Shown here: piece by piece, positions 1 through 64,000 of the stretch
How positions within the stretch are numbered: the first letter of the stretch is position 1
Layout: each line of letters begins with the position of its first letter
NCBI GenBank assembly: GCA_002355455.1
Contig: AP017375.1
Location: 372,001-436,000, forward strand
Length of the DNA stretch: 64,000 nt
Reading direction: 5' to 3'
Origin: Stanieria sp. NIES-3757
Lineage (GTDB): Bacteria; Cyanobacteriota; Cyanobacteriia; Cyanobacteriales; Xenococcaceae
The notes under the pieces: model-generated
Told to the model about the DNA's origin: nothing
The model's input: only the letters and a program-made list of their open reading frames with translations
Database searches by the model: none
Translations under genes and position numbers: made by a program

Positions 1-599
1 AAAACCAAATATTGATCAGGAAATAAACTTCGATAAAAACCAAACCATAAACTAATTACAGCTAAGATAAAGCTAGTCAGCATTCCCAAACTCAACAGAG
101 AAATACAGGCTTTTCTTGCTTGTTGCGGAAAACCTAAACCCAGATAAAATTCCCCTCTACGAGCGATCGCTTGTACAAATCCACCACTGGTAATTAAACT
201 AGCTAAAGTTGCTAAGGTAAATAAAGCAGCTAGTTGAGGTGGGATCAATTTCCAACTATCACTCGGTTCTAAATTACTTAAAATTAAAAGGGAGATTAAA
301 GGAATCGCATAAACAAAACTACGGGAAAATTGTTCGACAAAAGCAGATATTTCAGCGTAGATATTTTGTTTCCAATTGAAGGGAAGTAGAGTTTTTGGTA
401 TTGGTGGTAGAAGATTATTTTGTTGATAAATATATTCCCCAATCTCTAATACATCAGCAAACCCAAACTCTTCTTTAATAATGCGATCGGTATAGCCCAA
501 AGATTCCACAATTGCCATTGTTTGCCAACGATCTACTAGTCTGGGACTAACTTGTTCTACTTGAGCAATTAGTTCTAAAAGTTTTTGTTCGTTGGACAT
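1..599 (-). CDS. Membrane protein, C-terminus cut by window edge
   Basis: The reading frame opens with ATG at 599 (MSNEQKLLELIAQVEQVS) and stays open to the window edge, giving about 199 residues without a stop. Residues 1 to about 95 are soluble and predicted helical. After that come at least three hydrophobic segments, including one around 'YAIPLISLLIL' and one around 'SLLSLGMLTSFILAVISL'. It lies 61 bp downstream of the PelF-like gene on the same strand, so it is probably in the same polysaccharide transcription unit. I do not recognise the family. A PelG-like or other export role is possible by position only. Confidence 0.7.
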   Translation of the reverse strand, partial: MSNEQKLLELIAQVEQVSPRLVDRWQTMAIVESLGYTDRIIKEEFGFADVLEIGEYIYQQNNLLPPIPKTLLPFNWKQNIYAEISAFVEQFSRSFVYAIPLISLLILSNLEPSDSWKLIPPQLAALFTLATLASLITSGGFVQAIARRGEFYLGLGFPQQARKACISLLSLGMLTSFILAVISLWFGFYRSLFPDQYLV

Positions 600-607
600 G
601 GATTTAA

Positions 608-635
608 GTAATAAATAATAAGTAATAAGTAAGAG
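608..635. repeat. Heptanucleotide tandem repeat, GTAATAA type
   Basis: Four consecutive 7-mers read GTAATAA, ATAATAA, GTAATAA, GTAAGAG. This is the reverse complement of the TTATTAC array at 52924-52979. It fills the gap between the partial membrane gene and the PelF-like gene. Such short tandemly repeated sequences (STRR) are known from cyanobacterial intergenic DNA. Confidence 0.7.
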
Positions 636-660
636 GTTTTAATCTTTAAACCATAAGCAA

Positions 661-2154
661 TTACTTTAATAACTTGTAATAGGTATCTAAGTGTTCTGAA
701 AGAAATGTTTGTTGAGTAAATAATTTTAAGGAGCGTTCCAAAGCCTTTTTGCCGTATCGCGTCCGCTCTTCGGGGGTAAGTAACAAAAGTTTAAGTATTG
801 CTTCTGCCATCTGTTCTGGTTCTCCCGCACGTACCATTAATCCTGTATCCGCGATCGCTTCTCGGACTCCTCCTACATCGGTAGCTACAATTGTTGCGCC
901 ACAAAGCATTGCTTCGATGATCGCAAAGGGAAAGCCTTCGGAAATACTGGACATGGCTACGACATCGGCTTCACTGTATGCGCGCCAGGGTTCGCTAGTA
1001 AAACCAGCAAAATTAATAGTTGATTCTAAGTTATTTTTATCTACTACTGCTTGACATTGAGCGAAATAGTTTTCGTCGGAGGCTTTTCCGTAAAAACGAA
1101 ATTCGACATCAGGAATTTTATCTCTAACAATTACAGCAGCTTTAATTAAATCTAGTTGACCTTTGAGGGGAAAGATCAAACCCATATTCATTACTTGAGG
1201 GCGTTCTTTCTTAACAGGAGGAGTAGGATGAAATTTTTCTGGATCTGCACCGTTATAAATTACTTTGATTTTCTCTGGTGGTACTCCCCACCAACGTTCC
1301 CAACGGGCATTATATTCACAAACAGGAGCAATTAAATCGGCAAAATGAAAGTTAACTTTAACTACTGCCCCCATTAAGCAATACAAAAACTTGCGGACGA
1401 ATAAGGAAGGAATACTTTGATTGAGGTTTAAATATTGCTCTCGAATATTAATCCCATGTTCTGTTAGTAAATAGGGCGTTCCGCGCTGTAATTTAGCAAT
1501 CACACAAGGTAAACCACAAAAAGCTGCTGCTGAAGAGTGAGTGATATCTGTTTCTGGTACGGGTACGTGAATGGCAATTAAAAATCTATAAAGCAAGCGC
1601 ATTGCTTCAGTTAATTCAGCCAGAGTAACTTCGACAAGAGAATCTTCTTGCTGACAATAATCCCAAACTAAATACTTAAAAGTTGACCATACCCAAGGCG
1701 AATTCATGGTTTTGTGATAGTCGTAACGCAGAAAATATTCATGAATTGCCAACAGCAGTTTACCCAGTGATTCTGCTTCGACTTCGCTCAGTAATACCAT
1801 CCGCAAAAAGGATTCAAATAGGGGAATAAATTTAGTTTTAATTAAACTAGCGGTTACTTCTTTTTTACATTTAAGAGCCAAAGAAAAAGGCGATCTCGCC
1901 GAAGGCGAGGCACTGCGTGATCGCCAACTCCATTCCACTGGATCATCTGTTCCCCACAAAGGTATTTTGAGAACTTCTAAAATGTTGGGTGATAATTCAT
2001 AATTTATTTTTTGGTAAGGATTAGCCACAATAGCTAAAAGTTTAAAATCTATTTCTGGTAACTGTTGAGTTAACACATGACACCAGGTACTGACACCACC
2101 TTTAGCAAAAGGATAAGTTCCTTCTGTCGTCAGCAGTACACAAGGTCTAGTCAA
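661..2154 (-). CDS. PelF-like GT4 glycosyltransferase
   Basis: A cytosolic glycosyltransferase of the PelF type (DUF3492 N-terminal half plus GT4 C-terminal half); in the Pel system PelF polymerises exopolysaccharide from UDP-sugars. The N-terminal signature 'EGTYPFAKGGVSTW' is at residues 11-24. The donor-site block 'EGFPFAIIEAMLCGATIVA' carries the paired glutamates typical of GT4. The length, 497 aa, fits the family. The start is TTG, supported by a perfect GGAGGT nine bases upstream. It begins two bases after the stop of the receiver/HlyD gene, so the two are co-transcribed. Residues about 77-90 (rich in Arg and Ser) come from a 35-nt palindromic repeat inserted in frame. The polymer made is unknown. 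Confidence 0.88.
   Translation of the reverse strand: MTRPCVLLTTEGTYPFAKGGVSTWCHVLTQQLPEIDFKLLAIVANPYQKINYELSPNILEVLKIPLWGTDDPVEWSWRSRSASPSARSPFSLALKCKKEVTASLIKTKFIPLFESFLRMVLLSEVEAESLGKLLLAIHEYFLRYDYHKTMNSPWVWSTFKYLVWDYCQQEDSLVEVTLAELTEAMRLLYRFLIAIHVPVPETDITHSSAAAFCGLPCVIAKLQRGTPYLLTEHGINIREQYLNLNQSIPSLFVRKFLYCLMGAVVKVNFHFADLIAPVCEYNARWERWWGVPPEKIKVIYNGADPEKFHPTPPVKKERPQVMNMGLIFPLKGQLDLIKAAVIVRDKIPDVEFRFYGKASDENYFAQCQAVVDKNNLESTINFAGFTSEPWRAYSEADVVAMSSISEGFPFAIIEAMLCGATIVATDVGGVREAIADTGLMVRAGEPEQMAEAILKLLLLTPEERTRYGKKALERSLKLFTQQTFLSEHLDTYYKLLK
1890..1924. repeat. 35-nt palindromic dispersed repeat, copy A (inside PelF-like gene)
   Basis: A 35-nt unit starts GCGATCTCGCC, contains the stem CTCGCC/GGCGAG around GAA, and ends TGATCGC. 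It matches copy B at 42695-42729 in length, ends and structure; the stem differs by a paired change (CTCGGC/GCCGAG). Here it lies in coding sequence and keeps the frame. It fits the class of very small mobile repeats described in cyanobacteria. Confidence 0.75.
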
Positions 2155-2156
2155 CT

Positions 2157-4013
2157 TTACTTACCTCCAATACTTGTCTGCGGTAAAAATTGTACTTGAG
2201 CTAATTGACCAATAATTAAAGAGTTAGTCAGGTTAGCAAATTCTACTTCAACCAAATAGTCCAATTTTTCTGTGGGGATAGGATTAACAGTCGCAATCTT
2301 ACCCTCAAATTTTTGGGCTGTCACTCCCGAACCTATTTGAATTAATGCTTGCTGATTTGGACTCAACACATTAATTAAGCGAGAGTTAACTGCTACTTCA
2401 ATTTTGAGTTGTTCTAATCGAGCTAACCCAATCACAGCATTGCCACCGTAAATTTGATCGCCAATGGTAACTGGTATTTCTGTTACGACTCCTGCTTCAG
2501 TTGCAGTAATGACTTGATTGACTTGAGGAATTTGATATTGATTCAGTTGGGCAGCTTGCTGTTGTAGAAGTTTTAGTTTTTCCGTTGCCTGTTGATATTC
2601 AAGTTGAGTCTTTTGCTTCTGTTTTTCTAATTGCGCGATCGCATCCTGTTGTTCTTGGATGGCTAATTTTTCTTGTAGCTGAGATAGTTCTTTTTGGCTT
2701 TGTTCTAATTTTGCATTGGCATTAGCTGCTGCGATCGCTGTTTCATAATCTACCTTAGCTATTTCTAATTCTACCTGGGCTTGTTCCAACTGTTCTTGAG
2801 AAATTGCTCCCTGTTGGTTAAGGCTATCTAAACGATTAAAACGTGCTTTGGCTCGTTCATAAACAGCTTTTGTTCTAGGTACTGAATCTTGTCGCTGACG
2901 CAGAGGCAGTTTTTCTGCCTGACTTTGAGCCAATGATACCTGTAAATTTGCCTCCGCAATCTTTGTTCGTAAAGGGGCTAAATCATACTTAAGACGATTA
3001 ATCTTTTGTTCTAAATCAAAAATTTGTTGTTGAGCAATCTGTTGTTGCTGAAGTACTGCTTGTTGTTGCTGTTTAGTTGATTGCTGTTCTTGAATAATTT
3101 GTTTTTGCTCATTTTCTGCTGCTAAATTCTTGAGCGTTAGGAGGGGTTGACCAACATCTACCCTATCACCAACCTGTACAGAAATATTATCCACAACACC
3201 AGGATTAATTGCTGCTATTTTAAAAGTTTTAGTGGGTTTTATTTTACCTGTAAACTGAGTCTGGACAATGGTAGCAGATTGCTCGACATAACTAAGGACA
3301 GGTAAAGGTTTTCTGAGCCACTGACGTATAGCATACATACCAGTAGTAAGACTCAAGACAAATATCAACCAGATTAATGTTTGCCTGATGATATCGGGGT
3401 TTTGCTGCTGCGTTATCTCCCAAGCTTGAGACTGAACACCTACAGAATTATTAGAACTAAGCACAATCTCTTCGTTAGTCGATGAAGTCGAAGTCAGTTT
3501 GGCTTTTTCAAGAAGAACTACCTCTGACTGACAATTTAAATTGTTTTGCTTTTGATATGGAGATTTGGTTTGAACTTGCTCAATCTCAGTTAATTTTCTG
3601 ACGGCAGGTAATATTTTTTCAAATAATCCAGCCCCTAGATGGGTGAAGCCTTTGTTTACGAATCTAATCGCTTGTTCTATCTCTTCGTCAGATGCTCCTT
3701 TGAGTAAATATCCCGTTGCGCCAGCAGACATAGATTCTGTTACATATTTTTCGTCATCATGACTACTAATTACTAAAATTTTAGTTTGAGGACATTGTTG
3801 ACAAATCAGTTTTGTAGTGACCAAACCGTTTAATTGTGGCATTTCCATATCGAGTAAAACGATATCGGGATGTAGCTTTTGCGCATACGCGATCGCATTT
3901 AAGCCATGGTCAGCAATACCAACTACTTTAAAGTCTGAAATTGAATTGACTAAGCATTCAAGTCTGGCACGTATACATTTTTGATCATCTACAATTAAAA
4001 TCCTAATCATCAC
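2157..4013 (-). CDS. Response-regulator receiver fused to HlyD-type periplasmic adaptor
   Basis: An unusual two-part protein. Residues 1-125 are a CheY-like receiver with the acidic pair at 9-10, phospho-acceptor D55 ('DIVLLDMEMP') and K105. Residues 130-205 are a polar linker. One transmembrane segment follows at about 210-229 ('RQTLIWLIFVLSLTTGMYAI'). The rest is a membrane-fusion adaptor: a lipoyl-like half ('NISVQVGDRVDVGQPLLTLK'), a long Gln-rich coiled coil at about 300-500, and the returning lipoyl/beta-barrel part. No DNA-binding output domain is present. HlyD adaptors bridge inner-membrane exporters to the outer membrane; with PelF next door, polysaccharide or protein export is likely. 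The start is GTG at 4013 or ATG at 4010. Confidence 0.88.
   Translation of the reverse strand: MMIRILIVDDQKCIRARLECLVNSISDFKVVGIADHGLNAIAYAQKLHPDIVLLDMEMPQLNGLVTTKLICQQCPQTKILVISSHDDEKYVTESMSAGATGYLLKGASDEEIEQAIRFVNKGFTHLGAGLFEKILPAVRKLTEIEQVQTKSPYQKQNNLNCQSEVVLLEKAKLTSTSSTNEEIVLSSNNSVGVQSQAWEITQQQNPDIIRQTLIWLIFVLSLTTGMYAIRQWLRKPLPVLSYVEQSATIVQTQFTGKIKPTKTFKIAAINPGVVDNISVQVGDRVDVGQPLLTLKNLAAENEQKQIIQEQQSTKQQQQAVLQQQQIAQQQIFDLEQKINRLKYDLAPLRTKIAEANLQVSLAQSQAEKLPLRQRQDSVPRTKAVYERAKARFNRLDSLNQQGAISQEQLEQAQVELEIAKVDYETAIAAANANAKLEQSQKELSQLQEKLAIQEQQDAIAQLEKQKQKTQLEYQQATEKLKLLQQQAAQLNQYQIPQVNQVITATEAGVVTEIPVTIGDQIYGGNAVIGLARLEQLKIEVAVNSRLINVLSPNQQALIQIGSGVTAQKFEGKIATVNPIPTEKLDYLVEVEFANLTNSLIIGQLAQVQFLPQTSIGGK
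2163..2168 (-). promoter_or_regulatory. Strong Shine-Dalgarno deciding a TTG start
   Basis: GGAGGT on the minus strand overlaps the last codons of the receiver/HlyD gene and ends nine bases before the TTG at 2154. It supports TTG as the start of the PelF-like protein and indicates translation coupled to the upstream gene. Confidence 0.7.
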
Positions 4014-4548
4014 TAATATATCAATTCATTAAAAATATATATTAAGTTTTTATTTGCTAAAATAAGCTTTATTTGATTTGAAGTATTTATTATTTTTAGA
4101 TAAACTGTTAAAGTTTGACGCAAAAATCAATTTTCAATTATTATTAAAAACAATCAAATAAATAATTTGTCCTGTGATTTTTACCTAAAAATTTTTACTT
4201 AAACCAATACTAATTTGCCTTAAAAAAAGAATTTTTGTATCAAGAATCCATAAAACTTAGATAAAGATTTGGATAAATTTTGCAACGATATACCGTAATT
4301 CTTTTGATCGCGGTCTGAAATTAGGAATTAAATAAGATTCATAAAAAACTAATGTATTTAGCCTCAAGAGCGATCGCATTAACTCAAATCTTGTCGATTG
4401 CAACAGGGATGTTATCCTATAAAGTTGAGGAAGTCAAAGCAGGTTCGTCCGTTTAACGGCGGAGTACCTTCGACCTAGGAATTTTCCTAGAATCTGACTG
4501 AAAATTTACAATACATAATAGTAGTGAAATCGTTATAGATTACTCATA
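4014..4548. other. Intergenic region, AT-rich, with leader element
   Basis: No credible gene on either strand. The left part (4014-4360) is AT-rich with short A and T runs and probably holds the promoter of the minus-strand receiver/HlyD gene. A HIP1 site (gcgatcgc) lies at about 4371-4378. The right part holds the shared leader element and an inverted repeat, described separately. Confidence 0.6.
4430..4490 (+). promoter_or_regulatory. Candidate 5' leader element, copy 1 (upstream of DUF3134 gene)
   Basis: GAAGTCAAAGCAGGTTC (4430-4446) recurs exactly at 9581-9597 upstream of another small conserved gene, at a similar distance (103 versus 115 bases) from the start codon. A -10-like TATAAA (4418-4423) lies just before it, so the motif could be the 5' end of the transcript. 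It is followed by the short stem CCG/CGG and the inverted repeat CTAGGAA/TTCCTAG (4475-4490). A dispersed repeat is the alternative. Confidence 0.4.
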
Positions 4549-4776
4549 ATGAAAAATCCAGCATTAAATCAAGAACCTCGTTACGAGCCAGCTATTGTTA
4601 TTCCTCTGAAACAAGAAGCCTCGTTAATTGATTGGTTAAAAGCAAATAATCGGCTTATTGCTCGTGAAGCAGTAGAAAAAGATAACTACACAGGTGATGA
4701 TCCTGAAATCGATGAACTCATGGGCGCAGAAGAAGATTTTGATGAAGATGATGATTTTGAAGATTTAGAAGACTAA
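4549..4776 (+). CDS. DUF3134 family protein
   Basis: A 75-aa protein with the conserved block 'EPRYEPAIVIPLKQEASLIDWL' region, which I recognise as the cyanobacterial DUF3134 family of unknown function. The C-terminal 20 residues are almost all acidic (EEDFDEDDDFEDLED). There is no membrane segment or signal peptide. It stands alone, 64 bases before mraY, behind the leader element shared with the DUF1825 gene. Confidence 0.75.
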   Translation: MKNPALNQEPRYEPAIVIPLKQEASLIDWLKANNRLIAREAVEKDNYTGDDPEIDELMGAEEDFDEDDDFEDLED

Positions 4777-4840
4777 ATCGAGTTGCAATCTATTTGAGAG
4801 CAGATTAGAATAGTCAGGCATTTACGGGGATAAGCAAATT

Positions 4841-5938
4841 GTGAATGCCAAACTATTCTCTCTAAAAAATCTCAAAAATCCTTCTGGAATCAGTTTGCTT
4901 TTATTACTTACTTCGGTCTTAAGCGTTTTGGCAATAGCTTTTGATTGGGCTACTAATAAATTTACTTTATTAACCAATCAACTTAGTCTACCTCTTCTGA
5001 CTTGTGCCTTGCTCACAAGTATTTTGGGCTATTTCACAGTGCCACTCTTACGAAGGTTAAAAACAGGGCAAATAATTCAAGAAGATGGGCCTCAAACCCA
5101 TCTCAACAAAGCTGGTACTCCGACAATGGGGGGTATTTTTTTTATCCCTGTGGCAGTAGGAGTATCCTTAATTTGGGCAAATTTTACACCTGAAGTAATT
5201 GCGGTTGCTTTATTAACTCTGGCTTACGGTGCAATCGGTTGGTTTGATGACTGGCAAGTCTTACTACAGCAATCTAATAAAGGAATTTCTCCACGTATGA
5301 AATTAACTTTACAAATTGCTGTAGCAGTGTTGTTTTGTATGTGGCTCATTTGGTATGAACCAGCTAGTATTACCACAGTAGCTTTACCTGGAGGAATCAA
5401 TCTTTCTTTAGGGTTACTTTTTCTGCCTTTAGCTGGTTTTGTTTTAGCAGCAGAAAGTAATGCGACTAATCTAACTGATGGTGTAGATGGTTTAGCAGCC
5501 GGGACAGGTGCGATCGCATCTTTGGGATTGGGTATTTTAATTGCTGCCCAACATCCCGATTTGATGCTCTTCTGTGCTTGTTTGGCTGGTGGTTGTTTAG
5601 GTTTTGTAGTTTACAACCGTAATCCTGCTACTGTTTTTATGGGTGATACTGGTTCATTAGCCTTAGGAGGGGCACTTGCTGGTGTCGGAATTTTAAGTAA
5701 TAATCTTTGGGGTTTATTTGTTGTTAGTGGTATTTTCTTTGTGGAATCTCTTTCCGTAATTGCTCAAGTTAGTTATTACAAAGCGACAAAAGGAAGAGAC
5801 GGAAAAGGTAAGCGTTTATTAAAAATGGCTCCAATTCATCATCATTTTGAACTTAGCGGTTGGACAGAAACACAAGTTGTAGGCGCATTTTATTTGATTA
5901 ATACTTTATTGGTTTTGCTAGCATATTTTATTAGTTAA
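4841..5938 (+). CDS. mraY: Phospho-N-acetylmuramoyl-pentapeptide transferase MraY
   Basis: This integral membrane enzyme moves phospho-MurNAc-pentapeptide from UDP to undecaprenyl phosphate, making lipid I, the first membrane step of peptidoglycan synthesis. Seen in the 365-aa sequence: 'DGPQTHLNKAGTPTMGG' near residue 85, the catalytic 'NATNLTDGVDGLAAG' region, 'FMGDTGSLALGG', and the signature 'PIHHHFELSGW' near the C-terminus, with about ten hydrophobic segments. The start is GTG. It stands apart from other mur genes, which is common in cyanobacteria. Confidence 0.97.
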   Translation: MNAKLFSLKNLKNPSGISLLLLLTSVLSVLAIAFDWATNKFTLLTNQLSLPLLTCALLTSILGYFTVPLLRRLKTGQIIQEDGPQTHLNKAGTPTMGGIFFIPVAVGVSLIWANFTPEVIAVALLTLAYGAIGWFDDWQVLLQQSNKGISPRMKLTLQIAVAVLFCMWLIWYEPASITTVALPGGINLSLGLLFLPLAGFVLAAESNATNLTDGVDGLAAGTGAIASLGLGILIAAQHPDLMLFCACLAGGCLGFVVYNRNPATVFMGDTGSLALGGALAGVGILSNNLWGLFVVSGIFFVESLSVIAQVSYYKATKGRDGKGKRLLKMAPIHHHFELSGWTETQVVGAFYLINTLLVLLAYFIS

Positions 5939-6061
5939 AATCAAAATAATCTTGATAATTAATGGCAGGTAGCGAACATCTGTTTTTTGTTAATAGTTGA
6001 TAGTTGATTTTGCTCAATTTTGAACTATGAACTATAAACTCTAGACTTTATCATTGATTGT

Positions 6062-6577
6062 ATGTTTAATCTTCAAAAACTAACGCTCAAAAACCGTCTT
6101 TTAAACGATCCTTACTACCGTTTACAATCACTTCAAGAAGTTCAAATTGCTGCCGAATTAGGGATCAAAATTGATGTTAATCAAGCAGGAATTGATGATT
6201 GGTTAAGATTACCAGGTATTTCGATTACCCAAGCGCGATCGCTTGTAGAATTGATAGGAATGGGAGTTCAATTATTTTGTCTAGAAGATGTAGCAGCAGC
6301 GATTAGTCTTCCCGTACAAAGGTTATTACCCTTAGAACCAATTTTGCATTTTGAATATTACGATCCCATTAGTCCCCTAAGTCCTCAACGAGTGAATCCT
6401 AATGAAGCTTCAGTAGAAGAAATAAATCAAATCCCAATTTTAACTAAAGATTTAGCGCTAAAAATTGCTGAAAATCGCCAAATAAATGGTAGATATCGCA
6501 ATCTAGCTGATTTTCAACGACGACTTCAACTGAATAGCCAAGTAACTTCTCAATTGATGTACTATCTAAGATTCTGA
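6062..6577 (+). CDS. ComEA-like helix-hairpin-helix protein
   Basis: A 171-aa protein with two helix-hairpin-helix regions. The first is at about 37-85 ('IDVNQAGIDDWLRLPGISIT') and the second at about 110-170 ('VNPNEASVEEINQIPILT'), each starting with the 'VN.A' signature of the ComEA HhH fold. These domains bind DNA without sequence specificity; ComEA takes part in DNA uptake. Unlike classical ComEA there is no N-terminal membrane anchor, so a cytosolic DNA-binding role is equally possible. The gap upstream contains repeated heptamers (GAACTAT, TAGTTGA). Confidence 0.75.
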   Translation: MFNLQKLTLKNRLLNDPYYRLQSLQEVQIAAELGIKIDVNQAGIDDWLRLPGISITQARSLVELIGMGVQLFCLEDVAAAISLPVQRLLPLEPILHFEYYDPISPLSPQRVNPNEASVEEINQIPILTKDLALKIAENRQINGRYRNLADFQRRLQLNSQVTSQLMYYLRF

Positions 6578-6680
6578 GCTTTTTTTAATTTCAAAACACA
6601 AGATTATTCAATCAATGTTAGTTTCAATCTCGCTTTGGGAATGATATTAAAGTAATGCTTGTAAAAAGTCGCTCAACTGA

Positions 6681-8867
6681 ATGTCTAATCAGGAACTAGA
6701 AGAAATTTTTCTTTCAAAGAAGGTTCAGCTAGATGCGGTACAAGCTTTATGGCAAGAAAATCTCCAACTCAAACAAGAACTTACCCAAATAAAAGAAAAA
6801 GAAGAACGCTTCCGTCAAATAGCAGAAAATGTGAGGGAAGTGTTTTTTGTTATTTCGGCTCAAACCGATGAAATACTTTATATCAGTCCTACTTACGAAA
6901 AAGTTTGGGGACGTAGTTGTGAAAGTTTATATGAAAATCCTCAATCCTGGTTATCAGCTATTCATCCAGAAGATTCTATTAAAGCTTGGGCAACCATAGA
7001 AACTCAATTTAGAACAGGAGATGAATTTGAGGAAGAATATCGCATTATTAGACCAGATAGTTCTATTCGTTGGGTTTGGGTTCGTGCTTTTCCGATTCGC
7101 GATCAAAACGATAAAGTTAATCGCTTTGTAGGTATTGCTGAGGATATTACTGAGCGCAAAGAAGCAGAAGAAGCTCTCAAAAAAAGCGAGGAACAATTCC
7201 GCCTGACTTTTGAAATGGCTCCAATTGGGATGGCAATTTCTAGTCTTGAGGGCAAATTTAAAAGAGTCAATCAAGCTCTTTGTGATGCTCTTGGTTATAC
7301 TAGTGCAGAAATGCTACAACTTTCTTTTGCTGATATTACTCATCCTGAAGATTTAGAACTTCACTCAACTTGGGAAAAAAAATTAATTGAAGGTAAAGAG
7401 TTTGATTTTCAAATTGAGAAACGCCACATCGCCAAAGATTCTCATATCGTAGATAGCTTATTAAAAGTAGCAATAGTCTATGACAGCAACGGCAAACCGC
7501 TACATTTTAATAACCAAATCGTCGATATTACAGAAAGAAAACAGATGGAGCAACAATTACTCTACGATGCTTTGCATGATTCTTTAACCAAGTTGCCTAA
7601 TCGTGCTTTGTTCATGAATCGTTTAGAACAAGAGTTAAAAAGAACTAAAAATAACGATAATTATTTATTTGCTGTTTTATTTCTCGATCTTGACCGCTTT
7701 AAAGTCGTTAATGATAGTGTCGGACATTTAATTGGCGATCAATTGCTGATCAAAATCGCTCGTCGATTAGAAGAATGCGTGCGTCCTACTGATACTGTAG
7801 CTCGTCTTGGCGGAGATGAGTTTACAATTTTGTTAGAAAATATTGGCAATATTGAAGAAGCCACTTCAGTTGCAGAAAAAATCTCTCAAACTTTAACTTT
7901 ACCTTTTAATTTACACGGCTACGAAATTTTTACTACGGCTAGTATTGGTATTGCTCTTTCTTGTGATGGTTATCAAAAACCAGAAGAGCTGCTGCGAGAT
8001 GCAGACTTAACTATGTATAGTGCTAAAGAACAAGGCAAAGCTAGATATGAAGTATTTAATCAATCCATGCGCGATCGCGCGCTCAAACGTTTAGAATTAG
8101 AAAGCGATCTCCGTAGAGGAATAGAACGTTGCGAACTACAGTTATATTATCAACCAATTATTTCTTTAAGTACGGGTAATTTATCAGGCTTTGAAGCTTT
8201 AGCACGCTGGCAACATCCTACTCGTGGCTTAATTTCACCTTCAGAATTCATTCCTATTGCTGAAGAAACTGGATTAATAGTTTCTTTGGGATATTGGCTT
8301 TTAAACCAAGCTTGTCAACAATTACGAGATTGGCAAATTAAGTATCCTCAACATTCTTGTTTAAAAGTTAGCGTTAATCTGTCGGGTAAACAATTAAAAG
8401 AAGCTGAATTAATTGAGCAAATTGATGCAATCTTACAAGAAACAGGCTTGGCTGGGGAGTTTCTTAAACTTGAAATTACTGAGAGTATTTTAATGGAAAA
8501 TATGGAAAATTCTGTCAAGATTCTTTTAGCACTTAAACAAAGAAAAATTCAATTAAGTCTTGATGATTTTGGCACGGGTTATTCCTCATTAAGTTACTTG
8601 CATCGTTTTCCAGTAGATACTTTAAAAGTAGATCGTTCTTTTGTTCATCAAATGCAATTTAATCGAGATAATTCTGCGATTGTAAAATCGATTATTACTT
8701 TAGCTCATGTTTTGAATATGGATGTAATTGCTGAAGGTATAGAAAATAGCTTTCAATTAGAAAGACTCAAAGAATTAAAATGTGAATATGGGCAAGGTTA
8801 CTTTTTTTCTCACCCTTTAACTATAAAAGAAGCCGCCCAACTGATTGAGCTTTTTCCTCAATGGTAA
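6681..8867 (+). CDS. PAS-PAS-GGDEF-EAL cyclic di-GMP enzyme
   Basis: A 728-aa cytosolic signalling protein. An N-terminal coiled coil (about 10-45) is followed by two PAS/PAC sensor modules (about 45-160 and 165-285), then a diguanylate cyclase and a phosphodiesterase domain. The cyclase motif GGDEF is intact, with an inhibitory-site RPTD five residues before it. The EAL domain keeps EALAR, 'LEITESILM', '[10 protein letters not shown]', the lysine in 'LKVDRSFV' and 'AEGIE', so it looks catalytically complete. Either activity, or a switch between them, is possible; PAS ligands cannot be read from the sequence. Confidence 0.95.
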
Positions 8868-8888
8868 AATTCTTGCAATTAATTATAA

Positions 8889-9548
8889 TTAATAGCTCAA
8901 TTCTGCTCCTCTTTCACAAGCGAAACCTTGCTTTTGCCAAAACGATAAATCTACTTCACTTAATCGATAAACTCGATCGCAAGTAGGATGAAATATTTGG
9001 CTTAAATAAGACCAACCTAAACTACGAGTTACATCGATTATTGTTTTAATAGCAAATTCTTGATTGCCAGGAATACCTTTTTCGGGAACAATATCTAAAT
9101 CTATCCAAATCCCATCAGCACCCAACAAAATATTTGCTAACCATTTTGCTCTAGGTAAATGAGTCTTAGAAGTAATTAATTTAATTTTATGTACTTGCCA
9201 ATTAGTTAAAATCGGCAAACTAAAGAAAAAATTACCAAAAGTTGATTCGGCACATTTTTCAAGAAAAACTCTCTCTAAATCAACTTGTTCTTTTTGAAAA
9301 ATTTTGAGAATACAAGGATCGTCAGAACCTTGAGAAATTAAAATTGGTATTTTAGGGTATTGTTTGGCGAGTTTAGCTGCATAAATCTCACGATTAATAC
9401 TTCCTCCTAATACCAAAAACGCATCAACCGGCATCACAGCATTGCGAGATAATTTAACCGTAAAATTAAATAATAAATTCACACTTAATATCCCTAAAAT
9501 TAACAAAATTACTAGTTTAAGCGATCGCCAATGAATTTTTATCATCAA
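8889..9548 (-). CDS. YdcF-like (DUF218) membrane-anchored protein
   Basis: A 219-aa protein with an N-terminal transmembrane anchor (about 10-32) and a DUF218/YdcF-type domain: 'AFLVLGGSINREIYAAKLAKQ', 'ILISQGSDDP' and 'ITSKTHLPRAKWLA'. Members such as SanA and ElyC are linked to envelope integrity or bind nucleotide-like ligands, but the reaction is not established. It converges with the GGDEF-EAL gene, with only 21 bases between the stops. Confidence 0.8.
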   Translation of the reverse strand: MMIKIHWRSLKLVILLILGILSVNLLFNFTVKLSRNAVMPVDAFLVLGGSINREIYAAKLAKQYPKIPILISQGSDDPCILKIFQKEQVDLERVFLEKCAESTFGNFFFSLPILTNWQVHKIKLITSKTHLPRAKWLANILLGADGIWIDLDIVPEKGIPGNQEFAIKTIIDVTRSLGWSYLSQIFHPTCDRVYRLSEVDLSFWQKQGFACERGAELSY

Positions 9549-9580
9549 TCTAACTACAAATATTTAATCAATATTTTGAC

Positions 9581-9660
9581 GAAGTCAAAGCAGGTTCTGC
9601 CTCAAGTTTCGGAAAACCGTATTTTACTCGGATTTTCTCCTGACCTAAAATAGAAATTAG
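9581..9660 (+). promoter_or_regulatory. Candidate 5' leader element, copy 2 (upstream of DUF1825 gene)
   Basis: It carries the same 17 nt as 4430-4446 (GAAGTCAAAGCAGGTTC), preceded in both cases by TTGA plus one base. A -10-like AATATT (9570-9575) would place the transcript start at the motif. Downstream are the small stem CGG-AAAA-CCG and a GACCTA that could pair with AGGT, as in copy 1. It could be a shared leader RNA or a dispersed repeat. Confidence 0.4.
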
Positions 9661-9711
9661 CTAAAAAAAATCTATAAGCAAAAAAAAAATATATATACAG
9701 AGTAAAACTAT

Positions 9712-10029
9712 ATGGGATTTTTTGATTCTGAAGTAGTACAACAAGAAGCCAAAAAATTATTTGAAGACTATCAGTCTCTCATTCAATTGGGAAGCGAATA
9801 CGGTAAATTCGACCGCGAAGGCAAAAAAATTTTCATCCAACAAATGGAAGATCTGATGGAACGATATCGCATTTTTATGAAGCGTTTTGAACTTTCTGAA
9901 GATTTTATGGCACAAATGACCATTCAACAATTAAAAACGCAACTTGGTCAATTTGGCATGACTCCTCAGCAAATGTTTGACCAGATGAATATGACCTTAG
10001 AACGAATGAAATCTGAAATTGAACGATAA
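9712..10029 (+). CDS. DUF1825 family protein
   Basis: A 105-aa, all-helical, charged protein ('MGFFDSEVVQQEAKKLFEDYQ'; 'GMTPQQMFDQMNMTLERMK') that I recognise as DUF1825, conserved in cyanobacteria with no known function. There is no membrane segment. It converges with the PBP gene, whose stop lies 12 bases away. A poly-A stretch and the leader element precede it. Confidence 0.85.
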   Translation: MGFFDSEVVQQEAKKLFEDYQSLIQLGSEYGKFDREGKKIFIQQMEDLMERYRIFMKRFELSEDFMAQMTIQQLKTQLGQFGMTPQQMFDQMNMTLERMKSEIER

Positions 10030-10041
10030 TTTATCTCAAAT

Positions 10042-11955
10042 TTAAGGACGGGAAAATTTAGAAGTTGAAGGAAAATACTTCACAGGCTCTTGATCGAGAG
10101 CTTTGAGCATAAATGACCGCCAAATAGGTGCAGCGTAACTTCCACCTGTAACTCCTCTGCCTAAGCTTTGATAATTATCATTACCAATCCAAACCGCCGT
10201 AGCTAATTGAGGAACATAACCCACAAACCAAACATCTCTCTCAGAAGAAGTTGTTCCTGTCTTGCCTGCTGCTGGTCGACCAATACTAGCACTTTTTCCA
10301 GTTCCTTCAGCAATAACTCCTGTTAATACACTAGAAAGATTAGCTGTTGCCCAAGGGTTTAATAACAATTTGGGTTTAGGTCGATTGTCTAATAATAAAT
10401 TACCTTTGCTATCCGCTACTTGAACAATAATAGTTGGAGCGCTATGCCAACCGTTACTAGCAAAAGTTGCATAAGCTCCTGCCATCTCTAACGGTGTTAC
10501 ACCAATTGAACCTAAAGGCAAAGATATAACTGGCTCCAGTGGACTTTTAATTCCCAGAGAGCGACACACCTCAATTACCTTATCTAAGCCAACCGCTTTA
10601 CCTAGTTTAACTGCGGGTATATTAGCAGACTGAATTAAAGCTGTTCTCAAAGACATTAAGCCTGAAAATGAACCGCCATAGTTTTTGGGAGTGTAGTAAC
10701 CCGAAGGTACACGATAGGTAATCGGAGAATCATCAATAGTAGAGTATGGTGTGTACTTACCACTAGCAAAAGCTGTATAGTAAACAAAGGGTTTAAAGGA
10801 AGAACCTGGTTGACGACGAGATTGAATTGCACGATTGAATTGACTTTTATCGTAACCAACCCCACCAACTAAAGCTTTGACAAAATGAGTACGTGGATCA
10901 ACCGCTACCAAAGCAACTTGATCGGCACGAACCCCCCATCTTCTTAAATTTTGATGTCCTTGAGTAACAGTATCCTCTGCCATTTTTTGAAAATTATAGT
11001 CAATGGTAGTTTGAACACGCATACCACCTTGCATCACTGCATCTTGACCAAATCTTTCTTTTAATTCCGTAATAACTGCTTCGGTAATAAAAGGTAATCT
11101 ACTTCTACGCCAGGCAGTTGGTTTAGCTACGAGTAAAGGTTCTTGACGAGCTTGTTTTTCTTGTTCGGTACTAATCCACCCTAGTTCACGCATTCGCTTG
11201 AGAACAAGAGCTTGTCGTTCTTTGGTTTCAGTGTAGTTAATATAAGGGCTATACTGTTCTGGAGCTTGAATTAAACCTGCCATCATGGCAGCTTCGGCTA
11301 AATTTAACTCAGAAGCATTTTTATTAAAATAAGTTTCTGCTGCGGTTTGGACACCATAATTATTATGACCCCAATAAATATTATTGAGATACATATTTAA
11401 GATGTCATCTTTACTAAAAACTTGCTCGACTCGGATGGCAAGAATAGCCTCTGCTAGTTTTCGGCTAAAAGTACGTTCTCTCGTCAAAAATAGATTTTTA
11501 ATTAGCTGCATCGTTAGCGTAGAAGCACCTTCTGCTACACCTCCTCTTTGCCAGTTAACCCAAACAGCACGACCAATACTATAAGGATTAATCCCCTGAT
11601 GTTGATAAAAATGACTATCTTCGATCGCAATAACTGCTCGTTTTAATTCAGGAGAGATTTGATCTAGAGAAACTACTTCTCGATTGGCTTCACCGTGAAG
11701 ACTGGTTAGCAGTCGACCTTTAATGTCATAAATATAACTCGTTTCTGAAGGTTGATAGTTACGTAATACTCTCACATCGGGAAGATTACGAAAACTAATG
11801 GCTAATCCGACTAACCCCCCAGCAGCAATGGCACTAGTAATCATTGCAGTTCCTAAAACAGTTCCTCCTGCTGCTCTTACCATGCCAACCAAAAAGGAAG
11901 AAATAGCAGAGTCTTTGGGAAATTTTGGTTTTTGTCCAATAGCTTTAGACGACAC
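10042..11955 (-). CDS. Class A penicillin-binding protein (PBP1A family)
   Basis: A bifunctional peptidoglycan synthase of 637 aa: glycosyltransferase 51 plus transpeptidase. One transmembrane anchor lies near residues 22-52. The GT51 part has 'IAIEDSHFYQHQGI', 'GASTLTMQLIKNLFL' and 'KLAEAILAIRVEQ'. The transpeptidase part has the SxxK serine in 'RQPGSSFKPF', the SAN motif in 'IQSANIPAVKLG' and 'AGKTGTTSSERD'. All key motifs are present. The start is GTG. The protein spans the inner membrane with its catalytic domains in the periplasm. Confidence 0.95.
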   Translation of the reverse strand: MSSKAIGQKPKFPKDSAISSFLVGMVRAAGGTVLGTAMITSAIAAGGLVGLAISFRNLPDVRVLRNYQPSETSYIYDIKGRLLTSLHGEANREVVSLDQISPELKRAVIAIEDSHFYQHQGINPYSIGRAVWVNWQRGGVAEGASTLTMQLIKNLFLTRERTFSRKLAEAILAIRVEQVFSKDDILNMYLNNIYWGHNNYGVQTAAETYFNKNASELNLAEAAMMAGLIQAPEQYSPYINYTETKERQALVLKRMRELGWISTEQEKQARQEPLLVAKPTAWRRSRLPFITEAVITELKERFGQDAVMQGGMRVQTTIDYNFQKMAEDTVTQGHQNLRRWGVRADQVALVAVDPRTHFVKALVGGVGYDKSQFNRAIQSRRQPGSSFKPFVYYTAFASGKYTPYSTIDDSPITYRVPSGYYTPKNYGGSFSGLMSLRTALIQSANIPAVKLGKAVGLDKVIEVCRSLGIKSPLEPVISLPLGSIGVTPLEMAGAYATFASNGWHSAPTIIVQVADSKGNLLLDNRPKPKLLLNPWATANLSSVLTGVIAEGTGKSASIGRPAAGKTGTTSSERDVWFVGYVPQLATAVWIGNDNYQSLGRGVTGGSYAAPIWRSFMLKALDQEPVKYFPSTSKFSRP

Positions 11956-12174
11956 GATAGTTTCCTTCCTTGGCGATTGAGATTAGCCAAAATATTATGG
12001 TTGAATAGTTCATTATATTAGTTAAGTTAGAAATTAAAATAGCCTCTGACTAAGCAATCTTAGCTAAAAAAATTTAGCCCAGTGTGAATTGAGGAAAAAT
12101 TTTACCAATATCTTTGAAGAGATTTTTTTTAATTCTTCTTTTTTTGTTTTGATTGTGTTATTATTTTGAAGCAC

Positions 12175-12246
12175 GGGCGATTAGCTCAGCGGTAGAGCGC
12201 CTGCCTTACAAGCAGGATGCCACTGGTTCAAATCCAGTATCGCCCA
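12175..12246 (+). tRNA. tRNA-Val (anticodon UAC)
   Basis: A 72-nt cloverleaf: acceptor GGGCGAT pairs with ATCGCCC, the D-arm is GCTC/GAGC, the anticodon stem is CCTGC/GCAGG with loop CTTACAA (anticodon TAC), and the T-arm is CTGG-TTCAAAT-CCAG. Discriminator A; CCA is not encoded. The mobile-DNA scar begins about 30 bases downstream. Confidence 0.95.
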
Positions 12247-12275
12247 TTTAACACAACCAGCGTCACAGCTTGGGA

Positions 12276-12531
12276 TTAAGTTTGTCTAACGCTATCACTA
12301 ACTATTGAAAACAAATTGGGATATAGTTCTATGTTTAATTGATTCCACACTTTTTTTCTTTTCCACTGCTCAAAATACGTTCTCACGGTTGACCAATGGG
12401 GAAAATCATGGGGTAGCGAACGCCATTGACAGCCTTCTTTGAGTAAATACAATATAGCGTTAACTACTTCTCTGAAGTCAGTTTCTCTTGTTCTTCCCCG
12501 TTTTTTGGCTTTTGGCAGCAAGGGTTCTATA
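12276..12531 (-). pseudogene. Outer IS5-type transposase, main fragment
   Basis: Read on the minus strand from 12531, this is the body of an IS5-family N-terminal (DUF4096-type) transposase part: 'EPLLPKAKKRGRTRETDF', 'LLKEGCQWRSLPHDFPHWST'. Its first 18 residues lie at 13514-13567 on the far side of an inserted IS. Joining the two pieces restores 'AESEWEIIEPLLPK' in frame. The frame ends at 12276 after 'SDSVRQT'; the DDE catalytic half of this older element is missing. It is a remnant. Confidence 0.85.
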
Positions 12532-12547
12532 GAACCCATTTGAGATC

Positions 12548-12631
12548 TCACGAAGAGACTGAAAGCCGCTTAAGCATTAATCTGACGAAGCAGAGATCGA
12601 TCTTGGCAGTCGCATGAGATAAAGTTCGCTC
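12548..12631 (-). pseudogene. Detached C-terminus of IS5-type orfB
   Basis: After the small palindromic insertion the original reading continues on the minus strand as 'RTLSHATAKIDLCFVRLMLK' and then 'RLSVSS', with TGA at 12548-12550, 16 bases inside the IS end. This is the usual C-terminal tail of IS5-type transposases. The insertion brings an in-frame TAG, so about 26 residues are cut off. Confidence 0.8.
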
Positions 12632-12674
12632 AACAGCGCGATTCTACAAGCGGAGGAAACCTCCGCGTATCTCG
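12632..12674. repeat. 43-nt palindromic element inserted in orfB
   Basis: An inner stem GCGGAGG-AAA-CCTCCGC and outer inverted ends GCGCGA/TCGCGC. It is flanked by 5-bp direct repeats CGCTC (12627-12631 and 12675-12679), as expected for a transposed unit. Total added length is 48 nt (16 codons), so the frame is kept, but it contains an in-frame TAG on the coding strand. Confidence 0.8.
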
Positions 12675-13158
12675 CGCTCAAAGTTTTTAACCAAACTTTT
12701 ACAACGCTCCATCCAAGCGTTTGAGCGTTCAATCACCCAGCGAGCAACAGCAGGAACAAATCCAGATTTCCCTTGCGCTGCCTTCTCTTGTTTCGAGGGT
12801 TTGGTGGACAGTTCAAACTTGATTTTCGTCATGATCTCGGGATAAACTTGCTCCAATTGCTCAGTCAAATGTTCGGGATGATATCCGTGGTCTAGCAAAA
12901 TAGTGAGCTTCGGAAGGTTAACGGGTTTTGACTGGAAATAGTCAATATTTAGCGTCAGCATCTCAATCAATCCTGCATCATCCGAGACATTTGCTGGTGT
13001 GCAGTGGGTAAAGAAAGGAAATCCCAGTGTATCAATTGCCAGATGTCTTTTAATCCCATTCGTGGCTTTGTAAAAACAAAAGCCTTTGGAAGCGACACTG
13101 GCATTACAGGTATTTTTCACGGCTTGAGAGTCAATGATTATTAATGTTGTCCACTTAG
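12644..13158 (-). pseudogene. IS5-family transposase orfB, DDE part, truncated
   Basis: This is the catalytic half of the inner IS transposase, reached from orfA by -1 frameshifting. The readable sequence runs 'PKWTTLIIIDSQAVKNT' with the first Asp, 'LTILLDHGYHPEHL' with the second Asp, and 'WVIERSNAWMERCKSLVKNF' with the catalytic Glu, so the DDE triad is present. Translation ends early at 12644 inside the 43-nt palindromic insertion, replacing the last ~26 residues with 'EIRGGFLRL'. An independent ATG (MKNTCNASV) occurs at 13120. Activity is doubtful but not excluded. Confidence 0.85.
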
Positions 13159-13455
13159 GTTTTTTTTAACCTGCTGACGTACTTGTTCATGTAAGGCATT
13201 CATGAGCTTTTCAAACACCCCTACCTTTCGCCACTGCTTGTAGTGCCAATAGACAGTTGAGTAGGGAGGTAAATCTTTGGGCAAGTCTGCCCAATTACAA
13301 CCATTTTTGAGTTGATAGAGTATTCCGTCAAGGATTTCTCGCCTTGTCCAATTGGCAGGTCGGGTTTGCTTCTTAGTCGGCAATATCTTAACTAACAGGG
13401 GTTCTAGAATTTCCCATTCTTCATCGCTAAGGCTACTGGAATACTTCATGGTCAA
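13141..13455 (-). CDS. IS5-family transposase orfA
   Basis: The 104-aa N-terminal frame of the inner IS: 'LSDEEWEILEPLLVKILP', 'ILDGILYQLKNGCNWADLPK' and 'PYSTVYWHYKQW' (DUF4096-type DNA-binding part). Near its end the codons GTT AAA AAA AAC (13170-13159) contain the slippery heptamer A AAA AAC; a -1 shift there continues into orfB without a stop. This two-frame design is normal for this group of IS5-family elements. Confidence 0.9.
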   Translation of the reverse strand: MTMKYSSSLSDEEWEILEPLLVKILPTKKQTRPANWTRREILDGILYQLKNGCNWADLPKDLPPYSTVYWHYKQWRKVGVFEKLMNALHEQVRQQVKKNLSGQH

Positions 13456-13513
13456 TGAATTTTGATACTTTCGAGAACTTTAAGTCCATACTTGGAAGAT
13501 GTCAAATGGGTTC

Positions 13514-13567
13514 TATAATTTCCCATTCTGACTCAGCTAGATCAGAGGGATAACCTCTTCTTCCCAT
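13514..13567 (-). pseudogene. Outer IS5-type transposase, N-terminal fragment
   Basis: Eighteen codons from ATG at 13567 (MGRRGYPSDLAESEWEII) stop exactly at the junction with the inner IS. They join in frame with 12531 leftward, showing that the inner element split this gene. Confidence 0.85.
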
Positions 13568-13867
13568 CTAATTTAATTGAATCCAACTCTACTTTTTTAC
13601 AACTCAATTTCTCTCTTTTCTCTCTTCTTTATTTTCTTTTTACAAACAGTCTCTTACAATATTGAGCGATTATGGATACTGTCGGTATAGGCGTTCGCTT
13701 TAAATGTTTGAGAATCTGTAATTCTACGTCTATTATCTGGTCTGGCTTCTAGCCAACGATAGTCAAGTTTCTCTTAATTTTAATTTTCGGAGAGTGACAG
13801 AAGAGGGTTATTTCGTCTACTAACTCTTAGTAGAATCTAGTCTAAAGTTTAGCCACGTATGAACGTC
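13568..13867 (-). other. Mobile-DNA debris without an intact gene
   Basis: There is no complete gene. On the minus strand a coding-like stretch of about 40 codons ('KLDYRWLEARPDNRRRITDS' and onward, ending in TAA near 13660) is bounded by stops upstream. It may be a decayed part of the element that left the TnsB-like fragment. I cannot assign it. Confidence 0.35.
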
Positions 13868-14323
13868 TCAACCAGCGATCGCACATTCAGAATAACCCTG
13901 TAATTTAGTGTAGTAATTGGAAATACACCGAATCCAACGATTATTTATGTAAGCATAGGCTATTTCGTAGTCAAATGGATCGTAACGAATTGGGACATCT
14001 TGGTTCTCTACCGAATAAAATTCGTCTGACCAATAATCAATACGGTTGATTCTAACTCCCTTGCTAGATTGTACTTTAGCAGTACCTTTTGGGGTAGAAG
14101 GCAAAGTTAAAATTTTAAATTGTTCGTCATACTTAATTGTTTGGTGAGGACGAGAACCAGTTTTTGCTATGCCAAATTCAAATGCTTGCTGGGGAGACAT
14201 TCCGTCTAAAGCAGGATGCTCTTTGCGATCGTAAACTCCGTAACAGTAGCCATTAACAAAATAATCGTATAGTTCATCTAATGCCCAGACTGCAAGATTT
14301 TTTGGATTATTGACATTGAACAT
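13868..14323 (-). pseudogene. TnsB/Mu-type transposase, C-terminal fragment
   Basis: The 151 residues match the last part of a Mu/TnsB-family (rve plus Mu C-terminal domain) transposase. The end of the catalytic region has 'DRKEHPALDGMSPQQAF', followed by the beta-barrel domain ('GVRINRIDYWSDEF', 'VPIRYDPFDYEIAYAYINNRW'). The catalytic DDE core is absent because the frame opens only at 14323. The C-terminus degrades into stops after 'LQGYSECAIAG' at a HIP1 site. No tnsA, tnsC, tniQ, Cas gene or CRISPR array remains nearby. It may be a relic of a Tn7-like element near tRNA-Val. Confidence 0.7.
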
Positions 14324-14402
14324 TAAACATTAATAAATGGTAACTGGTAACTGAAATGACATCCCTTACCGATGATCTCAAAAGTATAAAATGTCATGCT
14401 AA

Positions 14403-15764
14403 ATGGAGCATAGCGGAATGAAACGTTTCGTCAACTTGATGAAAAATCAAGATTCTTCGCGCCACTTCGTTAAGATTAAATTTACTAGAAGAAATTGGCA
14501 AATTGTGCTTATCAGCCTCTTTTTTGGTTGCTTTGTTCTATTAATTACTAGTTGTCAACTTCAAGTTCAAACTAACGACAACTTTGTCAGGATAACGCTG
14601 TGGCACGGCATTAATCCTCCAGAAAATCGGGATGTTTTTAATGAATTAGTGGCGAATTTTAATCAAAGTCACCCAGATATAGAAGTAGAAGCATTGTATA
14701 TTGGGCAACCTGATGCTCAGTTACCCAAGATTTTTGCTGCTACTGTTAGTGAACAACCACCAGATCTGTTATGGTTTGTCGCTCAAATTACGGGAAAATT
14801 AGCTCAGTTAGATGCCCTTTTACCTCTAGAAAACTGGTTAAATAATTCCCCGATTCGCCAAGAAATTGATCCAGCAATGTTGCCTTCGATGGAACTAAAT
14901 GGACATATTTTATCCGTTCCTTTTGCTACTAATAATGCAGCTATTTTTTATCGTCCTAGTTTATTTGAACAAGCAGGAATTAATAAGTTACCCGAGACTT
15001 GGGAAGAGTTGAAAAAAGTAGCTCAACAATTAAGTAAAGATACTAACGGCGATCGCCGTATCGATCAACATGGTATTTTATTATCTTTAGGCAAAGGAGA
15101 ATGGACGGTATTTACCTGGTTGCCTTTTATTTATAGTGCAGGGGGAGAATTATTAACAGACAATCAACCTAATTTAGTTAATCAAGGTGTAATTGAGGCA
15201 TTACAATTGGGTGCAGATCTAGTCCAAGAAAATCTCGCCATTTTATCTGCACCAGAAAGAGGATACGAACTAGATAGTTTTCTCGGTGGTTCAGCAGCTA
15301 TGCAAATAACAGGTCCTTGGACACTAGCACAACTGCAAGAAACCAAGACAGATTATGGTGTATTTCCTTTTCCTGCTAACAAAACTCAAGCTGCGGTGAT
15401 TGGGGGAGAAAATTTATTTGTGTTTAAAACTACTCCTGAGAGAGAAAGAGCTTGCCTCAAATTTTTAGAATATATTTTAAGTGAAGAATTTCAAACTAAT
15501 TGGGCATTAAAAACAGGTTATTTACCAATTAATCTCAAATCTCAACAAAGTACAGAATATCAACAATTTATTGCTCAAAATCCCGTCTTAGAAGTATTTT
15601 TAAAACAAATGAAAACAGCGCGATCGCGTCCAATTATTCCCCAATATAACCGTCTTTCTGAAAATTTAGGTAGAGCGATCGAGGCAGTCTTGTTAGGCAA
15701 AGAAACACCTGAAACCGCTTTAGCCAAATCTCAACAACGATTGGAACTAATTTTTAGTAATTAA
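14403..15764 (+). CDS. Sugar ABC transporter substrate-binding lipoprotein
   Basis: A 453-aa extracellular solute-binding protein of family 1 (maltose/UgpB type), which captures a sugar or glycerol derivative in the periplasm for an ABC importer. A basic N-terminus and hydrophobic stretch end in the lipobox 'LITSC', so the mature protein is probably lipid-anchored. Typical motifs are 'ITLWHGINPPENRDVFNEL', 'PDLLWFV' and 'SAAMQITGPW'. The assigned ATG at 14403 leaves about 50 residues before the lipobox Cys; ATG at 14418 or 14439 would give a more usual signal peptide. No permease or ATPase genes are adjacent, so it works with parts encoded elsewhere. Confidence 0.9.
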   Translation: MEHSGMKRFVNLMKNQDSSRHFVKIKFTRRNWQIVLISLFFGCFVLLITSCQLQVQTNDNFVRITLWHGINPPENRDVFNELVANFNQSHPDIEVEALYIGQPDAQLPKIFAATVSEQPPDLLWFVAQITGKLAQLDALLPLENWLNNSPIRQEIDPAMLPSMELNGHILSVPFATNNAAIFYRPSLFEQAGINKLPETWEELKKVAQQLSKDTNGDRRIDQHGILLSLGKGEWTVFTWLPFIYSAGGELLTDNQPNLVNQGVIEALQLGADLVQENLAILSAPERGYELDSFLGGSAAMQITGPWTLAQLQETKTDYGVFPFPANKTQAAVIGGENLFVFKTTPERERACLKFLEYILSEEFQTNWALKTGYLPINLKSQQSTEYQQFIAQNPVLEVFLKQMKTARSRPIIPQYNRLSENLGRAIEAVLLGKETPETALAKSQQRLELIFSN

Positions 15765-15842
15765 AATCTAAATAGATAGATACAATATATTCAGTCAACC
15801 AAAACAATTAAAAATCAGATCAATAATCTATCGCTCGATTAG

Positions 15843-16433
15843 TTGACGATGACAATAGCTACTGTGACATTTAACCTGTTAATGATTCATTATTTTGGTG
15901 CATTTTTACCTTCTATCCCAATAGATAGTATATTTTCCACTCAAGGCATTATGGTGATGCTGTTGGTGGCTTATGCTGGCGCAATGTGGATGTTTCTCAG
16001 TAGTGCGCCCAAAGTTTATACAATTATGGTTTCCGATCTCAAAGTTGCCCAACAATTTTATGAAGGTCTATTAGATCTACCAACTGCGGATGTACCGCTA
16101 CAGTACTATTACAATTATGAACAAACTCTAGGTGCAGGCGCGATCGATCCTTTATATATGTCAACGACTGTGACTAATCCTAGTTTAGGAGCTTCGGATG
16201 GACTTTGGTATCAACTGAAAAAGAATACTCAACTCCACGTTATTTCAGGTGCTAGCCTAGGTAGCAAAAGTCGTCAACGTCACGTTTGTTTTGACCATGA
16301 GTGTTTAGAACAAGTATTGTTAAGAATACAAGCACGACGTTTACGATATAAAATTCGACGTGATAAACCATTAAACTTTTTAGTTAAAGATTATGACGAT
16401 CGTGTAATTGAAATGGCAGAGGTTTCTAACTAA
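15843..16433 (+). CDS. Membrane-anchored VOC/glyoxalase-like protein
   Basis: A 196-aa protein with an N-terminal hydrophobic region of one or two segments (about 5-60) and then a domain resembling the VOC/glyoxalase fold ('YTIMVSDLKVAQQFYEGLLDLP', ending 'FLVKDYDDRVIEMAEV'). Cyanobacteria carry conserved proteins of this type without known substrate. The usual metal ligands are not obvious to me, so I make no catalytic claim. It converges with hisG. Confidence 0.65.
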   Translation: MTMTIATVTFNLLMIHYFGAFLPSIPIDSIFSTQGIMVMLLVAYAGAMWMFLSSAPKVYTIMVSDLKVAQQFYEGLLDLPTADVPLQYYYNYEQTLGAGAIDPLYMSTTVTNPSLGASDGLWYQLKKNTQLHVISGASLGSKSRQRHVCFDHECLEQVLLRIQARRLRYKIRRDKPLNFLVKDYDDRVIEMAEVSN

Positions 16434-16467
16434 TAATTTCTGGCAAACTATCTTAGCAGTAATGTTT

Positions 16468-16495
16468 CAAAAAAAGCGGGAATCAAACCCCCGCC
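16468..16495 (-). terminator. Intrinsic terminator of hisG
   Basis: On the minus strand the stem GCGGG-loop-CCCGC (16494-16490 with 16480-16476) is followed directly by seven T residues, 17 bases after the hisG stop. It lies between convergent genes and may also slow transcription from the other side. Confidence 0.85.
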
Positions 16496-16511
16496 TTAGC
16501 AACCTATTGAT

Positions 16512-17150
16512 TTAGGCATTAATTAAACTGCGTATTTTAGTAATTAGATTGTGTAACTCAGATTGATTGAGACGATAACTCAAAGGATGAGCAATTAATC
16601 TAGCTGTACTTTCGTACAAAACATCAATTTCAATTAAGCCATTTTCTTTTAAAGTTTTTCCTGTTGAAACTAGATCGACAATTGCCTCAGACATACCTGT
16701 AATCGGGCCTAACTCTACTGAACCAGATAGGGGTACGATTTCCACAGGTAAATCTATTTTCCGAAAATATTCCCTGGCACAGTTAACAAATTTCGAGGCT
16801 ACTCTACCATTAGGCGGTAATTCTACTGAACTACGATAACTACTGGCTTTTGGTACAGCTACCGACATCCGACAATAACCAAATTTTAGATCGGTTAGGT
16901 TAGCTACTTCTGGCTGCTTTTCTCGCAAAACATCATAACCAACAATACCCAACTGAGCTTGTCCATATTCTACATAAACGGGAACATCTTGCGCCCTGAC
17001 TAATAAAGCTGTAGCGGTGTTGGTAGGATCGCTGATTTGTAATTGACGATTACTTTTATCGAGAAACGCACTAAAATCTAAACCAACTTGTTTAAATAAT
17101 TCGATGCTATCAGTTAACAACGCACCTTTGGGTAAAGCAATAGTAATCAT
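16512..17150 (-). CDS. hisG: ATP phosphoribosyltransferase, short form HisG
   Basis: The first enzyme of histidine synthesis, joining ATP and PRPP. The 212-aa length and lack of a C-terminal regulatory domain mark the short form, which in known systems works with HisZ; no hisZ is visible here. Motifs include 'IALPKGALL' at the N-terminus, 'LGIVGYDVL', and the PRPP-binding region '[20 protein letters not shown]'. It is alone, convergent to the VOC gene, with a clear terminator. Confidence 0.95.
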
Positions 17151-17353
17151 GTAATTTCTAACTTAAGCGAATAACTACCAACAGATAAGATACATGACTA
17201 AGCTTACATTAATTATTGGTAAGTAATTAATTTTGCACAACTACTTAGCTTTCTGATTCGTGTTCTTACAAATTGAAAAGTACATAATAGACAGAATATT
17301 TGACAACTCCGAATTGATCGCTGATAACATTGGAAAGAAAATTTTCTAACTGA

Positions 17354-18409
17354 GTGGCAATGAAAATCGGAGTGGCTGTCTTAGGAGTAGGACGTTGGGG
17401 TGTGCATTTCGTGCGGAATATGGCTCAACATTCTCAAGTAGAATTAGTTGCGATCGCAGATCCTCATCCTAGTCAATTAAATTACTGTGTCGAACAGTTT
17501 GGTATCGATCCAGCTAAAGTTATTTTAGCCACTGAATGGGAAGCCATCCGAGATTTAGAAAACCTTCATGCCATAGTGGTAGCTACTCCTGCTTCTACTC
17601 ATTACGATCTTATTTATGATGCCTTGTCGAGAGGTTATCATGTCCTAGCCGAAAAACCGCTTACTCTCAATCCCGATCAATGTCTGGAACTAACCAAATT
17701 AGCTACATCCAAACAGTTACAGCTATTAGTCGATCATACTTATTTATTTAATTCGGTCGTTCAAAAAGGTCAACAAGTAATTCAGGCAGGTAAATTGGGT
17801 CAATTACGCTACGGCTATGCAACTCGTACTCATTTGGGACCCGTTCGCCAAGATGTTGATGCCCTTTGGGATTTAGCTATTCATGACATTGCAATTTTTA
17901 ATCATTGGTTGGGGCAAACTCCAATCAAAGTTCAAGCTAGAGGAAAAATCTGGTTGCAACCAGAACATCAAATGATCAATTCTACTCAAATGGGGTTACC
18001 TGATTTAGTTTGGTTGACTCTGTTTTATTCTGATGGTTTTGAGGTGACTATTCATCTCTGTTGGCTAAATCCTGATAAACAAAGAAGACTCTGTGTAGTT
18101 GGCAATAAAGGTACGCTAATTTTTGATGAAATGTCCCAAGCAACACCTTTAACGATTCAACAGGGTTATTTTACCCAAGAAGGCGATAAATTTCTTCCTC
18201 AAGGACAAAATTGCCAAATTATTGCCACTGAACCCACCGAACCTCTCTCTCAAGTATGCGATCGCTTTATTACGGATATTCTGACGGGTACTAGTTCAAC
18301 CATCTCCTCTGGTTGGGTAGGAACGGAATTAGTACAAATTTTAACTGGTTTGACTCGTTCTTTGGAACAACAAGGGGAAATTATCACTCTGCCTTCTGTT
18401 AATTCCTAA
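17354..18409 (+). CDS. Gfo/Idh/MocA-family oxidoreductase
   Basis: A 351-aa NAD(P)-dependent sugar or polyol dehydrogenase-like protein. A Rossmann start 'IGVAVLGVGRWGVHFVRNM', 'VVATPASTHYDL' and the family EKP motif in 'HVLAEKPLTLN' are seen, then the C-terminal sheet domain with 'DALWDLAIHDIAIFNHWLG', where the conserved HD pair supports catalysis. The substrate cannot be read. The next gene converges two bases after its stop. Confidence 0.9.
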   Translation: MAMKIGVAVLGVGRWGVHFVRNMAQHSQVELVAIADPHPSQLNYCVEQFGIDPAKVILATEWEAIRDLENLHAIVVATPASTHYDLIYDALSRGYHVLAEKPLTLNPDQCLELTKLATSKQLQLLVDHTYLFNSVVQKGQQVIQAGKLGQLRYGYATRTHLGPVRQDVDALWDLAIHDIAIFNHWLGQTPIKVQARGKIWLQPEHQMINSTQMGLPDLVWLTLFYSDGFEVTIHLCWLNPDKQRRLCVVGNKGTLIFDEMSQATPLTIQQGYFTQEGDKFLPQGQNCQIIATEPTEPLSQVCDRFITDILTGTSSTISSGWVGTELVQILTGLTRSLEQQGEIITLPSVNS

Positions 18410-18411
18410 AA

Positions 18412-20088
18412 TCATGAAAAATCTAAATTAAAGTAAATCGTAGCGCGACGGATGCCATTTTCACTACCTAAACTAGTGAGAGTCAAAGATTTTAAATGAC
18501 TAAAGAAAGATTGGGCAGCGAGTTCGACTACTCTAATTATTGGTAACTTTTGCTCAAAAATTGATTTTCCTGTTTCCCAATCCAGATAAACATAACCATC
18601 ATTATTAGTTGGTAAGGAAGCGATCGCTTTTTTGAAGTTTGGTTGTTCTAAGATCGAAGTATGGTTGGGTTTGATCGCTTTGGTAATAGTTTCAATCGAT
18701 CTAGCTAAGATGACATAGTTTTCTCGATCCGTGTGCGCCCCTTTCACTTCTGCATTTAAACTAACTAATTGATTACGTGCAGCAGTTTTCAATTTTGTCC
18801 ATGCTGTAACTTGACTGTTTCCAACATCAAAATTACCGACACTCAAACTTTGATCTGAAGCTAAACTGTCTAATTTTGCGATCGCTTCTTCCGTATTAGC
18901 AGTAGAAGTTTTTTCGGCAATTAATAACCAATCTAATTGATTAGCATCCGAATTGGGTACTAAAGCTAAGGCGTATTCTCCCTGTATCCAACTAAAAATA
19001 TCTTGGGCAAAATCGATTCCTACAGGAGTTTGTAAACTAACCAAAGTTTGATTGATAAATTGTGCCAAGGGACTATCTTGATCTATTCCATTGACAATTT
19101 TCTGCCAAAAATCATTTAAATCTACTCCTGCAACCGCCAAAATACTGTCACTAGGTAAATATTTTAAAGCTGCCACGGGTTGGGTTAAGAGTGGAGTACG
19201 CGCGCTTTCTCCTGCAACTCCAATCAAAGCCGTTTGTGCTACCAATCCTTGGGGATTCAAAGATAAAGTAACAGTAAGCATCTGTTCGATGTCGGGAGTC
19301 AGGGATGTAGCAGATTTACCAACCCAAGCTGAAGCACCAGGAAGATTAAGATAAGCTAGTCCAATTCTCGGTTGCACAATCGTTTTTAAAGCGTTTTGAT
19401 AAGCAACAGCATGAGTAAGATTTAAATCAACTGCTTGAACATTATTAATTGCCTCTTCTAAAACTTGAGGGTAGTTAGCAAACAAAACAAAATCCCCAAC
19501 CACCGCACTTGCCCAAACCTTGGGTTGCTTAGAATTTTGCCCTCGACGTTGATAAATTAAATTAACACCCTGATACTGTTCAAAAGCCAGATCGACTTTA
19601 TTGGCGATCGCTTGTTGGGAATAAGATAGTTGTAAAAACTCCTTAGCTAATTCTCTGTCTTTAGTTGCGATCGCTAAAAGATAACCAGGTTGAACACCAT
19701 TAACTTCATTGCGATCGTAATCCAAAGATGTGACAGCAAGCGTAACTTCTTCTCCTAACCAAGGTTGAATATCTTGATAATAATCTAATCCCGTTTGTGC
19801 TAATAAGTTGTTTTTTAGTTCTTGCCATTCCTGATGAGACTGTCTGCGTTGAGAAATAGGGACAGTTAATTGACTCAAAGATTCTAGTTTTTCTGGATTA
19901 GCTAGCAGTGATACCATAACTGGGGCTTGTTTCGGAACAAATACTGCTGCTGAAGGATAATCAGTTACCCCACCCTCCAACAAATTCAAAGGACTTTGAG
20001 AGAGAATCCAATACCAGCTAGTTACAGCAAGTAAACTAAAGGTGACTGCAACTACTGCTAAGGTGGGAAATAAAAAACGGGATTTCAT
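18412..20088 (-). CDS. DUF3352 domain protein
   Basis: A 558-aa protein with one N-terminal transmembrane segment or uncleaved signal (about 7-29) and a large exported domain ('PSAAVFVPKQAPVMVSLLAN', 'GVDLNDFWQKIVNGID', 'YVYLDWETG'). This is DUF3352, common in cyanobacteria and of unknown function; it probably faces the periplasm or lumen. The length is typical. No catalytic motif is recognised. Confidence 0.85.
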   Translation of the reverse strand: MKSRFLFPTLAVVAVTFSLLAVTSWYWILSQSPLNLLEGGVTDYPSAAVFVPKQAPVMVSLLANPEKLESLSQLTVPISQRRQSHQEWQELKNNLLAQTGLDYYQDIQPWLGEEVTLAVTSLDYDRNEVNGVQPGYLLAIATKDRELAKEFLQLSYSQQAIANKVDLAFEQYQGVNLIYQRRGQNSKQPKVWASAVVGDFVLFANYPQVLEEAINNVQAVDLNLTHAVAYQNALKTIVQPRIGLAYLNLPGASAWVGKSATSLTPDIEQMLTVTLSLNPQGLVAQTALIGVAGESARTPLLTQPVAALKYLPSDSILAVAGVDLNDFWQKIVNGIDQDSPLAQFINQTLVSLQTPVGIDFAQDIFSWIQGEYALALVPNSDANQLDWLLIAEKTSTANTEEAIAKLDSLASDQSLSVGNFDVGNSQVTAWTKLKTAARNQLVSLNAEVKGAHTDRENYVILARSIETITKAIKPNHTSILEQPNFKKAIASLPTNNDGYVYLDWETGKSIFEQKLPIIRVVELAAQSFFSHLKSLTLTSLGSENGIRRATIYFNLDFS

Positions 20089-20250
20089 CGACTAACAGAA
20101 CTCAAAATTAGCAAATCTAGCTGCGATCGATCTTATCAAGAATTTCGTAACAGAAATCGATAGATAATTTGTGCTTTTTTAGCACCAACTTAGACTCAAA
20201 AATTTTGTAAATTAACAATTAATCAAACAATTATCAATTCATGGCAAGCA

Positions 20251-20601
20251 ATGTACCACTATTCTTCTATTCCAGCAATTAGCGTTGAAGAACTCGCCTT
20301 GCGATTAGCAGATCGAGATGAATCTTTACAATTAATCGATGTCCGAGAAGTTGACGAAGTAGAAATTGCTTCACTGATGGGTTTTCAAATTTTACCCTTG
20401 AGTCAGTTTGCCCAATGGGAACAGTTAATTAAAACTCAATTTTCTCCCGAAGCAGAAACAATTGTTCTATGCCATCATGGTATGCGTTCGGCTCAAATGT
20501 GCCAATGGTTGATTAATCAAGGTTTTACTAATGTGAAAAATGTTACAGGAGGAATTGATGCTTATTCCCAAATGATCGATCCAACTATTGCTCGTTATTA
20601 G
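20251..20601 (+). CDS. Rhodanese-like domain protein
   Basis: A 116-aa single-domain rhodanese. 'LQLIDVREVDEVEIASLMG' is the CH2A-like N-terminal signature and 'IVLCHHGMRSAQM' carries the active-site Cys that would hold a persulfide sulfur. It is cytosolic, with no signal. It may move sulfur in cofactor or tRNA modification; the acceptor is unknown. Confidence 0.92.
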   Translation: MYHYSSIPAISVEELALRLADRDESLQLIDVREVDEVEIASLMGFQILPLSQFAQWEQLIKTQFSPEAETIVLCHHGMRSAQMCQWLINQGFTNVKNVTGGIDAYSQMIDPTIARY

Positions 20602-20642
20602 AAAATTGAGCAATTTTATAGTTTAGCCAAAAGTCTGAAGGC

Positions 20643-20677
20643 AAAAAGTAAAAAGTAAAAAACTGGTAATTGGTAAC
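20643..20677. repeat. Heptamer repeats upstream of hrcA
   Basis: Two copies of AAAAAGT (20643-20656), then TGGTAAT and TGGTAAC (20664-20677). The TGGTAAC unit is also doubled at 14338-14351, and TTTTTAC (the complementary family) is tripled at 49457-49477. Confidence 0.6.
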
Positions 20678-20795
20678 TGAATATTAGCACCACGATCCTA
20701 CCTATTACTTTAGGACATTTTCAGAAAACAGCACAGAGGTTATACTTAACAAAAAATTTAGAATATATTCTTTAATAAAAGCTATTTTTTTCTCG

Positions 20796-21932
20796 ATGTC
20801 TCATCAATTTAATTTGAATGAAAGATCTCAGAATATACTTAAAGCTACGATTCAGCATTATATAGCTACCGCAGAGCCAGTAGGCTCAAAAACGTTAGTA
20901 GAAGAATACGGCTTTAACATTAGTTCGGCGACTATCCGTAATATTATGGGAAGGTTAGAAGAGGCTGGATTTTTATTCCAACCCCATACTTCTGCTGGAA
21001 GAATTCCTTCTGATTGGGGTTATCGAATCTACGTTGATCGCTTAATTAATCCTGATGACATTTCGAGTAAACAATTAGAACAATCTTTGCACCAACAATT
21101 GCAATGGGAGAGAGTAAGTTTTGAAAACTTATTACAAAGAGCAACCAAAATTTTGGCTGCTTTAAGTGGTTATATCGCTCTGATTACCTTTCCTCAAAAT
21201 CCGAGTGATAGTTTACGCCATCTCCAGCTAGTTTATTTGCCTTCAGGACAGATTATGCTGGTGATTGTGACTGATTCTTATCAAACTCAGTCGGTATTAG
21301 TAGAATCATCCCTACTAAATACAGATCGAGAAAGTTTGGATGAAGAATTAATCGAAAGTGAATTACAGATACTGTCGAATTTTCTCAATCAAAAACTCAA
21401 AGGGCAAACTTTGATGCAAATAACTTCTTTAGATTGGGACAAAATTGACCGTGAATTTATTCAGTATACTGGTTTTATCAAAATTATTGCTCAAGAGTTA
21501 CATCGCTTAGTCAAGCCGAATAATTCTACTCCAATAGTTATTCATGGCGTTGCTGAAGTTCTACGTCAGCCCGAATTTTCTCAACTGCAACAAGTACAAA
21601 CTCTACTGTATCTGTTGGAAGAAAAACAAGAACAACTTTTTCCTGTCATTTTTACTATTCCCCAATTAGCAAATGATTCTAAACGAGTTGCAGGTACTCC
21701 ACCTTCTCACGGCGGAGACGGCACGCATCGGCGTTCCCCCGTCAAAATAAAAATAGGTTCCGAAAACTCCCTCGAACCGATGCGGATTTGCACTTTAGTG
21801 GCAGCTAACTACTATCAGGATGATGTCCCGGTTGGTAGTGTTGGTATTATTGGTCCAACCAGAATGCTTTATCAAAATGCGATCGCTCTTGTCGAAACCA
21901 CTGCGGGCTATCTTTCTGACGCTCTTAGTTAG
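20796..21932 (+). CDS. hrcA: Heat-inducible repressor HrcA
   Basis: HrcA represses groESL/dnaK-type heat-shock genes by binding CIRCE operators. The N-terminal winged helix is clear: 'ILKATIQHYIATAEPVGSKT', 'SSATIRNIMGRLEEAG' and 'HTSAGRIPSDWGYRIYVDRL'. The C-terminal dimerisation part ends 'VGSVGIIGPTRMLY'. The protein is 378 aa. Between 'SKRV' and 'KIKIGSENSLEPM', where the family normally runs straight on, there are about 18 extra residues (rich in Gly, Pro, His and Arg) encoded by a GC-richer insertion. I see no CIRCE inverted repeat upstream. Confidence 0.93.
   Translation: MSHQFNLNERSQNILKATIQHYIATAEPVGSKTLVEEYGFNISSATIRNIMGRLEEAGFLFQPHTSAGRIPSDWGYRIYVDRLINPDDISSKQLEQSLHQQLQWERVSFENLLQRATKILAALSGYIALITFPQNPSDSLRHLQLVYLPSGQIMLVIVTDSYQTQSVLVESSLLNTDRESLDEELIESELQILSNFLNQKLKGQTLMQITSLDWDKIDREFIQYTGFIKIIAQELHRLVKPNNSTPIVIHGVAEVLRQPEFSQLQQVQTLLYLLEEKQEQLFPVIFTIPQLANDSKRVAGTPPSHGGDGTHRRSPVKIKIGSENSLEPMRICTLVAANYYQDDVPVGSVGIIGPTRMLYQNAIALVETTAGYLSDALS
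21690..21743. repeat. In-frame insertion inside hrcA
   Basis: About 54 nt encoding roughly 'AGTPPSHGGDGTHRRSPV' interrupt a normally contiguous part of HrcA. The DNA is GC-rich against AT-rich surroundings and holds a short inverted repeat CTCC/GGAG. Its start (GCAGGT...TCC...ACGGCGGAG) resembles the leader element at 4440-4465, suggesting a common repeat family. The exact borders are uncertain. Confidence 0.5.
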
Positions 21933-21970
21933 CATTGATCGACCTCAAACTTTTTCTTAGCAAAAAAGTG

Positions 21971-21999
21971 TTGACAGTCACAAAAATATTAGTTATATT
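21971..21999 (+). promoter_or_regulatory. Promoter of tRNA-Glu
   Basis: TTGACA at 21971-21976, 17 bases, then TATATT at 21994-21999, a near-consensus sigma-70-type promoter. tRNA-Glu begins 41 bases after the -10 box. Confidence 0.8.
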
Positions 22000-22039
22000 T
22001 AGAAACGTTGCAAGCAACTGAAGCGTTGCAAGTCCGCAA

Positions 22040-22112
22040 GCCCCCATCGTCTAGTGGCCTAGGACACCTCCCTTTCACGGAGGCGACAGGGATTCGAATT
22101 CCCTTGGGGGTA
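22040..22112 (+). tRNA. tRNA-Glu (anticodon UUC)
   Basis: 73 nt: acceptor GCCCCCA pairs with TGGGGGT, the anticodon stem is CCTCC/GGAGG with loop CTTTCAC (anticodon TTC), and the T-arm is AGGGA-TTCGAAT-TCCCT. Discriminator A; no encoded CCA. In cyanobacteria this tRNA also feeds tetrapyrrole (chlorophyll, haem) synthesis through glutamyl-tRNA reductase. Confidence 0.96.
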
Positions 22113-22281
22113 TTGACTAAAAATTACAATTAGTTTCTGATTCTAATATTTTTTTAATTGAATTAAACATCTGCCTCAACCTTAAAATGATGTTATTGAG
22201 ATTGAATTTAAGGGAACTATAAGAATAAAGAAAAAGATTTAAATCGATTCCCTTTCAATAATCACTACATCAAGTAAGCTA

Positions 22282-24087
22282 ATGGGTCAATTTTTAAAAC
22301 AAACCTTTGCTAGTCTGATTGGTAGTCTAGCTGGATTATTTCTATTCTGCGGTTTGGGAATTAGTGGAGTAGTCTGGTTTTTAATTACAGTTACTGTACC
22401 CGAGAAAGAGTTACCAGTACAAGGTAAATCCGTATTAGTTTTCGATCTTGCTACAGAAATTAGAGATTCACAGCTTCCTACTAATTTACAACAAGCGATC
22501 GCTGGAGAGCGTCAAAGTACGATGACTCTACGCCAAGTTTTACAATCTCTTGAGAAAGCTACTAAAGATCCACAAATTGTTGGTCTTTTTTTAGATGGTA
22601 GCAAAGAAGGTGGTGGAGATAGTGGTTATGCGACCCTAGCTGAAGTCAGGACTGCTTTAGAAGAGTTTCGTAGTCATGGCAAAAAAATTATTGCTTATGA
22701 TGTTAGTTGGAGTGAAAAAGAATATTATCTAGCTTCGGTTGCGGATGAAGTAATTTTAAATCCGATGGGAATGATTGAACTGAACGGTTTAAGTTCTCAA
22801 CAGATGTTTTTCAAAGACGCTTTAGAAAAGTATGGCATTGGGGTTCAGGTAATTCGCGTCGGAGATTATAAAGCAGCCGTTGAACCTTATACTAGAAATA
22901 ATTTCAGTCCTGAAAACCGCGAACAAACTCAGGCTTTATTGTCTAATATCTGGCAAAAATTCCTTACTAATGTGGGAGAGAGTCGCAAGATTACTCCTCA
23001 ACAGTTACAAACAATTGCTGACACACAGGGTTTGGTAAATCCAAAAGAAGCGCAGCAATCAGGATTAATCGATCGCGTTGCTTACTATGATAATGTGGTT
23101 GCCGATTTAAGAACTTTAACAGGTGAAAAGGGCGAACAAGAACTATCTTTTAGACAAGTTAGTTTAAACAGTTATCTTACTAAAAATGCTGTCATTACAG
23201 AAGAGGATGCTTCTCAACCTCAAATCGCGGTAATTTATGCGGAAGGTTCGATTGTAGGTGGGAAAGGTAGTATTGAACAAATTGGTAGCGATCGCTTTAT
23301 AAAAGATTTACGCCAATTACGAGAAGATAAAAATGTCAAAGCAATTGTGTTACGGATTAATAGTCCTGGTGGTAGTGCTACTGCTTCAGAGATTATTTTA
23401 CGAGAAATTGTCTTAACTAAAGCCAAAAAACCAGTCATTGTTTCGATGGGAAACATGGCTGCTTCTGGCGGTTATTGGATTTCTACTGGTGCGAGTCAAA
23501 TTTTTGCTGAGGAAAACACGATTACTGGTTCGATTGGTGTGTTTGGTTTATTACCAAATATTCAAAAAATCGCTAATAATCATGGTATTACTTGGGATAC
23601 AGTCAAAACAGCGAACTTTGCGGATACAGATTCTCCTACTCGTCCTAAAACCAGTCAGGAATTAGCTATTTATCAAAAATCAGTTAATCAAACTTACGAT
23701 TTGTTTTTAAATAAGGTAGTCGAACACCGTCATATTTCCCGTGACAAAGTCCAAGCAATTGCCCAGGGTAAGATTTGGTCGGGTACAGAAGCTCATAAAA
23801 TTGGCTTAGTAGATCGCATCGGTGGTTTAGAAGCTGCGATCGCTTTTGCAGCCGAAACAGCTAAACTAGGAAATAATTGGCAATTACAAGAATATCCTCA
23901 ACAACGAAATTTAGAATCAGAAATTATAGACAGATTACTTCAAGTCCAAGCCTCAGAACAATTAACTTCTCTTGACCCAATTACTGTCGAATTCCTCAAG
24001 TTTAAACGAGATTTAGCCGATTTTCAAACTCTGAGCGACCCAAAAGGCATTTATGCTAGATTACCATTTAATTTTGATTTTGATTAA
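22282..24087 (+). CDS. sppA: Signal peptide peptidase SppA, long (67K) type
   Basis: A 601-aa membrane serine peptidase (family S49) that degrades cleaved signal peptides. One N-terminal transmembrane segment (about 13-37) precedes tandem S49 domains. The catalytic Lys is in 'VIRVGDYKAAVEPYTR' of the first half and the catalytic Ser in 'SMGNMAASGGYWISTGA' of the second half, the Ser/Lys dyad arrangement of long SppA. 'INSPGGSATASEII' is the oxyanion region. Cyanobacterial SppA enzymes have also been linked to light acclimation. Confidence 0.94.
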   Translation: MGQFLKQTFASLIGSLAGLFLFCGLGISGVVWFLITVTVPEKELPVQGKSVLVFDLATEIRDSQLPTNLQQAIAGERQSTMTLRQVLQSLEKATKDPQIVGLFLDGSKEGGGDSGYATLAEVRTALEEFRSHGKKIIAYDVSWSEKEYYLASVADEVILNPMGMIELNGLSSQQMFFKDALEKYGIGVQVIRVGDYKAAVEPYTRNNFSPENREQTQALLSNIWQKFLTNVGESRKITPQQLQTIADTQGLVNPKEAQQSGLIDRVAYYDNVVADLRTLTGEKGEQELSFRQVSLNSYLTKNAVITEEDASQPQIAVIYAEGSIVGGKGSIEQIGSDRFIKDLRQLREDKNVKAIVLRINSPGGSATASEIILREIVLTKAKKPVIVSMGNMAASGGYWISTGASQIFAEENTITGSIGVFGLLPNIQKIANNHGITWDTVKTANFADTDSPTRPKTSQELAIYQKSVNQTYDLFLNKVVEHRHISRDKVQAIAQGKIWSGTEAHKIGLVDRIGGLEAAIAFAAETAKLGNNWQLQEYPQQRNLESEIIDRLLQVQASEQLTSLDPITVEFLKFKRDLADFQTLSDPKGIYARLPFNFDFD

Positions 24088-24131
24088 ACTAGGTTTACTC
24101 GATAACCTAAATTAAAACAATCATTATTTGC

Positions 24132-24728
24132 ATGAATTGGTTAGCTCATCTTTTATTAGCCAAACCTGATGTCGAAAGTAGGTTAGGTAATCTTTTAGGA
24201 GATTTGGTTAAAGGTAGAGAAAGACGCAATTTACCCGCTCAGTTTCAACTAGGACTCCAATGCCATCAAGCGATCGATTCCTATACCGATAGTCATTGGA
24301 TTGTGAAACGAAGTAAACAAAGAATTAGAGCTAATTATCTTCGGTTTTCTGGTATTTTAGTAGATGTTTTTTATGACCATCTATTAGCTCAAAATTGGCA
24401 TCATTATTCTGCTCTATCTTTGTCTGATTTTACGACTCAAGTTTATAGTTCTTTTACTGATTATTTAGAGCAAATTCCGCTAAGAGCTAGTCTAATTATT
24501 AGAAGAATGATCCAAGAAGATTGGTTAGGTTCTTATCAAAGTTTTTGGGGAATTGAAACTACTCTACAACGAATTTCTTGGAGAATCACTAGAAGGACTA
24601 ATTGTTGTTGTGATTTAACCCCTGCTATTAATGAACTTAAGGAACAATATTTTGAGTTTGAGCAAGATTTTCGAGAATTTTTTCCTCAATTAACTAAACA
24701 TATTCAGAGTTGGAATTTCAGTCATTGA
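24132..24728 (+). CDS. AcpH-like acyl-carrier-protein phosphodiesterase
   Basis: A 198-aa helical protein with 'MNWLAHLLLAKPDVESRLGN', 'GLQCHQAIDSYTDSH' and 'RFSGILVDVFYDHLLAQNW', the conserved His and Asp pattern of the AcpH/DUF479 family, HD-like enzymes that remove phosphopantetheine from ACP. The start is ATG. The following glycosyltransferase frame overlaps its 3' end. Confidence 0.85.
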   Translation: MNWLAHLLLAKPDVESRLGNLLGDLVKGRERRNLPAQFQLGLQCHQAIDSYTDSHWIVKRSKQRIRANYLRFSGILVDVFYDHLLAQNWHHYSALSLSDFTTQVYSSFTDYLEQIPLRASLIIRRMIQEDWLGSYQSFWGIETTLQRISWRITRRTNCCCDLTPAINELKEQYFEFEQDFREFFPQLTKHIQSWNFSH

Positions 24729-26293
24729 CTATAAATAAACGTTACCAAATTAAATCTTTAGGGTTACTGTTAGTAATTATTTTACTTGCTGCTGCCTTGA
24801 GAATTTTATTTCTCGGTCAAGCCCCTAATACTTTTTCTACCGACGAAGTTTCTAATGGTTATGATGCTTATTCTATTTTACAAACTGGACGCGATCGCTA
24901 TGGTCATTTTCTGCCAATTTTATTAACGGGATTTAATGATTCTCGCGAGTCTTTATATGTTTTTCTAAATATTCCTTTAATTCAATTATTTAGTTTAAAT
25001 GAATTTAGTGTTAGGTTACCTTCAGCTATAGCAGGAGTTTTAACTGTTCCTGTTTTATATTATTTAGCTCAGGAATGTTTTAATAATAAGAAAATTTCTT
25101 TAACTGCTGCCTTATTATTTACTTTTAGTCCTTGGAGTATTTTTTATAGTCGTCTAACTTTTCATGCCAATTTATTACCTTTGTTTTTTTGTTTAGCCTT
25201 ACTTTTTTTCCTCAAAAGTTTTCGACAACCTAATTATTTACTTCTCAGCAGTTTTTTATTTGGTTTAAGTCTGTATACTTATGCTTCAGCGAGAGCCTTT
25301 ATTCCCTTATTTATGTTAGGGTTAACAATTATTTTTTGGAAAAGATTATGGGAAATTAAAACTCAAACTATTATCGCGATCGCAATATTTTTGACAATAT
25401 TTTTATTTTTCGTGTCTTTATGGCTTGCTCCTGGTGGAATGGCAAGGCTTGAAGAAACTGGCATAGAAACTAATATTTTTATGCTTTTGGTTAATTATAT
25501 ATCTCATTTTGAACCAGTTTTTTTATTTCTTCATGGAGATTGGAACGAACGTCGTAGTCTGACAACTTGGGGAGTAGGACAATTACATTTATTTGAATTA
25601 GTTACAGTAATTGTAGGAGTTTTAGCCCTCAGGAAGAAAACAGACCGAATTAGTAAAATTTTATTTTTGTGGTTATTTCTTTATCCTATTCCTGCTGCTT
25701 TAACTGAACCTCAGCACGCTATTCGTGCCATTGTTGGTATTCCTTTATTTAGTTTATTTTCTGCTTATGGTTTGTGGCAAATTCCTAATTTACTGAATCC
25801 AAATCAACGAAAAATATTTAAATTTATTGCTCCTTTAATCATAACTATTAGTTTTATTTTTTCCTTAAAAGCTTATTTTAATTTTTCTCAATATAAAATT
25901 TCTAATACTTCGGCTGAACACTGGCAATATGGAATGAAAGAAGCTCTGACTTATGCAGAAAATAGTAACTATAGTTGTGTGTTGATGAGCAATAGTTTTA
26001 AACGAGTGAATATGTATATTATTTTTTATACAAAATATCCTCCAGCCCAATATCAAATTGCACCAGCCGATCCAGAAACAAAATATTTTACCGAAGATTA
26101 TACTTTAGGTAAATATACAATTACTGATATCGCGCGACCTAGAGATTTTTCAGAAAAATGTTTATTGATTATTAAGCCAGAAGAATTAGAGAAATTGAAT
26201 CAAATTTATTCTGTTTGGCAAGAAGTAAAAAGTATTAAAACTCCTGAACCAGACAGCAAAGAAAAAATCAAATTAATTGAAGTAGAAACTTAG
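24710..26293 (+). CDS. GT39/ArnT-like membrane glycosyltransferase
   Basis: A 527-aa integral membrane protein with about 10-12 hydrophobic segments and an N-terminal loop 'NTFSTDEVSNGYDAYSILQT' holding the acidic residue typical of dolichyl/undecaprenyl-phosphate-sugar transferases (PMT/ArnT type, GT39/GT83). Such enzymes move a sugar from a lipid carrier to a periplasmic acceptor. The start is TTG at 24710 (overlapping the previous gene by 19 nt) or TTG at 24725. Acceptor and sugar are unknown. Confidence 0.8.
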   Translation: MEFQSLTINKRYQIKSLGLLLVIILLAAALRILFLGQAPNTFSTDEVSNGYDAYSILQTGRDRYGHFLPILLTGFNDSRESLYVFLNIPLIQLFSLNEFSVRLPSAIAGVLTVPVLYYLAQECFNNKKISLTAALLFTFSPWSIFYSRLTFHANLLPLFFCLALLFFLKSFRQPNYLLLSSFLFGLSLYTYASARAFIPLFMLGLTIIFWKRLWEIKTQTIIAIAIFLTIFLFFVSLWLAPGGMARLEETGIETNIFMLLVNYISHFEPVFLFLHGDWNERRSLTTWGVGQLHLFELVTVIVGVLALRKKTDRISKILFLWLFLYPIPAALTEPQHAIRAIVGIPLFSLFSAYGLWQIPNLLNPNQRKIFKFIAPLIITISFIFSLKAYFNFSQYKISNTSAEHWQYGMKEALTYAENSNYSCVLMSNSFKRVNMYIIFYTKYPPAQYQIAPADPETKYFTEDYTLGKYTITDIARPRDFSEKCLLIIKPEELEKLNQIYSVWQEVKSIKTPEPDSKEKIKLIEVET

Positions 26294-26564
26294 CGTAATC
26301 TCAATTTTAGTTGAATAAGATTATTAAAAGTTCGGAAGAACAAAGTTGAGTGGTTGTGTTCGATTCAAAAACTAATTTATTTTAATAAAAGTAATATTTG
26401 AGGCGAAATTATTGTCATTTGATTGAGTGATCCTAACAACTTACTTATTATCTGATCTCATCCTTATTGTAAGTATTCAAACCAACTTGAGATAATCCCT
26501 AAAAACTAAAAAACGACTATGACATCTTCTTAGTCATATATCGCTCTTACTTAGTTATGCAGAA

Positions 26565-26638
26565 GAAAAGCAGGTTATAATTGTTAGAAAATTCCCATAT
26601 ACTAGACTACTTACAATTTAAGGTTCAACCCGCTTTTC
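26565..26638. repeat. Inverted repeat pair, candidate small element or RNA
   Basis: GAAAAGCAGGTT (26565-26576) faces AACCCGCTTTTC (26627-26638); 11 of 12 bases pair, with an inner partial match AATTGT/ACAATT. The 50-nt loop region is AT-rich. It could be a small miniature element or a structured RNA. Confidence 0.45.
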
Positions 26639-26916
26639 TCTACATTATTGTTAAACAAAGAATTCCCAATGAGGTATTCTGGATTGAATTCAAAACTAGA
26701 CAGAGTAAACAGTTTAGTTAGATCGCTACTTAAGGTTTACAAGATTTTCTCAACAACTCTTCTCTATCATCCAAAAACATTACCCTTTCTGGTTAAGATT
26801 TGGCTCTTACATTCAATAACTATTTGTTATCTTCCAGGAAAATAGTTGAATGCGATACCACTTATTTCGTAATCTATTTTTTTCAGTAGGAAGGTATCGA
26901 GCAGATTCAGAGCGGG

Positions 26917-26978
26917 AGGTACAAGCTCCAATCTTTGGTTTGTTCAGAAGTGTGGTGTACTTCTTTGTACCTGTTTTT
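26917..26978 (+). terminator. Long-loop stem followed by T-run
   Basis: AGGTACAA (26917-26924) pairs with TTGTACCT (26965-26972), followed by GTTTTT. A terminator-like end on the plus strand, possibly of an unannotated RNA. The loop of 40 nt is long for a simple terminator. Confidence 0.35.
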
Positions 26979-27123
26979 AAATTAACACTAACTCCGAATA
27001 AATAAAATCAGTTTTTACTTATGTTTACAGTTGTTGATTTACTGCAATATTTGCTTTAGATAGCGAAAAGAATTCAGATGTCAAGGAGAGAATTTATCTT
27101 GACTTAATTAACTTTTTTACACT

Positions 27124-27149
27124 TAAATAATCGCGATCGCGATTATTTA
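27124..27149. repeat. 26-bp perfect palindrome centred on HIP1
   Basis: TAAATAATCGCGA and its exact reverse complement meet at a HIP1 core, giving 13 bp per arm with no loop. It lies 150 bases before the 1051-aa gene. It could be a dimer operator or a cruciform or terminator structure. Confidence 0.6.
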
Positions 27150-27298
27150 TTACGAGTAATAATAATATTTGCTTCTTATCAGACGGGTAGTTGGGCTGTA
27201 GCAATAAAACTATAATTAAGAGATATCAAAAGGTTTATTCATTAAATTGCTCTCAAAATTAGCTGACCATTTGCTATTTTTCTAGAAGTTAAATTTAG

Positions 27299-30200
27299 AT
27301 GTGGACAATCAATTCATATAATATCTTCCCTTTAAGAACTCCTGGTGGCGATCGCTTTACCGAGTTTGTTGATTCATTAATTAAAGCAGAAGCGTATATA
27401 CAAGGTGTTGCATTATCAGAGATATCTACTAATTTACGTACTAATCTTGGAGATGGAGGCGTTGATACTGAAGTACGTCAATCTGCTTCTAACAGCTTGA
27501 CTGGATGGATAAACGTACCTACTTGTTGGCAATATAAAGCTACTGGATTTGCAGGTATTAGTTCAGGCGATCTCAAACAAGAACTAAATAAGCCATATTC
27601 AAAACAACTTGTTGAAAAAGGCTATGGGTATCGCTTTTGTATTTGTGATGACTTAACGTCAGAAAAAAAACGAGATTGGGAAAAAATTCTTGACGATGAA
27701 ATTGCAAAAATTAATTCAAATGCACCACAAGCAAAGGTTGTCACTGCATCCGATCTAGCTGCATGGGCAAGCCATTATCCAGCGATAGTTGTTAGATTTT
27801 TTCAACCTCAATTTATCAATTCTCTTGCTCTTTATGTAAATTTATCTCGTGGTTTTGTTCGATTAGCAGCCGATCTTTGCGATCAAGATTCTCAAATTGC
27901 TGCACAGGGAAATATTACCTCTGTTTTAGGTGATACAAGAACTTATCTCCGAAATCGCTTAAATGATGATACTAAGTTGCGTGTTATTGAAGCCATTTCT
28001 CTTTTCCGAAAAGTAGGATACCGCGATGAAGTTAGAGAAGAACTCGATCTTTTGTGTGAAATTTTAAAATTAGATAGAGATAATGTCTTAGAAATTGCTC
28101 AACAATTAAAAGATGTTCCTGGGTATATAGCCTTTGCAGGAAGATATCTCTACATTACTCCTGAAATCATTGCCCAAGTATCTTTTGAAGGGGCATGGAA
28201 AAAATGGATACAATACGATCCACCAACATTTTTAGATAAAATTCCTCAACTACTTCTAGATGCGTTTCTTAATCGCGTATCTACTAGTAGTTCTGAGGAG
28301 GTACGCCGTATTGTCGGTGAGTTTTTTCAACATTGGGCTACCCAACTTCAACCGACTGATTTAAGCGATTTCTCTACGGTAGAAAAATTTATAGTTCTAA
28401 TAAACATTAATCCTGAAGATTATTTACCACAACTAGCCAACTTAGTTGACAGAGCCTCTAAAGATGAACTCTTAAAAGTGACAGGAGGATATAAAGGAAC
28501 AAGGCGTTCTTTGGTTTGGTTAGCAGAGGAAATGGCTGCTTTTCCTGAGTTTTTCAGCTATGCAGAATTAATTCTCTGGAAACTAGCCCTTGCTGAAACA
28601 GAATTAAACCTAGCCAATAATGCAACACATATTTGGCAGCAACTTTTCCGAATTTTCTTATCTGGTACAGCAGTACCTTTTAGCGAAAGAATAGATTTGC
28701 TGGAAACAAGGTTATTTTCAGAAACAGAGGAAGAGATTAATCTAGCGTTAGAATGTTTAACTAAAGCTTTTGATACAGAAGGTTCACGTATATTAGGTTC
28801 ACCTGTTGTTGCGGGGCGAATTCCGCCTGAAAATTGGCAACCTCAGACTCAGGCAGAATTAAAAGATTGTCTTGATAAAGCTTTGGCTGTTGTCTTAAAT
28901 GCGGCTAGAAGTAATATTGATTATCTTCAAACTGGTGCTTTAAAAATAGCGATAGATCGTCTACCTGCTCTATTAACTTATGGCTACTTAGAACAAATCA
29001 AGGCTATTTTCTCAACAGATAATATATCTCAGGAGATTCTAGTATTTTTAATCAGACGTTTAGAAGATTTTCTAGAGTTTAATTCTGATGCTTCTGGAGA
29101 AATTCAACAATGGTTACAAAGTCTAATTCCAGAAGATTTCCATGGAAAGTTAATTCAGGCTGTAGGTAAATCACCCTGGAGTTATTCTTTGCGGGATAAT
29201 CAAAAAGCTTGGCAACAAGAGATTAACAATCTTGCTCAACAGCTTTATGAAGATAGGGAATTGCTTAAATCTGAGATGCAGTGGCTTACTTCACCTCAAG
29301 CAATTATGGCGGAAAATTTGGGTAGTGCAATAGGGCAATACGATGTTAATGCAGATTGCTTAAATATCATTATGCAGTCAGTAGCAGATACAGAAGCGAC
29401 TGGTTTAGCAAGAGGATACATAGTAGGCTTACTCAGCAATCATCCTCAACATAATACTGTAGTTAATGAATGGATCGATAAATTTGAAATTCAAACACCA
29501 ATAATAGCCTATGAATTATTTAGGGCTGGTGGGAATAGTACCAAAGCTGTGGAAAGAGCATTAAAACTTGTAGACACAGGTTCTCTTTCTTTAGAATATC
29601 TCGGTGGTTTTTTCCCAAGTTTATTTTCTATAGAAGAATTCTACGAAATTATCAAAAGATTAGTTAGTTCAGTAGAAAAAGAAAAAAATGAATTCGTAAT
29701 TAAAACAGCAATAAAATTAATTGCTAGTCGCTTACAAATTGATCTCCAAGACAGCAATGAATCTGTTTTAGAAGAAAGTAGGATTCAAAATTTAATTTGG
29801 AACTTTCTTGAAACTACCGCCCAGTATATTAGAGTAGAGTCATACAAATGGGATAAAATTCTTAGAAGTGTAGCAAAATTCAATATAGATAAAGCAGTAA
29901 AAATTGCTAGTTTAGCTCTTCTAAATCAAAACTCTCAACAAAAAATGAGAGCCGAAGAAATTCTGATCGATCTTGCTAAATCTCATTCCAATTTAGTAAT
30001 GCAAAAGGTAGGAGAAGTTATCCTTGATGATCAGTATGGATGGCATTTTGAAATAGAGCGGTATCGTTCCCTCATCCAAAATCTTCCGCTTGATGCGATA
30101 AAACAGTGGCTTAATTCAGTTGGTGTTATTGGAGCGCGACGAATTGCTAAACAGCTTTCTCTTCCCTATTTGGATGAAAATAGTCAACCTATTGTTCCAC

Positions 30201-30454
30201 CATTAACAGAATTCGTTTTATCCGAATTTGAAGATGACGAAGAAACATTTAGAAACTTTTGTATTAGCTCACATAACCTCCAAACTTACATTGGCAACAT
30301 AGCATCTCACAAAAATAAAGAAGCTGAAATAGCTAGAAATTTCCTGAATTATCCACTACGAAGAGTTAGAGAATGGGCAACCTATGAGATTAAGAATTGC
30401 CAAGAAGAGGCTAAATATTGGCAGCAAATAGATGAAGAGGACAAAATAAGTTAA
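27299..30454 (+). CDS. 1051-aa protein with nuclease-like N-terminus and helical repeats
   Basis: Not a recognised named family. Residues 1-170 look like a PD-(D/E)xK restriction-type nuclease as found at the N-terminus of many defence proteins: 'GGDRFTEFVDSLIKAEAY', then 'LGDGGVDTEV' (D56, E58) and 'CWQYKATG' (Q78, K80). Residues about 180-310 ('LSRGFVRLAADLCD', 'KLRVIEAISLFRKVGYRDEV', 'GRYLYITPEIIAQVSFEGAW') resemble the winged-helix part that follows the ATPase in STAND proteins. The remaining 700 residues are alpha-helical repeats. No Walker A motif is seen, so the ATPase core appears absent. It is an orphan between a glycosyltransferase and polA. A role in anti-phage defence is inferred. 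Confidence 0.75.
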   Translation: MWTINSYNIFPLRTPGGDRFTEFVDSLIKAEAYIQGVALSEISTNLRTNLGDGGVDTEVRQSASNSLTGWINVPTCWQYKATGFAGISSGDLKQELNKPYSKQLVEKGYGYRFCICDDLTSEKKRDWEKILDDEIAKINSNAPQAKVVTASDLAAWASHYPAIVVRFFQPQFINSLALYVNLSRGFVRLAADLCDQDSQIAAQGNITSVLGDTRTYLRNRLNDDTKLRVIEAISLFRKVGYRDEVREELDLLCEILKLDRDNVLEIAQQLKDVPGYIAFAGRYLYITPEIIAQVSFEGAWKKWIQYDPPTFLDKIPQLLLDAFLNRVSTSSSEEVRRIVGEFFQHWATQLQPTDLSDFSTVEKFIVLININPEDYLPQLANLVDRASKDELLKVTGGYKGTRRSLVWLAEEMAAFPEFFSYAELILWKLALAETELNLANNATHIWQQLFRIFLSGTAVPFSERIDLLETRLFSETEEEINLALECLTKAFDTEGSRILGSPVVAGRIPPENWQPQTQAELKDCLDKALAVVLNAARSNIDYLQTGALKIAIDRLPALLTYGYLEQIKAIFSTDNISQEILVFLIRRLEDFLEFNSDASGEIQQWLQSLIPEDFHGKLIQAVGKSPWSYSLRDNQKAWQQEINNLAQQLYEDRELLKSEMQWLTSPQAIMAENLGSAIGQYDVNADCLNIIMQSVADTEATGLARGYIVGLLSNHPQHNTVVNEWIDKFEIQTPIIAYELFRAGGNSTKAVERALKLVDTGSLSLEYLGGFFPSLFSIEEFYEIIKRLVSSVEKEKNEFVIKTAIKLIASRLQIDLQDSNESVLEESRIQNLIWNFLETTAQYIRVESYKWDKILRSVAKFNIDKAVKIASLALLNQNSQQKMRAEEILIDLAKSHSNLVMQKVGEVILDDQYGWHFEIERYRSLIQNLPLDAIKQWLNSVGVIGARRIAKQLSLPYLDENSQPIVPPLTEFVLSEFEDDEETFRNFCISSHNLQTYIGNIASHKNKEAEIARNFLNYPLRRVREWATYEIKNCQEEAKYWQQIDEEDKIS

Positions 30455-30656
30455 TTTTGCTAGAAATTATCAATTTTAACTTGTAATCTAACATTAAATC
30501 GTAAAAAAAATACTACAGATAGTTAGGATTAGTCTTAGATAATTAAGAATGAAGTCTATCAATAACCTCTCAATTCAAAATTTAACGGCATAGTACGCTA
30601 AAACTTTCGTACTAACATTTAAAATAAGATGCTCCAATCATCTCTGAAATAGATTT

Positions 30657-33611
30657 ATGTCTCAACCTGCTACTACTACTTCTGTTGTCAACTCGGATCG
30701 ACCAATATTTGTTCTAATTGATGGTCATTCTTTGGCTTTTCGTTCCTATTATGCCTTTGCTAAATCTAAAAAAGGAGCGTTGCGAACTTCAACAGGAATT
30801 CCTACCAGTATTTGTTTTGGTTTTCTTAATTCTTTATTGCAAGTGATCGAATTAGAACAACCTGAATATCTAGCGATCGCTTTTGATCTAGGCGAGCCTA
30901 CTTTTCGTAGTGTAGCAGATCCTACTTATAAAGCTAATCGTCAAGATACACCAGAAGATTTTATTCCGGATCTTAAAAACCTACAAAAACTTTTAGCTGC
31001 TTTAAATGTAACTATTGCAGTTTCGCCTGGTTATGAAGCTGATGATGTGTTAGGTACTTTAGCAAACCAAGCATCCCAAGCAGGATATCAAGTTAAAATA
31101 CTTAGTGGCGATCGCGATTTGTTTCAATTAGTTAGCGATCAAGAACAGATTAGTATTTTATATTTAGATCCCAAACTTGCCTATAGTAATCGTAGCTATC
31201 GCGAATTTGATAGAGCAGCAGTAGTAGAGAAGTTAAGTATTACTCCCCAACAAGTAATTGACTACAAAGCTTTATGTGGTGACAAGTCGGATAATATTCC
31301 TGGCATTACGGGAATTGGTGAAAAAACCGCGATTAAATTATTGAATGAATATTCCACTTTAGAAGGTATTTATCAAAATTTAGACCAGATTAAGGGAGCA
31401 GTTAAACAGAAAATTGCGATAGGAAAAGATAATGCTTTTCATTCGCGTTATTTAGCAACTATCGAAACAAAAACTCCTATAACAGTTACTTTAGAACAAT
31501 GTCAGTTAAAAGGTTTTGATTATCAAGAAGTCATTCCTCTACTTAAACAATTAGAACTAAAAAAAGTCATTGATAGAATTGAACATTTACAAGAAAAGCT
31601 GGGAGGAAAACTTAAACTTCAACAAGACTTAGTCGAAAGCGACAGAGAGCAATTATCTTTATTCACTAGTGATGAATCTGGCATAACTATTAATCAAGAA
31701 ATTGTTCAACAAAATAATATTTTGCAACCTTCAGATGATTCTAATTCAGCATCTTTAATTCAACCTCAAATTATTACTAACCCAGAACGCTTAGAACAAT
31801 TAATTACTACTTTAAAAAAATATACTAATCCTGCACAGCCTGTGGCTTGGGATACAGAAACAACTTCCTTAGAACCTCACCATGCAATCTTAGTGGGAAT
31901 TGGTTGCTGTTGGGGAAATCAAGCTACAGATATTGCCTATATTCCTGTCGGACATCAGGAAGGAAAACAATTAGATTGTCAGCAAGTTTTAACTGCTTTA
32001 AAACCTATTTTAGAATCTTCAGAATATCCTAAAGCTTTTCAGAATACTAAATTTGATCGCTTAGTCTTACATTATCAAGGAATTAACTTAGCTGGGGTTG
32101 TTTTCGATCCGATGTTAGCTAGTTATTTAATCAATCCTGAAACTAGTCATAATCTTACTGATTTATCGGAACGTTATTTAGTAGGAGTTGTTTCTAAAAC
32201 TTATAAAGATTTAGGAATTCCCAAAGGAAAAACTATTGCTAATCTATCGATTGATACTGTAGCTGAATATTGTGGTTTAGATGCTTATGCCACTTATCTT
32301 CTAGTCGAAAAAATACAAGCTGAATTAACTAAATTTCCTGAACTACACAAACTACTAATCGAAGTAGAACAACCACTGGAAATAGTTTTAGCAGGCATGG
32401 AAAAAATTGGCTTTAAAATTGATGTACCCTATCTGCAAAAATTTTCCTTACAATTAGCTCAAGATTTACAAGAACTTGAACAAAAAGCTTATCAAGCAGC
32501 AGGAGAAACCTTTAACTTAAACTCCCCTAAACAACTAAGTGAAATTTTGTTTGAAAAATTAGGTCTGAATCGTAAAAAATCAAGTAAAACTAAAACTGGC
32601 TATTCAACTAATCAAGCTGTTTTAGAAAAATTACAAGGCGATCATCCTTTAATTGACTATATTTTAGAACAACGTACTTTATCAAAATTAAAATCAACTT
32701 ACGTTGATGCACTTCCTGCTTTAGTTCGTCCCGATACTCAAAGAGTTCATACAGATTTTAATCAAGCTAATACTGCTACAGGTAGATTATCTTCTTCTAA
32801 ACCTAATCTACAAAATATTCCCATTCGTACCGAATTTTCTCGGCAAATTCGTCAAGCTTTTATTCCTGAAAATGGGTGGTTATTAGTCGCTGCTGATTAC
32901 TCACAAATTGAATTAAGAATTCTCGCTCATTTAAGTCAAGAACCTGTCTTAGTTGAAGCTTATCGTTCTAATCAAGATGTTCATAGTATCACCGCTCAAT
33001 TGTTATTTGACAAGCAAGAAATTACTTCAGAAGAAAGGCGTTTAGGTAAAATAATTAACTTTGGTGTAATTTATGGTATGGGTGCGCAAAGATTTGCTAG
33101 AGAATCAGGTTTTAGTACGGCAATTGGTAAAGAATTTATTGATAAATATCGTGCTAAATATACGAAAGTTTTTGCTTATTTAGAACGAGTTAAACAAGAA
33201 GCGATCGCAAATGGGTTTGTCACGACTATTTTGGGGAGAAGACGTTATTTTAATTTTGCTAGTAAAAGTTTAACTAACCTTCAAGGTAATCAACCACAAG
33301 ATATTAATTTGCATGAACTGAAATACAATTATAACGATGCCCAATTATTAAGGGCTGCTGCTAATTCTCCCATTCAAGGTTCAAGTGCAGATATTATTAA
33401 AATTGCGATGGTTAAATTACACCAAATTCTGCAACAATATCAAGCTCGATTATTATTACAAATTCACGATGAATTAGTGTTTGAAGTTCCTCCTCAAGAA
33501 TGGCAAGAATTACAATTTCAAATCAAAGCAACTATGGAAAATGCAGTGAGTTTAAGTGTTCCCTTGCTAGTAGAAATTAATGCAGGAAAAAATTGGATGG
33601 AAGCTAAGTAA
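30657..33611 (+). CDS. polA: DNA polymerase I
   Basis: A 984-aa three-domain polymerase for gap filling and primer removal. The 5'-3' exonuclease (about 15-320) has 'FVLIDGHSLAFRSYYAF', 'EADDVLGTLA', 'SGDRDLFQLV' and 'KALCGDKSDNIPG'. The 3'-5' exonuclease (about 375-570) keeps 'WDTETTSL', 'NTKFDRLV' and 'YCGLDAYAT', so proofreading is probably active. The polymerase domain has 'LLVAADYSQIELRILAHLS', 'RLGKIINFGVIYGMG' and 'LLLQIHDELVFEVP'. It is complete, with the normal domain order. Confidence 0.98.
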   Translation: MSQPATTTSVVNSDRPIFVLIDGHSLAFRSYYAFAKSKKGALRTSTGIPTSICFGFLNSLLQVIELEQPEYLAIAFDLGEPTFRSVADPTYKANRQDTPEDFIPDLKNLQKLLAALNVTIAVSPGYEADDVLGTLANQASQAGYQVKILSGDRDLFQLVSDQEQISILYLDPKLAYSNRSYREFDRAAVVEKLSITPQQVIDYKALCGDKSDNIPGITGIGEKTAIKLLNEYSTLEGIYQNLDQIKGAVKQKIAIGKDNAFHSRYLATIETKTPITVTLEQCQLKGFDYQEVIPLLKQLELKKVIDRIEHLQEKLGGKLKLQQDLVESDREQLSLFTSDESGITINQEIVQQNNILQPSDDSNSASLIQPQIITNPERLEQLITTLKKYTNPAQPVAWDTETTSLEPHHAILVGIGCCWGNQATDIAYIPVGHQEGKQLDCQQVLTALKPILESSEYPKAFQNTKFDRLVLHYQGINLAGVVFDPMLASYLINPETSHNLTDLSERYLVGVVSKTYKDLGIPKGKTIANLSIDTVAEYCGLDAYATYLLVEKIQAELTKFPELHKLLIEVEQPLEIVLAGMEKIGFKIDVPYLQKFSLQLAQDLQELEQKAYQAAGETFNLNSPKQLSEILFEKLGLNRKKSSKTKTGYSTNQAVLEKLQGDHPLIDYILEQRTLSKLKSTYVDALPALVRPDTQRVHTDFNQANTATGRLSSSKPNLQNIPIRTEFSRQIRQAFIPENGWLLVAADYSQIELRILAHLSQEPVLVEAYRSNQDVHSITAQLLFDKQEITSEERRLGKIINFGVIYGMGAQRFARESGFSTAIGKEFIDKYRAKYTKVFAYLERVKQEAIANGFVTTILGRRRYFNFASKSLTNLQGNQPQDINLHELKYNYNDAQLLRAAANSPIQGSSADIIKIAMVKLHQILQQYQARLLLQIHDELVFEVPPQEWQELQFQIKATMENAVSLSVPLLVEINAGKNWMEAK

Positions 33612-33981
33612 AGCTAGCTGGAAAAAACAAGATATGTGTATCCTAATCTTTGCTTTGACTCTGTACGGACTCAGCATACTAGCTCCGTACATTCCCAACT
33701 TCTCAAAATCAAAGAACTTTGTCTTTTTAAAGCGTGGTCGAGGTATAGATGCAAATGCACCTCGATTTTAACTCTTTTGATGAGATTAATTAAATGAATT
33801 CACCAAGTTTAAGTAAAATTTGTAAATGAATCACTCATTCTTGATAGAAAATTTACTTATAACTATAAACTTTAGACTTAAATATAGATATGTCTGTATT
33901 ATTAAATACAAAATTTTTTATAAATAATTACTGAAGTTTTGTATTAAAATACGATAAAATAATTTATTTTTTTACAAATAC
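33612..33981. other. Intergenic region with two hairpins
   Basis: No credible gene. Hairpin 1 is TGTACGGA/TCCGTACA (33662-33669 with 33684-33691). Hairpin 2 is the terminator-like stem listed separately. The right half is very AT-rich with repeated ACTATAAACT-type words and probably carries the promoter of the next cluster. Confidence 0.6.
33738..33769 (+). terminator. Possible terminator after polA
   Basis: TCGAGGT (33738-33744) pairs with ACCTCGA (33759-33765), with a 14-nt loop, followed by TTTT. It is about 130 bases after the polA stop. Confidence 0.55.
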
Positions 33982-34935
33982 ATGCGTTCTCAAGGTTTAA
34001 TTAATGATTTTAAAATTTATGCTTATATAGAGGCATTAAGACCACGACAATGGACAAAAAATTTGGTAGTATTTGCTGCCCCTTTATTTGCATTTAATAT
34101 TAATTATTCATCTTTTTTAGGCAGTTTATTAGCATTTATACTTTTTTGTGCTACATCCAGTAGTTTCTACCTCTTAAACGACATTGTTGATGTGCAATCG
34201 GATCGTCAGCATCCTATCAAGCGTAAACGTCCTATCGCTGCTGGGTTAGTTAGTATACCAACAGCCTTGGCAATGTCAATAGTGCTATTGGTGAGTTCTA
34301 TCATTATTGGATGGTTGCAAACTTCTGCTTTAGGTGCAACTATTATTGCTTATGCCATTTTACAAGTAGCTTATAATATTCGTTTGAAGCATACACCAAT
34401 TGCAGATATTGGGGCAATTGCAGCAGGTTTTGTACTTCGTGCTTATAGTGGTGCTGCTGCTAGCAATATTGTTTTATCCTCTTGGTTTGTGATTTGTACG
34501 GCAATGTTAGCGTTATTTTTAGCCATTGAAAAACGCAAAGCCGAACTTAGATTAACTCAAATCAAAGGTCATAAACCCCGCAAAGTACTGAGACGTTACT
34601 CTTTACCATTACTCCATCGCATGGAGAACGTAGTTACCACAGGTTGTGTGGTTACTTACACACTTTGGAGTTCGGGACCAGTTGTGAATGGTGCTTCCAC
34701 ATCTTGGATGTTAATTACTTTACCCTTCGTTTTATATGGAATTTTCCGTTACCAGCTATTAAGTGACTCAGAAGAAATTGAACGTCGCAGTAAAAATACC
34801 GAAGAACAAGGTGGAAGTAGCGAAAGACCAGAAGAAATTTTGTTGAAAGACAAACCGATTCTGTTTACTGTCCTTAGCTGGGCTATTACCTGTTTTGTAA
34901 TTCTCTATTTAGAACACCAAGGGTTAATTTTCTAA
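33982..34935 (+). CDS. UbiA-family prenyl-phosphate phosphoribosyltransferase-like protein
   Basis: A 317-aa membrane prenyltransferase with the start 'YIEALRPRQWTKNLVVFAAP', the Asp-rich 'LLNDIVDVQSDRQHPIKRKRP' and the second site 'IRLKHTPIADIGAIAAGFVLR'. The RPRQW..KN and NDxxDxxxDR pattern is that of decaprenyl-phosphate phosphoribose synthase (the mycobacterial Rv3806c group), which joins PRPP to a polyprenyl phosphate. It has about nine transmembrane segments. It begins a plus-strand group with a HAD phosphatase, an SMR-like protein and GT87. The exact lipid and sugar are inferred from family resemblance. Confidence 0.82.
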   Translation: MRSQGLINDFKIYAYIEALRPRQWTKNLVVFAAPLFAFNINYSSFLGSLLAFILFCATSSSFYLLNDIVDVQSDRQHPIKRKRPIAAGLVSIPTALAMSIVLLVSSIIIGWLQTSALGATIIAYAILQVAYNIRLKHTPIADIGAIAAGFVLRAYSGAAASNIVLSSWFVICTAMLALFLAIEKRKAELRLTQIKGHKPRKVLRRYSLPLLHRMENVVTTGCVVTYTLWSSGPVVNGASTSWMLITLPFVLYGIFRYQLLSDSEEIERRSKNTEEQGGSSERPEEILLKDKPILFTVLSWAITCFVILYLEHQGLIF

Positions 34936-34975
34936 AGCCCAACAACTCTAACAAATTAAATCAAGCGTTGCTACA

Positions 34976-35551
34976 GTGTTAAAAAAATCTATTTTAGTCA
35001 GCCAAAGACGGCACTTACAACTTAAACGTCCTAAGTTATTAAAACAAGTTCATACCTTAGCTTGTATCAAAATCGAACAACTAACAAGCTGTGGAATTAA
35101 GGGAATTATCTTGGATTTAGATAATACTATCATCTCTGAAGATGACCGTTATCTATCTCCAGATGTAGAAAGTTGGATTGAACAAGCAAAGTTAGCAGGC
35201 TTGAGTTTTTTTATCCTTTCTAATGGCAAACGTCGTCACCGAGTTTTATATTGGTCGGAACGTTTAGATATTCCTGCGATTAATCCAGCAAAAAAGCCAT
35301 TTCCTCGCTCATTTCGTAAAGCAATGAAATTGATGCAGCTACCACCCAAAAAGGTAGTAGTAATTGGAGATAGCTTTCATACAGATGTGATGGGAGCAAA
35401 ACTTTGTAGATGTCATTATATTCAAGTTGCTAGTTTACCCCATCCTCCTCGCTGGTGGGAAAGACTAGCGGGTAAATTTATTCAAAAACCCTATCCACCA
35501 GAATATGAACTGTGGGATTTTAATGTTTCTGTCTATGAAAATTACTTGTAA
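34976..35551 (+). CDS. YqeG-family HAD IIIA phosphatase
   Basis: A 191-aa HAD-type hydrolase. Motif I 'GIILDLDNTII' holds the nucleophile Asp; motif II is 'FFILSNG'; then 'PAKKPFPRSFRKAM' with the conserved Lys, and motif IV 'VVVIGDSFHTDVMGAK'. This fits the YqeG/PGP-phosphatase-like group. The start is GTG, 40 bases after the UbiA-like gene. In this setting it could remove the 5-phosphate from a prenyl-phospho-phosphoribose; a role as phosphatidylglycerophosphate phosphatase is the main alternative. Confidence 0.85.
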   Translation: MLKKSILVSQRRHLQLKRPKLLKQVHTLACIKIEQLTSCGIKGIILDLDNTIISEDDRYLSPDVESWIEQAKLAGLSFFILSNGKRRHRVLYWSERLDIPAINPAKKPFPRSFRKAMKLMQLPPKKVVVIGDSFHTDVMGAKLCRCHYIQVASLPHPPRWWERLAGKFIQKPYPPEYELWDFNVSVYENYL

Positions 35552-35640
35552 ATTCCTTTCTTTTGCTAGTGATTTTTGTTTACTATTACCGCAGATTATT
35601 AGGAGATAAATATCGTTATGTTTAGCCAGTTTTTTTTTAT

Positions 35641-35958
35641 TTGTTAATTTTAATTTCCGTTGTTTGTAATACGATCGCACAAACTTTATTGAAATTAGGT
35701 TCTGGTCAAAATCTACTTAATATTTATCTATTTGGTGGTATTACTGCCTATGGTGTTAGCACTATTTTTTATATTCTTGTTTTAGGAAAATTTAATTTAT
35801 CTATTGCTTATCCTGTAGTGATTGGATTAACAATTATTGCTACAACCGTAACAGCTAGTTGGATTTTAGGTGAAAAAGTTTCTTTGACACAGTGGTTAGG
35901 AGTTGGTTTGATGATTAGTGCTATTTTCGCGATCGCTTTTGGTCAAACTACAAAATAA
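35641..35958 (+). CDS. SMR/EamA-like four-helix transporter, possible ArnE/F-type flippase
   Basis: A 105-aa protein with four hydrophobic segments ('ISVVCNTIAQTLLKLG', 'ASWILGEKVSLTQWLG'), fitting small multidrug resistance/ArnE-ArnF proteins. ArnE/F flip lipid-linked aminoarabinose. The frame as read starts at TTG 35641. An ATG at 35618 with a good AGGAG 12 bases upstream would add 'MFSQFFFY' but is out of frame because the T-run 35630-35638 has nine Ts; ten would restore it. So either a true TTG start, a slipped homopolymer, or a sequence error. Confidence 0.75.
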   Translation: MLILISVVCNTIAQTLLKLGSGQNLLNIYLFGGITAYGVSTIFYILVLGKFNLSIAYPVVIGLTIIATTVTASWILGEKVSLTQWLGVGLMISAIFAIAFGQTTK

Positions 35959-36037
35959 ATATCTTTAATATTTAAATCAAATTTACTCAAATTATTTGAC
36001 TTTTTAACTTCAATTTATTTGCTCGGGTATCTAATTA

Positions 36038-37339
36038 ATGACTTTACTAAATAAAAGAATTTTTCAGTTTGCTTTTATTGGGTTTTGTGTTTACTATTTT
36101 ATAATTTTAGGATTTTTTAAAAACAATCAGATATTTTTTGATTTTTATATTTTTTATACGGCTGGTAGTTTATTCAATAGTGGGCAAGATGTCTATAATC
36201 ACGAACTATTTAGAGAAACTCTCTATAATATAGTAGGAAATAGAGATTTTCCTGAAGCCTGGATTCACTATGTTTATCCTCCTCAAGCTAGTTTGCTATT
36301 TTCTTTATTAGCTCGTTTTTCCATTGAAATAGCTCACAAAATTGCTTTAGTTATCAACTCTTTATTATTGATATTTAATCTAGGGCTAATTAGCTATATC
36401 ATATCTCAATATAAATCCTTAAAATTGATAGATTATTGTTTAATCTCATCTTTTCTTTTAACAGGATTTGCGTATGAAAATATTACCAATTCTCAATTAG
36501 GGATATTAATCTCAACCTTATTAATCTTTACCTATATTTTTGCTCAGAAAAACAAAAATATTTTAGCTGCAATTAGCGTGGCAGCAACATCTATTAAACC
36601 ATCCTTTTTCCCTTTCTTTCTGATGTATTTTGTAATCAGAAGACAGTATCTTTCGGCATTGTACTGTTTGATTTTCGCTACGCTTTTTACAGTGTTGCCT
36701 TTATTAATTACTGGTGCGCCAATTGTGGCAACGTTATCCAAATGGTTTACTGCTATGGGTTCATGGGAAGTTCAGGGCAACCCCAATTCCCCAGATCCTT
36801 TAGGAGAATTTGGCTTTCATTTCAGCATGATTGACCTAGAACCATTAATATATCGTCTGTTTAATGGACAAACATTTGTAGCAGAATTGACTCTCACAAT
36901 AGTAATAGTAATTATCTTAATGTATTGTGCTTGGCTATTTTCAAGAAAGCCTGAAAAAAATAAATCTTCATTATTAGATTTTGGACTAGTTTCAGTGCTG
37001 GCGATGCTATTTGTTTACCATCGAAGATATGATATTTTTCTGCTTTTCCCTGGTTTATTATATATATATTTATATGCCTTAGAATGTAATCGAAGCGAAG
37101 TAAAAAAGTTTTGGAATTACCTTTTGTGTGCAGTAGTTTTATTAATTAGTTTTACAGATCTCTTATTTACAAGAATTTCCTTTAGCCTAAATTTTCTCCA
37201 AACTTCTTATTTGTGGAAACTAATCTTACCGCTACCTTGGGCTGGAGTAATTATATTGGCTGCATTACTGTGGCTAAAAACTCAAGCTACATTACCAAAA
37301 GCATTGAAATTTAATAAGAGAATACAATCATCTAGATAA
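36038..37339 (+). CDS. GT87/DUF2029-like polyprenyl-phosphate sugar transferase
   Basis: A 433-aa integral membrane protein with about ten segments. 'FFDFYIFYTAGSLFNSGQDVYN' carries the acidic pair of DUF2029/GT87 enzymes, and 'HYVYPPQASLLFSLLARF' is the typical second motif. GT87 members use polyprenyl-phosphate sugars as donors on the outer face of the membrane. Last of the UbiA/HAD/SMR/GT87 row with short gaps (66 and 79 bases), it would use the lipid-linked sugar made by its neighbours. Confidence 0.82.
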   Translation: MTLLNKRIFQFAFIGFCVYYFIILGFFKNNQIFFDFYIFYTAGSLFNSGQDVYNHELFRETLYNIVGNRDFPEAWIHYVYPPQASLLFSLLARFSIEIAHKIALVINSLLLIFNLGLISYIISQYKSLKLIDYCLISSFLLTGFAYENITNSQLGILISTLLIFTYIFAQKNKNILAAISVAATSIKPSFFPFFLMYFVIRRQYLSALYCLIFATLFTVLPLLITGAPIVATLSKWFTAMGSWEVQGNPNSPDPLGEFGFHFSMIDLEPLIYRLFNGQTFVAELTLTIVIVIILMYCAWLFSRKPEKNKSSLLDFGLVSVLAMLFVYHRRYDIFLLFPGLLYIYLYALECNRSEVKKFWNYLLCAVVLLISFTDLLFTRISFSLNFLQTSYLWKLILPLPWAGVIILAALLWLKTQATLPKALKFNKRIQSSR

Positions 37340-37492
37340 ACTCTTTGTCATCTCAAGAGCGATCGGGCAAATACTCTAGATTTTACTTACGTAAAACAGT
37401 GTTTGCTGGCAACCAGAAAGGTTGTAGTTTCCTGCTGCTACAAAATTCCTTAAAATAAACAAGGCAAAAGTAGAGAAACTATTAAAAATACT

Positions 37493-38602
37493 ATGAATAC
37501 GGCTAAAAAAATCGGGGTAGCTATTGTTGGGACTGGTTTTGGGCAAAAAATTCATCTGCCTGGTTTTCAACATCATTCCCGTACCGAAGTAGTAGCAGTT
37601 TATCATCGCGACTTGGGCAAAGCTAAAGCAATCGCCGATTCTCACAATATTCTTTATGCTTATAATCAACTAGATAAAATTCTCGCTTTACCAGAAGTAG
37701 ATGTAGTTAGCATTTCCACACCGCCATTTTTGCATTACGAGATGGCAAAACAGGTAATCGAAGCAGGAAAACATCTTCTGCTAGAAAAACCGATGGCGAT
37801 GAATGCAGCAGAGATTAAAGAACTGTATCATCTAGCTGCTCAAAAAGGAGTAGTTGCGATCGCAGATTTTGAATTTCGTTTTATTCCTGCTTGGCAATTA
37901 TTAGCCGAACATCTACAACAAGGATATGTAGGCAAGAAAAGATTAATTAAAATCGATTGGTTAGTCACTAGTCGGGCAGATCGCGATCGCCCTTGGAATT
38001 GGTATTCTCGTCAAGATATGGGTGGTGGTGCGTTAGGTGCGGTTGGTTCTCACGCTTTTGATTATATTAGCTGGTTATTCGGCTCGGTTAAACGATTATC
38101 TGGTTATTTATCCTGTGCCATCCCTGAACGCCCCGATCCTCAAGCAGGAGGCGAATTAAAACCTGTTAATGCCGACGACACTTGTTTAATTATGTTGGAA
38201 TTAGCAGACGGTACTCCTTGTCAGTTATCAATTAGTTCGGTTACCTATGCAGGTAGAGGACATTGGGTAGAAGTATACGGCGAAGAAGGAACGTTAGTTT
38301 TAGGTAGTGATAATCTCAAGGATTACGTTCATGGTTTTCGGTTATTAGCTGCCCCTGCGGGTAAAGCTTTAACTGAAGTGGAAATTCCCAAACGATTAGC
38401 TTTTCCTCAAGTGTTTAGTGATGGGCGTTTAGCACCTTTTATTCGAGTGATAGATCGTTTAGTTGAAGCTATCGATCAAGGTGAGTCGCTAGTTCCTTCC
38501 TTGAAAGAAGGTGTTTATTCCCAGTTATTGATGGATTTAACTCATCAATCAAATGAAAGCAGAAGTTGGGTTGATGTTCCTGATTTAAAGCAGTTTTTAT
38601 AG
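37493..38602 (+). CDS. Gfo/Idh/MocA-family oxidoreductase
   Basis: A 369-aa NAD(P)-dependent dehydrogenase-like protein: Rossmann start 'IGVAIVGTGFGQKIHLPGFQ', 'STPPFLHYEMAKQ' and 'HLLLEKPMAMN' (EKP motif), plus 'GGGALGAVGSHAFDYISWLFG' in the C-terminal domain. It is on the same strand, 153 bases after the GT87-like gene, so it could belong to the same pathway as a sugar-modifying step. Substrate unknown. Confidence 0.9.
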   Translation: MNTAKKIGVAIVGTGFGQKIHLPGFQHHSRTEVVAVYHRDLGKAKAIADSHNILYAYNQLDKILALPEVDVVSISTPPFLHYEMAKQVIEAGKHLLLEKPMAMNAAEIKELYHLAAQKGVVAIADFEFRFIPAWQLLAEHLQQGYVGKKRLIKIDWLVTSRADRDRPWNWYSRQDMGGGALGAVGSHAFDYISWLFGSVKRLSGYLSCAIPERPDPQAGGELKPVNADDTCLIMLELADGTPCQLSISSVTYAGRGHWVEVYGEEGTLVLGSDNLKDYVHGFRLLAAPAGKALTEVEIPKRLAFPQVFSDGRLAPFIRVIDRLVEAIDQGESLVPSLKEGVYSQLLMDLTHQSNESRSWVDVPDLKQFL

Positions 38603-38646
38603 AGTTTATTTAGGATATTTAATATCTTTGAGTTTACTTTTATGAA

Positions 38647-39150
38647 ATGGAAACAAAAACAATGGAGGAGTTAGAAAAACTGAGAAATAGCATTCTTCAA
38701 GGAGAATACAATCAGGCTTTAAGTATAGTTGATGAACTAGAAGAAATGAGCAGAAAAGACATTATTAGGAAGATTGAAGCTTACCTAGTGCGTCTATTAG
38801 CTCATTTAATTAAAAATCAATTAGAACAACGATTAACTAATTCTTGGATTGCCTCAATTCGTGACTCAATCAGGCAAATCAAAAAACTAAATCAAATGAA
38901 TAAAAATGCTTACTATATTAAGCAAGACGATTGGCATTTGTATCTAGGAGAAGCTTTTGAAGCAGCGATTGATGAAGCAGCAATTGAAGTTTTTGGCGGT
39001 ACTCTAAAACCATCAACAATATTAGCAAGAGTTGATCGAGAAAAAATACTAGAAATTACTACTGAATTGATTAATTTTACCTACGAAGATTTTACCTCTG
39101 AGCGAGTGAAAGAACTGTTGCAAACACTTCCAGGGGGAGAAATGCTTTGA
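38647..39150 (+). CDS. DUF29 family protein
   Basis: A 167-aa helical protein with the DUF29 pattern 'EAYLVRLLAHLIKNQLEQRL' then 'NSWIASIRDSIRQIKKLN'. DUF29 proteins are abundant in cyanobacteria and of unknown function. The N-terminal 45 residues are acidic and predicted helical. The start could be ATG 38647 or the internal Met six codons on. Confidence 0.75.
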   Translation: METKTMEELEKLRNSILQGEYNQALSIVDELEEMSRKDIIRKIEAYLVRLLAHLIKNQLEQRLTNSWIASIRDSIRQIKKLNQMNKNAYYIKQDDWHLYLGEAFEAAIDEAAIEVFGGTLKPSTILARVDREKILEITTELINFTYEDFTSERVKELLQTLPGGEML

Positions 39151-39301
39151 GAAGTGATCCTCAATCAAATGAATCAATAATTTATAGCAACGGAACTATA
39201 GATTAAGTAGGGATAATTCATGAATTATCTCTACTGAACTCTCTGTGTCTCTGTGGCTCTGCGCGAAACGACTTTATCCTCCTAATCTTTAATATTCAAC
39301 T

Positions 39302-40807
39302 TTACTTTAAATTTAGTTTAACAATATCAAGAATTTGTTGATAATTAATTTTGCCCTGTTGATTACGGGGTAAACAATCAACTGAAAACCAATGCTTGGG
39401 ATGTTTGTATTTACTTAATTGAGTTTGTAACTTTTGCTGAATTAATCTTGCTGAAATATCTAATTTTATTGGTACATATACCGCAGTAACCACTTGTCCC
39501 CAGTGAGAATCTGGTAAACCAATTACGCAGACATCTTGAACTAAACCAGTCGCAAAAATTGCTGCTTCTACTTCTGAAGGAAAAACATTTTCTCCACCAG
39601 TAATAATTTTTTGGCTGCTTCTACCTACAATATGAAGATAACCTTGTTCGTCAAACCAACCGAGGTCATCTGTAGTAAATCTTTGATGAGGATTTAATTG
39701 AGGATAATAATCCCAATAAAGAGAATTACTTTGAATAATAATTTGACCAATTTTTCTATTTGGTAATAGTTGTTTATTTTCATCAACTATAGTTACCTGG
39801 GCATGAGGTAATACTCGACCATTACTATTATTTCCTGCCAAAAAATCTTTGGGTTGAAGAGTGACAATTTGTGAGGCGGTTTCCGTCATGCCATAAGTAG
39901 GTGCTAATGCAATCTGATATTTTCTTGCCCTGTCTAATAAATCTTGCCAAGCTGGTGCGCCTCCTAATAATACTGTTTGAAAAGAAGCTAACCAATAAGG
40001 ATCGGATTGTAAGAGAAATTGTAATTGAGTAGGAACAAGAGAGATAAAAAATTCTTGAGAATTAAAATTTGGTTGTTTGCCTTGTTTAAGATTTTGATAA
40101 GGAAAAATAACTAATTTCCCCTTGGTAAAAAAAGAGCGCATTAATTGCATTAAACCACTGACATGATAGAGAGGTAAAAGGCAACAAGAATTAATAGTTT
40201 TGGTTTGAAAGTATTCACAAAATCCTTGAACTGAAGCAGTTAAAGTTGACCAAGTATGAATAGCAAAACGAATTTTTCCTGATGAACCTCCCGTAGGAAT
40301 CATAATTAAGGAAGAATTATCTAGTGAAGCAAAACTTGTTTGTGATTGTGGATTACAAATACTTACTGAGTTTATTATTTTCTTCTTATTTTCTAATTTC
40401 AAGTTGCTTTTTAATATGTCATTCTGACCAACGGGAAGAATCTTAAAGCTACTATTTATTTGCTGTTGTTTAAGATGAGTAATAATATCTTCGATTACAG
40501 CTTGGTCTGCCCAAATTAGATCGGGTTGAACCAAATAAAAAACTTGTTGCCATTCTGATTTTTGCCAATCAGGATTACACACAAAAATATAATTATTAGT
40601 AATAATACTAGCTAGAAAACTAGCAATAAAATTACCAGGATTTTTTTCTGCCAATACAATATTTAGAGGCGTGTCTTTATTTGTTTGTAATTGCTTTAAT
40701 TGAGTAATTTTTTGAGCAGTTAAATTTAGAATTTCTTGGGCATCCCAACCAATCAACCAATCTTGTTGACTTTGTTCAATTAAATCATCCCATAACTGCT
40801 GATTCAT
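39302..40807 (-). CDS. menE: 2-succinylbenzoate-CoA ligase MenE
   Basis: A 501-aa acyl-CoA synthetase of the AMP-forming family: P-loop-like 'LIMIPTGGSSGKIRFAIHTW', 'LAPTYGMTETASQIVTL', 'RFTTDDLGWFDEQGYLHIVG' and 'KIITGGENVFPSEVEAAIF'. The family and cyanobacterial setting fit MenE, which activates o-succinylbenzoate in phylloquinone (photosystem I quinone) synthesis. Its start overlaps the Ppx/GppA stop by 4 nt, indicating coupling. No other men genes are in the window. Confidence 0.82.
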   Translation of the reverse strand: MNQQLWDDLIEQSQQDWLIGWDAQEILNLTAQKITQLKQLQTNKDTPLNIVLAEKNPGNFIASFLASIITNNYIFVCNPDWQKSEWQQVFYLVQPDLIWADQAVIEDIITHLKQQQINSSFKILPVGQNDILKSNLKLENKKKIINSVSICNPQSQTSFASLDNSSLIMIPTGGSSGKIRFAIHTWSTLTASVQGFCEYFQTKTINSCCLLPLYHVSGLMQLMRSFFTKGKLVIFPYQNLKQGKQPNFNSQEFFISLVPTQLQFLLQSDPYWLASFQTVLLGGAPAWQDLLDRARKYQIALAPTYGMTETASQIVTLQPKDFLAGNNSNGRVLPHAQVTIVDENKQLLPNRKIGQIIIQSNSLYWDYYPQLNPHQRFTTDDLGWFDEQGYLHIVGRSSQKIITGGENVFPSEVEAAIFATGLVQDVCVIGLPDSHWGQVVTAVYVPIKLDISARLIQQKLQTQLSKYKHPKHWFSVDCLPRNQQGKINYQQILDIVKLNLK

Positions 40808-42444
40808 CGAGATAAACTAGCGATGACCTTCACACCATATTCTTCTTCAAAAACTACTTTTTTATAATCCAAACTCCAAAGTTCCAAAGCACAATCATCA
40901 CCTAATTCTGAAGGAATTAAATTGAGATCAAGAATTCTATTATTTTGGTCATAATTACACTTTACACCAGCGATCGCGCCTTTTTGGCGACGGTCTAATG
41001 CTACTGCTAAACGTAAAATTGCACTTAATTGTTTAACGATTAATTGATATTCTTTATGAGGTAATTTCGGATAGCCTTCGTGTTTTTTCTTGGGTTTACT
41101 TTTACGGTGATAACGAGCAAGATTAGCAATTAATTCTAACTCTAATTCATTGAAACCTAAAATCTCAGCATTTCTAATTAAATAGTAAGAATGTTTGTGA
41201 TGGGATGAATGACTAATATAAACTCCACAATTATGTAAAATTGCTGCACTCCAAAGTAATTCCCGCTCCAAATTACCCCAATCATGTAAAATTCCTTTGG
41301 TTTGATCGAAAATACTCAGGGCAAAATTGGCTACTCGTTCGCTAAAAGCTACATTAACTTGGTATTTATGGGCAATTTTATAAATATTTCTTTCTCTAAC
41401 TTCATTTTGATAACGTAGACGGTTATTAATCAACCCATGAGTTAGCATCCAATCGACAATCATTCCCTCTCTTAGCGATCGCTCGGAAACGGTAATAGAG
41501 TTCAGATTGAGCATAGTCATCACTTCTAACAAAATAATTGCCCCAGGAACAATGATTTCCGCCCGTTTATCAGAAATTCCAGGTATGGCAAAGCGTTCCT
41601 CATAAGTCATCCCTGCTAATTTTTTGACGATATCTTTTAAGTCTTTACGACTAAATTGATAACCATTGATAGGATTAGGTGCTGTACCTTGTTTTTCTAA
41701 AGCATGAACTACGGCTAAGGTTTCAATCGTACCAGAAGTACCGATTAGACGAGGTGTTTCATTTAATTGCAAGTTATGCCAAATTTCTTCAACGGAACGC
41801 TCTAACATTCCTCGTACATAAGCACGCAAATAATTCAATTCAATTTCACTAATCGGATCGCTATGAACCAATTCCGCCGTTAAACGTACCGCCCCGATTT
41901 TGGTACTGCTTAAAAAACGAGGTTCGTGAATATCTGCTAAAACCAACTCCGTCGAACCACCCCCAATGTCCACAATTACATGAGGATGTTCGCCAAAATC
42001 CATTCCTGACAAGACACCAAGATAAATTCGTCGCGCTTCTTCTTGTCCAGAAATCAGATTAACAACAATCCCTAACTCTGATTCAATCTGTTGTAGAAAG
42101 GCTTGTCCATTACCCGCTTCTCTTGTTGCACTAGTTGCTACAGCAATAATTTGTTCGGCACGTAGACTATGAGCTAAATCCTTACAACGTCGTAAAGCAG
42201 CTAAAGATCTTGCGATCGCTTCAGGAGTCAGATTGCCTGTTTTCGGATCGCGATCGCCCAATCTTACTGTATCTTTTTCTTTAGCTATAATACTAAAAGC
42301 TGGTAAATGTGGTTCAACTTGTACGACTACCATGTGAATAGAATTAGTCCCGATATCAATCGCAGCAAGAATTGGTTTATGGGAACCGTTTCCGTTAAAA
42401 CTAGGTAATTGTTCAGTCTGAATTTGAGAGACAGAATTAACCAT
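40804..42444 (-). CDS. ppx: Ppx/GppA exopolyphosphatase
   Basis: A 546-aa two-domain enzyme. The N-terminal actin-like phosphatase part has 'LAAIDIGTNSIHMVVVQ', 'ATSATREAGNGQAFL' and 'HVIVDIGGGSTELVLADI'. The C-terminal HD-like helical domain has 'LLWSAAILHNCGVYISHSSHHKH'. It hydrolyses polyphosphate and/or pppGpp; sequence alone does not separate the two. It is upstream of and overlaps menE. Confidence 0.93.
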   Translation of the reverse strand: MVNSVSQIQTEQLPSFNGNGSHKPILAAIDIGTNSIHMVVVQVEPHLPAFSIIAKEKDTVRLGDRDPKTGNLTPEAIARSLAALRRCKDLAHSLRAEQIIAVATSATREAGNGQAFLQQIESELGIVVNLISGQEEARRIYLGVLSGMDFGEHPHVIVDIGGGSTELVLADIHEPRFLSSTKIGAVRLTAELVHSDPISEIELNYLRAYVRGMLERSVEEIWHNLQLNETPRLIGTSGTIETLAVVHALEKQGTAPNPINGYQFSRKDLKDIVKKLAGMTYEERFAIPGISDKRAEIIVPGAIILLEVMTMLNLNSITVSERSLREGMIVDWMLTHGLINNRLRYQNEVRERNIYKIAHKYQVNVAFSERVANFALSIFDQTKGILHDWGNLERELLWSAAILHNCGVYISHSSHHKHSYYLIRNAEILGFNELELELIANLARYHRKSKPKKKHEGYPKLPHKEYQLIVKQLSAILRLAVALDRRQKGAIAGVKCNYDQNNRILDLNLIPSELGDDCALELWSLDYKKVVFEEEYGVKVIASLSR

Positions 42445-43076
42445 TTTCGATTAGAGATTTTTTAAAAAGCGTCGCAGATGCACCTACACAGAAGATCGCG
42501 CTATGGTAATTAGCCAATAGCATTAGGCTATTTCCACTTGCTGAGAAAAATACGGCAAGCTTAGTCACGATCAATCATTTAGAAATATATTCTCACGGAA
42601 TTATCAGCAAATATTATCTGATTAATAAAAATCTTTTTTGGATCAAGAGAAGCCCAATCATGTTAAGTAATATAGCCAAAATCAATTGCTAATCGCGATC
42701 TCGGCAGAGCCGAGGCGCGGAGCGATCGCACTTATGATGGGCTTTTACAGCTAGATATTTTTGCAATAGAAAAATATTTATTACCTATAACCTAAAATCC
42801 ATACCTGAAAATCGGGACTTAGGGATAGTTAAATACCTTCGGCTGAAACGAGCAAAACCGCCTCTAGAAATGTTTTCTTTTCCTTCTTGACTGTCGCCAA
42901 TGCCTATTACCTAGCACTTAGAGTGGAAATCGCTAAACTTTAGTTCGGTTTTACTGCTATCTATTAACTACTGTGACTTGTACTATAAAAACAATAATAT
43001 GACAATACTTATCAAGATATATTTGATATTTGGGTATTAATAAGAGTAGCGTGATGTCCGAGGAGGTCGAATAATT
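42445..43076. other. Intergenic region between divergent genes
   Basis: 632 bases with no credible gene between ppx (minus) and a kinase (plus). It holds palindromic repeat copy B (42695-42729) and several AT-rich stretches that probably include both promoters. AGGAGG at 43061-43066 is the ribosome binding site of the kinase GTG start. Confidence 0.6.
42695..42729. repeat. 35-nt palindromic dispersed repeat, copy B
   Basis: Same length and ends as copy A at 1890-1924 (GCGATCTCG ... GATCGC). The stem here is CTCGGC/GCCGAG, a compensatory change from CTCGCC/GGCGAG. It ends in a HIP1 site. Confidence 0.75.
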
Positions 43077-44579
43077 GTGAAGACGTGGTTACTGAAAACG
43101 CTTAGTGATATTTTCAATCGCTATCAAAAGATCGAGGAAAATTCTTTGACGATTGAGTCTTCTCTGACAGTAACCAGTCAGCAGTTAGAGCAAAATTTCA
43201 ACGAACAAAGAAAATTAGCCGAATTAAAAGCACAGAGAGAATGGTTTGGCGCGATCGCAACTGTAGAAAAAATTCTTTTATCTAGACTAAAAAATAATAA
43301 TTGTCTGAATCAAGCAGAACAAGGATTAATTTTTTCTGCCCCTGTGCCAATTTTAAGTAACGTAGCTCTTGTTTCTCACTTTCATACAGGAGTGTTTACG
43401 CCTGATGCTTTTAATCCTAAAGCATTGATGCCTTGTGCAGTTGAGACAGAAGTAGAACCAACTCCTGAACATTGCTCCATTTTAGAATTGCCCTTACTCC
43501 CCAAAGATCCCATCGCTTTAGAACAATTTTGTCTGATTTTGACTGACGAGTTTGGGTTAGTCATGGTGTTAGGAGAAGACGAACAAGGTTTTCCTGCCTT
43601 TCATTTTTCCTTTGAACCTGAAATAATTCAACTGACTTGGGCAACCTTGCGATCGCGATTAGTCCTGGCTAATTATCATCAATTATCAAAATTAGACCGT
43701 TTAGTTCGGCAATTTGACCCACCAATTCCTGATTATCGTTTAGTTAGTCATTTTAGCCGTCAATTACTCAAACATTTACCCGATCTAACCGCTTTAGCGA
43801 TTAGTAAAACCAAACCAAGCGAAACGGTTACTCATCCTGAAGCCGAAGTAGTCGAATACAGAACTAACTTTTCTACTCCTACCGTCAGTAGTCAGTTAGA
43901 AATGGACTTGCTACAAGCTCTTACCCACGAAATTCGGACTCCTCTGACTACCATTCGTACCTTGACTAGACTGTTGCTGAAAAGAAAAAAAGATTTTCAA
44001 CCTAATGTAATTCAGCGTCTACAAACAATCGATCAAGAATGTACGGCACAAATCGAAAGAATGGAATTAATTTTCCGTGCAGCAGAATTAGAAGCGACTC
44101 CTCCTGCTAACAAACCAGTTAATTTAGTAGCTTTTTCTCTCGAGCAAATCTTCCAACAAACTATTCCTCGTTGGCAACAAGAAGCACAAAAACGGAATGT
44201 TGAGTTAGAAGTAACCCTACCCAAAAAATTACCGAACATTGTTAGCGATCCTGCTATGCTTGACCGAGTTTTAACAGGATTGGTAGAGAATTGTACTCGC
44301 AATTTACCTACAGGCGGACAAGTTCATGTCAAAGTTTCAACTGTCGGGAATCAACTCAAATTGCAAGTCTTGTCTCAAGCTAGTCTTTCAAGTAATCCGC
44401 TCAAATCTCTCGGTCAATTATTGATGTTTCAACCTGAAACTGGATGTTTAAGCTTGAATTTGGATGTAACTAAGAATATTTTTCAAGCTTTAGGTGGAAA
44501 ATTTACGGTTAGACAAAGACCAAAACAAGGAGAAGAATTAACAATTTTCCTACCTTTAGGAAGTTCTGGTTCAGTTTAA
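43077..44579 (+). CDS. Histidine kinase-like protein with H-box but degenerate ATP site
   Basis: 500 aa. The N-terminal ~280 residues are an unassigned sensor region. The DHp helix has a normal phospho-acceptor: 'LQALTHEIRTPLTTIRTLTR'. In the ATPase part the N-box Asn survives ('LTGLVENCTRNLPTGG'), but no DxGxG (G1) can be found and the G2 loop reads 'TGCLSLNL' instead of GxGxGL. ATP binding is therefore doubtful. The start is GTG with AGGAGG ten bases upstream. It converges with another kinase, 41 bases away, that shows the opposite defect. No membrane segment. Confidence 0.85.
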   Translation: MKTWLLKTLSDIFNRYQKIEENSLTIESSLTVTSQQLEQNFNEQRKLAELKAQREWFGAIATVEKILLSRLKNNNCLNQAEQGLIFSAPVPILSNVALVSHFHTGVFTPDAFNPKALMPCAVETEVEPTPEHCSILELPLLPKDPIALEQFCLILTDEFGLVMVLGEDEQGFPAFHFSFEPEIIQLTWATLRSRLVLANYHQLSKLDRLVRQFDPPIPDYRLVSHFSRQLLKHLPDLTALAISKTKPSETVTHPEAEVVEYRTNFSTPTVSSQLEMDLLQALTHEIRTPLTTIRTLTRLLLKRKKDFQPNVIQRLQTIDQECTAQIERMELIFRAAELEATPPANKPVNLVAFSLEQIFQQTIPRWQQEAQKRNVELEVTLPKKLPNIVSDPAMLDRVLTGLVENCTRNLPTGGQVHVKVSTVGNQLKLQVLSQASLSSNPLKSLGQLLMFQPETGCLSLNLDVTKNIFQALGGKFTVRQRPKQGEELTIFLPLGSSGSV

Positions 44580-44620
44580 AGTAATTATTTGTTTTTAATT
44601 TCTAATTATTTTTTTTTGAT

Positions 44621-46021
44621 TTAAGCATCAGTTAACTCAGCTAAAGTAATTGGTAACAATACTTTAAATACCGAACCTTTTCCTACTTTGCTACTTACTG
44701 CAATTGAACCACCACATTTCTGTGCTAGTTGTTGAACAATAGTTAAACCTAAACCTGCGCCTGCAACGTGTTCGTTTTCAGTACTTCTAATTCGATAAAA
44801 ACTATCAAAAATTTTGGTTAATTCTTGAGGATCTATTCCTATACCCGTATCGCTTACAGCTAGTTCAACAAATTCATTATTTATTGTCGCTTGGACAAAA
44901 ACTTTACCTTGAGCAGGAGTAAATTGAAGACTATTATTAAGTAAATGAATAATGATTTGCCTAAGCCAAGAACTAGGACAAGCCACAGGAGGTAAATTAC
45001 TAGGAATAGTATATCCTAATAAAATTTGTTTTTCCTGAGCTAATGGTTGATAGGTACTTACTATTCCTGGAACTAAATCTTCTAGTCTAACTGAGTCAAC
45101 CTCAAAAGGAATTTCTAATTGTAATAATTCCAGTAAACCAGAAATCAAAGAATTTTGGCGATCGCATTCGTAATCAAGTATTTCTAAATAACGTTGGCGT
45201 TGCTCTCCTTTGATTTGTTTTGATTCTAGTAAACTTAAAGCAGTTTTCATCCGAGTAATGGGCGAGCGTAATTCTCGGACTAATTTATTAAGAAATTCCG
45301 ATTGTACTTCTACAAACTGAGCAAAACTATTAGTTTTACTTTGATTATTAGCTAAAGCATTCAGTGAATTTTGTAAGGTTTCAGTATATTCAATCTGTTT
45401 ACGTAATAAATCAGTAATTAATTGAGTTTCTTCTGGATTTTCACTAGAAATATCATTAAGGTCTGGTAAAATTGTTTGACTTGACTCAGATTCAAAAATT
45501 AATTGATTGAGTTCAGTAATCACAGTTTTAATTAAACTTGATTCAAAACTTAAAACTGCTTTTAAGTAAGGTTGTTGTACTCTTTTATTAGTTAATTCTG
45601 TTGAAATTTTTGCTTTTTGCCATTGAGCTAAAATCAAACAAGATAATTGGGGAGAAACTACAATCAGAAAAGATTCTTTTTTGAGCAAAGAATTATTAAC
45701 AATTTTGATTGGTGTAATTTTAGTTGTCAATTGACTCTCAGGCAATAAAAAAGCTGGATGATTTTTTTGGTTTCCATACCAATAAATATGTTTAATATTA
45801 TCTTGTTGTAAATACTTTTCTATTTCGCCCAACCAAGTTTTAGTCTGAGGTAATTTAAGCCAGATTTCTGTTGAGATTTGTCTTTCTTTTAAAAGCTCAA
45901 GAGTTAAAGTTAAATAAGATTGAAAAATGTTCGGACTGATTAGTAATTCTTGCCAGGAATTAGAAGTTTGTTGAACTAGTTGATAAACGGATAATCCGTG
46001 GACAGTAGAAAAAGAACTCAT
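44621..46021 (-). CDS. Histidine kinase-like protein with intact ATP site but no phospho-His
   Basis: 466 aa. The N-terminal ~220 residues are an unassigned, possibly DICT-like, sensor region. At the H-box the sequence is 'FLNKLVRELRSPITRMKTAL': Arg replaces the His of HELRTPL. The ATPase domain looks complete: N-box 'IIIHLLNNSLQFTP', G1 'VSDTGIGIDPQE', F-box 'FDSFYR', G2 'GAGLGLTIVQQLAQKCGG'. It can plausibly bind ATP but cannot autophosphorylate in the usual way. It is tail-to-tail with the kinase that keeps its His but lost the ATP motifs. Confidence 0.87.
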   Translation of the reverse strand: MSSFSTVHGLSVYQLVQQTSNSWQELLISPNIFQSYLTLTLELLKERQISTEIWLKLPQTKTWLGEIEKYLQQDNIKHIYWYGNQKNHPAFLLPESQLTTKITPIKIVNNSLLKKESFLIVVSPQLSCLILAQWQKAKISTELTNKRVQQPYLKAVLSFESSLIKTVITELNQLIFESESSQTILPDLNDISSENPEETQLITDLLRKQIEYTETLQNSLNALANNQSKTNSFAQFVEVQSEFLNKLVRELRSPITRMKTALSLLESKQIKGEQRQRYLEILDYECDRQNSLISGLLELLQLEIPFEVDSVRLEDLVPGIVSTYQPLAQEKQILLGYTIPSNLPPVACPSSWLRQIIIHLLNNSLQFTPAQGKVFVQATINNEFVELAVSDTGIGIDPQELTKIFDSFYRIRSTENEHVAGAGLGLTIVQQLAQKCGGSIAVSSKVGKGSVFKVLLPITLAELTDA

Positions 46022-46136
46022 GTGTTTAACAGTTGTTATGGTTGAGAAATATCAATACCAAAAAATGATTAGTCTGAACAAAACATGGTATGAGTTGTAG
46101 AGTGCAAGAATTATAACTATATTAGCCGAAGATATT

Positions 46137-47075
46137 TTAAAGACAACAATTAATAGTCGCAATTACCGATTTTGCTAATGCCTCTAAATGATAGCCTCCT
46201 TCTAAGCCAAATAATAAACGGCGAGTAATTGATAATAAAAATTTGGTTAATACACCATAATCTTGAGGTTGTAAAGCAATTTCTGCTAGAGGATCTAAAG
46301 CATTAGCATCGTATCCTGCACTAACAATTAATAAATCTGGTTGAATTTTAGTTAAGAAAGGTATTACTTTTTGTTCAAAAGCTGATTGATATTCAATAAT
46401 CGTACTGCCTGCTACCATGGGGATGTTAAGAACATTTTGATATAATCCGCGAGACCTTCGGTAGTCGCTATCGCGATCGCTTGCTTGACCTGTGCCTGGA
46501 TAACAAGGATACTGATGTAGTGAACAATAGGCAATTTGAGGATTATTTTCGACAATTGCTTCTGTACCGTTACCATGATGAACATCCCAATCAAGAATTG
46601 CAACTTGATTAATCCCTGGTTGTTGTAAAGCGTAATTTGCTGCGATCGCAGCATTAGAAAAAAGACAAAATCCCATTCCTGTTTCACGGGTGGCATGATG
46701 TCCGGGAGGACGGGCTAAAACAAAAGCAGGATTATTGTTAGTCAGCACGAGATCTACTCCGTCTAACCAAGCACTTACGGCGAGTAAAGCAATTTCGTAA
46801 CTACGGGGCGAAATAGGAGTATCTAAATCTAAATAACCTCCGCCACTTTCGGCAAGATGTTGTAATTTATCTATATATTTTTGAGTATGAATTGCTTGGA
46901 TATGGGGTAAGACTTCTCTTTGAGTAATGGGTGTTGGTTTTTGCCAATTGATTTGATCGTGCCAAGCAACTTGTTGTAATGCTTTGACTATCGCGGTAAG
47001 ACGAGCAGGTTTTTCAGGGTGACCATAGCCTGTATCATGTAAAAGAAAGTCTTCTGAATAAATTACTGGGAACAT
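46137..47075 (-). CDS. Histone-deacetylase-family amidohydrolase
   Basis: A 312-aa zinc deacetylase of the HDAC/AcuC/acetylpolyamine amidohydrolase superfamily: 'FLLHDTGYGHPEKPARL', 'LARPPGHHATRETGMGFC', 'VAILDWDVHHGNGTEAI', 'LIVSAGYDANALDPLA' and 'FGLEGGYHLE'. The charge-relay His pair and zinc ligands are all seen. The bacterial substrate is uncertain. A short Arg/Asp-rich stretch 'DRDSDYRRSR' near residue 205 is encoded over a HIP1 site and may be a small repeat insertion. Confidence 0.92.
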   Translation of the reverse strand: MFPVIYSEDFLLHDTGYGHPEKPARLTAIVKALQQVAWHDQINWQKPTPITQREVLPHIQAIHTQKYIDKLQHLAESGGGYLDLDTPISPRSYEIALLAVSAWLDGVDLVLTNNNPAFVLARPPGHHATRETGMGFCLFSNAAIAANYALQQPGINQVAILDWDVHHGNGTEAIVENNPQIAYCSLHQYPCYPGTGQASDRDSDYRRSRGLYQNVLNIPMVAGSTIIEYQSAFEQKVIPFLTKIQPDLLIVSAGYDANALDPLAEIALQPQDYGVLTKFLLSITRRLLFGLEGGYHLEALAKSVIATINCCL

Positions 47076-47299
47076 AATTAATCTCGTTTAAAAGCTGAGA
47101 CACCTATCGTTATATTTACCTTGTTTTTCCCCTCTTACTATTTATTTTTCTCAATTATTCATGGGTTTTTGCCGAGCAACAATTTAGCTAGATGAGTGGC
47201 AATTTATATTATTTAAAAATAAGCTTAATTTTAGCTCTAATAAATTGCGTGGTTGTGTTTTTTCAATAACGTTAGACAAGTTTATTTATATATATAATT

Positions 47300-49360
47300 A
47301 TGACTTTTACTTCTAATTTTTTTCAAGGTTGGCAATTCTGGATTGATCGCGGTGGAACTTTTACAGATATCGTTGCTAAAACTCCTCAAGGTAACATTAT
47401 TCTCCACAAATTACTTTCAGAAAATCCCGAACAGTACACCGATGCACCAATTCAAGGTATTCGAGATGTAATGGGAATTACTCAAGACGCACCTATTCCT
47501 ACCGCAGAGATTGAAGTAATCAAAATGGGGACAACCGTAGCTACTAATGCCCTTTTAGAAAGAAAAGGCGATCGCGTTGTTTTAGCTATTACCAAAGGTT
47601 TTAAAGACGCACTACGTATTGGTTATCAAAATCGTCCCGATATTTTTGCTTTAGAAATTATTCTGCCAGAAATGCTTTATGAAACAGTTGTCGAAGTAGA
47701 AGAACGTTATGATGCCCAAGGTAATGAATTAATTCCTGTTAATACTAGTTCCGTTAGAAAAGATTTACAAGCTGCTTATGATGCAGGGATTAAAAGTTGT
47801 GCCATCGTTTTAATGCACAGTTATCGTTATCCACAACACGAATTAATCGTTGGTGCGATCGCTCAAGAAATTGGCTTTACTCAAATCTCTATCTCCCATC
47901 AAGTCAGTCCTTTAATTAAATTAATTAGTCGAGGCGATACCACTGTAGTCGATGCCTATCTCTCTCCTATCCTGCGCCGTTATGTCGAACAGATTGCTAG
48001 TCAACTAATGACAAACGACCAAAAACTAACAACCAAACTGATGTTTATGCAATCTAATGGGGGATTGGTAGATGCCAACTTATTCCAAGGTAAAGATAGC
48101 ATTCTCTCTGGGCCTGCGGGTGGCATTGTTGGTGCAGTCAAAACTTGTCAGATGGCAGGATTCAATAAAATCATCGGTTTTGATATGGGAGGTACCTCCA
48201 CCGATGTCAGTCATTTTGCAGGAGAATACGAACGCAGTTTTGAAACCGAAGTCGCAGGAGTTCGATTGCGATCGCCAATGATGTCTATTTACACTGTCGC
48301 TGCTGGTGGTGGTTCTATTTTACAGTTTGATGGCAGTAGATATAGAGTCGGCCCCCAATCTGCTGGGGCAAATCCCGGTCCTGCTTCCTATGGTAGAGGA
48401 GGACCTTTAACCGTCACTGATTGTAATGTTGTGATCGGAAAATTACAACCTAAATTTTTTCCTAAAGTATTTGGTAAAAATGCCAATTCTCCTCTAGATC
48501 TAGAAATAGTCAAACAGAAATTTCAACAGCTTGTTAAACAAATTGGCGACCATCGCACACCCGAACAAATTGCCTCTGGTTTCTTAACTATTGCCGTAGA
48601 TAATATGGCAAATGCGATCAAAAAAATCTCTCTTCAAAAAGGTTATGACGTGTCCGAATATACTCTTTGTTGTTTTGGTGGTGCAGGAGGACAACACGCC
48701 TGTTTAATTGCTGATGTTTTAGGAATCAAACAAATTTTTATTCATCCCTATGCAGGAGTGTTATCTGCCTATGGAATTGGTTTAGCCGATCTTAGAATTA
48801 TTAAAGAAAAGTCAATTGAAGCTCAATTAACCGAAGAATTATTAAGAGAATTAACTGAGGTTTTTTCTGAATTAATTAAAGTAGCTAAAGCAGAATTAAA
48901 TCAACAACAAACCCAAGGAACAGAAGAAATTAAAATTTTACAAAAAGTCCATCTAAAATATCAAGGTACAGACTCAAGTTTAATGGTAGATTTAGCTCAA
49001 ATTAACCAGATGAGAGCAAGTTTTGAACAGACTCATCAACAACGTTACGGTTTTATTATTGAAAACAAAGCTTTAATTGTTGAAACAGTTTCTATCGAAT
49101 TAATTTGTCCTACCTATCAATCCGAAGAAATTGCAATTAAAACTACTAGAAACACACCGCTTCAACCAACTGCTACAGTAAAAATATACACTGCGGATAC
49201 TTGGTATGATACTCCCGTTTACGATCGAGAAAAATTACAACCAGGAGACGTGATTAACTCTCCAGCTATTGTTATTGAACCCACAGGAACTAACGTAATT
49301 GAACCCGGTTGGCAAGGAAACATTAGCGATCGCAATAATTTGATTTTACAAAAAATTTAA
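47300..49360 (+). CDS. Hydantoinase/oxoprolinase HyuA-type subunit
   Basis: A 686-aa ATP-dependent hydantoinase/5-oxoprolinase A part: 'FWIDRGGTFTDIVAKTPQG' at the N-terminus, 'GTTVATNALLERKGDR', 'SGPAGGIVGAVKTC', 'GFDMGGTSTDVSHF' and 'CCFGGAGGQHACLIAD'. Many cyanobacterial 5-oxoprolinases are about 1200 aa with A and B parts fused; here only A is present and no B gene follows, so the partner must be elsewhere or the function differs. Confidence 0.9.
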   Translation: MTFTSNFFQGWQFWIDRGGTFTDIVAKTPQGNIILHKLLSENPEQYTDAPIQGIRDVMGITQDAPIPTAEIEVIKMGTTVATNALLERKGDRVVLAITKGFKDALRIGYQNRPDIFALEIILPEMLYETVVEVEERYDAQGNELIPVNTSSVRKDLQAAYDAGIKSCAIVLMHSYRYPQHELIVGAIAQEIGFTQISISHQVSPLIKLISRGDTTVVDAYLSPILRRYVEQIASQLMTNDQKLTTKLMFMQSNGGLVDANLFQGKDSILSGPAGGIVGAVKTCQMAGFNKIIGFDMGGTSTDVSHFAGEYERSFETEVAGVRLRSPMMSIYTVAAGGGSILQFDGSRYRVGPQSAGANPGPASYGRGGPLTVTDCNVVIGKLQPKFFPKVFGKNANSPLDLEIVKQKFQQLVKQIGDHRTPEQIASGFLTIAVDNMANAIKKISLQKGYDVSEYTLCCFGGAGGQHACLIADVLGIKQIFIHPYAGVLSAYGIGLADLRIIKEKSIEAQLTEELLRELTEVFSELIKVAKAELNQQQTQGTEEIKILQKVHLKYQGTDSSLMVDLAQINQMRASFEQTHQQRYGFIIENKALIVETVSIELICPTYQSEEIAIKTTRNTPLQPTATVKIYTADTWYDTPVYDREKLQPGDVINSPAIVIEPTGTNVIEPGWQGNISDRNNLILQKI

Positions 49361-49456
49361 TCCTTCATTAAAACTTAATAATTTTTGCTCAATTCACTTT
49401 TTATTCTTTTCAAGCTAAAGGTTGAGTATATTCCTTCACTATTGCTCAACATAACC

Positions 49457-49477
49457 TTTTTACTTTTTACTTTTTAC
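49457..49477. repeat. Heptamer repeat TTTTTAC x3
   Basis: Three perfect consecutive TTTTTAC units in the 234-base gap between the HyuA-type gene and the small secreted protein. No gene in the gap. Confidence 0.7.
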
Positions 49478-49594
49478 TTGATTCCATTAGGGACTGTTAA
49501 AAAACTGGAACAATCGACCTTCAAAAGCGTCTTTAAGCCTAATAAACTAATAGTATATTTTAAGCTCAAATTATGGCTAAGGCTGTAAAAATTT

Positions 49595-50029
49595 ATGACA
49601 AAGTTAGGTAATTTATTTAGTGCTATTAGTTTGACTATATTGAGTTTGGTAAATAGTGCCAATAGTGTTGCAGCTAAACCAATAGGAAATGGATTAAAAT
49701 TTGAGACCGATACTCAAACTATTCAAGGGCAATCGGGAGGTTCAATAGATAGTAAAGGATGCGGTTTTATTGCTAGCTCGCCCAACTATGTGATTAATTT
49801 ACCTCAACGTCTTGATTATATGAGATTGAGTGTACAGGCGACAGGAGGTCAACCAACTTTATTAGTAGTGGGGCCACACTCAGGAGACACTCTTTGCGCT
49901 TTAGGAGACCAAGTATCAGGATTCAAACCAGAAATTTCTGGAGTTTGGGAACCAGGACAATATCAAATCTTCATCGGCGATCGCACTGGAGCTACTTATC
50001 AGTTTACTCTAAATATTTCAACTAAATAA
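49595..50029 (+). CDS. Small secreted protein of unknown function
   Basis: 144 aa. A clear N-terminal signal peptide ('LFSAISLTILSLVNSANSVAA') with likely cleavage after AxA near residue 28. The mature part is beta-rich with two Cys ('DSKGCGFI', 'GDTLCALG') that could form a disulfide, and a C-terminal 'PGQYQIFIGDRTGATYQFTL'. I recognise no family; a periplasmic or lipid-free surface protein is likely. Confidence 0.7.
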   Translation: MTKLGNLFSAISLTILSLVNSANSVAAKPIGNGLKFETDTQTIQGQSGGSIDSKGCGFIASSPNYVINLPQRLDYMRLSVQATGGQPTLLVVGPHSGDTLCALGDQVSGFKPEISGVWEPGQYQIFIGDRTGATYQFTLNISTK

Positions 50030-50038
50030 CAATTATGA

Positions 50039-50419
50039 TTAATCTTCTAATTGTTGTACCGATACTTCTACTGCATCTACATCAATTGTTCCTGGAGGAG
50101 TTATACGATGGAATTTTCCTCCATCTACTTGAAGAGGTTCACTACAATTAGGACATTTAAATTCTGTATTTTTGAAGCCAGTAAATTCGTAATTACACAC
50201 TGGACACTGGTCTTGAATTAAATTACGTTTTAACCACCATTGCAAGCCCCAGAAAGCTAATACTGGTGTAATGATTAAAAAAGCTAATAAAATTAAAAAT
50301 CCATTAACAATCCAGCCTAAGCCAACCGAACCTAATAAAACAGCAATTAGAATCAAAGTCAGCCAACAGCCCAAGCCAGAAACATTGTATTGAAGCAGTT
50401 TACTGAAGTTATCATTCAC
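50039..50419 (-). CDS. Membrane protein with zinc-ribbon
   Basis: 126 aa. Two adjacent hydrophobic segments (about 13-62) are followed by a zinc-ribbon with two Cys pairs ('CPVCNYEFTGFKN', 'FKCPNCSEPL'). Small proteins of this kind are conserved in cyanobacteria; function unknown. It converges with the secreted protein, with nine bases between stops. Confidence 0.75.
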   Translation of the reverse strand: MNDNFSKLLQYNVSGLGCWLTLILIAVLLGSVGLGWIVNGFLILLAFLIITPVLAFWGLQWWLKRNLIQDQCPVCNYEFTGFKNTEFKCPNCSEPLQVDGGKFHRITPPGTIDVDAVEVSVQQLED

Positions 50420-50686
50420 AGTTTTCTTTGAGGTTAATTTTAAATTACTTGTTCCTATCCTAGTCTAGATTGGTGATTGTTTTAGCAAATCTCAACTTTT
50501 TTCTATTCTTACTTCTAGTTTGAATTAATCGAGCGCGAAAGTAAAAGTAACAATCAATATTCCTAATTTTGCAGACATTTTCCCTTCGGTAAGGTGTTTT
50601 TTTTTGCCTCTACTCGATTTACTTTTCTTAGGTTAACCTATGTAGCACTTTGCAGTTTTAGTTTTACTCTCAAGGAATAATCATCT

Positions 50687-52021
50687 ATGAAAAAATGGCT
50701 TGCTCAGTATGTAGGAAACGATTTAGAGCAAACCGAATTATTTCCTCTTTTATTTCGAGGTGCTGGAGTAGCCTTAGTTGCACAATTCTTAGGTGCTGGG
50801 ATTAGCTATTTTGCTCAAGTTTTGCTAGCTCGGTGGATGGGAGCAGCAGACTATGGAACTTATGATTATATAATTGCGATCGCGACTTTGGTAGGCTATG
50901 TAGCAGGATTAGGATTTCCTAATTCTATGTTACGCTTCATCCCTGAATATACTGTCAAGCAAGATTGGGGAAGATTAAAAGGCTTAATTTTGTCTAGTTG
51001 GGGAGTGGTTTTGTTGAGTAGTTTATTACTTGCCATCATTGGTAGTATTACTGTTGCTTGGCTTTCTAAAATTACCTCTCTTCCGAGCGATAGCATTAAA
51101 TTTGGATTGTGGAGTGTACCGCTTTTGGCTTTAGTCAGACAGCAACTAGAAATGACTAGAGCAAGTAAACAAATTGCTTTAGCTTATTTACCATCGGCGG
51201 TTTTTTTACCTTTATTAGTAATTTTTGGTTCGGCTTACTATGGTCAAGAGCTTACTAGTAAATTAGCACTAATAATAACAATGGTTAGTTTAGCCGTTGT
51301 CATAATTGCTCAATTGTGGTGCTTTAAAGTTTGGTTTGAGAAAAAATGTCATGCGATCAAGTCGATTTATGTTCCAAAAGAATGGTTAGCGGTTGCTTTT
51401 CCTTTGTTACTTAATGATGGCGCACACATGATTTTATCCCAAACCGATATTCTCATGATTGGCTCAACTCTGGGTTCTTTTGAAGTGGGAATTTATACTG
51501 CTGCGCTCAAAACATCTGCTTGGGTAGGCTTTATTCTAGTTGCGGTTAATGCGATCGCTGCACCGATGTTTGCTACTCTATATACTCAGGGCAGACTAAA
51601 AGATTTACAAGAACTCGTCGATAATATAGCTCGTTGGCTATTTTTTCCTACCTTATTAATAGCGAGTGCTTTAATTATAAATGCTGACGCGGTGTTGGGT
51701 TTATTTGGAGAGGAATTTATAGCAGGGCGTTGGGAAATGATTGTTTTAATCGGCGGACAGCTAGTTAATGTTGGGGCTGGTTCGGTAGGATATATATTGC
51801 AAATGACTGGATATCATCGTCAATGTGCTTATGTGGTTTGCTGTAGTGCGTTATTAAACTTAATTTTAAATAGTATTTTGATTCCTATGATTGGAATTTT
51901 GGGTGCTGCGATCGCAACGGCGATTACGATGGCACTCTGGAATATCTGGTTGCATCATTTAGTAGTAAAAAATATCGGAGTTCAACCTTCTATTTTTTCT
52001 GCTTTTAAACTGGGAAGATAA
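50687..52021 (+). CDS. Wzx-like oligosaccharide flippase
   Basis: A 444-aa integral membrane protein with about 12 segments, of the MOP/PST superfamily: 'GAGISYFAQVLLARWMGAADYGTYDY' region, 'FPLLLNDGAHMILSQTDILMIG', 'FEVGIYTAALKTSAW' and the C-terminal 'MIGILGAAIATAITMALWN'. It would translocate lipid-linked oligosaccharides to the periplasm. No glycosyltransferase cluster is adjacent, so its substrate is unknown. Confidence 0.88.
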   Translation: MKKWLAQYVGNDLEQTELFPLLFRGAGVALVAQFLGAGISYFAQVLLARWMGAADYGTYDYIIAIATLVGYVAGLGFPNSMLRFIPEYTVKQDWGRLKGLILSSWGVVLLSSLLLAIIGSITVAWLSKITSLPSDSIKFGLWSVPLLALVRQQLEMTRASKQIALAYLPSAVFLPLLVIFGSAYYGQELTSKLALIITMVSLAVVIIAQLWCFKVWFEKKCHAIKSIYVPKEWLAVAFPLLLNDGAHMILSQTDILMIGSTLGSFEVGIYTAALKTSAWVGFILVAVNAIAAPMFATLYTQGRLKDLQELVDNIARWLFFPTLLIASALIINADAVLGLFGEEFIAGRWEMIVLIGGQLVNVGAGSVGYILQMTGYHRQCAYVVCCSALLNLILNSILIPMIGILGAAIATAITMALWNIWLHHLVVKNIGVQPSIFSAFKLGR

Positions 52022-52211
52022 TATCCATAGTATTAGGCATAATCATTGTACGTTCAAATAAAAATTCGCTGTAATCAGCTAGACTATCTAGTCCCAAAAA
52101 GTTAAGCGAAATTTCTGCTACTAACCAGATAGTAGTTTTTAAGAAAAGCTTTTTCCATTTAACATTCTTTAATATTTGCTGATCTGCTAAACAACCTGTC
52201 TGAGCGAACAT
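52005..52211 (-). CDS. Small conserved cyanobacterial protein
   Basis: 68 aa; 'KTTIWLVAEISLNFLGLDSL' followed by 'ADYSEFLFER' is a pattern I believe recurs in small cyanobacterial proteins of unknown function. One amphipathic or weakly hydrophobic helix. It overlaps the flippase 3' end by 17 bases in convergent orientation. Moderate confidence because it is short. Confidence 0.55.
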   Translation of the reverse strand: MFAQTGCLADQQILKNVKWKKLFLKTTIWLVAEISLNFLGLDSLADYSEFLFERTMIMPNTMDIIFPV

Positions 52212-52317
52212 TTCTTAATTTTGTATGTATTTATGTAAACAAAATTAACATTGTTGTGTAACAAATCGCAATATTATTTTTACCGATTAAAGCTCAATTA
52301 CATCAATCTCCTAACTG

Positions 52318-52857
52318 CTACAAAACTTCAATGACTCCCCGAAACATATTCATACCGCAAGTAAACTCGTATCTACCAGGTTTTTGGGGGGTAAATTCAA
52401 TCGGTGTAACTTGGTTAAGAGATAAGGTTTGAGCGATATGAAAGTCGGGAAAACGGACTTCTTCAAGACAACTACTAGCATCCTGGCGATCAAAGTTTAA
52501 TCGTACTTTTTGATTAGCTCGAACTACAATCTGACTGGGTTCGTAACCGCCATCAACGGTAATTGTAATTTCTTGAATATCTCCTTGTGTAGTTGCTTGA
52601 CGAGATTTAGGTTGACTGAATAAAAACCACCATAGTTCTAAACCAATCAGTCCTAATCCACCAACTGTAACAATCAATTTATTACTTAATGGTTGTTCGA
52701 TTCTTTGAAATTGTCCCGTTGATTCGCTCATCTGGTGAGGCATTTGAGCTACTGCATTACCCGAAGCAACTCCCAACACAATTCCTAAACTTGCCAGAAT
52801 GTTAGCGAGCGCAAATGCGCCAGCGAAGCTGTCCGCTTTTTTAGTCGCCATTGTCAA
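52318..52857 (-). CDS. Cupredoxin-domain protein of copper operon
   Basis: 179 aa. Two hydrophobic segments (about 12-38 and 60-82) anchor a C-terminal cupredoxin domain: 'ITITVDGGYEPSQIVVRANQ', 'SSCLEEVRFPDFHIAQTL' and 'PGRYEFTCGMNMFRGVIEVL', with Cys, His and Met residues suited to copper. It is the last gene after the chaperone and CopA on the same strand, so a copper sensing, storage or transfer role in the periplasm is likely. The N-terminal 'KADSFAGAFALAN' is encoded by GC-rich DNA and may contain a small repeat. Confidence 0.82.
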   Translation of the reverse strand: MTMATKKADSFAGAFALANILASLGIVLGVASGNAVAQMPHQMSESTGQFQRIEQPLSNKLIVTVGGLGLIGLELWWFLFSQPKSRQATTQGDIQEITITVDGGYEPSQIVVRANQKVRLNFDRQDASSCLEEVRFPDFHIAQTLSLNQVTPIEFTPQKPGRYEFTCGMNMFRGVIEVL

Positions 52858-52923
52858 ACCTCCTATAATATCAAGTACAGATAATTAGTTGAAAAAAAAA
52901 GGCTGGTTGCAATAGAAAAAAAT

Positions 52924-52979
52924 TTATTACTTATTACTTATTACTTATTACTTATTACCTATTACTTATTACTTATTAC
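52924..52979. repeat. Heptanucleotide array TTATTAC x8
   Basis: Eight consecutive 7-mers, seven TTATTAC and one CTATTAC (sixth). It lies between the cupredoxin and the 39-aa gene; its last unit supplies the stop codon of the latter. STRR-type repeat known from cyanobacteria; the reverse orientation occurs at 608-635. Confidence 0.9.
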
Positions 52980-53095
52980 TTGACCTCACCAACAATATAA
53001 GTATTCAACCGAACTTGATATAATATCGCTCCAGAAATTACTCCAAGCAGAAATCCAAATCCTGCCCATGTACTGAAAAAGATAATTGTGTTCAT
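52976..53095 (-). CDS. 39-aa single-pass membrane peptide in copper operon
   Basis: ATG at 53095 and TAA at 52978-52976 encode 39 residues: 'MNTIIFFSTWAGFGFLLGVI' then 'SGAILYQVRLNTYIVGEVK'. It is one strong hydrophobic helix with a polar, basic-then-acidic C-terminus, the layout of a small membrane subunit. It lies between copA and the cupredoxin on the same strand. I do not recognise it as a known photosystem or cytochrome subunit. No strong ribosome binding site is seen. Could be chance, but the composition and position favour a gene. Confidence 0.5.
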   Translation of the reverse strand: MNTIIFFSTWAGFGFLLGVISGAILYQVRLNTYIVGEVK

Positions 53096-53185
53096 ATTTG
53101 GTAAGCTATTTCAGAAAGTGTTGTCTTTTTCTTTTCTACCTTCTGCCTTCTAAAGGGGCTGTGACTCGAACATCAGTTTATTCCT

Positions 53186-55465
53186 CTAAATCAGAATTTT
53201 AGGTTGAAAGTTACGTAAACGCAGCGCATTCGTCACTACCGACACGGAACTAAACGCCATCGCTGCACCAGCAATGATTGGACTAAGCAACCAACCAAAG
53301 AAAGGATATAGAATTCCTGCTGCAATGGGAATGCCAGCCACGTTGTAGATAAAGGCGAAGAAAAGATTTTGACGAATGTTACGAATAGTAGCGCGACTCA
53401 GTTGAATAGCAGTTACAATCCCTTGTAAATCTCCTGAAATTAGGGTGATGTCACTAGCTGCGATCGCGATATCAGTTCCTGTACCAATTGCCATTCCCAC
53501 ATCGGCTTGTGCTAAAGCTGGTGCATCGTTGATGCCATCACCTACCATTGCTACTATTTTGCCTTCTGACTGAATTGTCTCAACTATGACTGTTTTCTGA
53601 TCGGGACGAACTTCAGCAAAAACGCGCTCAATTCCTACCTCACGGGCAATAACTTCAGCCGTACGGCGATTGTCTCCAGTTAACATCACTACTTCCAAAC
53701 CCATTTTCTGTAAAGAGCGAATCGCATTCACAGAAGATGGTTTCACCGCATCAGCAATGCCCATAATCGCTTCAATTTTTTTATCTATAGCAATCCAAAT
53801 AACGGTTTTGCCAAGATACTCTAATCTTTCCCAATCTTTTTGTAAATCACTGGTATCAATCCCTAACTCATTCATCCAACGGTGCGTACCAATTTGTATC
53901 CATCGATCCGATACATAGCCTTGGACACCACTACCCGCGATCGCGACAAAGGAGCGAACTCTCGCTTCAAATTCTTTTGTATCGTTTAATTCTACCCTTT
54001 GCGATTGAGCATACCTAACTACCGCTTCAGCTAAAGGATGTTCTGAATTTCTTTCTACAGAAGCAGCCAATAGCAAGATATTTAATTCGTTATGATTAGC
54101 TATTCCTCGAACAGTTATAAAATCAGTTACAGTCGGTTTACCTTGGGTAATCGTTCCAGTTTTATCGAGTATGATCGCTCTTAACCTATGCGCCATTTCT
54201 AGACTTGCTGCGCCTTTAATCAGAATACCGTTTTCCGCTCCTTTTCCCGTTCCCACCATAATCGAAGTTGGAGTTGCCAAACCAAGCGCACAGGGACAGG
54301 CAATAATTAACACACCGACTGTCGTAATTAGAGCCATTGTAACATTCCCCATGATGTTGTACCAGAGGACAAAAGTAGCGATCGCAATAGCAATCACCGC
54401 AGGAACAAACCATCCCGTCACGCGATCAGCTAAACGTTGAATTGGTGCTTTTGAGCCCTGTGCTTGCTGCACTAACTTAACAATCTGTGCTAAAAAAGTA
54501 TCCTTACCAACTCTGGTGGCTCTAAACTTAAAACTACCAGTTTTATTAATCGTCGCGCCAATAATTTCATCGCCAGGACGCTTTTTCACAGGGACACTTT
54601 CACCAGTAACCATCGCTTCATCAATGGTGGAAGCACCTTCAACAATTTCGCCATCAACGGGAATTTTTTCCCCTGGGCGTACCAAAATTAAATCTCCTAA
54701 AACTACTTCAGCAATGGGAATATCTACCTCTTGATGATTACGAATCACCCTTGCTGTTTTCGCTTGTAAACCAATCAACTTACGAATTGCTTCTGAAGTT
54801 TGTCCCTTGGCGCGGTTTTCTAATAATCGTCCCAGCAAAATTAAGGTAATAATTACCGATGCAGCTTCAAAGTAGACATCAGGTGTAAGTCCCTGCTCAA
54901 TAAACCATTGTGGAAAAAAGGTTGGAAATAAAGAATAAAGGTAAGCTGTCCCTGTACCAATCGCTACCAGCGTATCCATGGTTGCCGTATGGCGTTTTAA
55001 GGCTTTCCAAGCATTGATAAAGAAAGACGAGCCACACCAAAATAGTACTGGTGTAGTTAGTACTAATTGTAGCCAGGAATGGTGCATCCATGCAGGAATA
55101 AAAGGAATAGGCAATCCTGTCATCATGGGTAGTGAACCAATCACCAGAATAGCACTGATAATACCGCTAACCCATACCTTACGAGTTAATTGGCGATTTT
55201 CAACTTGTCGTTCTCTTTGTTCTGCATCATCTTCTGGAGCAAGTATTTCATCTTGCATCGGTACAGCCGAATAGCCTGCTGTATCAACTGCATCCTGAAT
55301 CGCTGCTATATTGGTTTGGCTAGGATCGTAAATAACGCTAGCTTGTTCGGCACCAAAGTTAACACTACATTCATTTACACCTGGAACTGAGCGAATTGCG
55401 TCTTCAACATTTTTGGCACAAGAAGCACAACTCATACCCCTCAATTTCAGATTGGTATTTTCCAT
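53186..55465 (-). CDS. copA: Copper-exporting P1B-type ATPase
   Basis: A 759-aa pump moving Cu(I) across the membrane with ATP. An N-terminal HMA domain has '[17 protein letters not shown]'. Eight membrane helices are expected, with the copper motif CPC in '[14 protein letters not shown]'. Actuator 'VTGESVP', phosphorylation site '[11 protein letters not shown]', nucleotide-domain 'SEHPLAEAV' and hinge '[18 protein letters not shown]' are all intact. It lies 37 bases after the chaperone. Depending on its membrane (plasma or thylakoid) it would export copper or supply plastocyanin; the sequence does not decide this. Confidence 0.96.
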
Positions 55466-55502
55466 TTAACACCTCCTGACTTGGTGTTTAAATAATTCTT
55501 AT

Positions 55503-55697
55503 TTAGGCAACTGTATAACCTGCTGCTGTAATTACCTGTGCAATGGCATCAGGCGATGCTTGTGTTTCAACTTCAACAAGTTTAGTTTTAGAATCGGTTT
55601 TTATCATCGCTTCTGGATCGATTTCTTGAATGGCTTTGGTAATAGTATCTCCACAAGCTGAACAAGCCATGTTAGGAACTTTAAATTGCAATGTCAT
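55503..55697 (-). CDS. Copper chaperone (Atx1/CopZ-like)
   Basis: A 64-aa heavy-metal-associated domain with the copper site MxCxxC in 'VPNMACSACGDTITKAIQEI'. The ferredoxin-like fold length is exact. First gene of the minus-strand copper operon, it would hand Cu(I) to the HMA domain of CopA. Confidence 0.93.
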   Translation of the reverse strand: MTLQFKVPNMACSACGDTITKAIQEIDPEAMIKTDSKTKLVEVETQASPDAIAQVITAAGYTVA

Positions 55698-55891
55698 ATT
55701 CTTCTATTTTTTCCCTGATTTAATTACTTATTGTTATTGTGAAATCTCTAGTTCACTGGAGAGTCAAGGGGTAAACCAAAAAAAAATTAGGTTGGTGAAT
55801 TTCATTTTTGAAAATTAAGCGATCTCAACCTCTGCGACCATGAGTCTAGTAATGAGATAAAATTTTTAAGAAATGTTAAAACTAGATTTTC

Positions 55892-56881
55892 ATGAATTTG
55901 TTTTATTCGTTTTTTACACTTCTGTTTGCCCTACTGATTTTAGGCATTGTTTTCTATTTGATTACCGCTCGCCGTTATCAATCGTCTGACTCTGTGGCTA
56001 ATTCCTATGATGAATGGACTGAAGACGGTATTCTAGAATTTTATTGGGGCGAACACATCCACCTAGGTCATTATGGTTCACCACTGCAACGAAAAGATTT
56101 TATCATTGCTAAACTGGACTTTGTTCATGAAATGGTCAAATGGGGAGGTTTAGATCAATTACCTACTGGAACAACTCTTTTAGATGTTGGTTGTGGCATT
56201 GGCGGAAGTAGTCGTATTTTAGCTCAGGATTATGGTTTTGCCGTCACAGGTATAACTATTAGTCCTCAACAAGTCAAACGCGCCCAGGAGTTAACCTCTG
56301 AAGGAGTTGATGCCAAATTTTTCGTAGATGATGCTATGCAACTGTCTTTCCCCGATGCTAGTTTTGACGTTGTTTGGTCGGTTGAAGCTGGTCCCCATAT
56401 GCCAGATAAAGCTGTTTTTGCTCAAGAATTAATGAGAGTATTAAAACCTGGTGGAATTTTGGTTGTAGCTGACTGGAATCAAAGGGATGACCGCCAAAAA
56501 CCTTTAAATTTCTGGGAAAAACCAGTTATGAAACAATTATTAGACCAATGGTCACATCCTGCTTTTTCTAGTATTGAAGGCTTTTCTGAGCTTTTAGTCG
56601 AGACAGGATTAGTTGAAGGAGAAGTAATTACCGCCGATTGGACACAAGCAACATTACCTTCTTGGTTAGATTCAATTTGGCAAGGAATAGCTAGACCTCA
56701 AGGATTAGTACGTTTTGGTTTATCTGGGTTCATTAAATCTCTGCGAGAAGTACCTACTTTACTACTAATGAGGTTAGCGTTTGGTACCGGTCTTTGTCGA
56801 TTCGGAATGTTCCGCGCCGTAAGGTCTAATTATTTAACCCAAGCGACTGAAACAGTTGCCCAAAAACCCGCTCAAGTTTAA
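55892..56881 (+). CDS. MPBQ/MSBQ methyltransferase (plastoquinone/tocopherol pathway)
   Basis: A 329-aa SAM-dependent methyltransferase with an N-terminal membrane anchor (about 5-24). It strongly resembles the Synechocystis sll0418 type: 'SSDSVANSYDEWTEDGILEF', 'TTLLDVGCGIGGSSRILAQD', 'VVWSVEAGPHMPDKAVFAQE', 'NFWEKPVMKQLLDQWSHPAF'. It methylates 2-methyl-6-phytyl- and 2-methyl-6-solanesyl-benzoquinol in tocopherol and plastoquinone synthesis. Divergent from the copper operon. Confidence 0.93.
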   Translation: MNLFYSFFTLLFALLILGIVFYLITARRYQSSDSVANSYDEWTEDGILEFYWGEHIHLGHYGSPLQRKDFIIAKLDFVHEMVKWGGLDQLPTGTTLLDVGCGIGGSSRILAQDYGFAVTGITISPQQVKRAQELTSEGVDAKFFVDDAMQLSFPDASFDVVWSVEAGPHMPDKAVFAQELMRVLKPGGILVVADWNQRDDRQKPLNFWEKPVMKQLLDQWSHPAFSSIEGFSELLVETGLVEGEVITADWTQATLPSWLDSIWQGIARPQGLVRFGLSGFIKSLREVPTLLLMRLAFGTGLCRFGMFRAVRSNYLTQATETVAQKPAQV

Positions 56882-57148
56882 ATATCTTATTTTAATTCTT
56901 GATTACAATCGCCTTTTTACTTTTCAATCAGGGCGATTAATCTTATATACATAAGGAAAAAATAAGCGATCGCATCAAAAATAAACTAATTTATTATCTT
57001 AATCAACTGCCTAATTAATACTTTAACAAGTATACAAGATTGTGAGCCAAAAACTAAGTCAATAGAACGTTGAAATAAGTTTTAAGCCTGAAGAAAAATA
57101 ATAAATTTAGAGTATAGAATAACCAATAATCAATGACTATTAATTAAA

Positions 57149-57373
57149 TTAAATATTCTCGCTCCATTCGTAAAACTCTAATTCATCAGATTCACATTTT
57201 TGGCAACTTTGACACTTTTCTGTCATGGGTGATTTTTGTACTTTACCTTTTTTAATTAATCTATCTAGCATTGCTCTAAGTTTGTCTCCATCAATTTGAA
57301 AAACTAGTTTCATCTCTGCCAATGAGACGCGCTGAAAATTAAAGACAAAATCTTGTAGTTCTTTTAAGCTCAT
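57149..57373 (-). CDS. FeoC-like winged-helix protein
   Basis: 74 aa: a small winged helix ('LKELQDFVFNFQRVSLAEMK', 'LRAMLDRLIKKGKVQK') followed by a Cys cluster 'EKCQSCQKC'. This matches the FeoC-like transcriptional regulator family, which may bind an iron-sulfur cluster and act with FeoB iron uptake. No feoA or feoB is in the window. Confidence 0.7.
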   Translation of the reverse strand: MSLKELQDFVFNFQRVSLAEMKLVFQIDGDKLRAMLDRLIKKGKVQKSPMTEKCQSCQKCESDELEFYEWSENI

Positions 57374-58115
57374 TAATAAAACCTCATCTATTAACTAAAA
57401 GTAAAGCAATAGTCAATTACTTTTTAAGATTTAGATAACCAAAAATATTTCCATAATTAAACTGGAAATCGATTTCTATTGTAGACATTCTTTTACTTCT
57501 CAAATTTTAATTTTTTAACTACAGAGTAGCTTATTCAAGCTGATTGGCTTTATTTAAAGATATGTAAAGTACAGCAAGGAAGCTTATACCAATTGAAAAA
57601 AGCGAAGCCCAAAATCTTGGTAAAGAGTTTAGAGACTTAATAAATGTTTAGAAGTCAGGAGTTAGTTTTTACCTATTACTTTTTTTACCAAAACTTCCTA
57701 CTGCTACCAAAGAACCATCACACTTTCCTTTCAACGATAGCTGAATTAATTAAACTCAATAGTTTTTTTAAATAAGTAAAAATCTAGTAACGTATACTAT
57801 TTGCGATCGCTCTGTCGGAGAGTTTAATCTCCCGTAAATAGTATTTTTATGGAGGAAGCGATAAAAACTCCATAACGTTCTAGACTGTATAGTTCACTGT
57901 CTACACATTTGACATCGCTCTCCTTCAATGTGTAGTAAGGGAACACAGCGACATAACTTCCCTACAGTAACCTTTTATATTAAAAGAGTAACAATAATTT
58001 CCTGGTTTAAATCTTAAGTAAGCATAAAAAAAGACCAAGAAATCAAAAATCAATTATTAAATTTATTTTTCCTAATTAGAATCCCCTTGAGGTTTCAGGA
58101 AACCCCCAAAGTTTA
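57374..58115. other. Intergenic boundary before phage-like block
   Basis: About 740 bases without a credible gene, AT-rich. It contains an inverted repeat around a HIP1 site (57794-57844) and, at 58092-58105, the hairpin GGTTTC-AG-GAAACC just past the last phage-like gene. It marks the change from chromosomal genes to the all-minus block and may include an attachment site, though no second copy can be seen here. Confidence 0.5.
57794..57844. repeat. Inverted repeat around HIP1 near element edge
   Basis: ATACTATTT (57794-57802) and AAATAGTAT (57836-57844) pair perfectly over 9 bp around a 33-nt interior with GCGATCGC and a smaller GGAGA/TCTCC stem; a T-run follows. It could be a terminator, a small palindromic element, or part of an attachment region. 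Confidence 0.45.
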
Positions 58116-58394
58116 CTAAATCGGTTTAACTAAATCTCCTATTGAGGGTTCTTGAAAAATATGCTCAAATTCAATAACAGAAGTTTGTTGTTGAATATCT
58201 ATTACTTTACCTGTACCTTTATAAATTTCTAAATAACCTAGACATTCTTTAGTTAATGAATCAAATATTTTTTCTTTACTCAAACAATAAACTGACATTC
58301 TTTGATTCAAACGTATGTCATGGTGAAAACCTCGATCGATAACAAGTTTTGTCAAATTTATAATTTCAACTACAGATCCAGGAAAAATTTTCAT
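58116..58394 (-). CDS. Unknown 92-aa protein, phage-like block
   Basis: 92 aa, beta-rich ('VVEIINLTKLVIDRGFHHDI', 'YKGTGKVIDIQQQTSVIEFE'), resembling a small SH3-like or OB-like fold by pattern only. It overlaps the upstream gene by 4 nt and is the last gene of the minus-strand row. No family recognised. Confidence 0.65.
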   Translation of the reverse strand: MKIFPGSVVEIINLTKLVIDRGFHHDIRLNQRMSVYCLSKEKIFDSLTKECLGYLEIYKGTGKVIDIQQQTSVIEFEHIFQEPSIGDLVKPI

Positions 58395-58576
58395 TTAAGA
58401 GCTTGTTTAATTTCAACCCAACCATCCTTACACAAGTCACAAATTGGGTCGCAGTAGCCAGTACCCGATCTGTATAACCTGTGTAACCAATAACTCGCGT
58501 CCCTATGGCAGTAAAGGCATAAATGATTATGTGACCAATCAATCGGATCGATTAGTACGTGAGTAATTGTGGTCAT
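58391..58576 (-). CDS. 61-aa Cys/His-rich putative zinc-finger protein
   Basis: Contains 'HLCLYCHRDASYWLHRLYRS' and 'YCDPICDLCKDGW', two Cys clusters with His that suggest a zinc-binding fold. It overlaps both neighbours by 4 nt, so it is translationally coupled in the row. Function unknown. Confidence 0.7.
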   Translation of the reverse strand: MTTITHVLIDPIDWSHNHLCLYCHRDASYWLHRLYRSGTGYCDPICDLCKDGWVEIKQALK

Positions 58577-58983
58577 GGCGTTACCAGTTGTCTTAATTGT
58601 TGTTGAGACTCTTTCAAATCAGATGCTATCGCTTCTAAATTATCAGTTGGTTCGATTTTTTCTATGACTGGTTGTAGTTGTTTAAGTGCCTGTCCGTTAG
58701 TCTCAGCAAGTAGGCGATCGTATTCGCTCTTTAGCTTGATGTATTGTTCCTGCTGCTGTTGAAGTTTAATCGTGGCAGCTTCTAACTCGGATAGTAAATC
58801 TGAAGCCTTGTAAATCTCGTTTGATACTTCGAGTCTGGTATTAGCAACGGCGATCGACACATCGTTTGAGCGAACAATTTTAACCGCTACTGCCATTGAG
58901 ATAATTACACCACCAAGAGCGATCGCATTCCAACAACAACGGGGAATATTTGAAACAATCAAATTTCTCATGAGACGATCCAC
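58573..58983 (-). CDS. Membrane-anchored coiled-coil protein, spanin- or holin-like by position
   Basis: 136 aa: one N-terminal transmembrane helix ('CCWNAIALGGVIISMAVAVK') then a long coiled coil (about 50-130, 'LEAATIKLQQQQEQYIKLKS'). It overlaps the M15 peptidase gene by 16 nt. A membrane-anchored coiled coil right after an endolysin-type enzyme is the usual arrangement of Rz-like spanin proteins, so a lysis role is inferred. There is no direct sequence match I can claim. Confidence 0.65.
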   Translation of the reverse strand: MDRLMRNLIVSNIPRCCWNAIALGGVIISMAVAVKIVRSNDVSIAVANTRLEVSNEIYKASDLLSELEAATIKLQQQQEQYIKLKSEYDRLLAETNGQALKQLQPVIEKIEPTDNLEAIASDLKESQQQLRQLVTP

Positions 58984-59408
58984 CGACGATTTTTACCCAG
59001 ATCGACATGAACAAAAGAAAAATATCGCCCCAAACCACCGTAATGAGCTAAATCTAGTAATTGATAGATTTTATGGGAATGGTAATAATTTGAGCGAATA
59101 TCAGCAGCTAGCCCGCAAAGATGTTGACTCCATTTAGCACCGCCGACAGAATTATTAACAGCGACAGGACGATACCAAGAATTAACAATTATTGGTCGAC
59201 CACCTAAAGCAGCGCGATATAAATCTAATTGTTGAGCGCATTTAATAATATTTGATTCAATTTGTTCGGCGGATAAAATTAATTTTGAATCGATAATTAA
59301 ATTTTCTAATTTACGAGTACAATTTTTAGTTGCCTCACCCCAAGTAAAAGCAGAATTATTATAAATTGGAGTTGAAGAATTAACGCTTTTTCCACTTGGT
59401 AATTTCAT
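58968..59408 (-). CDS. Peptidase M15 (endolysin-type D-Ala-D-Ala peptidase)
   Basis: 146 aa. The M15 zinc motif is visible: 'IIVNSWYRPVAVNNSVGG', 'SQHLCGLAADIRS' (His and Asp ligands) and 'FSFVHVDLGKN' (final His). These enzymes cut peptidoglycan peptides and are common phage endolysins. No signal peptide. It overlaps the upstream gene by 4 nt and the coiled-coil gene by 16 nt. Confidence 0.88.
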   Translation of the reverse strand: MKLPSGKSVNSSTPIYNNSAFTWGEATKNCTRKLENLIIDSKLILSAEQIESNIIKCAQQLDLYRAALGGRPIIVNSWYRPVAVNNSVGGAKWSQHLCGLAADIRSNYYHSHKIYQLLDLAHYGGLGRYFSFVHVDLGKNRRWIVS

Positions 59409-59860
59409 GATAATTGATTAACCTTTTGCTGAATATCGAGTAAAGTTGAATCGACAAAATTATATTCAATGCCTCGATATTGCCAGACTTTAACCCGAAC
59501 ATCGCGATACCATAATCGAGGCGTATAAAGTAAGCGATAAGAGTTACCAGTAAGACGAGGAAATTCAATAATTTTGGCTCGATTGATAAATAATAAATGA
59601 CCGCTATGTAAGCCTTGTACTGCAAAAGGCAAGTTATAAACTTGATTAATAAAACCGCCATGTTGCCAAGTAGGACGAGCATATTTAAGTATGATTGCTA
59701 CGGCAATAAAACGAGCATTTAAAGTTATCCCAAGGTCAAAAGGTGGTATGTGTTTATATTTAGTAGTACCACCATCTTTGTAGGATTGGGCTTGCTTGTA
59801 AATATTACATCTCAAGCTCCAATCACTACTACTTAATAAGTCAATATTTGTTTGACTCAT
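59405..59860 (-). CDS. Unknown 151-aa protein, phage-like block
   Basis: Rich in aromatic and basic residues ('LYTPRLWYRDVRVKVWQYRG', 'ARPTWQHGGFINQVYNLPF'), beta-like, no membrane segment or signal. Coupled to the M15 gene by a 4-nt overlap. Possibly a virion or baseplate-like component; no family recognised. Confidence 0.7.
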   Translation of the reverse strand: MSQTNIDLLSSSDWSLRCNIYKQAQSYKDGGTTKYKHIPPFDLGITLNARFIAVAIILKYARPTWQHGGFINQVYNLPFAVQGLHSGHLLFINRAKIIEFPRLTGNSYRLLYTPRLWYRDVRVKVWQYRGIEYNFVDSTLLDIQQKVNQLS

Positions 59861-59865
59861 TATTA

Positions 59866-60309
59866 TTAAGCAGCATTAAGAGGATAGGATTGGCCTTTAT
59901 CAGTAATAATCTGGATAGGTTTTGCTCCATTTAACGTTTTACCTTCAAAATGCTTGATAACATCGTAAATAGACACTGAAGTAGTAACGGGAAAAGTTAG
60001 CGATTTAAAAGCTTTAGAGTTTCCCTCTAAATTACCTATTTGCTTATCAAAAACTAACGTAAAACTACGCTGTTTATAGCCAGCGCGAATAGGTCTTTTA
60101 ATAGTTTGTTTTCCGCCAACTTTTTCGCCAGTTTTATCTTTTTCATTAATAGAAACTTCGTAGTAAAGCTCAGAAGTTTTAGCAATTGTAAAACCTAATG
60201 CTTTAGCAACTGGCTTTTTCATTTTGACGTATTGATCTTTGTTGTTAGTTACTCCTTTCCAGGGAAGCTTAACAACTACTCTTTTCCCTATAACTGTTTT
60301 ATTTGCCAT
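59866..60309 (-). CDS. Unknown 147-aa basic protein, phage-like block
   Basis: A Lys-rich beta-type protein ('VIGKRVVVKLPWKGVTNNKD', 'KRPIRAGYKQRSFTLVFDKQ', ending 'QIITDKGQSYPLNAA'). It starts five bases before the next frame ends. Size and composition would suit a structural protein, but no homology is recognised. Confidence 0.7.
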   Translation of the reverse strand: MANKTVIGKRVVVKLPWKGVTNNKDQYVKMKKPVAKALGFTIAKTSELYYEVSINEKDKTGEKVGGKQTIKRPIRAGYKQRSFTLVFDKQIGNLEGNSKAFKSLTFPVTTSVSIYDVIKHFEGKTLNGAKPIQIITDKGQSYPLNAA

Positions 60310-60359
60310 GATTTTTTCTATTTATTTGTTGATAATTACTGTTAAAAATTAATTACTGT

Positions 60360-60851
60360 TTACACGTAATCAGTAACAGTTACTTCGAGTTTTCCACTAC
60401 TATTAACAGCAACAGTCAAAGGAATAGAAGCTGACATATTAGCTTGACTATTTTCTAAGTCATAACTAATTTGAATATTATCGATTTCTGGATCTTCTAC
60501 TTTTTCAGCAGCGTGTAAAGTTTGAGCAAGTTCTAAAACAGCAGCAGTTAAGTTAGAACTAGCTAAATCGCCACTACCATTGACAAAAGTATTACTACCA
60601 GAAAGAGAAGTTAAATAATCTGAGGCTGTCACTACTGGCTTACCAGTACCATCTAAACTAAAAGTAATTGGTAAAGTTAAAGCTAAAGTAGCTAATTGAT
60701 TATCTACATCAATAGATACAGTAACGTTATCTGGTGGATTAGTAGTAATTGCTGCTTCACGATTTTGTAAAACAGTTACAGCTTCAACAAATGCAGCGGG
60801 AATAGTTGTTGATTTTAAAGTACCACTAGTACCAGGATCGAATGTAGACAT
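60360..60851 (-). CDS. 163-aa protein made of a tandem duplication
   Basis: The two halves align. Residues 42-80 begin 'NVTVSIDVDNQLATLALTLP' and end 'VVTASDYL'; residues 125-163 begin 'NIQISYDLENSQANMSASIP' and end 'EVTVTDYV', each 39 residues long. A helix precedes each copy ('AAFVEAVTVLQNREA' and 'AAVLELAQTLHAAEK'), so the whole protein is two helix-plus-sheet units of about 62-63 residues. It is acidic and rich in Ser and Thr. A virion-like structural protein is possible; no family known to me. Confidence 0.75.
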   Translation of the reverse strand: MSTFDPGTSGTLKSTTIPAAFVEAVTVLQNREAAITTNPPDNVTVSIDVDNQLATLALTLPITFSLDGTGKPVVTASDYLTSLSGSNTFVNGSGDLASSNLTAAVLELAQTLHAAEKVEDPEIDNIQISYDLENSQANMSASIPLTVAVNSSGKLEVTVTDYV

Positions 60852-60933
60852 ATTGTTGCTAAAAGTATTAATTACATTAACCCTTGTAACTTTAGTTTTT
60901 AGCTTTTGTCAGTGGTTAGCTTAATACAAGACT

Positions 60934-60955
60934 GGACAGACCTTAATGTCTGTCC
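60934..60955. other. Perfect hairpin between phage-like genes
   Basis: GGACAGAC, a 6-nt loop, then GTCTGTCC. It lies in the 120-base gap between the 220-aa and 163-aa genes. No T-run follows on the minus strand, so it may be an RNA-processing or stability element rather than a terminator. Confidence 0.6.
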
Positions 60956-60971
60956 TCTAAAAATTCTTTTT

Positions 60972-61634
60972 TTAGTAATAGTGTTGCCAATCTGGATAGG
61001 CATTTTTTGCACCTTGAGAATAAAAATCAGCTCTAACTGGAACCAATTTAAATTCTTTAAATGGCTTACTTTTGTAAACACCTGTAACGATATTTTTAGA
61101 TGTTGGTTTGTATTTAGTATTTACGTACTTATAAAAGTTTTCAATTTGGTTAACTGCTTCATTTTCAGTTTTACCATTAACCACAATTTTGCTATTGTCT
61201 TTTAAAACAAGTCTTGCCCAATAATTACCCTTAGTATAGGGTTTAATATTTGGTGTTTTATCTCCTGAATAGTGAGGTAAAGATAATGAATGTTGGCTAT
61301 GTCCATCGCTTTTGTTAGCTGGCTTAAATATTATAATTAATTGCGGTCTTTGAGCTTCTATTTTTAATTGCCAAGATTCAGGAAAAGATGCTACAGCCGA
61401 AATACTATCAAACTTTTTAATATAAGTCTGATAAGCAAATTGTTTATTTATTACTTCGAGTGCTGAATCAGCATCACGAATTAAAAAACAAGTTTTTAGT
61501 CGTTCTCTACCAGTAGATAAAGCTGTATCCGAAACAAAATCTTTAAACCACTTTTTGACATCGCGGTTGTGTAAAATTCTGATAATTCTTTGTGTAAATT
61601 CCCAAGAATTGGCATCAAAAACTTTGGTAGCCAT
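60972..61634 (-). CDS. Unknown 220-aa protein, phage-like block
   Basis: A mixed alpha/beta soluble protein ('SWEFTQRIIRILHNRDVKKW', 'QRPQLIIIFKPANKSDGHSQ', ending 'AYPDWQHYY'), basic, no membrane segment. It begins a few bases after the 673-aa gene, in the same row. I recognise no domain. Confidence 0.7.
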   Translation of the reverse strand: MATKVFDANSWEFTQRIIRILHNRDVKKWFKDFVSDTALSTGRERLKTCFLIRDADSALEVINKQFAYQTYIKKFDSISAVASFPESWQLKIEAQRPQLIIIFKPANKSDGHSQHSLSLPHYSGDKTPNIKPYTKGNYWARLVLKDNSKIVVNGKTENEAVNQIENFYKYVNTKYKPTSKNIVTGVYKSKPFKEFKLVPVRADFYSQGAKNAYPDWQHYY

Positions 61635-61638
61635 TTAA

Positions 61639-63657
61639 TTAACCTTGTTCGGTATCTGATTCTTTTTCTTCTGATAAATTATTGATTGATTTTTTGACAT
61701 TATTTTCTTCTTTGTCTTTGTCTTTATTCCAATCATTAACCGCATCATCAAATTCTTTTTTGTTATCTTTCATTTCGTCCCAAGTTTCTTTGACATCTCG
61801 CGTATCTTGTGATACTTCCTCAACCAGATCTAAGCCTTCTTGAATGTTTTCCATTCTTTTTAAAAAGGCATTTGACGCATTAATATTTTCAGGCATTCTG
61901 CCATAAATGTTTTCACGAACGACACCGCATTTTCTGAGAGCATTACCAATAATTGAAACGTTTTCGCCCGTTAATTCAGCGATATTTTGAGCCGAATCCA
62001 TAATGTCTCTAATGCCCCATAAAACATTAGCTGAAGCTTGATAAATGCGATTGGCTTTTTTTAGAGCAGTTGAAAATTGAGAGTAATTTTCAGCCCCAAT
62101 AATTGAGGTAACAATCGCTTGGAATTTGCCACTAATCCAGCTACTAACATCAATATCCTTATCTTCATGATCTTTGATGTTAAAAGTAGCTAAAACATTA
62201 TCAACAATCTCGGTAATTGTATAAGCAACATTGTTAGATAACATTATTGCATTATGCAAAATTAAAGCAGTATTGATAACATTTAAAATCTTGTCGGCGC
62301 GAGTTGCTTTCCAAGCCGTATCTGCAAATTCTTGTATTTTTAACAACCCATATTTAGGATGATTAATTACTTGATTTGTATTTTTAACAATAGCTAATAT
62401 TTCTTTGCTTAAAAGTAAGTTAACTCCCTCAAGACCTGCATTTAATCCATCAGCCCAACTTGGCTTCCCATTAAACATATTACTTAAACACTGACCAGAA
62501 GAAGTTTTTTCACAGACAGCCTCTCCTGTCGCTTCTTTGATTTTTGCTTTACTGGTCTGATCGAGGATAAGAGCAAGAGTTGAGCCTAAAGCCGTGATCA
62601 GGTTATCCGTGTTAGATGGTGTCGGAACGTCTATTACAGGTGGATTAGATGTAGTAGGTGGATTGAGTGGTGTAACTCCACCACCTGCCGTAACTCCGCC
62701 TTGGCTACTGGGCTTGACCGATGCTGGAGACTTTAACCCTAAATTATCAACCCCTGGGGAGTAAGTTCTAATCCCTGGAGTACTACCCCAAGCGTCCGAA
62801 CCAGTTTTGGTATAAGTTCTGGTGTAAGTGTTATCTGAAGAAGCAGGAGCGGTATTTATTTTTGGAACATCTTTGGCAGGGTCAGTTATTGGAGGTGCAG
62901 AGGCAGGAGCGTTTTGGTTGGCATTAGGGAAAGTATCGCCTGTCGGAACGGGCGTAATTTGAGGAGGAGCTTTTGCCCCTGGAAGAGGAGGAGCAAAGAA
63001 ATCTTGATTTATTCTCGGAGGCAAACCAAATTTTTTAAAAAACTCATCGTTAGTGTAAGGAGGCTCGCCACTTACTACAGGGTTTTGCGCTCCTTGCTCT
63101 TTTACCCCAGGTACTACTGGTGGTGGGTTTACATCTGGATTGCCATCCACACGAATCCATCCCAAGGGCTTTGCCTCGTTGTAAGCTACCCAACTGATGG
63201 AACTTGCTACGCCGTTATTATAAGTAAACGGGATATTCCAATTGTAATAGTTCAGCCCAGATGTGCTATGAGTGCCGTGATTAAAAGTTGCAACAGGCGT
63301 TCCCCAAGTACACACGCCTGTATAATATGAGCCTGATACATATTCTTCGTATTCGCCATTCGCTTTTCTAAATCGAATGTGCATTTTATATTGGACACCG
63401 CTTACACCTCCGCCATAATAAGGAGCAGGTTGCTCAAAAACAGTATCAACAAGCTTACTTGGCTTGTAAGGATTCTTGAGCTTCCTTAAAAACTCGTCTT
63501 CCCCTTCGTTAAGGGGACGAGCATTTATTGCTTCATTGACGATAAAGACAAGAGGGGCAGAAAGTATTCCTAACTTAATCCCTCCCGGAGGAGAGGGAAT
63601 TTTATTAACAAAGCTTCCTACTTCTTTAACTGAATTAGCAAGAGATGAGATGCTCAT
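61639..63657 (-). CDS. Large (673-aa) multi-part protein, phage-like block
   Basis: The likely start is ATG at 63657 (MSISSLANSVKEVGSFVNKI), because it overlaps the stop of the upstream gene (TAATG); the frame also stays open 19 codons further. Order: an N-terminal part with one hydrophobic stretch; a beta-rich segment with 'GGGVSGVQYKMHIRFRKANG' and 'TWGTPVATFNHGTHSTSGLN'; a Pro/Ala/Thr-rich linker (about 170-350); two Cys ('AVCEKTSSGQCLSNMF'); a long helical and hydrophobic region; a highly charged Lys/Glu/Asp tail. The layout suggests a surface or virion attachment protein, but this is inference. Confidence 0.75.
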   Translation of the reverse strand: MSISSLANSVKEVGSFVNKIPSPPGGIKLGILSAPLVFIVNEAINARPLNEGEDEFLRKLKNPYKPSKLVDTVFEQPAPYYGGGVSGVQYKMHIRFRKANGEYEEYVSGSYYTGVCTWGTPVATFNHGTHSTSGLNYYNWNIPFTYNNGVASSISWVAYNEAKPLGWIRVDGNPDVNPPPVVPGVKEQGAQNPVVSGEPPYTNDEFFKKFGLPPRINQDFFAPPLPGAKAPPQITPVPTGDTFPNANQNAPASAPPITDPAKDVPKINTAPASSDNTYTRTYTKTGSDAWGSTPGIRTYSPGVDNLGLKSPASVKPSSQGGVTAGGGVTPLNPPTTSNPPVIDVPTPSNTDNLITALGSTLALILDQTSKAKIKEATGEAVCEKTSSGQCLSNMFNGKPSWADGLNAGLEGVNLLLSKEILAIVKNTNQVINHPKYGLLKIQEFADTAWKATRADKILNVINTALILHNAIMLSNNVAYTITEIVDNVLATFNIKDHEDKDIDVSSWISGKFQAIVTSIIGAENYSQFSTALKKANRIYQASANVLWGIRDIMDSAQNIAELTGENVSIIGNALRKCGVVRENIYGRMPENINASNAFLKRMENIQEGLDLVEEVSQDTRDVKETWDEMKDNKKEFDDAVNDWNKDKDKEENNVKKSINNLSEEKESDTEQG

Positions 63658-63959
63658 TAGGTAGTAAATCCAGTAGGTAACGCTACAGTCCCTAGCTCTA
63701 GAGCCTTGACCCAAAGCTTAGTAGCTGCGTTTTCAGCGTAATCAGCCGATAAAGCAATACTAATTCTGCCTACTAACCTTGGTGTACCAGTAGAGTCAAT
63801 AATTATCCCGACTTGTACCGCTCTTGTGGCTACCCCGTCCTCTTCCAGCACGTCAATATCTGGGTTACATCTTCCCATTGCCAATAATGCCCAAGCGGTT
63901 AATTTTTCTAAGCTAGCGGAAGCAGAAGTAGGGATAGAGGCTGCGGTAATTGTGGTCAT
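63657..63959 (-). CDS. 100-aa structural-like protein, phage-like block
   Basis: A small non-polar protein: a helix 'ASLEKLTAWALLAMGRCNPD' then strands 'QVGIIIDSTGTPRLVGRISI' and 'ALSADYAENA'. The helix-then-sheet pattern ending near a SADY/ASDY motif loosely resembles one unit of the 163-aa protein. An AAGGAT ribosome binding site precedes the ATG. Upstream, minus-strand codons ending in TAA at 63982-63980 may be the tail of another gene running off the window. Confidence 0.7.
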   Translation of the reverse strand: MTTITAASIPTSASASLEKLTAWALLAMGRCNPDIDVLEEDGVATRAVQVGIIIDSTGTPRLVGRISIALSADYAENAATKLWVKALELGTVALPTGFTT

Positions 63960-64000
63960 TAGTTTTTATCCTTATGAATTTAAATAACTTGGTCTGGGTC

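Follow-up and report, generated by a model that had tools for sequence, protein, structure and literature searches.

A conserved cyanobacterial pseudo-histidine kinase and its occasional ATP-competent neighbour: a possible split kinase of the HisKA type

Can two histidine kinases that each lack what the other keeps act together? The question is raised by two convergent genes of Stanieria sp. NIES-3757, located in a 64,000-nucleotide stretch of DNA (contig AP017375.1, positions 372,001 to 436,000; hereafter the window). The initial annotation, made from the letters alone, described the products (here P1 and P2) as kinases with complementary defects and suggested that they form a split kinase. 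Upon re-reading the sequence, the coordinates and strands of both open reading frames, their tail-to-tail layout and the 41-bp gap were found to be correct (Table 1). The motif readings were confirmed as well: P1 has the acceptor His in THEIRTPL, lacks a DxGxG at the place of the G1 box and reads TGCLSLNL at G2, and P2 has an Arg in VRELRSPI together with DTGIGI, FDSFYR and GAGLGL. The complete set of a HisKA autokinase (the His plus the N, G1, F and G2 boxes) is present in neither protein; P1 is without G1 and G2, P2 without the His. Pfam labels P1 as HisKA plus HATPase_c, the latter barely over the threshold (27.0 bits for PF02518, with a cut-off of 26.4). No Hpt or CheA domain was detected in either protein (Pfam, E ≤ 0.1). 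The DICT domain of P2 and the probable DICT-like N-terminus of P1 had been missed in the initial annotation.

Table 1. Features of the convergent gene pair, in positions of the window.
Feature	Position	Strand	Remarks
P1, pseudo-histidine kinase	43077..44579	+	500 aa; GTG start; DICT-like N-terminus (probable), DHp with His, degenerate CA
P1 N-terminal region, probably DICT-like	43077..43865	+	strongest profile match ~residues 131-195
P1 DHp (HisKA, residues 277-331)	43905..44069	+	PF00512, 4e-8
P1 His284 codon	43926-43928	+	in THEIRTPL
P1 degenerate CA domain (residues 391-494)	44247..44558	+	PF02518 marginal
P1 altered G2, PETGCLSLNL	near 44433-44462	+	PxTGxxxL in 123/123
Gap, 41 bp, separating the two convergent stops	44580..44620	.	
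P2, DICT-domain histidine kinase without acceptor His	44621..46021	-	466 aa
P2 DICT sensory domain (residues 10-133)	45623..45994	-	PF10069, 4.1e-17
P2 DHp (HisKA, residues 240-302)	45116..45304	-	PF00512, 4.8e-9
P2 Arg249 replacing His	45275-45277	-	CGA codon, in VRELRSPI
P2 intact CA/ATPase domain (residues 351-458)	44648..44971	-	PF02518, 9.9e-25

Within the host genome, His occupies the acceptor column in 80 of the 82 HisKA matches. Only P2 and one further match depart from this, and of these two P2 alone has a downstream DxGxG. The other (L442, G000:C1:3516800-3517900; match 3517024) has Gln in TQELRTPL and no downstream DxGxG. A downstream DxGxG is absent by pattern from 12 of the 82 stretches, P1 included, some of the 12 being short or carrying a variant of the motif; a missing G1 alone is therefore less rare than a missing His (12/82 vs 2/82). 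Another DICT-domain protein of the same genome (L378; G000:C1, ~2006628-2008583) has an ordinary kinase core with its His, HELRTPL, and may be an intact counterpart of P1 and P2 as far as layout goes.

P1 was found in 184 of 386 genomes of the phylum (E ≤ 1e-25), that is, in nearly every genome of its own class and, at this threshold, in none outside the class. Two genomes of the class, both from one genus (G085 and G241; f23), are listed without P1; their best matches (L171-L174, L177) are ordinary kinase cores with a best E of 1e-14, and P1 has either been lost there or diverged too far. The P1 alignment comprised 123 sequences extracted from the 184 genomes, P1 from two of the 46 genomes that bear P2 being left out. 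Every one of the 123 keeps the acceptor His and the Thr of HExxT, and 121 keep the Glu after the His (the other two have S and G). None has a DxGxG in the G1 register. The N-box Asn column holds N in 54/123 and R, K or other residues elsewhere, and G2 is replaced by a conserved PxTGxxxL, the four fixed letters of which occur in all 123. A pattern search of the P1 tails returned one DxGxG and two GxGxG strings, all of which fall in the variable loop that follows the G1 strand. The CA fold is confident in an AlphaFold model (mean pLDDT 86). Given the near-invariant motifs, the altered but conserved G2 and this fold, the ATP site of P1 was lost long ago and the CA domain is still under selection.

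P2 is rarer, being present in 46 of the 386 genomes (E ≤ 1e-45). A profile of its N-terminus alone retrieved the same 46 genomes, followed by a gap from 3e-39 to a single match at 8e-7. Ten sequences from further named records (the best 10 of 80 loci, the others matching the kinase core or lying outside the examination) brought the set to 56, which represent about 54 genomes, since L300/G185 and L301/G215 are probably identical records. The acceptor position holds Q in 42, R in 11, E in 2 and H in 1, so that His is absent from 55/56; with the probable duplicates removed, the counts are Q 40, R 11, E 2 and H 1. Q, R and E do not look like substitute acceptors. DivL-like pseudo-kinases are marked by a fixed Tyr instead of the acceptor His, which was found in none of the 56 sequences. 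The Glu after the acceptor position, the N-box Asn, the three G1 letters, both F-box Phe and two G2 glycines are kept in 56/56, and the first G2 glycine in 55/56. No relatives of P2 were seen among 10 stretches of viral contigs from a pattern search. The complementary defects are thus ancient and nearly invariant (P1, n = 123; P2, n = 56). A sequencing error at the His codon, which the initial annotation had named as a way to be wrong, is excluded by the absence of His from 55 of the 56 P2 sequences, and the 123 P1 and 56 P2 sequences likewise exclude local decay.

The sole P2 with a His (G167, L089:1489-2913) has a CAC codon and a full ATPase, and it is the one member that keeps both features, a finding which, according to the initial annotation, would count against a split. 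Four other sampled members of this genus have Q at the acceptor position; a one-base return is therefore likely, an old state being the alternative. Apart from P2 of G167, P1 and P2 follow the motif pattern of a split kinase, one protein having the His without the ATP site and the other the reverse. Besides the acceptor, the Thr position of the P2 DHp domain is relaxed (T in 34/56). This position is the one with the phosphatase role. It is also named, as HE/DxxN/T, in PMC3591291.

The two proteins appear to share their layout. PF10069 (DICT) matched all 18 P2 N-termini scanned. It weakly matched 6 of 61 P1 N-termini at E ≤ 0.1 (best 0.0082), with no match at E ≤ 0.1 in the N-terminus of the P1 from the window. 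When the N-termini of P1 and P2 were compared as profiles (hhalign), the probability was 95% and the E-value 4e-8. Based on this comparison and the weak PF10069 matches, P1 probably consists of a DICT-like, a DHp and a CA domain, in the same order as P2. With full-length P1, a weak DICT match was obtained (residues 331-373, E 0.037); it falls at the end of the DHp domain and was taken as chance. The top matches of P1 in a structure library, among them RetS-GacS and DivL chains, cover the kinase core only, and the N-terminus is without a fold match among them. P2 is absent from the 20 profile matches of P1 in its own genome, and the two kinase cores show no special similarity. Sister paralogy was set aside, as the core gives it no support and the common DICT-like layout does no more than hint at it. 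PfsR/slr1414 as a Synechocystis homologue was dropped when literature searches gave no link.

What could such a pair do? The sequences themselves show the motifs, their conservation, co-occurrence and synteny. From what is known of such families, we infer that P1, having lost the usual ATP site, would be no autokinase, and that, as a dimer with HExxT in its DHp domain, it would transfer phosphate to or from a response regulator, remove it, or both, carrying phosphate on the His. On the same grounds, P2 would sense through its DICT domain and bind ATP without having an acceptor of its own. Where both exist, P2 would phosphorylate the P1 His in trans; we propose this because it is the simplest use of both complementary defects. 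P1 thus probably carries or removes phosphate, and P2 may supply it. Our leading reading, held tentatively and with somewhat less than even confidence, is that P1 is an ancient core cyanobacterial pseudo-kinase and P2 an optional ATP-competent partner, which, where present, would most likely act on the P1 His in trans. In genomes without P2, P1 would have another phosphate source or be mainly a phosphatase.

The distribution of the two genes bears on the partnership. A check set beforehand asked whether the two occur together and remain neighbours, and it came out mixed. P2 is always accompanied by P1 (46/46 P2-bearing genomes), but since almost every genome of the class has P1, this association carries little weight. 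P2 is missing from 138 of the 184 genomes with P1; the mutual genomic dependence expected of an obligate pair is not seen, and the split kinase suggested at the outset survives only in a non-obligate form. The genes lie within 15 kb of one another in 20 of 46 genomes (19 within 3.3 kb), always tail to tail; these 20 convergent pairs come from eight families, with one outside the order (G027). Of the remaining pairs, 12 are farther apart on one contig and 14 are on different contigs. The murE gene adjoins P2 in 27/46, more often than P1 and P2 are close, and after this control adjacency was dropped as proof of partnership. The old block seems to have been P1(+), P2(-), murE(-) and a glutaredoxin-like gene(-). 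In three of the eight P2-less loci examined, murE directly follows P1, a clean loss of P2. Among the ten named P2 loci, some of whose flanks end with the contig, two have P1 in the flank and five have murE there. Across 25 genomes, the partial r of the distances was 0.59 for P1 and P2 given MurE, and 0.64 for P1 and MurE given P2; covariation was rejected as evidence for partnership, since P1-P2 does no better than P1-MurE. Neighbourhood and covariation therefore fail to single out P1 and P2 as a pair.

These results also fit a stand-alone P1, a phosphotransferase or phosphatase receiving its phosphate from hybrid kinases or from phosphorylated regulators, to which P2 would be unrelated and its closeness to P1 a relic of the old block. 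The anatomy of a pseudo-kinase phosphotransferase, a DHp domain with its His and a degenerate ATPase domain, is found in all 123 extracted P1 sequences, and PMC9981736 and PMC5898713 describe ChpT, Spo0B and PhyT/PhyP in the same terms. The anatomy of P1 is that of ChpT, Spo0B and PhyT; those systems are from other phyla, and P1 differs by its probably DICT-like N-terminus. The many genomes with P1 alone, the frequent P2-murE adjacency and the unspecific covariation all favour a P1 that acts without P2, and the Glu-His pair of P1 is kept in 77 of 79 sampled P2-less genomes. This reading leaves the conserved loss of the acceptor in P2, beside a conserved ATPase, without an explanation, and we regard the stand-alone P1 as somewhat unlikely.

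In four small genomes of one family (1.6-2.3 Mb), the examination covered 23 of the 28 HATPase matches, all but L199, L200, L201, L204 and L205. None of the 18 HisKA-type kinases among these matches lacks the His, which again fits a stand-alone P1, and P1 itself is absent from the HATPase matches of the four genomes. The 1.6-1.7 Mb genomes, presumably Prochlorococcus, have four kinases plus P1; for Prochlorococcus MED4, PMC2663038 reports five sensor histidine kinases. Short DHp alignments favoured a specificity shared by P1 and the HQLRNP kinase in three of the four small genomes, by margins too weak to retain the idea. In this family, P1 usually belongs to a cluster that runs along one strand as Mrp-like ATPase, RodA, P1, PsaD, anthranilate synthase I (L276-L283, L287-L289, L275), and in most of these loci the RodA frame overlaps or abuts P1. 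No P1 was called in L290. Cell-wall genes thus occur on both sides of the comparison, RodA beside P1 here and murE beside P2 elsewhere.

Alternatively, P2 might regulate another, complete kinase, with mixed dimers switching or inhibiting it and ATP serving as a ligand. RetS-GacS and DivL-CckA, presented in PMC12189002 as kinase-like proteins acting through a second kinase, are precedents; RetS and DivL work through complete kinases, whereas P1 and P2 are both incomplete. The loss of the acceptor with retention of the nucleotide site in 56/56, and the relaxed Thr, agree with such a role. However, no complete kinase is a constant neighbour in the loci examined, and we consider this regulatory role for P2 quite unlikely. 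That both genes are decaying kinases without function is barely credible: a catalytic element is missing from both and most P1 genomes have no P2, but the frames are long and intact, and the motifs stay near-invariant throughout a class that includes genomes as small as 1.6-1.9 Mb.

EnvZ proteins mutated at the His and at the ATP site complement each other. Split EnvZ constructs, treated in PMC3591291, place a HisKA acceptor and an ATPase on separate chains that work together; these and the complementing mutants are laboratory-made, not a natural pair like P1/P2. The same text describes CheA3/CheA4 of Rhodobacter sphaeroides as a biochemically shown split kinase in which the carrier is also a phosphatase, reports modelling that predicts switch-like responses from such a carrier, and counts HisKA proteins without HATPase but with HE/DxxN/T as split-kinase candidates (PMC3591291). 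As in CheA3/CheA4, the acceptor His and the ATPase of P1/P2 are on two proteins, and HExxT would allow P1 to be a phosphatase. Unlike the CheA-class proteins, P1 and P2 are of the HisKA class, are known from sequence, and each retain the full DHp-CA layout with one dead part. Hik36-Hik43 of Synechocystis, according to PMC7656254, is a cheA homologue divided over two genes of a chemotaxis-type cluster; it resembles P1/P2 in being a split kinase of a cyanobacterium, if P1/P2 is one, and differs in being of the CheA type. P1/P2 share logic with these known systems and match none in every feature tested. Searches of a library of openly licensed literature, which mostly excludes subscription journals, listed no account of the pair.

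For trans-phosphorylation of P1 by P2 we count the His and Thr of P1 (123/123), the ATPase residues of P2 (56/56), the occurrence of P2 only with P1, the G027 pair outside the order and the similar layout; against it, P1 alone in 138/184 genomes, the murE adjacency, the flanks (2/10), the covariation, the absence of P2 from the 20 matches of P1 and the His of G167. The two may constitute a naturally occurring split kinase of the HisKA type that receives two sensory inputs, with P1 as near-universal carrier/phosphatase and P2 as a dispensable added kinase module providing the kinase input; we hold this with real reserve. If true, it would carry over to HisKA proteins an arrangement known for CheA.

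In the cyanobacterial sample, P1 ranks among the kinase-like proteins kept most widely (184/386), and Pfam alone would call it a kinase. That it persists in kinase-poor genomes of 1.6-1.9 Mb suggests that it is hard to lose. Should P1 be unable to use ATP, the wiring diagrams drawn for cyanobacterial two-component signalling would have a core node wrong, and a "histidine kinase" that is among the few conserved in the smallest phototrophs would be no autokinase.
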